Origin: Gammaproteobacteria bacterium
GTDB taxonomy: Bacteria; Pseudomonadota; Gammaproteobacteria; JAADHQ01
Reading direction: 5' to 3'
Length of the DNA stretch: 44,806 nucleotides
Assembly: GCA_011052215.1 (NCBI GenBank)
Contig: DRJK01000060.1
Span: 1-44,806, forward strand
Notes under the pieces: generated by a model
Databases searched by the model: none
Seen by the model: the letters and a program-made list of their open reading frames with translations, nothing else
What the model was told of the DNA's origin: nothing
Program-made: the position numbers and the translations under genes
Shown here: in pieces, positions 1-44,806 of the stretch
How positions within the stretch are numbered: position 1 is the stretch's first letter
How the letters are laid out: each line of letters opens with the position of its first letter

Positions 1-180
1 ATGCTGTGAAACACCACAGGGACGCTGAATCTATCATTCTCGCATGGATAGAATACTGTTAAGTACAAAGTATGGCTGAGTTTGAATATTTAACAATACC
101 TTTAGTAAAGTATTTTCAGTTTTATATTGAGACCGGTGGCCGGACAAGCCTGCTTCCGCGATCCTGGTGAGAAATGCGGG
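1..180. other. Intergenic region downstream of ftsX
   Basis: No coding sequence is supported here. In many Gammaproteobacteria rpoH follows ftsX on the same strand, so this stretch may hold the rpoH promoter with the gene lying outside the window to the left. That is inference from gene order only; I see no clear sigma-70 hexamer pair. Confidence 0.4.
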
Positions 181-1161
181 CTAGCGGGGCTCAATTTCGT
201 GCAGATGCCTGCTCACCGCGATCCACGAGCCGATCAGCCCAAGCGACAGGCCGGAGCCAAGAAGTATCAGCGTATCCTGCCATAGTAACGTAGATAATGT
301 GAAGCTACTGTTATACAGGCCTGCAAGATGTTGTACCGGGCCACTTAAAAAACCCAGCGATGCCTCGATCATGATCCACGACATGGTGGCGCCCAATATC
401 CCGTACCAGAACCCTGTATACAGAAAGGGTCTTCTGATAAAGGCATTGGTGGCACCGATGAGTTTGACAATTACAATTTCGTCACGCCTGCTTTGTATAT
501 CCAGCCTGATCGTATTACCGACTGTCAGTAATACAGCCAGGGCCAGCAGGCCAGCGATGGTGAATACGCCACGCTGGCCAATTTCCATTATGGTATAAAG
601 TCGTTTTACCCATTGCATATCCAGCTGTGCAATTTCTATTTCCGGAATGAGACGCAGTTTTTCCACCAGAATAGCAATCTGCGCCGGCGTACTGCTTTCC
701 TCGGTGGGTTTGATAATTAATACGGCCGGTAGCGGGTTGTCATCCAGTACATCCAGTGCCTCACCAAAACCGGACAGGCTCTGGAACTCGGTCATGGCTT
801 CATCTCTCGACAATACCTGAAGAGATTTTATTTCCGGCATCAGCCGCAATTGTTGGCCCAATTCTGCCGCACGGGCATCATTAACACTGAGTTTTGCAAA
901 CAGGGATATTTGTGCCGCACCATTCCAGCCACCACTGACTGTCTGCAGGTTTTGCAATAAAAGATACAGGCCGGAGGGGAATGCCATGGCGATACCAATA
1001 ACTGCAATCGTCATCAGGTTGGATAATGGCGACCTGTACAGCTTGCCCAGACTGGAAAGAAAAACCTGTACGTGATTCAGAAGGTACGCGGTGAAGCGGG
1101 AGTTCGGCCTGCTTGCATCGGCGGCACCACGAGTTGTATTTTCCTTTGCTGACTGTTTCAT
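181..1161 (-). CDS. ftsX: Cell division protein FtsX
   Basis: Membrane subunit of the FtsEX complex, which couples ATP hydrolysis at the division septum to activation of peptidoglycan hydrolases. The 326-residue product has a cytoplasmic N-terminus, a first membrane helix around residues 48-70, a periplasmic domain of about 120 residues, and three further helices around 198-218, 245-268 and 290-315: the four-helix FtsX plan. It starts four bases inside the end of ftsE (ATGA overlap), so the two are translationally coupled. The order ftsY-ftsE-ftsX on one strand is the classical gammaproteobacterial operon. Length and topology are normal for the family. Confidence 0.96.
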   Translation of the reverse strand: MKQSAKENTTRGAADASRPNSRFTAYLLNHVQVFLSSLGKLYRSPLSNLMTIAVIGIAMAFPSGLYLLLQNLQTVSGGWNGAAQISLFAKLSVNDARAAELGQQLRLMPEIKSLQVLSRDEAMTEFQSLSGFGEALDVLDDNPLPAVLIIKPTEESSTPAQIAILVEKLRLIPEIEIAQLDMQWVKRLYTIMEIGQRGVFTIAGLLALAVLLTVGNTIRLDIQSRRDEIVIVKLIGATNAFIRRPFLYTGFWYGILGATMSWIMIEASLGFLSGPVQHLAGLYNSSFTLSTLLWQDTLILLGSGLSLGLIGSWIAVSRHLHEIEPR

Positions 1162-1835
1162 GATGAAAGACGCTCATCAATTTGATTGTGTAACCTTCCC
1201 TGATTCAATGTAAGGACACGGTGGCCCATGCGATTAACCAGGTCCAGATCATGTGTTGCAATCATGACGGTGACGCCGACCTGGTTAAAACTTTCAAACA
1301 ATTTCATGATTTCCCGGGATAATTCGGGATCAAGGTTTCCGGTGGGCTCATCGGCAAGTAGCATCGGGGGTTTGTTGGCCACGGCGCGAGCAATGCCAAC
1401 CCGTTGTTGTTCGCCGCCAGACAAGGTGACCGGCATTTGTTTTTCTTTTCCAAGCAGCCCTACCTTGTCCAGTGCGGCACGTACCCGCTTGCCGATTTCC
1501 TGGTGCCGGTATCCGGCAATTATTAGCGGAAGGGCGACGTTATCAGAGACAGTACGGTCAAACAGCAGTTGGTGATCCTGAAAAATAATGCCGATATTCC
1601 TGCGCATGAATGGAATTTTTCGCCTGCTTACCGTGGCCAGATTGATGTTATTCAACAGCGCCTGTCCACGGGTGGGTTTTTCTATCAGGGAAATAATCTT
1701 GAGCAAGGTGCTCTTGCCTGCACCGGAATGCCCGGTTAAAAATGCCATCTCGCCATCATCCAGATCAAAGCACACATCGGAGAGAGCCTCATGCCCCCCG
1801 GGGTAACGCTTGAAAAGGTTCTGAAAACGAATCAT
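1158..1835 (-). CDS. ftsE: Cell division ATP-binding protein FtsE
   Basis: ATPase subunit of FtsEX. The 225-residue protein has a complete ABC cassette: Walker A GHSGAGKST at residues 35-43, Q-loop near FQDHQLLF, signature LSGGEQQRVGIARA, Walker B MLLADEPTGNLD and an H-loop in IATHD. The start ATG at 1835 gives the usual FtsE N-terminus MIRFQNLFKRY. It lies 88 bp downstream of ftsY and overlaps ftsX by 4 bp, which supports a ftsYEX operon. Nothing unusual. Confidence 0.97.
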   Translation of the reverse strand: MIRFQNLFKRYPGGHEALSDVCFDLDDGEMAFLTGHSGAGKSTLLKIISLIEKPTRGQALLNNINLATVSRRKIPFMRRNIGIIFQDHQLLFDRTVSDNVALPLIIAGYRHQEIGKRVRAALDKVGLLGKEKQMPVTLSGGEQQRVGIARAVANKPPMLLADEPTGNLDPELSREIMKLFESFNQVGVTVMIATHDLDLVNRMGHRVLTLNQGRLHNQIDERLSS

Positions 1836-1923
1836 ATGTGCAGTCTGCCAGTTATTGTCGGGTGACCGACTATTATTCTAGATGATCCTGCCTGTTGATG
1901 GTATGGGTGAATTATTTTTCAGG

Positions 1924-2916
1924 CTACTTGTCCTGCCCAAACAATGCCCTGATAAATTCCCCGGCATCGAAGACGCGCAGGTCGTCTATACCTTCCCCGA
2001 CGCCGATAAAGCGAATGGGTATTTTCAGTTTATTGGCAATGGCAAAGATAATGCCGCCCTTGGCTGTTCCATCCAGCTTGGTGATGGTAATGCCAGTCAA
2101 CCCGACTGCCTGGTTAAACTGGCTGGCCTGGGACAGGGCATTCTGGCCAGTGCCTGCATCTACGACCAGCATGACTTCGTGGGGGGCTGTCTTGTCCAGT
2201 TTGGCTATGACGCGTTTTATTTTTTTCAGCTCCTCCATCAGGTTGTCCTGGGTATGCAGGCGCCCTGCGGTATCGGCGATCAAGACATCGGCCTTGTGCG
2301 CGCGGGCAGATTCAACGGCATCAAAGATGACCGATGCCGAATCTGCTCCGGTGTGCTGGCCTACGACATGGATATTATTTCTCTCGCCCCATGCCTGGAG
2401 TTGCTCAACAGCGGCCGCACGGAAGGTATCGCCTGCAGCCAGCATGACGGAGTGGCCCTGCTGCTGTATGTGTTTGGCCAGCTTGCCAATGGTCGTGGTT
2501 TTTCCCACACCATTGACGCCGACGACCAGGATGACAAAGGGTTTGTGGTCACCGTCGATTTCGAGTGGATGGCTGCAGGGGGCGATGATATCGCTCATGC
2601 CCTGCTGTAGCGCCGTCATCAGGGCGTCACCATCGGCAAGCTGTTTGCGTGAAACCTGCCGGCCCAGGTCGCTGATAATCTGCCGGGTGACCTCGACGCC
2701 CACATCGGCGGTCAATAGCCGGGTTTCCAGGTCTTCGAGCAGTTCATCATCAATTTGCCTGCTACCCGTAACCAGACTGGCCAAGCCATCAGTCAGGCTG
2801 GACCGTGTGCGTGACAATCCATTTCTGAGGCGGGCAAAAAGCCCCTGCTTTTCAGGGTTTTCGGTGGTGTTTTTCGACTTTTTTTTATTGAAACCAAACA
2901 TATTATCGAAGGTCAT
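1924..2916 (-). CDS. ftsY: Signal recognition particle receptor FtsY
   Basis: GTPase that receives SRP-ribosome complexes at the inner membrane for co-translational insertion. The 330-residue protein has an N domain (about residues 45-115) and a G domain with G1 GVNGVGKTTT at 133-142, the DTAGRL motif, and TKLDGTAKGG near the end. The acidic A domain of the E. coli protein is almost absent; a short basic N-terminus (GFNKKKSKN) replaces it, as in many short FtsY proteins. A second in-frame Met at residue 6 is possible. Only 51 bp separate its start from the divergent M16 operon, so both promoters must lie in that gap. Confidence 0.97.
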   Translation of the reverse strand: MTFDNMFGFNKKKSKNTTENPEKQGLFARLRNGLSRTRSSLTDGLASLVTGSRQIDDELLEDLETRLLTADVGVEVTRQIISDLGRQVSRKQLADGDALMTALQQGMSDIIAPCSHPLEIDGDHKPFVILVVGVNGVGKTTTIGKLAKHIQQQGHSVMLAAGDTFRAAAVEQLQAWGERNNIHVVGQHTGADSASVIFDAVESARAHKADVLIADTAGRLHTQDNLMEELKKIKRVIAKLDKTAPHEVMLVVDAGTGQNALSQASQFNQAVGLTGITITKLDGTAKGGIIFAIANKLKIPIRFIGVGEGIDDLRVFDAGEFIRALFGQDK

Positions 2917-2967
2917 AAGTTAATTATCTGCTATATTCTACCACTTCTTAAAAAGGAAACCGATTTT

Positions 2968-4341
2968 ATGCAAAGAGTGAACAAGCTGGCTGTATTCTGT
3001 ATCTGCCTGGCGACGTCCATCGTGGCCCAGGCGGGCGTCTCGGAATACCGTCTGGACAACGGTCTGAAATTGATTGTCAAGGAGGACCACAGGGCGCCGG
3101 TTGTTGTATCACAGGTATGGTACAAGGTAGGTTCCAGCTATGAACATAATGGTTCAACCGGGATATCCCATGTGCTTGAACACATGATGTTCAAAGGGAC
3201 GAAAAAACATCCGCCTGGTGAGTTTTCCCGGATTATTTCTGCCAATGGCGGGCGTGAAAATGCCTTTACCGGCAGTGATTATACCGCCTATTTCCAGCGC
3301 CTCGAAAAATCACGCCTGAAGGTCAGTTTTGAGCTTGAGGCAGACCGGATGCGTAACATACTGTTGACTGATGAGGAGTTCCGGAAAGAGGTCAAGGTGG
3401 TCATGGAAGAAAGGCGTTTGCGTACCGAGGATAAGCCCGAGTCCTTTACCTACGAACAATTCAATGCCGTGTCATATATCTCCAGCCCCTATCGCATACC
3501 CACAATAGGGTGGATGAACGACCTGAAGAACATGCAGGTCGATGATCTGAAAGACTGGTACAAGAGGTGGTATGCGCCAAATAACGCAACTGTTGTTGTC
3601 ACGGGTGATGTGAATGCAGAAGAGGTCTATGCGCTTGCCAAAACCTATTTTGGCCCGATCAAGCCCTCCACCGATCTGGTTCCACCCAGGCCACAGACAG
3701 AGCCTGTACAAAAAGGCATGCGCAGGATACAGGTCAAGATACCTGCCCAGTTACCCTACTTGTTACTGGGTTATCCTGTGCCCGCGCTGCTGGGTGCTCA
3801 AAATGATTGGGAGCCCTATGCGCTGGAGGTGCTGGCAGGTATTCTGGATGGTGGTACCAGTGCGAGGTTGGCAACGCGGTTGATCAGGGGACGGGGGATA
3901 CTGACCAGCGCCAGCGCAGGTTATAGTCTGAATACCCGGCTCGCCAGCCTGTTTCTGCTCCAAGCGGTCCCTGCCCAGGGGCATACCGTCAGGGAGGCAG
4001 AAAAAGTGCTGTTAAAGGAAATAAAGGAATTGCAAACCACGCCGGTCAGTCAATCCGAGCTGGATCGTATCAAGGCACAGGTGGTGGCGGGTAATGTATT
4101 TGAACGTGACTCCATATTTTATCAGGCCATGCAGATCGGCACATATGAGACGGTCGGCCTGGGCTGGAAACGAATCGACGAGTATGTTGAAAAAATCCAG
4201 TCTATCACGCCGGAACAAATACAGGCCGTGGCACGAAAATACCTGGTCGGGGACAGGCTCAACGTCGCTGTACTGATACCTTTGCCGATGAATGAAAAAG
4301 CAGGCCACAAAACTGCAGGAGGTCAGCATGGTCATCACTAA
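2968..4341 (+). CDS. M16 family zinc metallopeptidase, catalytic subunit
   Basis: Periplasmic insulinase/pitrilysin-family protease of 457 residues. A signal peptide covers about residues 1-22 (basic start, hydrophobic core, A-Q-A cleavage region). The inverted zinc motif HxxEH is intact at H68-V-L-E71-H72, followed by the conserved LEADRM segment carrying the third ligand. A second M16 C domain follows after about residue 190. A Shine-Dalgarno-like AAAGGAA lies upstream of ATG 2968. The C-terminus is His-rich (GGQHGHH). The next gene is a paralogue without the zinc motif and overlaps by 14 bp, so the two probably form a heterodimer like other paired bacterial M16 proteins. Substrate unknown. 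Confidence 0.93.
   Translation: MQRVNKLAVFCICLATSIVAQAGVSEYRLDNGLKLIVKEDHRAPVVVSQVWYKVGSSYEHNGSTGISHVLEHMMFKGTKKHPPGEFSRIISANGGRENAFTGSDYTAYFQRLEKSRLKVSFELEADRMRNILLTDEEFRKEVKVVMEERRLRTEDKPESFTYEQFNAVSYISSPYRIPTIGWMNDLKNMQVDDLKDWYKRWYAPNNATVVVTGDVNAEEVYALAKTYFGPIKPSTDLVPPRPQTEPVQKGMRRIQVKIPAQLPYLLLGYPVPALLGAQNDWEPYALEVLAGILDGGTSARLATRLIRGRGILTSASAGYSLNTRLASLFLLQAVPAQGHTVREAEKVLLKEIKELQTTPVSQSELDRIKAQVVAGNVFERDSIFYQAMQIGTYETVGLGWKRIDEYVEKIQSITPEQIQAVARKYLVGDRLNVAVLIPLPMNEKAGHKTAGGQHGHH
4317..4330 (+). promoter_or_regulatory. Ribosome binding site that sets the start of the second M16 gene
   Basis: AGGAGGT at 4317-4323, four bases before ATG 4328, lies inside the end of the upstream gene. It favours the 4328 start over the in-frame ATG at 4292. 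Confidence 0.8.
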
Positions 4342-5644
4342 TAACATTTTCAGGTTTACCCTTGTTCTATGCCTGTCGCTGGCATCATCCCTTGTTCAGG
4401 CTACACCTGAAATTCAATACTGGCAGAGCCGCCATGGTGCCGAGGTGTATTATGTCCATGCGCCCGGCCTGCCGATTGTAGACCTTCAGATTACCTTTAA
4501 CGCCGGGAGTGCAAGGGATGGTGATCTGTCCGGGCTGTCATCACTGACCAACCATATGCTGGGGATGGGCGCGGGGGGTCTTGATGCAACTCAAATCGCA
4601 CAGCGTTTTGAAGGTGTCGGCGCCATATTCAGTCATGATGTGGATCGCGATATGGCATGGCTGAAGCTGCGCAGCCTGTCACAAAAGAAGTGGCTCGACC
4701 CGGCGGTTGATACCTTGTCCCTGGTTCTTGAAAAACCGAATTTCTCGAAAAAAGATTTTGACCGGGAGAAAAAAAGATATCTGATCAGTTTGAAGGGTGA
4801 GAGGCAGAATCCCGGAGCGGTGGCTTCGCGGGCCTTTTACAAGGCAATTTATGGTAATCACCCCTACGGCAATATGCCAAATGGTACCGAAAAAACGATC
4901 AATAATATCTCACGCAATAACCTGAAAAATTTCTTCAGAAAATACTATGTTGTCCGCAACGCGACAATTGCGATTGTTGGTGATCTTGACAAAAAGGCGG
5001 CCGCCAGCATGGTTGAACGGCTGCTTGAAAAAGTCCCTTCCGGCAAGGCGGCCCCCCCTTTACCTGAGGTTGCAGAGCTAAAGGAAGCAAAAACAATCCG
5101 GCTGTCTTTCCCGTCATCGCAGTCCCATGTGCTGATGGGGCAACCCGGAAACTATCGCGGAGACCCTGACTACTTTGTCATGTACCTGGGCAATCATGCG
5201 CTGGGTGGAGGGGGGCTGGTTTCACGTCTGGGTGAAGAGATACGTGAAAAACGCGGTTTATCCTATAGTGTTTACAGCTACTTTCTGCCATTGGCGCGCA
5301 AGGGTATCTTTCAGGCAGGGATGCAGACCAAAAATACCCAGGTTGACCTGGGTGTCAAGGTATTACGTGAAACCATCAGGAATTTTATCGACAAGGGTAT
5401 AACCGAAAAGGAGCTGATTGCCTCACGTAAAAACATCACCGGGGGATTTCCACTGCGTATTGACAGTAACAAAAAAATCCTGGGATACCTGGCCATGATC
5501 GGGTTTTATAAATTGCCGTTGACCTACCTCAACGACTTCAATAAAAAAATAGATGCCATTACATTGAAACAGATACGAGAGACCCTGCGCAGGCGGTTGC
5601 ACGTCGACAGGATGGTGACGGTTATTGTTGGCGGGGGACAGTAA
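4328..5644 (+). CDS. M16 family peptidase-like protein, non-catalytic partner
   Basis: 438-residue exported paralogue of the preceding gene. I start at ATG 4328 because a strong AGGAGGT lies at 4317-4323 and a signal peptide follows (MVITNNIFRFTLVLCLSLAS, cleavage near VQA); an upstream in-frame ATG at 4292 would bury that signal. Where the catalytic partner has HxxEH, this protein reads SLTNHMLGMG, so zinc-binding residues are missing. It keeps the R...Y region typical of the partner subunit (EEIREKRGLSYSVYSYF). Known two-subunit M16 enzymes split catalytic and R/Y functions in just this way. The 14 bp overlap with the upstream gene suggests coupled translation at equal dose. Confidence 0.92.
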   Translation: MVITNNIFRFTLVLCLSLASSLVQATPEIQYWQSRHGAEVYYVHAPGLPIVDLQITFNAGSARDGDLSGLSSLTNHMLGMGAGGLDATQIAQRFEGVGAIFSHDVDRDMAWLKLRSLSQKKWLDPAVDTLSLVLEKPNFSKKDFDREKKRYLISLKGERQNPGAVASRAFYKAIYGNHPYGNMPNGTEKTINNISRNNLKNFFRKYYVVRNATIAIVGDLDKKAAASMVERLLEKVPSGKAAPPLPEVAELKEAKTIRLSFPSSQSHVLMGQPGNYRGDPDYFVMYLGNHALGGGGLVSRLGEEIREKRGLSYSVYSYFLPLARKGIFQAGMQTKNTQVDLGVKVLRETIRNFIDKGITEKELIASRKNITGGFPLRIDSNKKILGYLAMIGFYKLPLTYLNDFNKKIDAITLKQIRETLRRRLHVDRMVTVIVGGGQ

Positions 5645-5659
5645 ACAACCCATTTACCC

Positions 5660-6268
5660 ATGCCACGCCGCCAGCCAAAAAACAAAAAACACACGGGCAA
5701 CCAGGTTCGTATCATCGCTGGCGACTGGCGTGGCCGCAAGATCGGCTTTCCCGATGCCCGGGGGCTTCGTCCCAGCCCCGATCGTGTACGGGAAACCTTG
5801 TTTAACTGGCTGCAGGGGTATGTGCCAGGTGCACGTTGTCTGGATCTGTTTGCCGGCAGTGGCGTGCTGGGGCTTGAGGCCCTTTCCCGCGGTGCAAGGG
5901 AGGTGGTATTTGTCGAGAAAGATCCTTATGTGGTCAAGAGTTTACAGTCCGGCATTCACGAATTAAATGCAGGAGACCGGGCAGGACTGGTTAATAATGA
6001 TGCACTGGTTTATCTCGGGACACCCGGATGCGGAACATTCGATATCGTGTTTATCGACCCGCCCTATAAGCAGGGCCTGGTAATGGAATGTGTGCGCAGA
6101 CTGGATAAAAACCGGCTGGTTGAAGACAGGGGGTTGCTGTATCTGGAGCAGGAAAGTGGCCTGGAGGCTCCCGATTTACCCGAAAACTGGGTAGTATTGA
6201 AGTCCAGGCAGGCTGGACAGGCCAGCTATTGTCTTGCACAGGCACCGGACAGGGGGACGGATGAATAA
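5660..6268 (+). CDS. rsmD: 16S rRNA (guanine966-N2)-methyltransferase RsmD
   Basis: Methylates G966 of 16S rRNA using S-adenosylmethionine. The 202-residue product has the RsmD N-terminus ([13 protein letters not shown]), the SAM-binding motif [19 protein letters not shown], the acidic FVEKD strand end, and the catalytic FIDPPY (the N/D-PPY motif of N-methyltransferases). It starts 15 bp after the second M16 gene and overlaps coaD by 8 bp. The rsmD-coaD pair is widespread in bacteria. No strong Shine-Dalgarno is seen, consistent with reading through from the upstream gene. Confidence 0.96.
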
Positions 6269-6743
6269 GCGAATCGCAGTCTATCCGGGCACATTTGACC
6301 CGATTACCAATGGCCACACGGATCTTGTACACCGTGCCGTGCTGTTGTTTGAGCAAGTGATTGTGGCTGTGGCAGAGAACCCTTTAAAAACAACGACTTT
6401 TCCCATCGAAGAGCGGGTTGGTCTGGCAGAAGATGTGCTTGTCGGGGTCGATAATGTCATGGTGTGCAGTTTTGATACGCTACTGGTCGACTTTGTACAG
6501 AAACACGATGCCAGGGTGATCCTGCGTGGTTTGAGGGCGGTATCGGACTTTGAATACGAGTTCCAGCTGGCGGGCATGAACCGCCGTCTGGCACCCGCTG
6601 TTGAAACGCTGTTTCTGACCCCGGCGGAACAATATAGTTACATATCCTCCAGTCTGGTTAAGGAGATTGCAGGTCTGGGTGGCGATGTATCGGAATTTGT
6701 TCATAAAAAGGTCGGGGCTGCATTAAATAGAAGGATGCGCTAA
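6261..6743 (+). CDS. coaD: Phosphopantetheine adenylyltransferase
   Basis: Adenylates 4'-phosphopantetheine to dephospho-CoA, the penultimate step of CoA synthesis. The start at ATG 6261 ([19 protein letters not shown]) is chosen over an in-frame upstream ATG at 6234, because the family always begins just before YPGTFDP. The HxGH-type nucleotidyltransferase motif (TNGH), the [16 protein letters not shown] segment and the C-terminal [13 protein letters not shown] are all present in 160 residues, the normal length. It overlaps rsmD by 8 bp. coaBC, an earlier step of the same pathway, is encoded at 23781-24998. Confidence 0.97.
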
Positions 6744-6764
6744 TATAGTCATATATATGCTTAA

Positions 6765-7052
<288 letters not shown>

Positions 7053-7114
7053 CGGCAGGGAAAAGGGCAGGCTCCTGGGGGACCTCTGATCAATTCATGA
7101 ACTCGCATCTTACA

Positions 7115-7201
7115 CTCGGAAAACCCGGTTTCTGTGTTGCGAATCTTCGCTATAGCTTGCTATTACGTGCGATTCGATGCCTTTAATCTGTATTTTCCGA
7201 G
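7115..7201. repeat. 87 bp nested-palindrome element
   Basis: CTCGGAAAA at 7115-7123 is answered by its exact complement TTTTCCGAG at 7193-7201. Inside, GCGAATC is followed after about 25 bases by GATTCG, giving a second, inner pairing. The overall shape is a long imperfect hairpin between the ferredoxin gene and the larger repeat at 7291. No second copy is in the window, so the repeat status is inferred from shape only. Confidence 0.5.
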
Positions 7202-7290
7202 CACCATCTGTTTCGCCCGGAATTAATCAGATACTCCCTGAAGAAAGAATGAAAAAGTGGCTTTGCAACCGGGTGCCTGGTTCAACTCAC

Positions 7291-7510
7291 TGTCCCGTTA
7301 ACATGTAACGAATACAGTTGAAATGTAAGCGGCAAGTGCGTTTCGGGCTAACCCGCAATCCGGACATGGGACCGGCAAGCCGAATCAAGACACGCAAAAC
7401 AGGCCATCCATGGCGGCTCGGCTGCCGCATCCGTGCGGCAGAAGGTCTTGACTCGGCTTACCGGTCCCATGTCCTCACATCTATATGTGCTTCATAAAGT
7501 TAACGGGACA
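7291..7510 (+). repeat. Miniature inverted-repeat element, family A copy 1 (full length, 220 bp)
   Basis: Perfect 12 bp terminal inverted repeats, TGTCCCGTTAAC at 7291-7302 and GTTAACGGGACA at 7499-7510. A second inner inverted repeat starts at GGACATGGGACCGG (about 7363) and pairs with the sequence ending CCGGTCCCATGTCC (about 7475). At the centre a perfect hairpin has stem 7422-7429/7434-7441. There is no reading frame inside. It lies between the convergent ends of the ferredoxin and phosphatase genes. Related copies are at 12860, 20474, 36491 and 44626. Confidence 0.88.
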
Positions 7511-7519
7511 GCCATGGGC

Positions 7520-8476
7520 TCAACTCCCTTTTTTTGATCTGTTGAGCTTGTCCAGCATGGCGCCACCTATATTTTGCAGGGTCAATTCGGGCCAGGGGAT
7601 GGTGGTGTTGCCAGTCTTGAATGATCTCAACACATTTCCGGCAAAAACCAGCGGAGCCACCAGTTTTTTATGGAGTGGTGTCTTGTAGTCGTTATTGTTC
7701 GGGCTGATCAAAAGGGCGGTAATATCGTCATGGGTTAAACCGGACGGAGATTGTGCAGAGATGCTTTCGAGCAGGACGGCAATCAGGTTTTGTTTCTGCA
7801 GGTTTGTGAAGGAATTAAGCAATGCACACAGACCGGATTCGCCCAGCATGGACCCGTCGGGCAGCCTTGCTTCAATGAGTGAGTCGGTATAACACAGCAT
7901 CATATCATCCTTGTTCAGGCGTAAATGAATTTCTGAATAACTGACATCGCCGGTTACGCCGAGGGGGATGTTGCTCATCTCTTTTTCGGCAGATGAATCC
8001 TGTTGCACAAGTTCCCATTGCCCTGTCCGTTTCCTGAAAATCAGCGGGTGAGGATGCCCTGCATTGCATAATCTCAGTTCATTGACGGGGGCGAAATATG
8101 ACAGGGCGACGGCCGTGGCAAAACGACCCTGTCTGGATTTATTTAAAAACTGCTGATTCAGGGACTTCAGGAAACGGGTCTGGCTGATGAAATTAACATA
8201 TCGGCGCATGAGTTGTCGTAATGCAAGGGCAGTATCGGCCACATCTTCGCCGTGGCCGCTTACATCTGCAACCAGCAAACGTGTAATTCGACCTGTTGCA
8301 CAGGATGATAAATAATGAACGTCACCCCCGTCTTTTGCACCGCCATAAGGACGACTGTAGACCCAGGCATCCAGCCCACCCAGGTTGATACAGCTTTCGG
8401 CGAAATGATTGCCGCCCCATATCTCCATGCATTGCAACTGGTGTTTATCGGGCATAGCCTGGCTACCTGCTTTCAC
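7520..8476 (-). CDS. SpoIIE/RsbU-type PP2C serine phosphatase
   Basis: 318-residue protein of the PPM-type phosphatase family found in partner-switching and other signalling modules. Visible motifs: GGAKDGGDVHYLSS and LLVADVSGHGEDVA (metal-binding Asp residues), LCNAGHPHPLIF, and LCYTDSLIEARLPDG. No receiver, GAF or PAS domain precedes it; the N-terminal 40 residues are short. The C-terminal 60 residues after the phosphatase domain (GNVLRSFKTGNTTIPWPELT...) are not recognised. No anti-sigma factor or antagonist gene is adjacent, so its substrate cannot be named. The repeat element at 7291-7510 ends 9 bp beyond its stop codon. Confidence 0.88.
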   Translation of the reverse strand: MKAGSQAMPDKHQLQCMEIWGGNHFAESCINLGGLDAWVYSRPYGGAKDGGDVHYLSSCATGRITRLLVADVSGHGEDVADTALALRQLMRRYVNFISQTRFLKSLNQQFLNKSRQGRFATAVALSYFAPVNELRLCNAGHPHPLIFRKRTGQWELVQQDSSAEKEMSNIPLGVTGDVSYSEIHLRLNKDDMMLCYTDSLIEARLPDGSMLGESGLCALLNSFTNLQKQNLIAVLLESISAQSPSGLTHDDITALLISPNNNDYKTPLHKKLVAPLVFAGNVLRSFKTGNTTIPWPELTLQNIGGAMLDKLNRSKKGS

Positions 8477-8629
8477 ATATTTTTGTCGGGATGAATTGTT
8501 TGATACATTTCAGGCGATTAAGTTTCATGCGTAGCGGGCCCATTATCCTGAAATCATCCGTCAGGCGGCATGTGCCGGTGTTTTCTACTATCCTTGTCGG
8601 TAAAGACGGGCATATAATCGTGTGAAGTG

Positions 8630-9064
8630 ATGACAAAAAATAATGATAAATTAGGCAAATTGACACCACAACAGGCCTGGGACAAGTTTCAGGCCGACCA
8701 CCGCGCAGTATTGGTCGATATTCGTTCGACAATGGAGTATCTGTTTGTCGGCCATCCGTCCGGTGCAGTGCATGTTCCGTGGATTGACGAGCCTGACTGG
8801 GTGGTCAACCCGAATTTTGTTACCGAAATACGCAAGCTGATGCTGGGCGGGGTCAGTTGTGAGCCGGGAGAGCACTGTGCACCTGTTATTCTGATTTGTC
8901 GAAGTGGCAAGCGCTCCAAGGAAGCGGGCTGGAAATTAATCGAGGCCGGACTTGAGCAGATATATCATGTGACAGAAGGCTTTGAAGGTGAGCTGGATGA
9001 GAACCATCAGCGTAGTACAATGAATGGCTGGCGGTTTCGCGGGCTTCCCTGGGAACAATGCTGA
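8630..9064 (+). CDS. Single-domain rhodanese-like sulfurtransferase
   Basis: 144-residue rhodanese-fold protein. The N-terminal LTPQQAWDKFQADHRAVLVDIRS and the active-site loop CRSGKRS with Cys90 are intact, so persulfide transfer is plausible. GTG 8627 immediately precedes ATG 8630; I use the ATG. A cytosolic location is inferred because no signal peptide is seen. It lies upstream of oxyR in the same direction with a 112 bp gap holding a candidate OxyR site. A second rhodanese domain, fused into a giant protein, is at 26611-31398. The specific sulfur donor and acceptor are not evident. Confidence 0.9.
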   Translation: MTKNNDKLGKLTPQQAWDKFQADHRAVLVDIRSTMEYLFVGHPSGAVHVPWIDEPDWVVNPNFVTEIRKLMLGGVSCEPGEHCAPVILICRSGKRSKEAGWKLIEAGLEQIYHVTEGFEGELDENHQRSTMNGWRFRGLPWEQC

Positions 9065-9142
9065 TCAATAAAACCGCTGTATGATGCCCCATATCCTGTC
9101 TGGACAATTGATATTCAAAATTATTTATTTATACTATGGGTC

Positions 9143-9157
9143 ATAGTTTTTATCTAT
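9143..9157 (+). promoter_or_regulatory. Candidate OxyR half-operator upstream of oxyR
   Basis: ATAGTTTTTATCTAT fits the E. coli half-operator pattern ATAG-n-t-nnn-a-n-CTAT exactly. It ends 20 bases before the oxyR start. A second CTAT lies 5 bases upstream inside the palindrome ACTATGGGTCATAGT, but the full four-half-site array is not met. Autoregulation by OxyR is the likely use. Confidence 0.55.
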
Positions 9158-9176
9158 TATTCTACCCGTATTAATC

Positions 9177-10130
9177 ATGAATCTGCGAGATCTGAAATAT
9201 ATCATTAGCGTGGCAGAGACCCGCCACTTCGGAAAGGCATCCGAGCGTTGTTTTGTCAGTCAGCCGACCCTCAGCGGCCAGATAAAAAAGCTGGAAGAGG
9301 AGCTGGGGGTGATCATTTTCGAGCGTACCAATCGCTCGGTGGAGATTACCCCGATAGGCGAGGCCATTATGGCGCATGCATACCGGATTCTCGAACAGGT
9401 CGGTGCCATTCAGCAGTTGGCACTTGCCCACCAGGACCCACTGGCCGGGCCGTTGCGTATCGGTGCAATCCCTACCCTGAGCCCCTATTTAATGCCACTG
9501 ATCCTGATGCCACTGAAAAAACAGCATCCGCAAATGAAGTTGGTCCTGTCTGAAGAAATGACCGATATTCTGCTGGGGAGATTGCACAATTTCGAGATTG
9601 ATGCCGCCCTGCTGGCGACACCCGTAGATGAACAGAGCCTGGACGTCATACCATTATTTGATGAGCCATTCTGGCTTGCATATCCGCGCGAACATCCGTT
9701 TTATTATAAAGATGAAATCTCCAGGTCAGACCTGGATAAAACGGAGCTGTTGTTATTATCGGAAGGCCACTGTCTGGCAAAACAGGCAATGGATGTCTGT
9801 CACCTTAAGGATCGCAAGGGGCAGGGTGATATGGCTGACTTGCGGGCATCGAGCCTGGAGACCTTGTTGCAACTGGTCGGTGCCGGGTTTGGTTCAACCC
9901 TCGTTCCGGCGCTCGCCCTGCGTGGGTCGTGGGCCAGCGGAAGTGGCATTGTTGCCCGCAAGCTGAACCTGAAGGATGCATACCGTCGTGTCTCGCTGGT
10001 GTTCAGGAAAAGTTACCCGGGACGAAAGGCACTGGATGAGTTTGCACGGGTTATTCTGGAAAATCTGCCCGATACCGTCTCCCCGGTTATTGCCCGAAAA
10101 CCCGTTAAAAAGAGGACGCGCCCGCCATAA
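9177..10130 (+). CDS. oxyR: Hydrogen peroxide-inducible LysR-type activator OxyR
   Basis: Peroxide sensor that activates antioxidant genes through a reversible disulfide. The 317-residue protein has an N-terminal winged helix (MNLRDLKYIISVAETRHFGKASERCFVSQPTL region) and a LysR sensor domain. The redox cysteines fall at Cys199 (SEGHCLAKQAM) and Cys208 (MDVCHL), the same numbering as E. coli OxyR, which separates it from generic LysR regulators. The C-terminus is extended and basic (RKPVKKRTRPP). It overlaps the convergent Dyp-type peroxidase gene by 26 bp. The context of peroxidase and glutaredoxin-like fragment fits a peroxide-response locus. Confidence 0.96.
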   Translation: MNLRDLKYIISVAETRHFGKASERCFVSQPTLSGQIKKLEEELGVIIFERTNRSVEITPIGEAIMAHAYRILEQVGAIQQLALAHQDPLAGPLRIGAIPTLSPYLMPLILMPLKKQHPQMKLVLSEEMTDILLGRLHNFEIDAALLATPVDEQSLDVIPLFDEPFWLAYPREHPFYYKDEISRSDLDKTELLLLSEGHCLAKQAMDVCHLKDRKGQGDMADLRASSLETLLQLVGAGFGSTLVPALALRGSWASGSGIVARKLNLKDAYRRVSLVFRKSYPGRKALDEFARVILENLPDTVSPVIARKPVKKRTRPP

Positions 10131-11016
10131 AATCCTGAAGAGATAATATATCCAGATCCAGTTTGCCGTTCCTGACCGGCGGGCACCAGAAACAGGCGCC
10201 ATTGACCGGGCGTGTGAATGTGAGCAGGGCATCACGAATGGTGTCTTCATTACCGAGCATTCGGCCCAGTATTTTTTCAAAGGCATCAAAAGATTTTCCA
10301 AAGGCCACAAAGACCAGGCCAGCATCCATACCCTCGGCCCACGGCATGGAACGGCGAAGTATGAAGGCCTCCGGATCAAAACTTTCCTGTGCCGCCCGTT
10401 TCACATGGGCTGATTCCGGTGCGGTTTCAAATTCCTCGTTATCACTGATATGACGGCCGATTACATCGTCACGCTGTTCAGTTGTCATCTCATCCAGAAC
10501 ATCAAAATCGTGTAACCATTGCTGGACTGCAACAAAGCTGCTTCCGTCCAGCCCCGGGCCCTGACCCTGGACGATGGCGGCCTGAATTGCGGCCTCTCCC
10601 GAGGGGTTTTCTGTGCCATCCTCATAACCGCTCAGGTCACGATTCTGGTCATACTGAAAGGCATCGATTGCATCTACCAGCATGAAACCCGGTGCAAGCA
10701 AGGATTCTATCTGGCGTGAGCGATGGAACAGTTCACCACGGTCAACACCGCGCAGCCAGCACCACAGCGTAGCCGGTGTTGACGGGATGTCGATGCCAGG
10801 CCCGGTTTGCGGTTGCAGGGACCGCAGGCCCGGAACCTCCTTGCCCAGGAGACTGACCAGCGATTGCCCAAGACCAACCACGGTTGAATCCGTTTCAATG
10901 CTGTTTGCCAGGGCGGTTAATGCGGTTTTAATCCCGGCTTCGGCGCCGACAGTAAAGGTCAAATAACGGGCGAGGCTGGTCCCCTCTGCGAGTATGCCGG
11001 GCTGAGTCAGTAACAT
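10105..11016 (-). CDS. Dyp-type (YfeX-like) haem peroxidase
   Basis: Cytoplasmic dye-decolorising-type peroxidase of 303 residues. It carries the family signature GxxDG as GYEDGTENP with catalytic Asp133, the proximal haem ligand candidate His204 (SAHVKRAAQ) and the conserved Arg pair 221-222 (ILRRSMPW). There is no Tat or Sec signal, so it belongs with YfeX-like rather than EfeB-like proteins. Its 3' end overlaps oxyR in convergent orientation. A weak OxyR-like sequence is at 11122-11136 upstream. It probably removes peroxide; the physiological reductant is unknown. Confidence 0.94.
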   Translation of the reverse strand: MLLTQPGILAEGTSLARYLTFTVGAEAGIKTALTALANSIETDSTVVGLGQSLVSLLGKEVPGLRSLQPQTGPGIDIPSTPATLWCWLRGVDRGELFHRSRQIESLLAPGFMLVDAIDAFQYDQNRDLSGYEDGTENPSGEAAIQAAIVQGQGPGLDGSSFVAVQQWLHDFDVLDEMTTEQRDDVIGRHISDNEEFETAPESAHVKRAAQESFDPEAFILRRSMPWAEGMDAGLVFVAFGKSFDAFEKILGRMLGNEDTIRDALLTFTRPVNGACFWCPPVRNGKLDLDILSLQDFMAGASSF

Positions 11017-11121
11017 GGCTGCATTCCTGTATATGAGAGTGATGCCCCAAGATTAACCGACATAATCACGGAGTGAAAGTACATTGTCCCGCTCTGTATA
11101 CTCATCATGCACGTATTATTA

Positions 11122-11136
11122 ATAGTCAAAAACGAT
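11122..11136 (-). promoter_or_regulatory. Weak OxyR-like sequence upstream of the peroxidase gene
   Basis: Read on the minus strand, ATCG-N7-CTAT matches seven of the eight fixed outer bases of the OxyR half-operator, but the inner conserved A is G. It lies about 105 bases before the peroxidase start. Suggestive only. Confidence 0.25.
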
Positions 11137-11236
11137 CAATATAATTAATTTAAACGATTATACCGATTTATGGTTATGTTCGATAATTCACTCCACAGAC
11201 AGATAGTAAACCGATTAACCGAAAGGGGGATAAACC

Positions 11237-11353
11237 ATGTTAGAGAATCGTGAAGGCCGGAACGTGCCACAGGTATTCATTAATGGTGATCTCATTGGTG
11301 GTGCTGAAGATCTGGAACACTATATGTCCCGCCATGCGAAAAATGCGGCATAA
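11237..11353 (+). CDS. 38-residue glutaredoxin C-terminal-half mini-protein
   Basis: ATG 11237 to TAA 11353 encodes 38 residues matching only the second half of a monothiol/dithiol glutaredoxin: REGRNVPQVFINGDLIGG, with the glutathione-binding VPQVF(cis-Pro) and the GG-(A/S)-(E/D)-D/L segment. The CPYC-type active site and first half are absent, and the 220 bp upstream contain no recognisable remainder. A strong GAAAGGGGGA lies 7 bases before the ATG, so it looks translated rather than decayed. It may be a gene fragment or a genuine mini-protein. It starts divergently from the Dyp peroxidase gene and is close to oxyR, fitting redox stress. Confidence 0.6.
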   Translation: MLENREGRNVPQVFINGDLIGGAEDLEHYMSRHAKNAA

Positions 11354-11448
11354 CAACCACGGGCCATCCTGTGTCTGAATTAACTTACGGTTATTAGAGG
11401 CAGGATGGTTCCTTCAGGCTGGCCGGGTGGTTTTATTTGCCAGTGAGT

Positions 11449-11799
11449 CTATTTAAGGTAGTGAATGGATTTTTTGATACCGAGTTTTCGGCTACGGGCC
11501 TGTTGGGATACGATGCCGCGGATACGGTATTCCTCTGTGATCAGCATTTCTTCATATGCTTTATTTAGTGCGACCAGATAATGTTTTTCATCCCGTACAA
11601 TAAACTGCCGGAACGTGGTTTCACCTTTATAGTCAATAACAATGTATGCACCATGGTGCAGGGGTACGGCGGGGTCGACAATGATGATCGCACCATCCAT
11701 GAACTCCGGCTCCATACTGTCTCCCAGTACCTGCAGGGCAAAGGGTGAATTGGATGCGCAGGCGCTGATATCTCCACCGGTTAATTCATTCATTTCCAT
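11449..11799 (-). CDS. Stand-alone S24/LexA-like protease-fold protein without DNA-binding domain
   Basis: 116 residues covering just the LexA/UmuD-type C-terminal fold. The serine motif is clear (LQVLGDSMEPEFMDGAIIIVDP). Where LexA has the catalytic Lys (in TVKRF/TLKRF), this protein has TFRQF, i.e. Arg. There is no N-terminal helix-turn-helix and no obvious Ala-Gly cleavage site. Start ATG 11799 is preceded by AGGA at good spacing. It may be a non-proteolytic member or use a different base. It stands alone between the glutaredoxin fragment and mutM. Its role is unknown. Confidence 0.8.
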   Translation of the reverse strand: MEMNELTGGDISACASNSPFALQVLGDSMEPEFMDGAIIIVDPAVPLHHGAYIVIDYKGETTFRQFIVRDEKHYLVALNKAYEEMLITEEYRIRGIVSQQARSRKLGIKKSIHYLK

Positions 11800-11888
11800 A
11801 AAGCTATCCTGGCGATGTTCAACGGGTGAATATCATAGCATTTTACAGAGATTATCGCTAACCACTTGTAATGTAGTGAATTATGATT

Positions 11889-12704
11889 TTATCGTTGGCA
11901 TCGGGGGCAATAAAAGGTCGAGCGTTGCCCGATCATAAGCTTGCGGATAATCCCGCCGCATTGATAACAGTTTTTACCCTCCCGCCCATAGACATTCAGT
12001 GACTGGCTGAAATAGCCGGGTTTTCCATCACTTCGGGTAAAATCTTTCAGGGTGGTCCCTCCCTGTTCGATGGCCTGGCTCAGTACAGACTTGATAGCCA
12101 TAACCAGTCTGCCCAGTCGTTGCTTTGAAATTTTTCCAGTCGCGGTTTCCGGGTGTATCCCGGCACGGAAAAGGGCCTCGCTGGCATAGATATTTCCAAC
12201 CCCGACAACAATTTTAGCGGTCATGATAAATGTCTTTACGGGCAGTATTCGCCCACTGGCCTGCTTGTGGATGGTGTTGGAATTAAATTGATCTGTTAAC
12301 GGTTCAGGGCCCAGGCCCGCCAGTCGTTTATGTTTCAGCGGGTCTTTACCCGTCCATAAAACCGCCCCGAAGCGGCGTGGATCCCGTAATCTCAGGACAA
12401 GGTTATTTTCAATAACCAGGTCAAAATGGTCGTGTTTTTCAGCCGGGGTGGACGATGGCAGTATTCGTAAACTGCCCGACATGCCAAGGTGGATAATGAT
12501 GGTACCCGTATCCGTTCCAATCAACAGATATTTGGCGCGCCGCCGAACCGAATGAACCCGGCTGCCTGTTGCCTCTTTTGCCAGTCTTGAACTGACTGGC
12601 CACCGCAAACGCCGATCCCTGACGATAACGCGTTTGATTTTTCGATCCAGCAGGTGTGGTTCAATGCCACGGCGGGTCGTCTCAACCTCTGGTAATTCAG
12701 GCAT
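11889..12704 (-). CDS. mutM: Formamidopyrimidine-DNA glycosylase (Fpg/MutM)
   Basis: Base-excision repair enzyme that removes 8-oxoguanine and formamidopyrimidines. The N-terminal PELPEVETTRRGIEPHL supplies the catalytic Pro2/Glu3; the Lys of RRRAKYLLIG is in place; the H2TH region (TAKIVVGVGNIYASEALFRAGIHP) and the C-terminal zinc finger (CYQCGG...FYCPRCQR) are complete. 271 residues is the normal length. It sits alone on the minus strand, with a family A repeat upstream of its start. Confidence 0.97.
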   Translation of the reverse strand: MPELPEVETTRRGIEPHLLDRKIKRVIVRDRRLRWPVSSRLAKEATGSRVHSVRRRAKYLLIGTDTGTIIIHLGMSGSLRILPSSTPAEKHDHFDLVIENNLVLRLRDPRRFGAVLWTGKDPLKHKRLAGLGPEPLTDQFNSNTIHKQASGRILPVKTFIMTAKIVVGVGNIYASEALFRAGIHPETATGKISKQRLGRLVMAIKSVLSQAIEQGGTTLKDFTRSDGKPGYFSQSLNVYGREGKNCYQCGGIIRKLMIGQRSTFYCPRCQR

Positions 12705-13255
12705 GGTTTTTGCTCGGTCTGATGGTAAATATTATTGTGGAGATGATCATAACAAACCGCAAACGGAAGTGGTTTTCAGGGTCGATTTGATCGAAATGGC
12801 CAGCGTAAACATTGAATTGTGAATGTTTCACCCCTATATCAGATATATCGACACGGCCCTGTCCCGTTAACCCGTAACGAATGTAGTTGAAACGTAAACG
12901 GCAAGTACATGTTGGGCTGACCCACAATCCGGACATGAAACCGGCCAGCCTGATCAAGACATGCCATCCAGGGTCGCCCGGTTACCGCATCCGTGAGGCA
13001 GACGGTCTTTTTTTGGTTATATCGGCCCCGTGTCCCCACATTTATATGCGCCTCATAAGGTTAACGGCACAGCAGAGAGATATCAATGTAGGCTAATAAT
13101 AACCAAACTGGTTGATTTTATTTGAATTATCCGGTGCTGAAGGGAAACCTTCGCTGGACAGGGGCACAGTAATTACACTATAGTCTGTCCTCAAGAAGAG
13201 GATGCAGAATGCCTCATGTTCTTAATTAACTATATTTTATAGAGAGTAGCGTCCA
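12705..13255. other. Intergenic region between mutM and the desaturase gene
   Basis: The 551 bp between two divergent starts contain the family A repeat at 12860-13071 and, from about 13165 on, the presumed desaturase promoter. A CACTATAGT -10-like sequence lies near 13178, and a short hairpin (CCTC-AAGAA-GAGG) near 13190. AGAGAG at 13240-13245 can serve as the desaturase ribosome binding site. No gene is supported. Confidence 0.5.
12860..13071 (+). repeat. Miniature inverted-repeat element, family A copy 2 (212 bp)
   Basis: Left end TGTCCCGTTAAC at 12860-12871, right end GTTAACGGCACA at 13060-13071, one mismatch from copy 1. The inner block CAATCCGGACATGAAACCGG matches copies 1 and 5. The centre (CCATCCAGGGTCGCCCGGTTACCGC) is more eroded. 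No target-site duplication is visible at the ends. Confidence 0.85.
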
Positions 13256-14452
13256 ATGTTAGATCAAATTCTTACATTTCTGGATAGGGGATTTCTCAAT
13301 CTGGATATGTTTCAACTGGTTTTAGTCGTACTGGCCATGGTTCAACTGACCATCGCCTGCGTCACTATTTATTTGCATCGTCACCAGGCACACCGCGGCC
13401 TGGACATGCACCCGGCACTGGCGCATTTTTGCCGACTATGGTTGTGGATGAGCACCGGTATGTTGACCAAGGAATGGGTTGCCATTCATCGCAAGCACCA
13501 CGCCAAATGTGAAACAGAAGAAGACCCGCATAGCCCGATGGTCGATGGTATCAACAAGGTCTTGTGGGATGGCGTAGGCCTTTATAAAAATGAAGCGAAG
13601 GTACAGGCAACCATGGATGACTATGGCCATGGTACACCCGATGACTGGCTCGAGAACAAGGTTTATACCCACTTCAAGCAAGGCGGTATTTACCTGAACC
13701 TGTTGCTCGATGTCTTTTTATTCGGTGCCGCGGGCATCGTGGTCTGGGCTATCCAGATGGTCTGGATTCCATTCCATGCCGCCGGGATCATTAACGGTTT
13801 GGCACACTTCTGGGGTTATCGAAATTATGAAACACGGGATGCCTCTACCAACCTGTGGCCCATTGCGTTCTGGATTGGCGGTGAAGAATTACACAACAAT
13901 CATCATGCCTTTCCGAGTTCCGCCAAGTTCTCCATGAAGAAATGGGAGTTTGATATAGGCTGGATGTATATTCGCGTGCTGTCGGCATTGGGGCTGATCA
14001 AGGTGAAAAAGGTTGCCCCCCGGCCACATATCGACAAAAGCAGGGATACCATTGACCTTGAAACCATCAAGGCGGTTTTCGCAAACCGTCTGCATGTCAT
14101 GGCAAACTATGCCAGGCAAGTAACCCTGCCGGTTCTGAGTCAGCAGGCATGTGAGGACAGTACTTGCCAGAAGGCCCTGCGCAAGGCCAAATCACTGTTG
14201 ATACGGGAATACCCGCAAATGGATGAGAATTCCAGGTCCGAGCTCGATGAGGTGCTGAACTCCAGTCAGGAACTGGAGACTGTGTACAAGTTCCGTATGC
14301 AGTTGCAGGAAGTATGGAATCGTGCTGCGGCCAGCCATGAAACACTGGTGCAGGCATTAAAAGACTGGTGTGCACAGGCAGAAGAAACCGGCATCAAGGC
14401 ATTACAGGATTATGCACGCAGTTTGCGTAACTACAGCCCGATGCCTGCCTGA
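13256..14452 (+). CDS. Membrane fatty acid desaturase (delta-9, DesA/OLE1-like)
   Basis: Integral-membrane di-iron desaturase that introduces a cis double bond into acyl chains. All three histidine boxes are visible: HRHQAHR (about residues 41-47), HRKHH (about 79-83) and HNNHH (about 218-222), separated by hydrophobic segments. Length is 398 residues; beyond the catalytic core lies a hydrophilic C-terminal region of about 150 residues common in proteobacterial homologues. A bidirectional terminator follows at 14477-14501. It is monocistronic. Substrate (acyl-CoA, ACP or lipid) cannot be decided from sequence. Confidence 0.94.
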   Translation: MLDQILTFLDRGFLNLDMFQLVLVVLAMVQLTIACVTIYLHRHQAHRGLDMHPALAHFCRLWLWMSTGMLTKEWVAIHRKHHAKCETEEDPHSPMVDGINKVLWDGVGLYKNEAKVQATMDDYGHGTPDDWLENKVYTHFKQGGIYLNLLLDVFLFGAAGIVVWAIQMVWIPFHAAGIINGLAHFWGYRNYETRDASTNLWPIAFWIGGEELHNNHHAFPSSAKFSMKKWEFDIGWMYIRVLSALGLIKVKKVAPRPHIDKSRDTIDLETIKAVFANRLHVMANYARQVTLPVLSQQACEDSTCQKALRKAKSLLIREYPQMDENSRSELDEVLNSSQELETVYKFRMQLQEVWNRAAASHETLVQALKDWCAQAEETGIKALQDYARSLRNYSPMPA

Positions 14453-14476
14453 AAAGCGGGTTCAGTCGAGTGTTAA

Positions 14477-14501
14477 AAAAGCCGCCTTCCAGGCGGCTTT
14501 T
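14477..14501. terminator. Bidirectional rho-independent terminator
   Basis: GCCGCCT (14481-14487) and AGGCGGC (14491-14497) form a perfect stem around a 3-base loop, with an A-run before and a T-run after. It serves the desaturase gene and the convergent exonuclease III gene. Confidence 0.88.
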
Positions 14502-14532
14502 CTATTGGGGCGTGTAATTGATTATTCAGGAG

Positions 14533-15309
14533 TTACCGGATTTCGTAGTCATATTCCATAATCAACGGTGAGTGGTCGGAGAAGCGCCTGTTTTTATAGA
14601 TGGAGGTTTTACGTATCCTGTCTTTCAGGCCGGGTGTAACGATCTGGTAATCAATGCGCCAACCTGTATTATTTGCCCAGGCCTGTCCGCGGTTCGACCA
14701 CCAGGTATATTGATCCGGTTTTCTGTTGATGACCCTGAATGCATCAACAAACCCGATGGGGCCAAAGACCTCATCCAGCCACGCATGATCTTCAGGTGTG
14801 CAGCCCGAGTTTTTCTGGTTACTTTTCCAGTTTTTTATATCGATTTCCTTGTGTACGATATTCAAGTCACCACAGATGATGTATTCACGGTTCTGTTTAC
14901 GCATACGACGCAACTCCTGTGCAAAACGCCTCATAAAGTCGAGTTTGTTCGCATGTCTTTCCTCACTGGATGATCCCGAAGGCAGGTATAGTGATGCAAC
15001 GCTGAGGCGACCAAAATCGGCCTGGAGGTAACGGCCTTCTGTATCACAGTGGTCCCAGCCGAGACCAAAGCTGACGCGGTCCGGTTCGTGACGCGTATAA
15101 ATGGCGGTACCACTGTATCCTTTCTTTTGTGCATCATAAAAAAAGGAATGATACCCTTTGGGATGAAAGACAGGGTCGGCCAACTGGTCTTCCTGGGCCT
15201 TTGTTTCCTGTATGCAAATTACATCGGCCTTCTGGCGTTTCATCCAGTCAAAGAAACCTTTTTTTGCCGCTGCCCGTATTCCATTAAGATTTGCGCTGAT
15301 GATTTTCAT
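14533..15309 (-). CDS. xthA: Exodeoxyribonuclease III
   Basis: AP endonuclease and 3'-5' exonuclease of base-excision repair. I use ATG 15309 (MKIISANLNGIRAAAKKGFFDWM) since the family starts there; an upstream ATG at 15366 would add residues encoded by the heptamer repeat region. Motifs: ICIQETK (metal Glu), YSGTAIYT, CGDLNIVHKEIDIKN, WSNRGQAWANNTGWRIDY, and the terminal FSDHSPLIM with the catalytic DH. 258 residues is the normal length. Confidence 0.96.
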   Translation of the reverse strand: MKIISANLNGIRAAAKKGFFDWMKRQKADVICIQETKAQEDQLADPVFHPKGYHSFFYDAQKKGYSGTAIYTRHEPDRVSFGLGWDHCDTEGRYLQADFGRLSVASLYLPSGSSSEERHANKLDFMRRFAQELRRMRKQNREYIICGDLNIVHKEIDIKNWKSNQKNSGCTPEDHAWLDEVFGPIGFVDAFRVINRKPDQYTWWSNRGQAWANNTGWRIDYQIVTPGLKDRIRKTSIYKNRRFSDHSPLIMEYDYEIR

Positions 15310-15324
15310 TACGACATTATGACA

Positions 15325-15445
15325 GGGTAAATATAAAAGGGAAAAGGTACAAGGGAAAAGATACAAGATACAAGGTACAAGCTAAAAAAGGGTTGTGCCA
15401 GATTTTTCCCTTTTCCCTTTTATCTTGTCCCTTTTGCCTTTTACC
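15325..15445. repeat. Heptamer-phased inverted simple repeat, locus 1
   Basis: From 15325 to 15387 nine in-phase 7-base units of the form GRKAMAA can be read: GGGTAAA, TATAAAA, GGGAAAA, GGTACAA, GGGAAAA, GATACAA twice, GGTACAA, GCTAAAA. After a 16 bp gap, 15404-15445 holds six units of the complementary type (TTTTCCC, TTTTCCC, TTTTATC, TTGTCCC, TTTTGCC, TTTTACC), so the two halves can fold on each other. Similar heptamer arrays occur at 39654 and 41041. Confidence 0.8.
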
Positions 15446-15480
15446 TATATTCTGCCAATACGCTTCAGGAGTATTTTTGC

Positions 15481-16122
15481 ATGCAGGCCTATAAACATGA
15501 TTTTCTTGAATTCGCCATAGAGACAGGCGTGCTTCGCTTTGGTGAATTCATATTGAAATCAGGCCGTACCAGCCCTTATTTTTTTAATAGTGGTCTGTTT
15601 AATACGGGTACCAGCCTGGCACGTCTGGGTCGCTATTATGCCGAGGCCATTGTGGCATCGGCTATCGAGTTTGATATGATTTTCGGCCCGGCTTATAAAG
15701 GCATACCCCTGGCAGCCAGTACCACCATCGCGTTGGCCGATCACCACAACAGAAATGTGCCTTATGCGTTTAACCGCAAGGAGGCCAAAGACCATGGTGA
15801 GGGTGGATCCATTGTCGGGTCACCGCTTCAGGGCAAGGTACTGGTGATAGACGATGTCATCACAGCCGGTACTGCCATACGTGAATCCGTGGCCATTCTG
15901 AATGCTGCAGATGCTACCCTGGCAGGTGTTGTGATATCTCTGGACCGGCAGGAGAAAGGGACCGGTGATGTCTCTGCTATTCAGGAGGTAGAAAAACAAT
16001 TCAGTATCGATGTGGCCCATATCGTCAGTTTGTCCGATCTGGTCGAATTTCTGGGTGATGGATCCGGTCAGGAAGATGTGCTGGCATTGATCCGTTCCTA
16101 TCGCGACCGGTATGGGGTTTAA
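15481..16122 (+). CDS. pyrE: Orotate phosphoribosyltransferase
   Basis: Converts orotate and PRPP to OMP in pyrimidine synthesis. The 213-residue product has the N-terminal [21 protein letters not shown], the [17 protein letters not shown] flexible catalytic loop, and the PRPP-binding [14 protein letters not shown]. Length is typical. An AGGAG lies 9 bases before the ATG (15468-15472). xthA and pyrE being divergent neighbours is common in Gammaproteobacteria; here the heptamer repeat lies between them. Confidence 0.97.
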
Positions 16123-16134
16123 AACCAGTGACGG

Positions 16135-16184
16135 GCCTGTCGGGCTCAGGGTGATTCTCTGTAGCCGTTCCATGGTCTGGCCCA
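16135..16184 (+). repeat. Family B repeat fragment after pyrE
   Basis: GCCTGTCGGGCTCAGGGTGA and the following 30 bases resemble the left arm of the full family B element at 31408-31575 (GCCTGTCGGACTTAGGATGA...), including GATTCT and TGGCCCAT near the end, at the same spacing. The right arm is missing. Confidence 0.6.
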
Positions 16185-16331
16185 TCGAATGGTAATAACA
16201 ATTTATTATTGAATACAGACAGAAGAGTGCAGTTTTCATCGCGGTCTATCCACGATTGCGATATGATATGCACTAAAGAAATCAGATACCGTTTTCCTGT
16301 AACAGCAGACAAATCATGGGGAGCCTCAAGA

Positions 16332-17903
16332 ATGACAAATATAAATACAGCCAGGCATAACAAATATATATTTATTTTATTTGTCGTGATTCTGACGACA
16401 AGCACTTTGTTTATGCCGCATGCCGCACATGCAGCCCAACTTCCAAATTGCGGCAAGATTATACCCTGGGCGGCGGCTGCCTATGAACGGGATAAAAATG
16501 TCAGGAGTGACAGTTATTGGGGGGGTACATATAAAGGTTATAAATATGATGGTAAATATTTACTGTCTGGTTTTATTGATGAGTATTTCAAGCCGACATT
16601 TGGTTTAACCTTTAATCAATGGAGCAATAAGGACGTAAAAAATTTTTTAGTCTTGGCAAAAACCTGCTACCAGAGTGCGAAAAAAGCCTCATGGGCGGCT
16701 CATAGGAAACGCAAATATAAGTTGGCTGGACTGTTTCGCGGGGCCACAGGTTTCATTGGTATGTTGGGTGTCATGACGCCGCCAAACAGAATTGACTCCC
16801 AAGCTTCTATTATGGCGTACCAAAAGAAGCTCTACGCGGAATTTAGCAAGGCCCGTTCCATAAAAAACAATCAAATTAAAAAAGCAAAAAAAATGCAGGC
16901 AACAAAGGCCAATATCCAGAAACTTGCTGTCATGGCCAGGAACCCCCAGTTTGTCTATCTTCGATCCAGGGAAAAGAAGAACCATGAAATTACCTTAAAG
17001 AATTATGGTATAAAGCTTGCTGACAAAATTGTAGGCGATGCCATTAAAAAGTTTAACAGCTTCCCGGCCACCCTGGATGGACTGAAGCGACTTCAGGCAT
17101 ATTACAAAAAGCTGACAAATGATTTGAGAGGCCTTAAAAGCAGTAAATGGGTAACATTCAATCAAGCTTACAAGGGTCGTTTACTTGCCCTTGCCGGTAA
17201 GGCCGCCGATGATGCTATTGCCAGCCTTAAGAAATTTCCAGCTACTCTGGCCGGACTGAAACAGATGGCTGCATTTTTGCAGAAGATGCAAGGCAGCCTG
17301 GGTCAGGTCAGAGGAACAGGCTGGTACAAATTTGAAAAGGCTTATGGCCTGGCCCTCAATAATATAGCAATAAAGGCCCTTGACGGTTACAAGAAAGAAA
17401 TCAGCGCGCTTCCGGCTACAGTTGCAGGTCTGAAACAGCTTCAGACATCGGGGGGCAATTTATTTAGATTCCGACCTGCCCCCTCAAACCTGAAGGAATA
17501 TCAGGATGCAGCAAAAGATCGTATCAAGGAAATGAAGCAGGGCATCAGAAAAATTGCCTGCTATAAGGAGCTCGACAGTGTTGGCCTGGATAAAAAAGCC
17601 CGCGATGTAGCGCTACTTGGCTACAACGGGGAAACAACACTGGGGTTGTTTGTCTGCGCAATAAGCAAGCACGGATATAAATTTCAGGACTACAAGAGTG
17701 CGGGTTGGTTAGGCAGTACATATACATTGGGCATTCTCAACAGGAGGGGTATTACCCTCACCATTGAAATGAAAAAAGTGGAGGCGGTCAAGGGCAGGGA
17801 AATGCTGGTGGGTGTGAAGGTAAAAGATGCTACCAGTGAGACTGAAATGACCCTGACAGGCTGGCAGGACTATGCCTTAAAACTATCCGGAAAAAACGGA
17901 TAG
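16332..17903 (+). CDS. Secreted repeat-containing protein of unknown function
   Basis: I do not recognise a family. ATG 16332 is chosen over an in-frame ATG at 16209 because GGGGAG lies 8 bases upstream and a signal peptide follows at once (MTNINTARHNKYIFILFVVI, cleavage near AHAA). The mature protein of about 490 residues is lysine- and alanine-rich. Three related segments recur: FPATLDGLKRLQAYYKKL, FPATLAGLKQMAAFLQKM and LPATVAGLKQLQTSGGNL, spaced roughly 60-75 residues apart, each followed by a probable helix. The last 130 residues (from about IRKIACYKELDSVG) look like a separate small domain. Codon use is A-rich compared with the flanking genes. No partner gene is adjacent. Confidence 0.75.
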   Translation: MTNINTARHNKYIFILFVVILTTSTLFMPHAAHAAQLPNCGKIIPWAAAAYERDKNVRSDSYWGGTYKGYKYDGKYLLSGFIDEYFKPTFGLTFNQWSNKDVKNFLVLAKTCYQSAKKASWAAHRKRKYKLAGLFRGATGFIGMLGVMTPPNRIDSQASIMAYQKKLYAEFSKARSIKNNQIKKAKKMQATKANIQKLAVMARNPQFVYLRSREKKNHEITLKNYGIKLADKIVGDAIKKFNSFPATLDGLKRLQAYYKKLTNDLRGLKSSKWVTFNQAYKGRLLALAGKAADDAIASLKKFPATLAGLKQMAAFLQKMQGSLGQVRGTGWYKFEKAYGLALNNIAIKALDGYKKEISALPATVAGLKQLQTSGGNLFRFRPAPSNLKEYQDAAKDRIKEMKQGIRKIACYKELDSVGLDKKARDVALLGYNGETTLGLFVCAISKHGYKFQDYKSAGWLGSTYTLGILNRRGITLTIEMKKVEAVKGREMLVGVKVKDATSETEMTLTGWQDYALKLSGKNG

Positions 17904-18018
17904 ACCATTGATAACAGCCTTGTGCCTGCACATTTCGGGTCAGTGCCGAATGGCATTTACTTCAGCCATGGATCGTATGGAATTACGCCATTTCAGTGGG
18001 CCTGGAAATGCGGTCAGA

Positions 18019-18774
18019 TCAGTTTATTATCAATTTGAGTCCCATCAGTATTGTAATGACTTCAAACACGTGCTTGATTAACCGGTTACTCCTGGTGATG
18101 GACAGGTGTGCCCCGAAATAACCGCCTGCCAAGGAACCCGCCAGCAGGGCAGGTATCCAGCTCCAGTGTATTTTTGTCAATATCCCGAGGGTCAATGCGC
18201 CAGTGCCGTTCCAGAATAAGCCAACCAGAACAAGTGTGTAGGCAACGGCGTGTTTATAGTCCAGCCCGAACCAGCGCACCAGCCAGAGTGTGACAAAAAG
18301 ACCGGTTCCGGATGTCAGCGAGCCATTGAGTGCCCCGATCAGGAACAGAATTGACCCTCCCAGCCAGTACCCGGCCCTGTCCCGATGCATGGGACGGTAT
18401 TGTTGTCCGAGTTCCCTGTTGAGAATTGAGTAAAATCCCAGTCCCATGATCAGCCAACCAAGTGAGAATTTCGCTATATTATCAGGAACTTGTAATATCA
18501 GGTTTGCGCCCACTAATACTCCGGGCAGGCCAGTTGCAAGAATAAACAAGGCGAACCGAAGTTCAAGTGTATTGGTCTTAAGATGTCGCAGGGTTGCGCC
18601 GATACCTAAGGCAACGCTGGCAACCTTGTGGGTTGCCAGGGCAATACCGAACGGAAGCCCAAGAAAAAGCAGTAAGGGTAACTGGATCAGGCCGGCGCCA
18701 CCGCCTGAAAAGGCGGAAAATATATTGGCAAGCAGGGAAACAACAAACAGAATGAGTTGTGAATTCAAGTCCAT
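18019..18774 (-). CDS. TauE/SafE family permease
   Basis: Inner-membrane transporter-like protein of 251 residues with about eight hydrophobic helices in two related halves. Family hallmarks are the glycine-rich FSGGGAGLIQLPLLLFLG near the N-terminus and the corresponding GALNGSLTSGTGLFVTLWLVRWFGLDYKHAVAYTLVL in the second half. The family is implicated in export of sulfite, sulfoacetate or other organosulfonate-derived anions, but the substrate cannot be read from sequence. The gene is divergent from the DUF4124 gene. Confidence 0.88.
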   Translation of the reverse strand: MDLNSQLILFVVSLLANIFSAFSGGGAGLIQLPLLLFLGLPFGIALATHKVASVALGIGATLRHLKTNTLELRFALFILATGLPGVLVGANLILQVPDNIAKFSLGWLIMGLGFYSILNRELGQQYRPMHRDRAGYWLGGSILFLIGALNGSLTSGTGLFVTLWLVRWFGLDYKHAVAYTLVLVGLFWNGTGALTLGILTKIHWSWIPALLAGSLAGGYFGAHLSITRSNRLIKHVFEVITILMGLKLIIN

Positions 18775-18841
18775 GGGATAATGTAAATTGAATTTTCCGT
18801 TATACTTTAACTCTAACTAATTAATAGAGAGGTTGCTGAGT

Positions 18842-19453
18842 TTGTCTTTTATTCGTCCATTTGTATATGTATTTCTTGTTTTAATGCTTGCTCCCTTTGC
18901 GGTCAGCGCAGGGACGTACAAGTGGATGGACTCCAGGGGCGTAACACACTATAGCGACAGTGTTCCTCCCGAAGAGTCGGGGCAGGCACGTGAGATTATT
19001 GATAAAACCGGCCGTACACTCGAGATGATAGAGAGAAACAAGACCGTTGACGAGTTGAAAGAGCAGCGGCGCCTGGATAAAATCAAGGCAGCAAAGCTTG
19101 AAAAGTCAAGGCAGAAAAAATACCGGGACAAGGTGTTATTGTTGACCTACCAAAGCCCTGAAGAAATCGTTGTTGCGCGGGATAACAAAATTACAACCAT
19201 TGAAAATGCCATTCAGATAGCAGAAGGCACACTGAAGTCGCAGAAAAAAAAGCTGGTGGAGTTGCGACAATCAGCGGGTGATTATGAGCGAAGTTCCAGG
19301 GCCGCACCGAAAAGGCTTCAGGATCAGATAAAGGAACTAAAGAGCCAGATCAAGGACACAAAAGACTACATCGCCAGCAAACATCAGGAGCAAAAGGACA
19401 TTTATAAGGAGTTTGCCGGTTTTATTGCCAGGTACAAGGAACTGACCGAGTAA
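18842..19453 (+). CDS. DUF4124-domain exported coiled-coil protein
   Basis: About 203 residues. A signal peptide (MSFIRPFVYVFLVLMLAPFA, cleavage near VSA) is followed by the DUF4124 signature TYKWMDSRGVTHYSDSVPP and then by a long charged helical region (about residues 60-200) that should form a coiled coil. No ATG is available at the start; TTG 18842 lies 9 bases after GAGAGG and is preferred over TTG 18833, which directly abuts it. DUF4124 proteins are common periplasmic proteins of Gammaproteobacteria with no established biochemical role. Confidence 0.85.
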   Translation: MSFIRPFVYVFLVLMLAPFAVSAGTYKWMDSRGVTHYSDSVPPEESGQAREIIDKTGRTLEMIERNKTVDELKEQRRLDKIKAAKLEKSRQKKYRDKVLLLTYQSPEEIVVARDNKITTIENAIQIAEGTLKSQKKKLVELRQSAGDYERSSRAAPKRLQDQIKELKSQIKDTKDYIASKHQEQKDIYKEFAGFIARYKELTE

Positions 19454-19460
19454 TAACAGG

Positions 19461-20703
<1,243 letters not shown>

Positions 20704-23283
20704 CTAGAAAGGCAGGTCCATATCTGGATGAATGGCAAGCAATTGTGTGCGGATGATGTCCTGAATCCTGCCCAGGGCCGCTGCATCATCGGCCTCAAAT
20801 CGTAAGACAAGAGAGGGTGTAGTGTTTGAGGCGCGAACCAGCCCCCAGCCATCTTCAAATTCCAGCCGCAGGCCATCGATATCAATTATGCGAGCTCCGG
20901 GGAAGTTTGCATCGGCCTTGAGCTTTTCTATCACCGAAAAATTTTCGCCCTCATTCAGGTGAACATTCAGCTCTGGCGTGCTGATGCTTTCAGGGAATGA
21001 GGCAAATACTTCACTGGAAGGTTTACTTTCAGAAGACAGAATTTCAAGCAGACGGGCACCGGCATACAGCGCGTCATCGAACCCCATCCAGCGTTCCTTG
21101 AAAAAAATATGCCCGCTCATCTCACCAGCAAGTTGTGCACCCGTTTCTTTCATTTTGGCCTTGATAAATGAGTGGCCGGTTTTCCACATCAGTGGTTGCC
21201 CGCCATTCTCTGATATTACTTTTTCCAGGTGGGTGGAACATTTGACATCAAAAATAATTTGCGCGCCGGGTTGGCGTGTTAAAACATCCATGGCCATCAG
21301 CATCAGGTAACGGTCTGGCCAGATAATCTTACCGGACGAGTCAATGACACCCAGTCGATCGCCATCACCATCAAATGCAAAACCAAGGTCGGCCCCCTGT
21401 TCAGTAACCGCGCGAGTCAGTGGAATCATGTTTTCCGGCTTACTGGGGTCCGGATGGTGGTTGGGAAAATTGCCATCCACGTCACAAAACATCTCGATGA
21501 CTTCACACCCCAGTGCCCGGTAAAGTTGCGGGGCGATCATGCCGGCCACACCATTACCGCAGTCAACGATAATCTTGAGTGATTTTTCCAGACGGACATC
21601 ACTGGTAATGCGTTCAATATAGCTGGGAACAACATCAATGGTCTGGACGCTGCCTTCACCACTGATGAGGTTATTCGTATCAATGCGTGTTTTAAGTCCT
21701 TTTATGCTATCTCCATGAAGCGAGTCGCCCCTCAGCATCATTTTAATACCGTTATATTCAGGGGGGTTATGGCTGCCGGTCAACATGGCGCCCGAACCAT
21801 TACCAAGATAGTTACTGGCAAAATACAATACCGGTGTTGGAACCATGCCAATATCAATGACCTCTCTCCCGGATTGTTGCAGGCCTCTGATGAATGACTG
21901 AATCAGCTCCGGCCCGGACAGGCGGCCATCTCGTGCAACGACAACTTTTTGTTGCCCCCGTTCCTGGGCCTCACTCCCCAGGGCCCGGCCAATATCCTGA
22001 ACAATATCAGGTGTCAGTGTTTTATTAACAATACCCCGGATGTCATAGGCCTTGAATATTTCTGCAGGTGCTTTATTGCCAGCACTGTTTTGTTCGAGTT
22101 CAGCCTCGTTGATTTCCCGTACCTCAAGGGCATCGGTGTTGTTCGTGAAGCCAAGACCCACAATGTCATCATTTCCATCGGGGCTGTCTTGCAAGACGGG
22201 CTGACTGCCATTGTGCGTGGTTTTCTTGTTACGCAAGCCGGTCATCTCTCCTGCAACCATGCGTAATTGTTCCATGGCGCCGAGGCAGTTTTTCAGGGCG
22301 ATAGGATAGGAGGCCGACATATCACCGTGCTGTATATCCTTGACCAGCTTAATAATCATGACCATGTCATTCAGCAGCGCCTTGTATATTCTTCGATAGA
22401 CAATAAACAGGAAAATACTGAAAGATACCCAGATGCCAGCCACAATTCCCCAGAACAACATGGTGATTGAACCGCCAAGACTGCCAGACGATTCGCCTGG
22501 CCAGTAGGCTATTTTCCAGATTGTATTCCTGATCGGAGAACTGACTGCAATCCTGTCGGACTTGAGTGAGAGGTTTCCACGCCTGGCAATGGTTATGCTG
22601 GCTCCTCTTTTACTGTCCTGCTGCAATTCCAGCAGTCCGTCGGCAGGGCTCATTTTCAGGACTGCGTGTTTAAGTATTTGTACCGGCAATGTCAGCAGCA
22701 GGGTGCCGATCGTTTTACCGCTGCTGTCTTTTATGCTTCGGGCTATATCGATGTGCTGTTGAGGTTTGCCCATCAGGTGGACTTCCATGATGGAGTTACT
22801 GTCGGAGCGGGATCGATTCAGTAAATCCAGGCAGGCAAAACTGATCGGGGGGTTCAGGTTGTTATCAGGTTCGTCCTGGTCTGTTGATAATATCTTGATG
22901 TGTAGTGCAGAAGGCAAGAGACCGGTCAATTGTGATTCCTGATTTTTTATCGCATCCTGGTCGCCATTTTGTAATACCCTGCCCAGGTCGGGATCTTTAG
23001 CAGCGATATCCATGATCTGAGTGTAATGGCTCATGGTCTGCTCTATTTGCTGGGCGTAGCTGTTGATCAGGGAGCGCTGGTTTTCGAGCCGGGTTTCGGC
23101 CAGATTGCTGTGCAATTGTTGAAACACCAGTAGTGCGCCAATAAATAAAAGTGACGTAATGCTGATAAACAACACGAGAAATGAGGATTCGATACTGGTC
23201 ACGCCTGCCTTTGGCTTGACTCTTCGTTTTGCTCGCTTACTGGCCTTCTTGTCTTTGCGCCCCGGTTTTTTTCCTAGCTTCAT
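20704..23283 (-). CDS. algC: Phosphomannomutase/phosphoglucomutase AlgC with N-terminal membrane sensor-like region
   Basis: Interconverts hexose-1- and 6-phosphates for exopolysaccharide and LPS precursors. The C-terminal half (about residues 405-859) is a complete enzyme: FKAYDIRGIV, phosphoserine loop TGSHNPPEYNGIK, metal loop DGDGDRLGVID, sugar-binding GEMSGHIFFKERW and phosphate-binding RASNTTPSLVLRFE. The N-terminal 400 residues are extra relative to the 463-residue Pseudomonas AlgC: a very basic start, a membrane helix at about 34-56, a ~220-residue presumably periplasmic segment, and a second helix around 275-300 followed by a short HAMP-like stretch. Long AlgC forms of this kind are known in Gammaproteobacteria. 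The fusion would tether the enzyme to the inner membrane. Confidence 0.93.
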   Translation of the reverse strand: MKLGKKPGRKDKKASKRAKRRVKPKAGVTSIESSFLVLFISITSLLFIGALLVFQQLHSNLAETRLENQRSLINSYAQQIEQTMSHYTQIMDIAAKDPDLGRVLQNGDQDAIKNQESQLTGLLPSALHIKILSTDQDEPDNNLNPPISFACLDLLNRSRSDSNSIMEVHLMGKPQQHIDIARSIKDSSGKTIGTLLLTLPVQILKHAVLKMSPADGLLELQQDSKRGASITIARRGNLSLKSDRIAVSSPIRNTIWKIAYWPGESSGSLGGSITMLFWGIVAGIWVSFSIFLFIVYRRIYKALLNDMVMIIKLVKDIQHGDMSASYPIALKNCLGAMEQLRMVAGEMTGLRNKKTTHNGSQPVLQDSPDGNDDIVGLGFTNNTDALEVREINEAELEQNSAGNKAPAEIFKAYDIRGIVNKTLTPDIVQDIGRALGSEAQERGQQKVVVARDGRLSGPELIQSFIRGLQQSGREVIDIGMVPTPVLYFASNYLGNGSGAMLTGSHNPPEYNGIKMMLRGDSLHGDSIKGLKTRIDTNNLISGEGSVQTIDVVPSYIERITSDVRLEKSLKIIVDCGNGVAGMIAPQLYRALGCEVIEMFCDVDGNFPNHHPDPSKPENMIPLTRAVTEQGADLGFAFDGDGDRLGVIDSSGKIIWPDRYLMLMAMDVLTRQPGAQIIFDVKCSTHLEKVISENGGQPLMWKTGHSFIKAKMKETGAQLAGEMSGHIFFKERWMGFDDALYAGARLLEILSSESKPSSEVFASFPESISTPELNVHLNEGENFSVIEKLKADANFPGARIIDIDGLRLEFEDGWGLVRASNTTPSLVLRFEADDAAALGRIQDIIRTQLLAIHPDMDLPF

Positions 23284-23356
23284 ATTTATTTTATGATCCT
23301 GGCTTTATTTGACACGGATACAGGCAAGTTTAGCAGCCTGTTTGTAAATGTTATGA

Positions 23357-23812
23357 CTATTGTCGGCCGGTATGACCAAATCCTCCAGTGCCTCGCAGGG
23401 ATTCGGTGAAATCATCAACGATTTCAAAGTGTGCACGTACCACAGGGACAATCACCATCTGTGCAATCCGCTCTCCCAATTCAACGGTAAATGGCTTGTT
23501 ACCCCGATTCCAGCACGAAACAAACAGTTGGCCCTGATAATCCGGGTCTATCAGGCCCACCAGGTTGCCCAGCACTATTCCGTGTTTGTGTCCCAGACCT
23601 GATCGGGGTAACAGCATGGCACACAGGCCCGGGTCTTCGATATAAATGGAGACACCTGTCGGGATGAGATGTGTTTGCCCGGGATCAATGGTTAATGGTG
23701 TATCGATGCATGCGCGTAAATCCATCCCCGCAGACCCTTTGGTGGCATAATCAGGCAAGGGAATGTCATTGCCCAGTCTCTTATCCAGTATTTTCAGTTG
23801 TATCGTCTGCAT
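23357..23812 (-). CDS. dut: dUTP pyrophosphatase
   Basis: Hydrolyses dUTP to dUMP, preventing uracil in DNA and supplying dTMP synthesis. The 151-residue trimeric-type dUTPase shows all motifs: [36 protein letters not shown], and the C-terminal [10 protein letters not shown]. The ATG at 23812 lies 32 bases inside the end of coaBC, on the same strand, so translation is probably coupled. dut next to coaBC is a conserved pair. Confidence 0.97.
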
Positions 23813-24998
23813 GGATTCTCCCGGATATTATTTTTACCAGATCTCTTGCGAGGCTCTTTTTACTGTTTTTATTGATATGAACATGACCATTTGACCATAA
23901 AATATCCAGCTCATTATCATCCCGGTCAAATCCGGCAGACGGGCCGACTTGATTGGCAACGATCATATCCAGGTTTTTCCGCTGCATTTTACCGCGTGCA
24001 TAATCAAGGAGATTGTCCGTTTCTGCAGCAAATCCAACAGTAAAAGGGGCACTGGCCAGCGTGGCGACGGCCGAGAGTATATCGTTGGTTCTGACCAGCT
24101 TAATCTGTAATTCATCAGGGCCTTTTTTTATTTTACTGACGGCGTTCAGTCCCGGTCTGTAATCGGCAACCGCTGCCGCTGAAATAAATATATCACAACT
24201 TGCGGCCTTATCCAGGACCACTTTATACATTTGACTGGCTGTTTCAACCCTGATGCGGTCAACACGGGCAGGCGTTTCAAGATGCACCGGTCCTGTTACC
24301 AATGTGACGGCGGCGCCAGCCTCGATTGCTGCCTCGGCAATGGCGAAGCCCATTTTACCCGAGCTTCGGTTGCTGATGTAACGAACGGGGTCGAGGGGCT
24401 CTCTTGTCGGGCCGGCACTGACCAGTATCTGCTTGCCACTGAGCAGGCCACTTTCAAATAACTGACCAATGGATACCACTATCCGGTCGGGATCAGCCAT
24501 TCTACCGGGCCCCGTGTCACCACAGGCCTGACTGCCCTGATCGGGCCCGACAATCTGGATGCCCCTGTCTTTGAGTACAGAGACATTGTCTTGTGTTGCC
24601 GGGTTGGCCCACATGTGCTGATTCATGGCAGGGGCAACGACTATTCTGGATTGACATGCCAGGCAAATAGCGGTCAGCAGGTCATCGGCCCTGCCAGCGG
24701 TCTGTCGGGCAATAAAATCGGCGCTGGCGGGCGCAATGGCGATGGCGTCGGCCCAGCGGGACAGTTCAATATGCCCCATGGCCGCCTCGGCATCAAGATC
24801 CATGAGCTCCGTATGGACGGGTTGGCCTGACAGGGCTTGTAAGGTGAGCGGGGTAATAAATCCGGTTGCGGAGCGCGTCATGACCACCCTGACATTCGCC
24901 CCCTGTTCCCTGAGCCGCCGGGTCAGGTCAGCGCCCTTATAGGCGGCGATGCTCCCCGTTATCCCTAATAGTATGTTTTTGCCTTGCAAGGTATTCAT
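23781..24998 (-). CDS. coaBC: Bifunctional phosphopantothenoylcysteine decarboxylase/synthetase
   Basis: Makes 4'-phosphopantetheine from phosphopantothenate and cysteine. The N-terminal CoaC half has the flavin-binding [21 protein letters not shown], the active-site His in [20 protein letters not shown] and [17 protein letters not shown]; the CoaB half begins near residue 190 with [32 protein letters not shown] and has the later KIKK loop. The product feeds coaD, encoded at 6261. 405 residues is normal. radC is divergent, 76 bp away. Confidence 0.97.
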
Positions 24999-25074
24999 CC
25001 AGTAAAGTGTACCATTCGATCAGTGATGCGGATACAATTGCAAAGAGCAGGATGCCAGGTGACAGGGAGAATCG

Positions 25075-25749
25075 ATGTCTATTCGTGATTGGCCGGAATC
25101 TGAACGGCCGCGTGAGAAATTATTAAACAAGGGTGCAGGATCCTTGTCGGACGCAGAATTACTGGCTATTTTCCTACGGACAGGCACCGCAGGCAAAACG
25201 GCCGTGGATCTGGCCCGTGACCTGATTTCCCGTCATGGCGGCCTGCGTGGTCTGCTCAAGGCTGATTGCAGGTCTTTTTGTGAAGCACCCGGTCTGGGTA
25301 TCGCCAAATACACACAGCTTCAGGCCGTCCTTGAGATTTCCCGTCGCCACCTGCGGGAAGTTCTGGACAGGGGTGTTTCACTGGAAAACCCGCAACAGAC
25401 CAGTGATTATCTGATCAGTGAGTTATGCGGTTATGAGCATGAAGTCTTTTCCTGCCTGTACCTTGATAACAGGCATCGTGTCCTGAAGTTTGAAAAGCTG
25501 TTTAACGGCACGATTAACAGCGCATCGGTTCATCCAAGGGAGGTTGTCAAAAAGGCCCTGAAGTATAACGCGGCAGCGGTGATCCTCGCTCACAACCATC
25601 CATCCGGGGTATCAGAGCCCAGCCAGGCCGACATCAATATTACAAGTCACCTGAAAGAGGCATTGAATCTGGTGGATGTCAGATTGCTTGATCACTTCGT
25701 GGTGGGTGATGGCGAATATGTTTCACTGGCTGAAAGGGGTCTTGTATAG
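25075..25749 (+). CDS. radC: RadC family JAB/MPN-domain protein
   Basis: 224-residue protein with an N-terminal helix-hairpin-helix-like region ([28 protein letters not shown]) and a JAMM-type metal site in the C-terminal half ([10 protein letters not shown]...[16 protein letters not shown], then [17 protein letters not shown]). Despite the name, a role in DNA repair is not established for chromosomal RadC. Its position between coaBC and rpmB is the usual one in Gammaproteobacteria. Confidence 0.94.
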
Positions 25750-25791
25750 CCGGAATAAGTCATTGATTTATAAATAGATGGAAGGGGGTGC

Positions 25792-25820
25792 TTGAATCCG
25801 GACCTGTATATCTGTACAAT
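25792..25820 (+). promoter_or_regulatory. Sigma-70 promoter of rpmB-rpmG
   Basis: TTGAAT at 25792-25797 and TACAAT at 25815-25820 are separated by exactly 17 bases, a close match to the sigma-70 consensus. The promoter lies about 50 bases before the rpmB start, after the radC stop. Confidence 0.7.
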
Positions 25821-25827
25821 CCTTCGC

Positions 25828-25845
25828 CTTCACCCACCGGTGAAG
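25828..25845 (+). promoter_or_regulatory. Leader hairpin before rpmB
   Basis: CTTCACC (25828-25834) pairs perfectly with GGTGAAG (25839-25845) around a CACC loop, right after the expected transcription start. It lies in the rpmB 5' leader and could be a regulatory or stabilising stem. Confidence 0.5.
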
Positions 25846-25869
25846 ATCTAGTATTGGAGAATATAAGTC

Positions 25870-26106
25870 ATGTCCAGAGTATGTCAGGTAACAGGCAAGC
25901 GGCCAATGAGCGGAAACAATGTTTCCCATGCCAAAAACAGAACCAGGAGACGCTTCCTGCCTAATCTTCATGCCCATCGTTTTTGGGTGGAAAGTGAAAA
26001 TCGTTTCATTCGTTTGAGGCTTTCTTCAAAGGGGATGCGAATTATTGACAAGAAAGGTATTGATACCGTGCTGACTGAAATCAGGGCACGTGGTGAGAAG
26101 GTATAA
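25870..26106 (+). CDS. rpmB: 50S ribosomal protein L28
   Basis: 78-residue ribosomal protein. The family pattern [21 protein letters not shown], then [18 protein letters not shown], is complete. Start ATG 25870 is preceded by TTGGAGAAT. It is co-transcribed with rpmG 11 bp downstream, as in most Proteobacteria, from the promoter at 25792. Confidence 0.98.
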
Positions 26107-26117
26107 GGAGCAGTAAT

Positions 26118-26273
26118 ATGCGTGAAAAAATCAGGCTCGTCTCCAGTGCAAAAACAGGTCATTTTTATACAACGACCAAGAACAAACGTACCATGTCTGA
26201 CAAGATGGAGATCAAGAAATATGATCCGGTCGTGCGCAGGCACGTCATGTACAAGGAAGCCAAGATAAAATAA
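26118..26273 (+). CDS. rpmG: 50S ribosomal protein L33
   Basis: 51 residues, [20 protein letters not shown] then [20 protein letters not shown]. It has none of the CxxC pairs of zinc-binding L33, so it is the zinc-free form. TAAGGAG lies 8 bases before the ATG. A strong terminator follows at 26291-26330. Confidence 0.98.
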
Positions 26274-26610
26274 ACTTTATTTCTTCCTGTTGCACAAAAA
26301 ACCCCGCCTTGTAGCGGGGTTTTTTGTGCAGGTTATGATCTTCCTTTCAATTTTATTATCACATCCTATTTACCATGTTTATTATGTTGAATTACCCGGG
26401 AGGTTCTGAATATTTGTGATTAACCTGTCATTTTTTATCTGAACACTAAATATTATTGTTGCTATGGCCGTTAAACAGGTAGCAGACAGGGGTTTTGCAA
26501 CATGGAACTTTATGTTCAAGGGCCTGACAAAATAAACTTTTTCAAGATCTGATTCTTTCCACAGAGGGAGTGCGCCTTTGAGAAAAGAATTTACCGGATA
26601 GGAATCCTAT
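26274..26610. other. Intergenic region between rpmG and the giant chimeric gene
   Basis: 337 bp containing the rpmG terminator (26291-26330) and then about 280 bp of AT-rich DNA with no supported gene. It presumably holds the promoter of the 1595-residue protein. GATAGGAATCC about 8 bases before ATG 26611 supplies its ribosome binding site. Confidence 0.5.
26291..26330. terminator. Strong terminator after rpmG
   Basis: A perfect 17 bp stem, 26291-26307 against 26314-26330, closes on the loop CTTGTA. Its core is ACCCCGC/GCGGGGT, flanked by A6 and T6 runs, so it can stop transcription from either side. Confidence 0.93.
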
Positions 26611-29600
26611 ATGAGTGCTGTGCCAAAATTGGCTGATAAAAAGTCCCTGAGAAATCTTGTACCTTTAAACGGCTTGTCCAACACACATTTCGAAGAGTTG
26701 GCCAGGAAGGCTAAAATAATTGATCTGAGCACCGGCAAGCTGTTATTCAAAAAAGGTGAGCGGGATAATGCGACCTGTTACGTTTTATCAGGAGAAATTG
26801 CGCTACACGATGGCACGGATATCAAGCTAACGATTCAGGGAGGTACGGAAGAAGCCAGGCATCCCATCGCACCCCAACAACCCCGCCAATTAAGTGCCCG
26901 TGCAAAAACACCCGTCACCATTGTCAGTATTGACTCCGGATTACTGGATGTCATGTTGTCGTGGGAGCAGTCATCTGGCTATGAAGTTACCGAGGTAGAC
27001 GCAGATGAAGAAGAGGACTGGATGACACGCATGATGCAGTCCGAACTCATGCAGAGGCTGCCAGCTACAAATTTGCAACAACTCTTTATGCGTATGCAGG
27101 AAGCCCCTGCAGAAGCCGGCGAGGTCATCGTCAATCAAGATGATGAGGGTGACTACTATTACATAATCAAGGAAGGCAAATGTATCGTTAGTCGCAGGCC
27201 CTCGGCAAATGCAAAATCGGTAAAGCTGGCCGAATTGACAGATGGCGACAGTTTCGGAGAAGAGTCACTGTTATCAGGCGCCAGGAGAAATGCCACGGTT
27301 ACCATGCTGACCAAGGGCAGGTTAATGCGTCTGTCAAAGAATGATTTTAATGAATTACTGAAATCGCCACTGCTAAGCCAGGTCAGCTATGATGAGGCAA
27401 AGGAATTAATACAGGATGGTGCAGTGATTCTGGATGTCAGATTGCCTGGTGAATACTCCAACGCACATTTGAAAGACAGTATTAATGTTCCACTTGCCGC
27501 TATTCGAAATGAAATTTCCGGATTTGATCTTGACAAGCCCTATGTTGTTTATTGCGATACTGGCAGACGTAGTACCAGTGCCGTATTCCTGCTGGGGCAA
27601 TTCGGGATAGACGCCCATGTATTGAAAGATGGTTTAAGTGGTGTGCCCCTGGAGGAATACACCGAAGTTCAAAAAAACGAGTCGGACGAGCAAATCAAAT
27701 CGATAGAGATGGCAGCAGATGTAATTGACATTAACCGGGAAAAAGAACTGACTGTCAGCGCCACTGAAGCTGCGAATTCAATTAATGTAAAGCTGGAGCA
27801 ACAGGTTAGTTTATTAACAAGTAAAACAGAAAATCTGAAAAAGAAGCTGAAAGAGGCTGAAGCAAGGGTTAAGGAAGGTGAGCAGGAAGTAAGATTATTA
27901 CAGAATGCTGCGATTAAGGAAAAGAAAAAAGAAAGTGAGGTCGAAGAAGTACTAATTGAAGCACAGAATCGCGAAGTGGAGTTGATCAGGGTAAAAGAAC
28001 AACTTGTAAAGGCTGAGAGCCAGGTTGGAAAATACAAGGTTCTTGCGGCTTCAGTAGAAGATGCAGAAATTCTGGGTGGTAAAATTGAAAGGCTGAAGGA
28101 ATTGTTGCTGAGTGAGCAAACCCAGAAAACCAGAATGGAAGAGGAAGTAGCTGCATTAAAAGAGAAATTTGAAAAGGAGCTGGCTGGCAGCCATGAGAAC
28201 ACCGAAGATATACAGAGACAATTTGATGAAAACCAGAATACCAGGCAAGGGCTTGAGTCAGAGCTTGCCAGTTCAGGGGCGACGATAGAGCTGCTAAAAA
28301 AAAACACAGAAGAACTTGAGAGTCAGTTAAATGTACTGAATGAAAAACTGGACTCCGAGGTTAAATCAGGTACAGACAAGCTTGTTTTACTGGAAGAAGA
28401 ACTCAGGCAGGAAAAGCAGGAGCTGACCCGGGCCAGGGATGATCTCGCCGGAACCCGGACCGAACTCGAAGGGAAAGAAAGTGAACTAAAGACACTGCGG
28501 GAAGGGGCTGAATCCGAGGTTAAATCAGGTACAGACAAGCTTGTTTTACTGGAAGAAGAACTCAGGCAGGAAAAGCAGGAGCTGGCCCGGGCGAGGGATG
28601 ATCTTGCCGGAACCCGGACCGAACTCGAAGGGAAAGAAAGTGAATTAAAGGCACTGAGGGAGGGGGCTGAATCCGAAGGTAAGTCTGTATCAGAGAAGCT
28701 GGGCTCACTGGGAAAAGAACTCAAGCGGGAAAGGCAGGAGTTGACCCAGACAAGGAAAGATCTTACCAAGGCGAGGAAAGATCTGGAGTCACATACCGTA
28801 GAAATCAAGGCAACTGAAGAGGCTTACCAGTACAAGCTGGGGCAGGTTCAGTCCGAAAAAGAGCAGCTTGAATTAGGTTTTAACAAGGAGCTGAAAGAGT
28901 TAAGGAGGCGCCTCGCTGAATCCGGTAAAGGTGTGGAAAAGCAGCTATCTGTATTGCAGAGAGAGGTTGAAGAGGCGGTCAGTGCGCGCAATAAAATAAC
29001 CAGACAGCTGGATGAGACGAACCGGAAACTGGATGGAAGTCTGGAAGATAATGCCAGGCTGGAATCCGAACAAGGAGAGTTAAAGAATGAGTTGGGCAAA
29101 AATAAGGATAAACTGGCAAGCGTAACAAATGATCTGAACCGGAGTAAAGAAGAACTGGAAAACTCAAAGTATGAGTTGGGTCGAAACAAGGATGAGCTGG
29201 AAAATGCAAGAAACAGGTTGAGCCAGAACAAGGATGAGCTGGAAAATGCAAGGAACGGGTTGAGCCAGAACAAGGATGAGCTGGAAAATGCAAGGAACGG
29301 GTTGAGCCAGATCAAGGATGAGCTGGAAAATGCAAGGAATGAGTTGAGCCAGAACAAGGATGAGCTGGAAAATGCAAGGAATGAGTTGAGCCAGAATAAC
29401 AGTACATTGGCTGAAAAGGAAAAGGAAAGAAATGGCATCAACAATGAACTGGCAGCATTACGGGCAATATATGCGCAAAAGGAATCGGAGATAACACTGC
29501 TTCAGAAAGAACTGGATGAGTCCAGGAACAGGATTGGCGCACTGACCAGCAAGGATGGTGATATTGAAAATGGCAGACTGGAGGCAGAGCAAGGATTAAA

Positions 29601-31398
29601 GCTTGTAAAACAGGAATACGAGCAGGCGGCAAATGAAAGCAGGGAGAAAACACGGCAACTCGAAAAGGAAATAGAACAGAAAGACAGGGAGATTATAGAG
29701 GCCAACAGAAAGGCTGAAGAGGCTATATCCTTACGTACAGATGCTGAATCCTCATTCACAGTAATGGAGTCAGAGGCACGGCAGATTAATCTTGAGTCAG
29801 AGGGGATGAAAAAATCTCTGAGTGAAAGTGAAGAAAAATTGAAATCTCAACAGGCGGAACTGGAAAGCCTTAAAAAAGAAAAACAGGAGTGGCTTGACAG
29901 TCAGAATGATGCGGGGCAAAAAGTGGATGCAAACTTTTTGCAAAGCCGTATCAATGAACTTGAGGCGCAACTGAAAGACAGTCAGAACATGATGGCCGAG
30001 TCTCGTGATTCAATCAGGAAATTTGAAAATGATCTTTCCATGGAGCGGCATAAATCAGACAGGGATAACAGTCTTCAGACCCAGATTGAGAAGCTCAAAC
30101 GCGAAATGGAGGAGCAGCTTGAGAATTACAAGTCCGAGATCGACGATGATGCTGTTTCCATCAATAATGAAAACGAGAAGCTTCGCGATGAGCTAAAGCA
30201 ATTATACAAAGAGCAGGAGATCGCGATAGAGACAGGAAAGCCTGTTACAGCAAAAAGATTGATGCCTGTCCGGGAACCCGCCAATAACCCGGCCCCGAAA
30301 CAGCCAGCAGCAACGGATCATTCTGCACTGTTTGATCTGCCGGATATTGATAAAAATCTGTTTAGTAACAATGCCACAGTTGCGGCACCGAAAAGTAAAC
30401 TGATTATGTTCGTTGTCGTGTCATTATTTCTGTCAATAGTCTCGGCAGGCGGTGTTTACTGGTATTTTGTTCTAAATAATGGGGGGCAGGGTCAAAAATT
30501 AATTTCGGCAGGCAATGAGTCAGTTACAGAGCCCGATAATATACCTGCAGCCGGCAGTAAAAAAGACAATCCAGCCAGGAAAGTGGCAAGGAAGTCATTA
30601 TTCAATTTTGATAAAAAGATGGCCAATACCCCGAAAGTCGCACTTAAAAAAGCAGGAAAAACCAGGCCAACCAAGGTGTTCAGGGATACCCTGAAAGCGG
30701 GGGGGAGAGGGCCTTATATGGCCGGTGCCCCTGCTGGTGTATTTAATATGGGCAGTCCATCCAGTTCTGTCCAGTTCGAGGAAAGGCCCGAGCACACCGT
30801 AAAAATCAGAAAATTTTCAATATCAAAATATGAAATCAGTTTCGACGAATATGATCGTTTTGTCGCCGATACAGGCAGGCCACGCCCGTCTGATAGCGGA
30901 TGGGGACGTGGCAAGCGTCCGGTGATTAATGTCAGCTGGAATGATGCTGTCGCATATACAAAATGGTTGTCCAGGCAAACCGGCCGTCTCTACCGGTTAC
31001 CATCCGAGGCGGAGTGGGAGTATGCAGCCCGGGCGGGCACAAAAGGAAAGTACTGGTGGGGAAACAAGGTGGGCAAGAACCGGGCAAACTGTTTTAATTG
31101 TGGCAGTCAATGGGACCGGGCAAGCACCGCTCCGGTTGGTAAGTTCAGGTCAAATGCCCTTGGCCTGCACGATATGGCGGGTAATGTTGCGGAGTGGGTG
31201 AGTGATTGTTACCACGAAAATTACAAGGGGGCACCTGCGGATGGCTCGGCCTGGGTGGAGGCATCATGTGATTCACATGTCACCAGGGGAGGGTCATACA
31301 GAAGTACGGCAGATAATGTTCGTGTGACCGGGCGTTCCGGGCTTTCTTCAGACTCGGCCCTTGACCAGCTTGGGTTTCGTATTGTACGTGTACGATAA
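26611..31398 (+). CDS. Giant chimeric protein: two cNMP-binding-like domains, rhodanese, long coiled coil, membrane helix, SUMF1/FGE-like domain
   Basis: 1595 residues. Order: a degenerate cyclic-nucleotide-binding fold (about 10-115); a second, better one (about 140-250) with FGEESLLSGARRNATV, which keeps the Glu and Arg of the phosphate-binding cassette; a rhodanese domain (about 255-350) with active-site Cys315 in YCDTGRRS; an almost unbroken charged coiled coil (about 380-1215); one membrane helix (about 1262-1288, LIMFVVVSLFLSIVSAGGVY); a basic linker; and a SUMF1/FGE-like domain (about 1365-1595: RLPSEAEWEYAARAG, GLHDMAGNVAEWVSDCY, RGGSYRSTADN, LGFRIVRV). Where true formylglycine-generating enzymes have two Cys after RGGS, this has Ser and Val, so that catalysis is unlikely. 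The gene stands alone between a strong terminator and a family B repeat. I know no named protein with this order; function unknown. Confidence 0.92.
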   Translation: MSAVPKLADKKSLRNLVPLNGLSNTHFEELARKAKIIDLSTGKLLFKKGERDNATCYVLSGEIALHDGTDIKLTIQGGTEEARHPIAPQQPRQLSARAKTPVTIVSIDSGLLDVMLSWEQSSGYEVTEVDADEEEDWMTRMMQSELMQRLPATNLQQLFMRMQEAPAEAGEVIVNQDDEGDYYYIIKEGKCIVSRRPSANAKSVKLAELTDGDSFGEESLLSGARRNATVTMLTKGRLMRLSKNDFNELLKSPLLSQVSYDEAKELIQDGAVILDVRLPGEYSNAHLKDSINVPLAAIRNEISGFDLDKPYVVYCDTGRRSTSAVFLLGQFGIDAHVLKDGLSGVPLEEYTEVQKNESDEQIKSIEMAADVIDINREKELTVSATEAANSINVKLEQQVSLLTSKTENLKKKLKEAEARVKEGEQEVRLLQNAAIKEKKKESEVEEVLIEAQNREVELIRVKEQLVKAESQVGKYKVLAASVEDAEILGGKIERLKELLLSEQTQKTRMEEEVAALKEKFEKELAGSHENTEDIQRQFDENQNTRQGLESELASSGATIELLKKNTEELESQLNVLNEKLDSEVKSGTDKLVLLEEELRQEKQELTRARDDLAGTRTELEGKESELKTLREGAESEVKSGTDKLVLLEEELRQEKQELARARDDLAGTRTELEGKESELKALREGAESEGKSVSEKLGSLGKELKRERQELTQTRKDLTKARKDLESHTVEIKATEEAYQYKLGQVQSEKEQLELGFNKELKELRRRLAESGKGVEKQLSVLQREVEEAVSARNKITRQLDETNRKLDGSLEDNARLESEQGELKNELGKNKDKLASVTNDLNRSKEELENSKYELGRNKDELENARNRLSQNKDELENARNGLSQNKDELENARNGLSQIKDELENARNELSQNKDELENARNELSQNNSTLAEKEKERNGINNELAALRAIYAQKESEITLLQKELDESRNRIGALTSKDGDIENGRLEAEQGLKLVKQEYEQAANESREKTRQLEKEIEQKDREIIEANRKAEEAISLRTDAESSFTVMESEARQINLESEGMKKSLSESEEKLKSQQAELESLKKEKQEWLDSQNDAGQKVDANFLQSRINELEAQLKDSQNMMAESRDSIRKFENDLSMERHKSDRDNSLQTQIEKLKREMEEQLENYKSEIDDDAVSINNENEKLRDELKQLYKEQEIAIETGKPVTAKRLMPVREPANNPAPKQPAATDHSALFDLPDIDKNLFSNNATVAAPKSKLIMFVVVSLFLSIVSAGGVYWYFVLNNGGQGQKLISAGNESVTEPDNIPAAGSKKDNPARKVARKSLFNFDKKMANTPKVALKKAGKTRPTKVFRDTLKAGGRGPYMAGAPAGVFNMGSPSSSVQFEERPEHTVKIRKFSISKYEISFDEYDRFVADTGRPRPSDSGWGRGKRPVINVSWNDAVAYTKWLSRQTGRLYRLPSEAEWEYAARAGTKGKYWWGNKVGKNRANCFNCGSQWDRASTAPVGKFRSNALGLHDMAGNVAEWVSDCYHENYKGAPADGSAWVEASCDSHVTRGGSYRSTADNVRVTGRSGLSSDSALDQLGFRIVRVR
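28354..28671 (+). repeat. 159 bp in-frame tandem repeat inside the giant gene
   Basis: Two nearly identical 159 bp units begin at 28354 and 28513 (TCCGAGGTTAAATCAGGTAC). A third, more divergent unit begins at 28672. Each codes for 53 residues of coiled coil, so the repeat keeps both frame and helical register. High DNA identity implies recent duplication. Confidence 0.85.
29185..29394 (+). repeat. 42 bp in-frame tandem repeat (five units) inside the giant gene
   Basis: Five 42 bp units encode NKDELENARNxLSQ, residues 859-928, where x is R, G, G, E, E. 14 residues equal two heptads, so copy-number change would lengthen the coiled coil without breaking it. Degenerate units flank the array (SKEELENSKYELGR before, NNSTLAEKEKE after). 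Confidence 0.9.
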
Positions 31399-31407
31399 TA
31401 ACCGGGG

Positions 31408-31575
31408 CCAGGAGCCTGTCGGACTTAGGATGATTCTACTGCGGCGGCAGGAAATTGGCCCATTTTCCCGATCTTTTTCGTTAAATAGGCCAACTATTCG
31501 CCTCAAAAGATCGAAAAAATGGCCTCAATTTTCCACTCGCCTCGCTACGAACACCTAAGTCCGACAGGCTCCTGG
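31408..31575. repeat. Family B miniature inverted-repeat element (168 bp)
   Basis: Perfect 22 bp terminal inverted repeats at 31408-31429 and 31554-31575, beginning CCAGGAGCCTGTCGG. The arms continue to pair imperfectly inward (GATCTTTTTCG against AAAAGATCGAAAAAAT), so almost the whole element folds as one hairpin. No reading frame inside and no target duplication seen. It starts 10 bp after the stop of the giant gene and may act as its terminator. Confidence 0.88.
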
Positions 31576-31620
31576 CTTCTATCATCCTGCCTGCTGTTGT
31601 AACATTGGTTTTACCCGTGT

Positions 31621-31664
31621 CCAGGAGCCTGCCACCACAGTAGAATCATCCTGAGCTCAACAGG
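31621..31664 (-). repeat. Family B fragment upstream of the PfkB gene
   Basis: 31638-31664 is the reverse complement of the left arm of the full element with a few changes (CAGTAGAATCATCCTGAGCTC against the arm at 31415-31441). CCAGGAGCCTG at 31621-31631 repeats the terminal motif. It ends 24 bp before the PfkB start, where the promoter or ribosome binding site should be. Confidence 0.7.
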
Positions 31665-31687
31665 TCATCAATAGCGTGATTGTAACC

Positions 31688-32554
31688 ATGTCAAACATCC
31701 TTTCAATTGGAGTTGCCGTTCTGGATATATCAAGCCGGGTGTGTGGTTATCCTGAAGAGGATGATGAGGTTCGCGCACTGGAGCAAAGGGTTTCCAGGGG
31801 TGGTAATGCCACCAATACCCTGGTGGTTTTATCTCAACTGGACCATCACTGTAGCTGGGCAGGTGTTATTGCCGATGATTTGAATTCGGTCTTTATCCGT
31901 GAAGACCTCGGTATAAATCATGTCGGCATGGAGTATGTCAGTGTGTGTAACAATCACAAGACACCCGTGTCGCATATAACCATAAACAGTGAGACGGGTA
32001 GCCGGACAATAGTACATTATTCTGATTTGCCGGAACTGACACTGGCTGATTTTAAACGGATTGATTTGGGCAGGTTTGACTGGGTTCATTTTGAAGGCCG
32101 GAATATTGGCCAGACAGAAAATATGCTTATGCACATCAAGGATGGTTTTGATTCCTTGCCTATTTCCCTGGAGGTGGAAAAACCACGAGGGGATATAGAC
32201 CGGTTGTTTTGTTTTGCGGATATTTTGCTTTTTTCCAGAGTTTATGCGAGGTCTGCAGGTTTTGCTGACGCACAATCCCTGCTTGAATCAATGCATCGTG
32301 ACTATCCCGAAACACTGCACTACTGCACATGGGGCGGCCAGGGTGCATATTTAATGAACCGTGAAGGTAAAATGGTTCATTCACCAGCAAGCAATATTCC
32401 GGAAATTGTTGATACAGTGGGTGCGGGCGATACGTTTAATGCCGGCATTATCCATGCGCATCTGGCCAGCAAAGGTGAAAGAGAAGGCCTGGCACTTGCC
32501 TGCAAGCTTGCCGGCAGAAAATGCATGCAAACGGGGTTTGATGGTCTGGGTTAA
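31688..32554 (+). CDS. PfkB family sugar kinase, ketohexokinase-like
   Basis: 288-residue ribokinase-superfamily kinase. The N-terminal ILSIGVAVLDISSRVCGYPEEDDEVRA, the GGNATNTLVVLSQL motif and the C-terminal anion-hole/catalytic motif DTVGAGDTFNAGIIHA are intact. Local resemblance is to ketohexokinase-like members rather than ribokinase or PfkB proper, but the substrate is not certain. I start at ATG 31688; a GTG at 31676 is in frame, and no good Shine-Dalgarno is visible for either. A family B repeat fragment lies just upstream. Being 1.4 kb from prk, a link to sugar phosphate metabolism is possible but unproven. Confidence 0.88.
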   Translation: MSNILSIGVAVLDISSRVCGYPEEDDEVRALEQRVSRGGNATNTLVVLSQLDHHCSWAGVIADDLNSVFIREDLGINHVGMEYVSVCNNHKTPVSHITINSETGSRTIVHYSDLPELTLADFKRIDLGRFDWVHFEGRNIGQTENMLMHIKDGFDSLPISLEVEKPRGDIDRLFCFADILLFSRVYARSAGFADAQSLLESMHRDYPETLHYCTWGGQGAYLMNREGKMVHSPASNIPEIVDTVGAGDTFNAGIIHAHLASKGEREGLALACKLAGRKCMQTGFDGLG

Positions 32555-32660
32555 TGCATTGCCAGGTAACCCGCAGGTTTCAAATATAAACGGGGAAGGA
32601 TACCCCTCAGTCCTCTAAATACATGACATGAAAGCAGGGTTGCTGAAGTTTCAGCGGTGT

Positions 32661-32882
32661 TTACTTCATCGTATTAATGAAGCTTCCTATTTTAACATTC
32701 ACCATATGGGCAGGCATGGAGCCCACAACTTCAGTGCGTTTAAATTCAACCTCCCGAAGTTGTAATTCTTTATCGATACCCGCCAGTTCAACCATTGCTG
32801 GCTGAGTCGGTTCCTCCGGCGTATTGCTTATTTCGAGTTCCTTTCGAAATGTGCCTGATGTCATGTCGTATACAGTGATCAT
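32661..32882 (-). CDS. Small conserved-looking protein of unknown function (73 aa)
   Basis: 73 residues starting MITVYDMTSGTFRKELEISN, with a predicted short beta pair then an amphipathic region ending in NVKIGSFINTMK. No motif or signal peptide is recognised. GAGAGGTGTAGC right before the ATG is a good ribosome binding site, and AT-rich promoter-like DNA lies upstream, so I consider it a real gene. The neighbours are the PfkB kinase (convergent) and, beyond 550 bp, a DUF6763-like gene and prk on the same strand. Confidence 0.65.
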   Translation of the reverse strand: MITVYDMTSGTFRKELEISNTPEEPTQPAMVELAGIDKELQLREVEFKRTEVVGSMPAHMVNVKIGSFINTMK

Positions 32883-33433
32883 GCTACACCTCTCTAGTAT
32901 TTCAATATCCTTATACTATCTATCGGCGAAACATCCTGAACATTTAGAACCTTTGCTCCGGGACTAAGTTCAACCTATATTTATCATAATTTAAAAAAAT
33001 ATGGAAATTCTAATATATAAATAAGTAATACATGAAGTAAAACAATTACTTGGAATCAGCAAGCAAGGCCGGAATGCCACATTTTATGCGTGTATGCGGT
33101 TGTTTTTTATTCATTTGCGGCCATCAGTGACCATAAAAAAAGGGATCCGTTCCGGGGACACTACCCGTTTTTTCATCGGGTAGTAAATAAAGCCTTCTTT
33201 TCCTGACAATCTGTCGCTCTGGTGGTGGCCAAAGATGCTTTGCCGGTGTTTATATCATTACTGCATGAGTCAGGAATAGCCGCGTTATGGTTTCTGAAGG
33301 CGGGGCAGTGCCTCGATGGGGTATTTCCAGGGATTGAATTTTTTTATTATAAAATAAAATTACCGAAGACCAGCCATTGCGGCTGTATGGTGCCATGCCA
33401 TTGTTTTTCAGGCTGGTTTATCAAGAAGGGCTA
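32883..33433. other. AT-rich intergenic region
   Basis: 551 bp. 32980-33060 is very AT-rich and may contain the promoter of the 73-residue gene (TATACTATCTATCGG near 32911). A perfect 8 bp stem-loop lies at 33160-33184 (ACTACCCG/CGGGTAGT). An open frame from GTG 33222 on the plus strand has no ribosome binding site or family resemblance and is not accepted. Otherwise nothing is recognised. Confidence 0.45.
33160..33184. other. Stem-loop in the prk-side intergenic region
   Basis: ACTACCCG (33160-33167) and CGGGTAGT (33177-33184) form a perfect stem with a T-rich 9-base loop. It is about 250 bp downstream of the DUF6763-like gene on the minus strand. It lacks a clear T-run, so a terminator role is uncertain. 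Confidence 0.35.
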
Positions 33434-33730
33434 TCAGTCTTGCGCATCAAGTACATCGAGTGGATTTTTCCAGGCAGGATGTGACGTTTCCTCAAGGTCA
33501 ACTCCGTAATCCTGTTTATCCAGATCCAGTGATCCCGACCAGTCTTCAGGGGGTTCGATTGTAATGAAGTTCTGCTCATACCACGATTCCAGGTCAATTT
33601 CCTCTACTGTTCCATCGAAGTATTGTATTTCTATAAGCCCCGGACTCTGGTCCAGGGCAACGATTTCAAAGTTGTTGCCACTCATGTTTTGATACCAGTC
33701 ACCAATTACAGGTTTCATTACCAGTGCCAT
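33434..33730 (-). CDS. Small acidic protein, DUF6763-like
   Basis: 98 residues: KPVIGDWYQNMSGNNFEIVA, then LIEIQYFDGTVEEIDLESWYEQ and PPEDWSGSLD. This fits the small acidic SH3-like family annotated DUF6763, seen in autotrophic Gammaproteobacteria; the assignment is from memory of the pattern. The start ATG 33730 follows AAAAGGGTT. The gene is 213 bp downstream of prk in the same direction, but a terminator lies between, so it probably has its own promoter. Function unknown. Confidence 0.75.
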   Translation of the reverse strand: MALVMKPVIGDWYQNMSGNNFEIVALDQSPGLIEIQYFDGTVEEIDLESWYEQNFITIEPPEDWSGSLDLDKQDYGVDLEETSHPAWKNPLDVLDAQD

Positions 33731-33905
33731 GATCTAACCCTTTTAATACAGAGGTTGCAGTTAATTAAAAACCGGGATTGTTTTCCCTACTTAAAGTTAT
33801 AGATCCAAGTGAATAACACTGCAAGGTATTTTTATGTAATATTAAATGCAAAAATATAAGGGTATTTTACTGGTATGGATATTCATGTTGACTATTCAGT
33901 GGCTT

Positions 33906-33933
33906 AAACAGGGCTGCTTGTGCAGCCCTGTTT
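33906..33933. terminator. Terminator downstream of prk
   Basis: AAACAGGGCTGC (33906-33917) and GCAGCCCTGTTT (33922-33933) form a perfect 12 bp stem with a 4-base loop. It lies 11 bp past the prk stop codon on the minus strand, where the stem ends in GTTTAAG. Confidence 0.8.
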
Positions 33934-33943
33934 TCCCTGACTA

Positions 33944-34837
33944 TCAGGTGCGATGTTTTTCTTCGAGTATGTGCTCAATAATAGGCGCCAGGATAATTTC
34001 CATTGCGAATCCCATCTTTCCACCCGGGACAACAATCGTATTACGCCGTGACATAAATGAACCTTCGAGCATGCTAAGCAGGAGAGGGAAGTCCACATCA
34101 AACTTGGTAGGGTCACGGAATCGAATAACAACAAAGCTCTCATCAGGTGTGGGTATATCACGTGCAATGAAAGGATTGGACGTATCCACTGTGGGTACGC
34201 GCTGGAAGTTTATATCCGTTCTGGAGAACTGGGGTGTAATATAATTCACATAGTCCGGCATGCGACGCAGGATTGTGTCAACAATGGCTTCGGCACTGTA
34301 ACCACGTTGTGCATTGTCGCGGAATATTTTCTGAATCCATTCCAGGTTGACAATGGGTACAACACCGATCAACAGGTCGACAAATTTTGCCGCGTTGGCA
34401 TTTTCTGTGACCACACCACCATGCAGTCCCTCATAAAACAGCAGGTCACTACCTGCAGATATATCTTCCCAGGGCGTAAACTGACCAGGACCCAGATCAG
34501 ATTTCAGGCGTGAATTATGTTCGTCGGCCTCTTCTTCACTATGAAGGTAATAGCGTTTCTTACCCGTTCCCGAGTCTCCATACTGTTTGAAAAGTGCTTC
34601 AATTTTATCAAACAGGTTGGAGTCCGGACCGAAGTGACTCAACTGGTTACCTTTTGCGGCAAATTCCTCGATGGCATCTTTCATTGCCGTACGGTCGTAT
34701 CGATGGAAACTGTCACCTTCTACAACAACGGGGTTGATACCCTCGCGTCTGAAAATATGTTCGAAGGCGACCTTTACCGTGGTGGTGCCCGCACCTGATG
34801 AACCGGTTACCGCAATAACGGGATGTTTTTTGGACAT
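33944..34837 (-). CDS. prk: Phosphoribulokinase
   Basis: Phosphorylates ribulose-5-phosphate to ribulose-1,5-bisphosphate, the step that commits carbon to RuBisCO. The 297-residue bacterial (type I) enzyme shows the P-loop GSSGAGTTTVK, the EGDSFHRYDR segment, the FYEGLHGG motif and the C-terminal IVVPGGKMGFAMEIILAPIIEHIL. AGGAGTC lies 5 bases before the ATG. No RuBisCO or other Calvin-cycle gene is in the window. A hairpin lies in its leader (34870-34896) and a terminator follows at 33906-33933. It is the main evidence that the organism fixes CO2. Confidence 0.97.
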   Translation of the reverse strand: MSKKHPVIAVTGSSGAGTTTVKVAFEHIFRREGINPVVVEGDSFHRYDRTAMKDAIEEFAAKGNQLSHFGPDSNLFDKIEALFKQYGDSGTGKKRYYLHSEEEADEHNSRLKSDLGPGQFTPWEDISAGSDLLFYEGLHGGVVTENANAAKFVDLLIGVVPIVNLEWIQKIFRDNAQRGYSAEAIVDTILRRMPDYVNYITPQFSRTDINFQRVPTVDTSNPFIARDIPTPDESFVVIRFRDPTKFDVDFPLLLSMLEGSFMSRRNTIVVPGGKMGFAMEIILAPIIEHILEEKHRT

Positions 34838-35281
34838 GCTGACTCCTATGCTTATAAATAATAAATCTGTCAGGCAATGGAAAATCCATTGCCTGATATT
34901 ATTTTTATCGTGAGGAAAACCCGTATAGAGATTCCGCCGGATAAATTTGAGGACGGACCGTAACAGGATTCAACAACGCATGTGTGTCCACGCGGACACA
35001 TGACTGGGTATTGAACCATTTTTTACAGGGTACAGACAAGAAAAAGTGGCATTTAATTGTAAAATACAGGTAATAAATATTGTAATATCCTGGCAATACT
35101 ATAATGATATTATTTAGTTACATAATTTTTTCCATTATATTCCATTTAACTAATATGGGTAATAATGATCCCGAATAATTGTGATTTGGCTCACTGTTAT
35201 GAACACCTGACATTCAGTTTTGGCATTAATTAGCCGCTAACAATTATAGTAAATTGATATTTTATAAAGGCACGATGATTG
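34838..35281. other. Divergent intergenic region between prk and the HD-GYP gene
   Basis: 444 bp holding both promoters. Recognisable structures are the prk leader hairpin (34870-34896) and a smaller stem at 34981-34998 (TGTGTCC-ACGC-GGACACA). The right half (35040-35270) is AT-rich. No gene is supported. Confidence 0.5.
34870..34896. promoter_or_regulatory. Strong hairpin in the prk leader
   Basis: TCAGGCAATGGA (34870-34881) pairs perfectly with TCCATTGCCTGA (34885-34896) around an AAA loop. On the minus strand it lies 33 bases before the prk start and is followed by CAGATTTATTATTTA. It could be an attenuator, a stabilising leader stem, or a plus-strand terminator (TATTATTTTT follows at 34897). 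Confidence 0.55.
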
Positions 35282-36421
35282 ATGCATAAAAACCTGTTTG
35301 AATATCAGGACAGCCTTGCAATATTGAATAATAATGGTTCATTGCAGGATAAACTTACCAGTATACATGAAGTAATAACTGTCACATTTCCCTATATTGA
35401 CCGTATTGCTGTTGCCGTCTTCGAAGAAGAGACAGACATACTCAAGACGTTTGTTGCCAGCTGTTATGGCGAGAATCCCCTGCTGCATTATGATGCGAAA
35501 CTCAGTGAGACACCGTCACTTCAGGAGATCCTGACACATGGCAAGCCCCGGGTGATTAATCATCTTGAGATTTTCTCTACCGGTAAAAACGAACATACTA
35601 TTAAACTGGCAAAAATGAATTATGCTGCGAGCTACACCATGCCGATTTATCAGAACGGTGTTTTTTTCGGTTTTGTATTTTTTAATTCGACCAAAGAGGG
35701 CGTGTTCAGGGAGCAGATACTTCACCAACTGGATTTGTTCGGCCATATGATATCGTTGATGATCATGAACGAACTCAGTGCCGCGTATACCCTGACAGCC
35801 GCATTGAAAACGACAGGTGAAATAGTTCAGAAACGGGACCCGGAGACAGGCTGCCATATCGACAGAATGTCCAGATATACACGGCTGATTGCGACCGAAC
35901 TGGCCTGTAAATACGAGTTTGATGATGAATATATCGAACAGCTGTTTATATACTCGCCATTACATGATATTGGCAAGGTAGGTATTTCCGACAGTATTTT
36001 GCAAAAGCCGGGTGCTTTAAGCCGGGAAGAATTTGATGAAATGAAAACACATACCATTCAAGGGCGTGAATTGATTGATCATCTGCTACAAAATTTTGGC
36101 AAGGGTGTTTTTCTGCAGGCTGACATGCTAAGAAATATCGCCATGTATCACCATGAGGCAATAAACGGAAGCGGCTATCCTGAAGGTAAAAAAGGAGATG
36201 AAATCCCGATCGAGGCGAAGATTGTAGCGGTTGCCGATGTTTTTGATGCACTGACAAGCAGCCGGTCTTACAAGGGCGCCTGGACAAACGAAAAGGCCTT
36301 TGAAATGCTGAAAAAACTGGCAGGAAACACACTCGACCACGATTGTGTCAGTGCCCTGGTGAATAATGAAGAAAAGATACGGGGGATTCAGAAGGATTTC
36401 AAGGAAAACCCGTATGGATAA
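35282..36421 (+). CDS. GAF-like/HD-GYP domain protein, probable cyclic-di-GMP phosphodiesterase
   Basis: 379 residues. The N-terminal half (about 20-165) resembles a GAF sensor domain (VAVAVFEEETDIL..., MPIYQNGVFFGFVFFNS). The C-terminal half is an HD-GYP domain: LHDIGKVGISDSIL, HHEAINGSGYPEGKKGDEIPIEAKIVAVADVFDALTS, all catalytic and GYP residues present. The His usually preceding the domain is in GCHIDRMSRYT. ATG 35282 is used; a TTG immediately precedes it. A cytosolic location is likely. It is divergent from prk; regulation of prk by c-di-GMP is not implied by anything visible. Confidence 0.9.
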   Translation: MHKNLFEYQDSLAILNNNGSLQDKLTSIHEVITVTFPYIDRIAVAVFEEETDILKTFVASCYGENPLLHYDAKLSETPSLQEILTHGKPRVINHLEIFSTGKNEHTIKLAKMNYAASYTMPIYQNGVFFGFVFFNSTKEGVFREQILHQLDLFGHMISLMIMNELSAAYTLTAALKTTGEIVQKRDPETGCHIDRMSRYTRLIATELACKYEFDDEYIEQLFIYSPLHDIGKVGISDSILQKPGALSREEFDEMKTHTIQGRELIDHLLQNFGKGVFLQADMLRNIAMYHHEAINGSGYPEGKKGDEIPIEAKIVAVADVFDALTSSRSYKGAWTNEKAFEMLKKLAGNTLDHDCVSALVNNEEKIRGIQKDFKENPYG

Positions 36422-36490
36422 TTTGCAAATTACATGAGTTTGCAGACTTTTTTATTATCTCAATAATCTGGATAGTCTTGATGTCATTGC

Positions 36491-36620
36491 TGTCCCGTTA
36501 ACTTTATGAAGCACGTATCAATGTGAGGGCATGGAACCGGCAAGCCTGATCAAGACCGTCTGTCGCATGGACGCGGCAGCCGAGCCGCCATGGATGGCAT
36601 GTTTTTGCGTGTCTTGATCA
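36491..36620 (-). repeat. Family A element copy 4 (reverse orientation, truncated)
   Basis: Starts TGTCCCGTTAAC at 36491 and runs in reverse orientation relative to copy 1: GGCATGGAACCGGCAAGCCTG, the central CTGTCGCATGGACGCGGCAG hairpin, CCATGGATGGCATG and GCGTGTCTTGATCA. It stops at 36620, where it meets the trmB stop codon; the other arm is missing. Confidence 0.85.
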
Positions 36621-37319
36621 CACCTTGTTGAAAACCAGGTCCCGCACTACGTGCCCCAGGCGCCGTCCTCTGCGTTCGTATTTTGTTTCAGGCCTGTCAC
36701 CCCGTGATGCATATTTTCTTTTGCCAGTTGTGTTAGTAAATCCATCAGAGCGTGTCATCACATCCATTATATGGTGAGCGTAGTCTTCCCAATCGGTGGC
36801 CAGGTGGAAAACACCACCGGGCTTCAGAATACGATGGATCTGATGAATGAAATTATCCTGAACCATGCGTCGTTTGTGGTGCTTCTTTTTTTGCCAGGGA
36901 TCAGGAAAAAAAACATAGACGCCATCGAGGCTTTCTTCCGGTATTGACCCGTTGAGTATTTCAATGGCGTCATGATTGATGATTTTCAGGTTGCCCAGTG
37001 CTTTTTGATGTAATTCGATCAGTGTTTTGCCGACACCGGGACGGTGTACTTCAATACCGAGGTAATCGTTTTCCGGGTGATTTTCTGCCATCACAAGGAG
37101 AGATGTGCCCATGCCAAAACCGATCTCCAGATAGCGGGGTGCCGTTCTGTCAAATAACCGATCAAAATCAACAGGGGTCTTGTCCGGGACACCATAAACA
37201 GGCAACAGTTTTTCAAGGGCCTGACTTTGCGCACGGGTCATGCGACCTTCGCGTTTGACAAAGCTTCGGATTGGCCGGTGGTGTTTCATGTTATCAAGCT
37301 CAAATCGAGGCAGTGTCAT
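36618..37319 (-). CDS. trmB: tRNA (guanine46-N7)-methyltransferase
   Basis: Methylates G46 in the tRNA variable loop. About 233 residues from ATG 37319; ATG 37289 (MKHHRPIRSFVKREGRMT) is also plausible, and the frame is open up to 37400, inside thiG. Family motifs: IRSFVKREGRMT, LEIGFGMGTSLLVMAENHPENDYLGIEVHRPG, VYVFFPDPWQKKKHHKRR and LHLATDWEDYAHHIMDVM. The protein ends RDLVFNKV, and its TGA stop lies in the conserved TGATCAAGACAC stretch of a truncated family A repeat, so the repeat insertion probably defined the present C-terminus. It follows thiG on the same strand. Confidence 0.93.
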   Translation of the reverse strand: MTLPRFELDNMKHHRPIRSFVKREGRMTRAQSQALEKLLPVYGVPDKTPVDFDRLFDRTAPRYLEIGFGMGTSLLVMAENHPENDYLGIEVHRPGVGKTLIELHQKALGNLKIINHDAIEILNGSIPEESLDGVYVFFPDPWQKKKHHKRRMVQDNFIHQIHRILKPGGVFHLATDWEDYAHHIMDVMTRSDGFTNTTGKRKYASRGDRPETKYERRGRRLGHVVRDLVFNKV

Positions 37320-37383
37320 TGCCTTTGAAATCAGGGCTGGCCCGTTAACATCCGCAGAACCATCATTTGAATCCGGTAGCCTT

Positions 37384-38196
37384 CTAGAAAAACAGGCCAT
37401 CTACAGGCGAAGAGGCCGCAGCATACCGTTTACGCGGGATGCGTCCGGCATGGTATGCCTCGCGTCCGGCCTCGACAGCCTTTTTCATGGCGGACGCCAT
37501 CAGTAGTGGATTTTTTGCACTGGCAATGGCCGTCTGCATCAGTATTCCATCACAACCCAGCTCCATGGCAATGGCGGCATCCGAAGCCGTGCCGACCCCG
37601 GCGTCTACCAGAATGGGGACGTTGGCATTTTCGACAATGGTCGCAATATTGTATGGATTACGAATACCCAGCCCGGAGCCTATGGGGGCTGCCAGAGGCA
37701 TGACAGCGATGCAGCCCATCTCTTCAAGGCGTTTGGCCGCGACCGGGTCATCATTGGTATACACCATAATCAGGAAGTCCTCTTTCAATAGCACTTCTGC
37801 CGCCCTGAAGGTTTCGGCAACATCCGGGAACAAGGTTTTTTCATCACCCAGTACCTCGAGTTTGACGAGGCTGTGTCCATCCAGGAGTTCACGCGCCAGA
37901 CGACAGGTGCGTATGGCCTCATCGGCGCTGTAGCAGCCAGCTGTGTTGGGCAGGTAGGTGTAGTCATCGGGCGAAATAATATCGAGCAGGTTGGGTTCAT
38001 CCGGGCTCTGGCCAATATTGGTTCGACGCACCGCCATGGTTATAATTTCGGCCCCACTTTCATCAATGGCTTGTTTGGCCTGATACAGATCCTGGTATTT
38101 CCCGGTACCAACCAGTAATCTGGACCGGTATTCAACACCGGCGATAGTTAATGGATCTTTGCCGGGTTTGATGTTTTGTTGTATTTGAGAGTTCAT
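37384..38196 (-). CDS. thiG: Thiazole synthase ThiG
   Basis: Forms the thiazole phosphate of thiamine from DXP, dehydroglycine and ThiS-thiocarboxylate. 270 residues with the Schiff-base Lys in LVKLEVLG, the N-terminal [12 protein letters not shown], and the phosphate-binding [31 protein letters not shown]-terminal extension ([16 protein letters not shown]) is common in Gammaproteobacteria. It lies 29 bp after thiS. No TPP riboswitch was seen upstream of the thiS-thiG pair. Confidence 0.97.
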
Positions 38197-38225
38197 ATTT
38201 ATAAATAATCCTGAATTATGCGGGC

Positions 38226-38426
38226 CTAGCCCCCTCCGATCGCGCCGACGATTTCAATTTTATCCCCATCCCTGATGACGCGTTCATCAAAAGTACTACG
38301 GGGGACAATTTCCTCATTGATTTCCATGGCCATGCGTTTGCCTGCCAGGCACAGCGTCTCAACCAGTTGAGAGGCAGTCGAATGATCCGGAACCTGGCGG
38401 CTTTCGCCGTTGAGTGTTATTTCCAT
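38226..38426 (-). CDS. thiS: Sulfur carrier protein ThiS
   Basis: 66-residue ubiquitin-like sulfur carrier. The start at ATG 38426 ([20 protein letters not shown]) replaces an upstream ATG at 38501 that overlaps the preceding gene. The C-terminal IVGAIGGG supplies the Gly-Gly that is thiocarboxylated. It forms a pair with thiG and lies 44 bp after the L,D-transpeptidase gene. Confidence 0.95.
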
Positions 38427-38470
38427 GGTGGTTAATATTTTATTTGTTGATCGGGTTATTTTACACCAAG

Positions 38471-39004
38471 TTACGTGCCGATATATACCAGTGTGTTGCA
38501 ATCAACCAATTCGAATAATTTGATCACATCATCATTTCGCATGCGGATACAACCCTGTGAGGCGGGTTTGCCGATCAGGCCCTCCTCGGGTGTGCCATGA
38601 ATATAGATATAGCGCGCATAGGTGTCGACATCGCCGCCAAGGTTCAGTCCCGCCTCCAGACCCTTTAACCACAGGATACGTGATGTTATCTGATCCTCGC
38701 CGGATTCGGTATCTCCATTAAATATGACGGCCTTCTGACCGGTATCTACCCTTGCCTTGAACAGGGACATTATTTTAGCATGCCGGCCAATTTTTTCTGC
38801 TATTCGGTGGACACCGGTCGGGGTCATCAGGCTGTCTTTAAGGCACCCTGTTCCTCTGGACGATGTTGAGACGGGCCATTTCTGCAAACAAATGTCCTGC
38901 TCATACAGGGATAGCTGCTGCCGGTCTACATTGACCAGGATAATCCGGTCTTGTGGAGAGGGCGCGTATATTTTCAGTAATTTAATCGGATTCATCAGGT
39001 ACAT
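38471..39004 (-). CDS. L,D-transpeptidase (YkuD domain)
   Basis: 177 residues with a YkuD catalytic domain: IYIHGTPEEG (His136) and SQGCIRMRNDDV with active-site Cys152. The first strand reads IILVNVDRQQLSLYEQ. The family cross-links peptidoglycan through 3-3 bonds or attaches proteins to it. No signal peptide or membrane anchor is seen in the first 20 residues, which is odd for a periplasmic enzyme; a different start or a short anchor may be missed. It heads a likely operon with thiS, thiG and trmB and is divergent from the YcbK-like gene. Confidence 0.9.
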   Translation of the reverse strand: MYLMNPIKLLKIYAPSPQDRIILVNVDRQQLSLYEQDICLQKWPVSTSSRGTGCLKDSLMTPTGVHRIAEKIGRHAKIMSLFKARVDTGQKAVIFNGDTESGEDQITSRILWLKGLEAGLNLGGDVDTYARYIYIHGTPEEGLIGKPASQGCIRMRNDDVIKLFELVDCNTLVYIGT

Positions 39005-39083
39005 TTAACCGGATATTGCGCTAAACTTGGAATCATACTCAAATTAACACAAATCGGGCTATTTTTTACATTGTGGTGCATCC

Positions 39084-39638
39084 ATGGATAAAGGGAAGCT
39101 ACAGCAATTCAATCGACGTGAATTTCTAAAAACAGGCATAGGCTTGTCTGCCGGTTTATTTATGCCTGAAGCCTTTGCCCTGCCGACCCGGCTGCCTGAA
39201 AGGACCTTGTCATTCTATAATACACACACCGGCGAAAAATGCACCGCTACCTACTGGGCCGATGGGCATTATGTCACGGACGAAATCCGTAAGATCGAGT
39301 GGATACTCAGGGATCATCGCGAGGGCAAAACACATAATATGGACCAGAACCTGATGGATCTGCTGGTTGTGTTGCGGCACCAGATCGATTCCCGGCGCCC
39401 CTTCCATATTATTTCAGGCTACCGTACACCCAGAACCAATGAAATGTTGTACCGGACGACAAGCGGCGTCGACAAGCACAGCTATCACATGCAGGGCAGG
39501 GCGATTGATATTCGCTTGCCCGGATTTGATACCAGGAAACTACGCCAGGCGGCACGGTCACTGAAAGCGGGTGGTGTTGGTTATTATCCACATTCCAATT
39601 TTATACATATTGATACCGGCCGGGTTCGTTTCTGGTAA
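39084..39638 (+). CDS. Tat-exported YcbK/DUF882-type peptidase
   Basis: 184 residues. The N-terminus NRREFLKTGIGLSAGLFMPE is a twin-arginine signal (RR at 11-12), predicting folded export, probably with cofactor metal. The mature domain is the M15-like fold of YcbK/DUF882: HIISGYRTPRTNEMLYRTT, then KHSYHMQGRAIDIRLPG and GGVGYYPHSNFIHIDTG, giving the His/Asp metal ligands. A role in peptidoglycan cleavage is inferred by family. It is divergent from the L,D-transpeptidase gene (79 bp apart), another wall enzyme. Confidence 0.92.
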   Translation: MDKGKLQQFNRREFLKTGIGLSAGLFMPEAFALPTRLPERTLSFYNTHTGEKCTATYWADGHYVTDEIRKIEWILRDHREGKTHNMDQNLMDLLVVLRHQIDSRRPFHIISGYRTPRTNEMLYRTTSGVDKHSYHMQGRAIDIRLPGFDTRKLRQAARSLKAGGVGYYPHSNFIHIDTGRVRFW

Positions 39639-39653
39639 TCGAATCAGGGAAAA

Positions 39654-39730
39654 GATAAAAGATAAAAGATAAAAGATAAAAGATAAAAGATAAAAGATAA
39701 AAGATAAAAGATAAAAGATAAAAGATAAAA
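39654..39730. repeat. Heptamer tandem repeat, locus 2 (GATAAAA x 11)
   Basis: Eleven uninterrupted, identical copies of GATAAAA. The perfection implies recent expansion by slippage, and unit number is likely to vary between strains. It lies between the convergent ends of the YcbK-like gene and the polymerase gene. Confidence 0.96.
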
Positions 39731-39782
39731 GGTCTAAGGGGAGATTGTCTCAGTCTCCCGGGGCTTTAGAATTATAGTATAA

Positions 39783-41018
39783 TCAAATCGTTTGGCGCAC
39801 GCCGCCAGGTTTCCATGCCGGGGCAATGACATTTGGCATGGATGAGCGATTCAGCAGGCGCGCCGGTGCCAGCGTAAACTCACCAAAACGTTCATTCACC
39901 TCATCCATGACGGTGTTAATCTCGGCATCGATTTCATGCTGATGTGCAAACAGATCCATTTGTTGTTTTTGTGGTGCGGGGCTCAGTGCCGTGATCTGTA
40001 CCTGCCGGACCGGTTCACCATGCCAGTGGTTTTCCACCAGAAAGCGGCATAGCCGGTATATCAGGCGGCCATCGTTACCGGGTGTGGGTAGTTGCAGCTT
40101 GTCACTGATCCATGTGTGCTCCAGTTTCAGCCCGATAAAAAAATATTTTGCTTCCAGCTTATGTTTTCTCAGGCGCCTGCCTACCTTTTCACTCATGTGT
40201 TGCAGATAGGTGAGGATGATTTTTTTATCATTCGTGCCCGGGGGTACGACCTTGCCGTGGCCGATGGATTTAGGTGCGGCAACATCCATATGGATCTTGT
40301 CAGGATCATCGCCCTGGCACATCAGCCAGATACGTCTGCCGATGTTGCCAAAACGTCTGGCCAGAACACTGATGGGCAGTTGCCCGACATCGCCGCAGGT
40401 ATAGGCGCCGTGTTGTGCGAGGAAATTACCAATGCCGTCTGCAATGCCGCACAGAGCGGTTACCGGTTCGTTGGCAAGGCGCTCGCGTGCATCCCAGGGC
40501 GGGATGATGGTCAGGCCATCGGGTTTTTGTAGTTTGGCTGCAAATTTTGCCGTGGTCTTGTCACCACTGATGCCGATTGAACACAGCAGGCCGGAAGCGG
40601 CATAGACGCTTTCCCGGGTCATCCTGCCCATCCGTAGTGGTGTGCCATGTAACTTCTGGCATTGGCTCAGGTCGAGAAAGGCCTCGTCGACCGAGAATAC
40701 CTCAATATCAGGGCTGACATCCTGCAGGGCGTGCATGATGCGGGTAGAGACCCTGGCATAGACCTCGGGCCGGGCCGGGCGCTGGATAATACCCGGACAT
40801 TGCCTGCGCGCCTCCTGTATGCGCATGCCGGTATAGATGCCGTGCGCGCGGGCCTCGTAGGAGCAGGTGATAATGCATGATCCGACCTCGCCATTGGTGA
40901 CAGCGACGGGCCTGCCCCTGAGTTCGGGAAAATCCCGTTGTTCCACAGAGGCGAAGAAGGCGTTCATGTCCACGTGCAAAATAGCGCGTGGCCATTGTAT
41001 CGGGCAAAAGGGGTCCAT
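39783..41018 (-). CDS. Y-family DNA polymerase (DinB/Pol IV-like)
   Basis: 411-residue translesion polymerase. Catalytic motifs are complete: ILHVDMNAFFASVEQRDFPELRGRPVAV, SYEARAHGIYTGMRIQEA, and EVFSVDEAFLDLS with the metal-binding D/E pair. A little-finger domain occupies about 235-345. The clamp-binding pentapeptide QMDLF lies at about 353-357 but is followed by a 54-residue tail, while Pol IV usually ends with it. The upstream genes on the same strand are a GxxExxY protein and lexA. No LexA box is visible directly upstream, so control, if any, would be from the lexA promoter or a site not recognised. Confidence 0.93.
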   Translation of the reverse strand: MDPFCPIQWPRAILHVDMNAFFASVEQRDFPELRGRPVAVTNGEVGSCIITCSYEARAHGIYTGMRIQEARRQCPGIIQRPARPEVYARVSTRIMHALQDVSPDIEVFSVDEAFLDLSQCQKLHGTPLRMGRMTRESVYAASGLLCSIGISGDKTTAKFAAKLQKPDGLTIIPPWDARERLANEPVTALCGIADGIGNFLAQHGAYTCGDVGQLPISVLARRFGNIGRRIWLMCQGDDPDKIHMDVAAPKSIGHGKVVPPGTNDKKIILTYLQHMSEKVGRRLRKHKLEAKYFFIGLKLEHTWISDKLQLPTPGNDGRLIYRLCRFLVENHWHGEPVRQVQITALSPAPQKQQMDLFAHQHEIDAEINTVMDEVNERFGEFTLAPARLLNRSSMPNVIAPAWKPGGVRQTI

Positions 41019-41133
41019 TGATAATAAATTAAGGTATTAAGAACCAGGGACGAGGAACCAGGAACCAGGTAATAGGGTTATAAGTGTATATTCTATGAAG
41101 GTTTTCCTCGTCCCTGGTCCCTGGTTCTTAGTT
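41019..41133. repeat. Heptamer-phased inverted simple repeat, locus 3
   Basis: From 41041 the units GAACCAG, GGACGAG, GAACCAG, GAACCAG, GTAATAG and GGTTATA can be read in phase. The right side (41106-41130, CCTCGTC, CCTGGTC, CCTGGTT) is complementary, so the spacer folds back. Same seven-base period as at 15325 and 39654, with different base content. Confidence 0.75.
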
Positions 41134-41481
41134 TTAAAGCGAGACCGGGTGTATACCCTGGCGAATGAATGTCGAATTAAAGTTCAGCAATAAACCCTGC
41201 CTGAAACGCAGTTTGCGTAAATAGCCGGTGAGTTGTTTGCTGTGTAACGATGTAATCCGGTCGACACAGCGCAAACCCAGTAGCAGGCAATTTTCCACCA
41301 GCACGCTGACGGTTTTATCCATTTCCCTGCGTTCGGCACGGATGCCGCGTCTGCGAAGTTCGGTGATCAGGGCAAACTCATAGGCCGATTCGGGCAGGCC
41401 CGGGCCGTATTCACGCCGCACCTGCCATGCCGCTGACATAACGCCCTGCATGAGATTCTGATGACTGTTTTGTGGTTTCAT
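41134..41481 (-). CDS. GxxExxY protein with lost nuclease residues
   Basis: 115 residues. The family motif is visible as GLPESAY in REYGPGLPESAYEFALITELRRRG, and the end LRFRQGLLLNFN is typical. The family (PD-(D/E)XK superfamily) normally has a central YKG...RADLLVED...VELKA segment. Here that region is about 15 residues shorter and reads KTVSVLVENCLLLGLRCVDRI, with Ser, Gly and Arg where the catalytic Asp, Glu and Lys are expected. The protein is probably not an active nuclease. It sits between lexA and the Y-family polymerase, separated from each by small inverted repeats. Confidence 0.85.
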   Translation of the reverse strand: MKPQNSHQNLMQGVMSAAWQVRREYGPGLPESAYEFALITELRRRGIRAERREMDKTVSVLVENCLLLGLRCVDRITSLHSKQLTGYLRKLRFRQGLLLNFNSTFIRQGIHPVSL

Positions 41482-41510
41482 TGTTCAAGCCTCTTGTAAA
41501 AAAGGTGTTT

Positions 41511-41582
41511 ACCACGGAGATTTTGAGCAAACGACAGACAACATGGCAATACAACCTGGTGGTATCGATATCTCTCCGTGGT
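41511..41582. repeat. 72 bp inverted-repeat element
   Basis: ACCACGGAGA at 41511-41520 is matched by its complement TCTCCGTGGT at 41573-41582. No further internal pairing is clear. It fills most of the gap between the GxxExxY gene and lexA. Confidence 0.6.
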
Positions 41583-41606
41583 CAACACAAGTGCGGATAG
41601 TCCGCG

Positions 41607-42212
41607 TTAACAATATGAGCGCATTTGCCCGACCAGTACGCCCTGGATATGTACCCGGTGGGCATCAAAGACCATGGGCTGCATATTGCTGTTTTCCGGT
41701 ATCAGGGTGACGGTGCCGTCCTGATTGTTTTTAAAGCGCTTCAATGTGGCCTCCTGCTGGTCGACCAGGGCAACGACAATTTCGCCATTACGTGCGGTCA
41801 TGCAGCTTTCAACCACGACCATGTCATCGGGCAGAATACCGGCATCAATCATGGATTCCCCCTGCACCTTCAGCACAAAACGCCCGGGGGCGATAAAAAA
41901 ATCGGCCAGGTTGATTTCCTGCTGATCCGGTATGGCTTCAATGGGCGCACCTGCGGCAATGCGACCGAGCAAGGGCAGCACTGGCGCACTGTCGTCATGA
42001 TTGCCTTCACCGGCCAGCTGGATGCCACGGTGGCGCCCCGGCATCAGCTCAATCACCCCTGACTTTGCCAGGGACTGTACATAACGGTGTACGACCCCCT
42101 TGGATTTGATGCCCAGGCCCGTGGCAATCTCTTCCAGCAGCGGGCCCTGCCGGTATTCGGCAATGTAATGGCAGATAAAGCTGTAGGTGTCCTGTTCGCG
42201 TCGTGACAGCAT
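41607..42212 (-). CDS. lexA: LexA repressor (SOS response)
   Basis: 201-residue repressor. The winged helix domain covers about 1-65 (LSRREQDTYSFICHYIAEY... GLGIKSKGVVHRYVQSL). The self-cleavage site is Ala87-Gly88 (GRIAAGAP), the nucleophile Ser120 (QGESMIDAG) and the general base Lys158 (ATLKRF). The recognition helix differs from E. coli LexA, which agrees with the GTTC-N7-GTTC boxes in its own promoter. It heads a cluster with a GxxExxY gene and a Y-family polymerase. Autoregulation is strongly suggested by the operator layout; whether the downstream genes share the transcript is inference. Confidence 0.95.
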   Translation of the reverse strand: MLSRREQDTYSFICHYIAEYRQGPLLEEIATGLGIKSKGVVHRYVQSLAKSGVIELMPGRHRGIQLAGEGNHDDSAPVLPLLGRIAAGAPIEAIPDQQEINLADFFIAPGRFVLKVQGESMIDAGILPDDMVVVESCMTARNGEIVVALVDQQEATLKRFKNNQDGTVTLIPENSNMQPMVFDAHRVHIQGVLVGQMRSYC

Positions 42213-42226
42213 GGTACCCCCTGAAG

Positions 42227-42282
42227 GTTCTCATAATGTTCTCATTAATGAGAAATATAGAGAACTTTTAGAGAACTTTCAA
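42227..42282 (-). promoter_or_regulatory. lexA promoter with two inverted GTTC-N7-GTTC LexA boxes
   Basis: On the minus strand TTGAAA (42282-42277) and TATATT (42259-42254) are separated by exactly 17 bases. That spacer ends with GTTC-N7-GTTC (42276-42262 as read), the alphaproteobacterial LexA-box pattern. A second GTTC-N7-GTTC lies at 42227-42241 on the plus strand. The two face each other across the palindrome TTCTCATTAATGAGAA, giving five GTTCTC/GAGAAC half-sites with starts 10-12 bp apart. Classic autoregulation layout. Confidence 0.8.
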
Positions 42283-42353
42283 GTGCCGAATGAAATTTTA
42301 TGCTAAAAAAATATAACTATATGATATTAATAGTTTAAACAGGCAGGATGAAT

Positions 42354-42548
42354 TTATCTGGTCTGTTCGTCGATTGCCTTGCGTCTGCGCTGGTCGGCAT
42401 CGAGTAATGTTTTTTCAAGTTCTTTGGCCTTATTTAGCGAGTCTACCTGTGGCTGGAAAATTTTTTCGGTTTTGGCCTCCTTGTTATCCGAACAGGCGGC
42501 CAGCAGGATGGTGCAAAGGATCAATGGCAGGATGTTATGGTTACGCAT
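42354..42548 (-). CDS. Small lipoprotein of unknown function
   Basis: 64 residues with a lipoprotein signal peptide ending in LLAACSD (lipobox L-A-A-C), so the mature protein of about 45 residues begins with a lipidated Cys. Asp at +3 relative to Cys+1=Ser is not at +2, so outer-membrane sorting is possible. The rest is charged and helical (LNKAKELEKTLLDADQRRRK). CTGGAGAA lies shortly before the ATG. Monocistronic, upstream of lexA on the same strand. No known family. Confidence 0.75.
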   Translation of the reverse strand: MRNHNILPLILCTILLAACSDNKEAKTEKIFQPQVDSLNKAKELEKTLLDADQRRRKAIDEQTR

Positions 42549-42763
42549 CGGTTTATTCTCCAGCAGGTCAGGTAGTTTAAGATCGGTAATACCGGTGTTA
42601 TCTTATTGTTTATAATACGAACGATAAATATTTGCCAAGTATGGCAGGATAGCTGTAATCCTGCCACGGTACAGGAATGTTGTAGTAACATCCGCAGAAC
42701 CTGTTCATAATAATGACGGGCATAATAAAAATAAAATGAGTTGTCACATCAAGGAGCCGGACC

Positions 42764-43570
42764 ATGGTCGCACACGAAAATAATGCAGATTCAAATGATT
42801 TTGATTCATCGACGATGCCATTCGTGGCACCTTGTCGCAAGATAGGCGTGCTGACGCCTTTTCGCTGGTTGCGTTTGGGCTGGGGTGATTTTAATCGTGC
42901 CCGCAGGCAAAGCCTGACCTATGGCCTGGCCATGGTGGCGATCAGTTACATAGTGGCGATAACGGCATATTTAATGGGTAGTTATATGCTTTTATTTGTA
43001 TTGTTGTCCGGCTTCTTCTTTCTCGGGCCGGTGCTGGCAATGGGCCTGTATTCGATCAGTTGTCAGTTGCAGGAAGGCAGGCGGCCACGACTGGGTTACT
43101 GCCTGCGAGAAGGCAGGCGTCATATGGGTAATGGTCTGGTGCTTGCATTTGTGTTGCTGATCGTATTTTTGATCTGGGCACGCGCTGCATCCATGTTACA
43201 TATTTTTTTCCCCGAACAGTCATCGCCTGGCCTTGATGAGCTAAAGCTGTTTCTTGGTGTCGGTACAAGTGTCGGCGCATTCTTCAGTGGCATTATCTTT
43301 ATGGTCGGCGCATTTTCAATACCGATGATCATGGATCGAAAGGTTGACGTTATAACAGCAGTTGTTACCAGCGTGAATGCCGTTTTCAGAAACAAGGCGG
43401 CGATGCTGGTATGGATGTCCATTATTGTTGTCTGTGTCATCATCGGATTTGCATCAGCCTTTGTTGGCCTGGCCGTCCTGTTGCCATTGGTTGGCCATGC
43501 AACCTGGTATGCCTACAAGGAAACCATCGACGCCGAGGCCTGGCCCAGGTATGAAGCCCTGAAGCCCTGA
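42764..43570 (+). CDS. DUF2189 family integral membrane protein
   Basis: 268 residues with six hydrophobic segments (for instance LAMVAISYIVAITAYLMGSY, LLSGFFFLGPVLAMGLYSIS, MLVWMSIIVVCVIIGFASAF). The N-terminal WLRLGWGDFNRARRQSLTYGL and the GPVLAMGLY segment fit DUF2189, a widespread proteobacterial family of unknown function often near c-type cytochrome genes. Its stop abuts the GTG start of cmoB directly, so the two are probably co-transcribed. A TCAAGGAG precedes the ATG. Confidence 0.88.
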   Translation: MVAHENNADSNDFDSSTMPFVAPCRKIGVLTPFRWLRLGWGDFNRARRQSLTYGLAMVAISYIVAITAYLMGSYMLLFVLLSGFFFLGPVLAMGLYSISCQLQEGRRPRLGYCLREGRRHMGNGLVLAFVLLIVFLIWARAASMLHIFFPEQSSPGLDELKLFLGVGTSVGAFFSGIIFMVGAFSIPMIMDRKVDVITAVVTSVNAVFRNKAAMLVWMSIIVVCVIIGFASAFVGLAVLLPLVGHATWYAYKETIDAEAWPRYEALKP

Positions 43571-44560
43571 GTGCCTGCTTTGCGGATTAATTACGACGCC
43601 CTTTATCAGGCCATGACGGGGGGGCCATTGCAGACCTGGCTGGATATCCTGCCAGGCCAGATCGAGCATGCGCTGTACGGGCGTAAACATGGCGATCTGC
43701 AACGCTGGCAGGAGGCTGTGGCAGGCCTGCCCGAGGCAACCCCTTCTTCCTGTGACTTCAATCAGCAGCGGATTCGTGTCGGCACCCCGACTGATGCCGA
43801 TGAAACAATGCATGAAAAGATCCGTGCACAGTTAAAACAGTTGTCTCCATGGCGCAAGGGGCCGTATGAATTATTCGGTATCCACATTGATAGCGAGTGG
43901 CGTTCGGACCGGAAGTGGGGACGCATCAAGGGTTTTCTTCAGCCTTTACAGGGAAGGACGATTCTCGATGTCGGCGGCGGTAATGGTTATCACTGCTGGC
44001 GTATGATGGGGGCGGGTGCGGGCCTGGTGATTAATGTTGACCCGTCCAGATTATTCCTGATGCAGTACGAGGCCATGCGTCATTACCTGGGAGACAGGGG
44101 TGTGTACAGCCTGCCGCTGGGCATTGATGATGTGCCGCGGAACCTGAAGGCATTTGACAGCGTTTTTTCAATGGGTGTCTTGTATCACCGTAAATCCCCC
44201 ATAGAACATATCCTGCATTTGCGGGAATGTCTGCGACCCGGTGGTGAGCTGGTGCTGGAAACCCTGGTAGTGGATGGAGATGAAAATACGGTACTGTTAC
44301 CGCAAGGCCGTTACGCGCAAATGAATAATGTCTGGTTTCTGCCATCCTGCGGCATGCTGGAGAAATGGCTGAAGCGCGCCGGTATGCGGGATATCCGCGT
44401 GGTGGACGTAACCGCCACAACGACGGATGAACAGCGATCGACCGAATGGATGCAGTTCCAGTCTCTGCCTGATTTTCTTGATTCCGATGACCCGTCTAAA
44501 ACCATTGAAGGCCATCCTGCCCCCGAGCGTGCCGTCGTGCTGGCCACTTGTCCCGATTAG
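43571..44560 (+). CDS. cmoB: tRNA U34 carboxymethyltransferase
   Basis: Transfers the carboxymethyl group of carboxy-SAM to 5-hydroxyuridine at the wobble position, giving cmo5U. 329 residues. Family hallmarks: LSPWRKGPYELFGIHIDSEWRSDRKW, TILDVGGGNGYHCWRM (cofactor site), MGVLYHRKSPIEHL-type segment and the C-terminal ARTSEEQ-like RSTEWMQFQSLPDFLD. The start is GTG 43571, directly after the TGA of the preceding gene. cmoA, which makes the cofactor, is not in the window. Confidence 0.96.
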   Translation: MPALRINYDALYQAMTGGPLQTWLDILPGQIEHALYGRKHGDLQRWQEAVAGLPEATPSSCDFNQQRIRVGTPTDADETMHEKIRAQLKQLSPWRKGPYELFGIHIDSEWRSDRKWGRIKGFLQPLQGRTILDVGGGNGYHCWRMMGAGAGLVINVDPSRLFLMQYEAMRHYLGDRGVYSLPLGIDDVPRNLKAFDSVFSMGVLYHRKSPIEHILHLRECLRPGGELVLETLVVDGDENTVLLPQGRYAQMNNVWFLPSCGMLEKWLKRAGMRDIRVVDVTATTTDEQRSTEWMQFQSLPDFLDSDDPSKTIEGHPAPERAVVLATCPD

Positions 44561-44625
44561 AAAATCAATTAATCTGGAATAAAATACCGCGGTGATGCGT
44601 ACTATATAATATAAGCAGACATTGT

Positions 44626-44806
44626 TGTCCCGTTAACCCATGACGAATGTGGTTGAAATGTAAGCGACAAGTATGCTTTGGGCTAACCCGCAATCCGGAC
44701 ATGAAACCGGCATGGCCGGATCAAGACACGCAAAACATGCCATCCATGGCGGCTCGGCTGCCGCGTCCGTGCGGCAGACGGTCTTGATCCGGCCATACCG
44801 ATTCCA
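44626..44806 (+). repeat. Family A element copy 5 (cut by window end)
   Basis: Begins TGTCCCGTTAAC at 44626 and stays in register with copy 1: GGGCTAACCCGCAATCCGGA, ATCAAGACACGCAAAACATG, CCATCCATGGCGGCTCGGCT and a central CTGCCGCG-TCCG-TGCGGCAG hairpin. The right end lies beyond the window. It is the copy most like copy 1, so the family may have been mobile recently. Confidence 0.88.

Follow-up and report, generated by a model that had tools for sequence, protein, structure and literature searches.

Few bacterial cAMP effectors are known beyond the CRP-type regulators. CbpA (PA4704) of Pseudomonas aeruginosa reportedly carries a degenerate N-terminal cyclic-nucleotide-binding (CNB) domain followed by a cAMP-binding CNB, and is said to have a polar location. 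The same order of a degenerate and a putatively binding CNB is found in the N-terminal head of the protein described here, a likeness to CbpA as it has been described, and CbpA is not known to have the coil, membrane helix and FGE domain of our protein. In a review (PMC11139211), CbpA is given as a second cAMP effector beside Vfr, and the title of the CbpA paper in its reference list contains "polarly localized". Eukaryotic PKA/PKG regulatory subunits share the tandem CNB fold and matched the head best in both sequence and fold, but in our protein the first CNB is degenerate, the host is bacterial and no kinase partner was seen. For the C-terminal domain, the closest solved structure is PvdO (5hha, profile E 8e-51), a periplasmic protein of pyoverdine maturation that has no cytoplasmic part, and our protein scored 169 bits against the 500-bit cut-off of the NCBIfam PvdO equivalog model (NF051459). 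PorK/GldK of the type IX secretion ring use an FGE-fold domain structurally. The match to them was weak (96 bits versus a cut-off of 350), and unlike our protein PorK/GldK is a lipoprotein without coil or CNB.

The window analyzed is a stretch of 44,806 nucleotides (contig DRJK01000060.1 of the gammaproteobacterial assembly GCA_011052215.1). Within it, a single frame at 26611..31398 (+) runs from an ATG start without internal stop and encodes 1595 amino acids. From N to C terminus it comprises a degenerate CNB, a CNB whose phosphate-binding cassette is intact, a rhodanese with its cysteine, a proline-free heptad coil, a membrane helix and an FGE-sulfatase fold. An earlier note, made from the DNA letters, had read the frame as a giant chimera of cNMP-binding, rhodanese, coiled-coil, membrane and SUMF1-like parts, and this order was borne out by Pfam, orthologs and topology prediction, with the cNMP_binding, Rhodanese and FGE-sulfatase folds all above their Pfam gathering cut-offs. 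As that note had suspected, there appears to be no named protein of this kind: no NCBIfam model covers the giant above its cut-off, so membership of a known named family was rejected, and no description of the domain order was found in the open-access literature. The combination thus looks undescribed while its parts are of known kinds. We lean towards the view that the giant is a membrane-tethered, cyclic-nucleotide-responsive scaffold, and the evidence for and against this is given below.

The same full order was present in 31 genomes from at least 17 families of the class, in proteins of 1259–1984 aa. This set was drawn from the longer frames carrying the N-terminal module together with earlier relatives, and module, coil and FGE domain were all required; two of the 31 were pieced together, one across contig ends (G004) and one across a frame break (G212). 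One might suspect that separate genes were joined in assembly or fused by chance, given that head and FGE domains are found separately in other genomes. However, independently assembled genomes of those families, among them three single-contig ones (G082, G124 and G134), carry the identical order within a single frame, so a join is excluded and we regard this explanation as having next to no chance of being right. Three other genomes of the genus each carry one such frame (1603, 1756 and 1860 aa) in the arrangement radC – giant – pfkB. A contig search with the raw protein returned three full-length records, each from a MAG of the same genus, and two matches in an Aminicenantes MAG that covered the FGE domain only. 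The frame at 26611..31398 is a genuine, very long protein conserved over many gammaproteobacterial families, and it looks like a member of a widespread family rather than a one-off chimera.

The N-terminal module itself is more widely distributed. Its profile matched in 171 of 369 genomes of the class, in frames of between about 340 and 2033 aa, and often as a stand-alone CNB-CNB-rhodanese protein of ~350 aa that has the same module and key residues but lacks the coil, the membrane helix and the FGE domain. In some relatives the FGE domain or the rhodanese cysteine is missing, which counts against the scaffold. In a quick, unrooted module tree without bootstrap, one clade of 26 rows (SH-aLRT 98) consisted of 23 FGE giants and 3 contig-cut rows. 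The remaining FGE giants were spread over a small number of other groups, with a mostly coil-only group standing apart. The architecture is thus old, with either losses or repeated gains, between which the tree cannot tell. Coil-only genes also occurred as divergent, outward-facing pairs encoding 802-1292 aa (L103 6790-13667, L106 5428-12410 and L118 4594-10376) and as tandem pairs (L048 and L119). In L044 (3297-10191), a coil-type gene followed two large ORFs that were Hsp70/StbA-type ATPase-like by eye. Short stand-alone genes in L038, L041 and L123 adjoined genes that by eye were glnK-amtB-like, a possible link to nitrogen.

The first CNB (residues ~18-121; 26662..26973, +) was placed by a sub-threshold PF00027 stretch, AlphaFold strand order and alignment columns. 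This stretch (residues ~39-112), scored alone, reached 25.4 bits against the cut-off of 27.5, and the cassette has no G-E pair, with R92 retained in 65 of 68 N-modules. A conserved linker, D-W-M-T-R-M-M-Q-S (residues 136-144; 27016..27042, +), was recognized from alignment columns and has an invariant tryptophan (W137, 68/68). The second CNB (residues 141-252; 27031..27366, +) matched PF00027 clearly (residues 168-251, E 2.7e-23, 82.2 bits), and its top PDB matches were PKA/PKG regulatory CNBs. Its phosphate-binding cassette, FGEESLLSGARRNATV (residues 215-230; 27253..27300, +), contains the G-E...R pattern with a spacing of 9 from E217 to R226, the same as in the PKA match. F215, G216, E217 and L220 were each present in 68/68 N-modules and R226 in 66/68. 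In AlphaFold, the strands and helices of the module (mean pLDDT 78.5, pTM 0.56) followed the order expected for a rhodanese and two CNB folds, and among the best 50 Foldseek matches the tandem CNB part hit PKA/PKG regulatory subunits at E 3e-18 to 7e-15. Whole-module TM-scores were low (about 0.3) because the relative placement of the domains is poorly fixed in the model, and this too is a point against the scaffold. CNB2 probably binds cAMP or cGMP. Characterized cAMP/cGMP sites usually carry Ala, Ser or Thr where CNB2 has N227 (Asn in 61/68), and this atypical residue counts against a cyclic-nucleotide scaffold.

A class I or III cyclase was found in 168 of the 171 genomes bearing the module versus 83 of the 198 without it, as raw counts from genome lists matched by hand that ignore shared ancestry and genome size. 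In genome G000, four cyclases belong to class III and one to class I. Together with the invariant F215, G216 and E217 and the near-invariant R226, these counts strengthen the proposal of the earlier note that the cassette belongs to a cyclic-nucleotide sensor, and sensing of cyclic nucleotide by the predicted head is well supported at the level of sequence. The same association would hold for any cAMP receptor, which counts against using it for a scaffold in particular.

The rhodanese domain (residues 253-350; 27367..27660, +) matched PF00581 at residues 260-344 (E 4.5e-15, 56.4 bits versus a cut-off of 22.2) and the rhodanese domain of a CoA-persulfide reductase in the PDB (E 9e-11). Its active-site loop, C315-D-T-G-R-R320 (27553..27570, +), was read from the alignment of 68 N-modules. 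The cysteine was retained in 63 of these and in 30 of the 31 FGE giants, and R320 in 57/68. With a profile above cut-off and the active-site cysteine, intact as previously noted, in a six-residue loop, the domain is predicted to be a rhodanese of the sulfurtransferase type, and we infer a sulfur role for the protein. The conserved cysteine would permit a head that reads persulfide status, and only permit it.

The head is followed by a long coiled-coil stalk (residues 351-~1211; 27661..30243, +). Its longest proline-free stretch covers 860 residues, from 351 to about 1211, with a hydrophobic period of 3.44-3.56 between residues about 407 and 1134. At 0.1485 nm per helical residue this corresponds to ~128 nm if the helix is continuous; the earlier note had put the coil at about 830 residues and its span on the order of 120 nm. 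Two recently expanded tandem arrays lie within the coil: one with a 159-bp unit (53 aa; 28354..28747, +), and one with a 42-bp unit of 14 aa or two heptads, in five copies with 96% matches (29185..29396, +). Among orthologs of the genus, identity was about 68–84% in the head, mostly 53–79% in the FGE domain and mostly 12–48% in the coil. Because it is poorly conserved between conserved end domains, the coil looks like a spacer under loose constraint on length and composition. Across the family, module and membrane helix lie 365 to 1294 residues apart (913 in the window protein), as would suit such a spacer, and a role as an exact ruler is unsupported.

A single transmembrane helix, as the earlier note had it, was predicted from hydrophobicity at residues 1264-1282 (30400..30456, +). 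Of 29 giants, 24 carried the more positive flank on the N-terminal side, three were tied and two were reversed, which favors an N-in/C-out orientation. The FGE-sulfatase-fold domain behind it (residues 1347-1595; 30649..31395, +), identified by Pfam, PDB profile match and cysteine columns, would then be periplasmic. The SUMF1/FGE-like assignment stands as to fold (PF03781, residues 1371-1593, E 6e-59, 200.2 bits versus a cut-off of 23.3) but not as to an enzyme-type site. The segment from R1559 to the C terminus, where the copper site would lie, contains no cysteine at all in any of 33 FGE sequences. A true formylglycine-generating enzyme was ruled out for this reason and, with both copper-binding cysteines missing, we judge the domain to be non-catalytic by the copper-cysteine criterion; PvdO likewise lacks the pair in the alignment. 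Four other cysteines (C1494, C1497, C1533 and C1553) were invariant in 33/33 sequences, which fits an oxidizing periplasm. The AlphaFold model of this domain was of low confidence (mean pLDDT 60) and was left out of the interpretation. A variable protein of a DGR with an FGE fold was also considered, and was rejected as genome G000 (95% complete) had no RVT_1 match. An FGE fold was seen in another signaling protein, a fusion of PP2C phosphatase, membrane helix and FGE fold (L040 292-2193).

Two other readings of the giant were weighed. In one, the FGE fold would bind a periplasmic ligand or peptidoglycan, the CNB-rhodanese head would be the output and cyclic nucleotide a co-regulator. The FGE domain is the best conserved part apart from the head, with its four invariant cysteines, and its place behind a membrane helix recurs in the PP2C fusion, but many head-bearing genomes have no FGE domain on the head, whose function is thus separable, and we consider a periplasmic sensor of this type rather doubtful. 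In the other, the protein would organize the envelope or cell pole, with the coil setting spacing or polar position in the manner of giant scaffolds and the CNB and rhodanese only recruiting partners. The coil, long and variable in sequence, would suit this, an FGE fold without catalysis can play a structural part as in the weakly matching PorK/GldK, and the reported presence of CbpA at the pole offers a lead. However, catalytic and ligand residues of the head are kept across wide divergence, which is unexpected for a purely structural part, making such an organizer improbable and less credible than the sensor.

The gene had been described as standing alone behind a strong upstream terminator. 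The terminator was confirmed, as a stem at about 26302-26321 after an rpmG-like ORF, but the description as alone holds only in part, and not for the family: a co-oriented gene for a ketohexokinase-like PfkB kinase, conserved as a partner by comparison of neighborhoods, lies downstream (31688..32554, +; best E to a PDB ketohexokinase 1.8e-61). A same-strand ketohexokinase-like pfkB and/or Rieske-like gene was found downstream within three genes in 19 of the 31 FGE-giant loci, and one coil-only locus (L110) has both of these neighbors. The Rieske-like call is based on a CPHTG…C-x-x-H motif seen by eye, and a PDB search with the protein gave no match. In the window, no Rieske-like gene was present at 32554-33434, its place beside pfkB in relatives. 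The gap between giant and pfkB is 278 bp in the window and often 18-90 bp in relatives. The larger gap is due to a MITE-like inverted-repeat element with 23-nt perfect arms (31407-31576), parts of which occur at about 15 other positions in the genome. Upstream contexts vary among the giants and include rpmG/radC, xth or TerB/HU-like genes (named by eye). A plasmid origin was rejected, as a search against plasmids gave no match and the neighborhood is one of core genes. Further downstream (39650-39731), a perfect 7-bp tandem repeat, AAAAGAT in 11.7 copies, directly follows a small ORF and is possibly a phase-variable or simple-sequence tract.

Profile searches, conservation and topology prediction all support the membrane-anchored scaffold first suggested in the earlier note, and we hold it to be somewhat more probable than the contrary. 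In such a scaffold, a cytoplasmic head of degenerate CNB, putative cAMP/cGMP-binding CNB and sulfurtransferase-type rhodanese would be carried by a dimeric coil acting as a spacer, so that the head could extend as far as about 120-130 nm away from the inner membrane. A single helix would cross the membrane, with the disulfide-rich, non-catalytic FGE fold serving in the periplasm as an anchor or ligand-binding sensor. Cyclic nucleotide would change the binding partners of the head or its position. We infer the ligand identity, dimerization, reach, topology and the effect of cyclic nucleotide on the head. As output partners, the ketohexokinase-like and Rieske-like proteins of the linked genes are the strongest candidates. 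Over 120 nm, a coil would be unlikely to pass on a conformational signal rigidly, which counts against the scaffold.

A more elaborate version, a receptor responsive to both cyclic nucleotide and persulfide on a ~120-nm tether that couples a periplasmic FGE-fold sensor to the ketohexokinase-like/Rieske module, is speculative and in our estimation unlikely. If true, it would give long coiled-coil tethers a bacterial counterpart, within a family that is undescribed and widespread among gammaproteobacteria. The family is a conserved candidate for a membrane-tethered cAMP effector, present in 17 bacterial families or more; its predicted binding and sulfur-transfer residues are intact, partner genes recur downstream, and its very long, poorly conserved stalk may offer a bacterial example of a spacer-type coiled coil.
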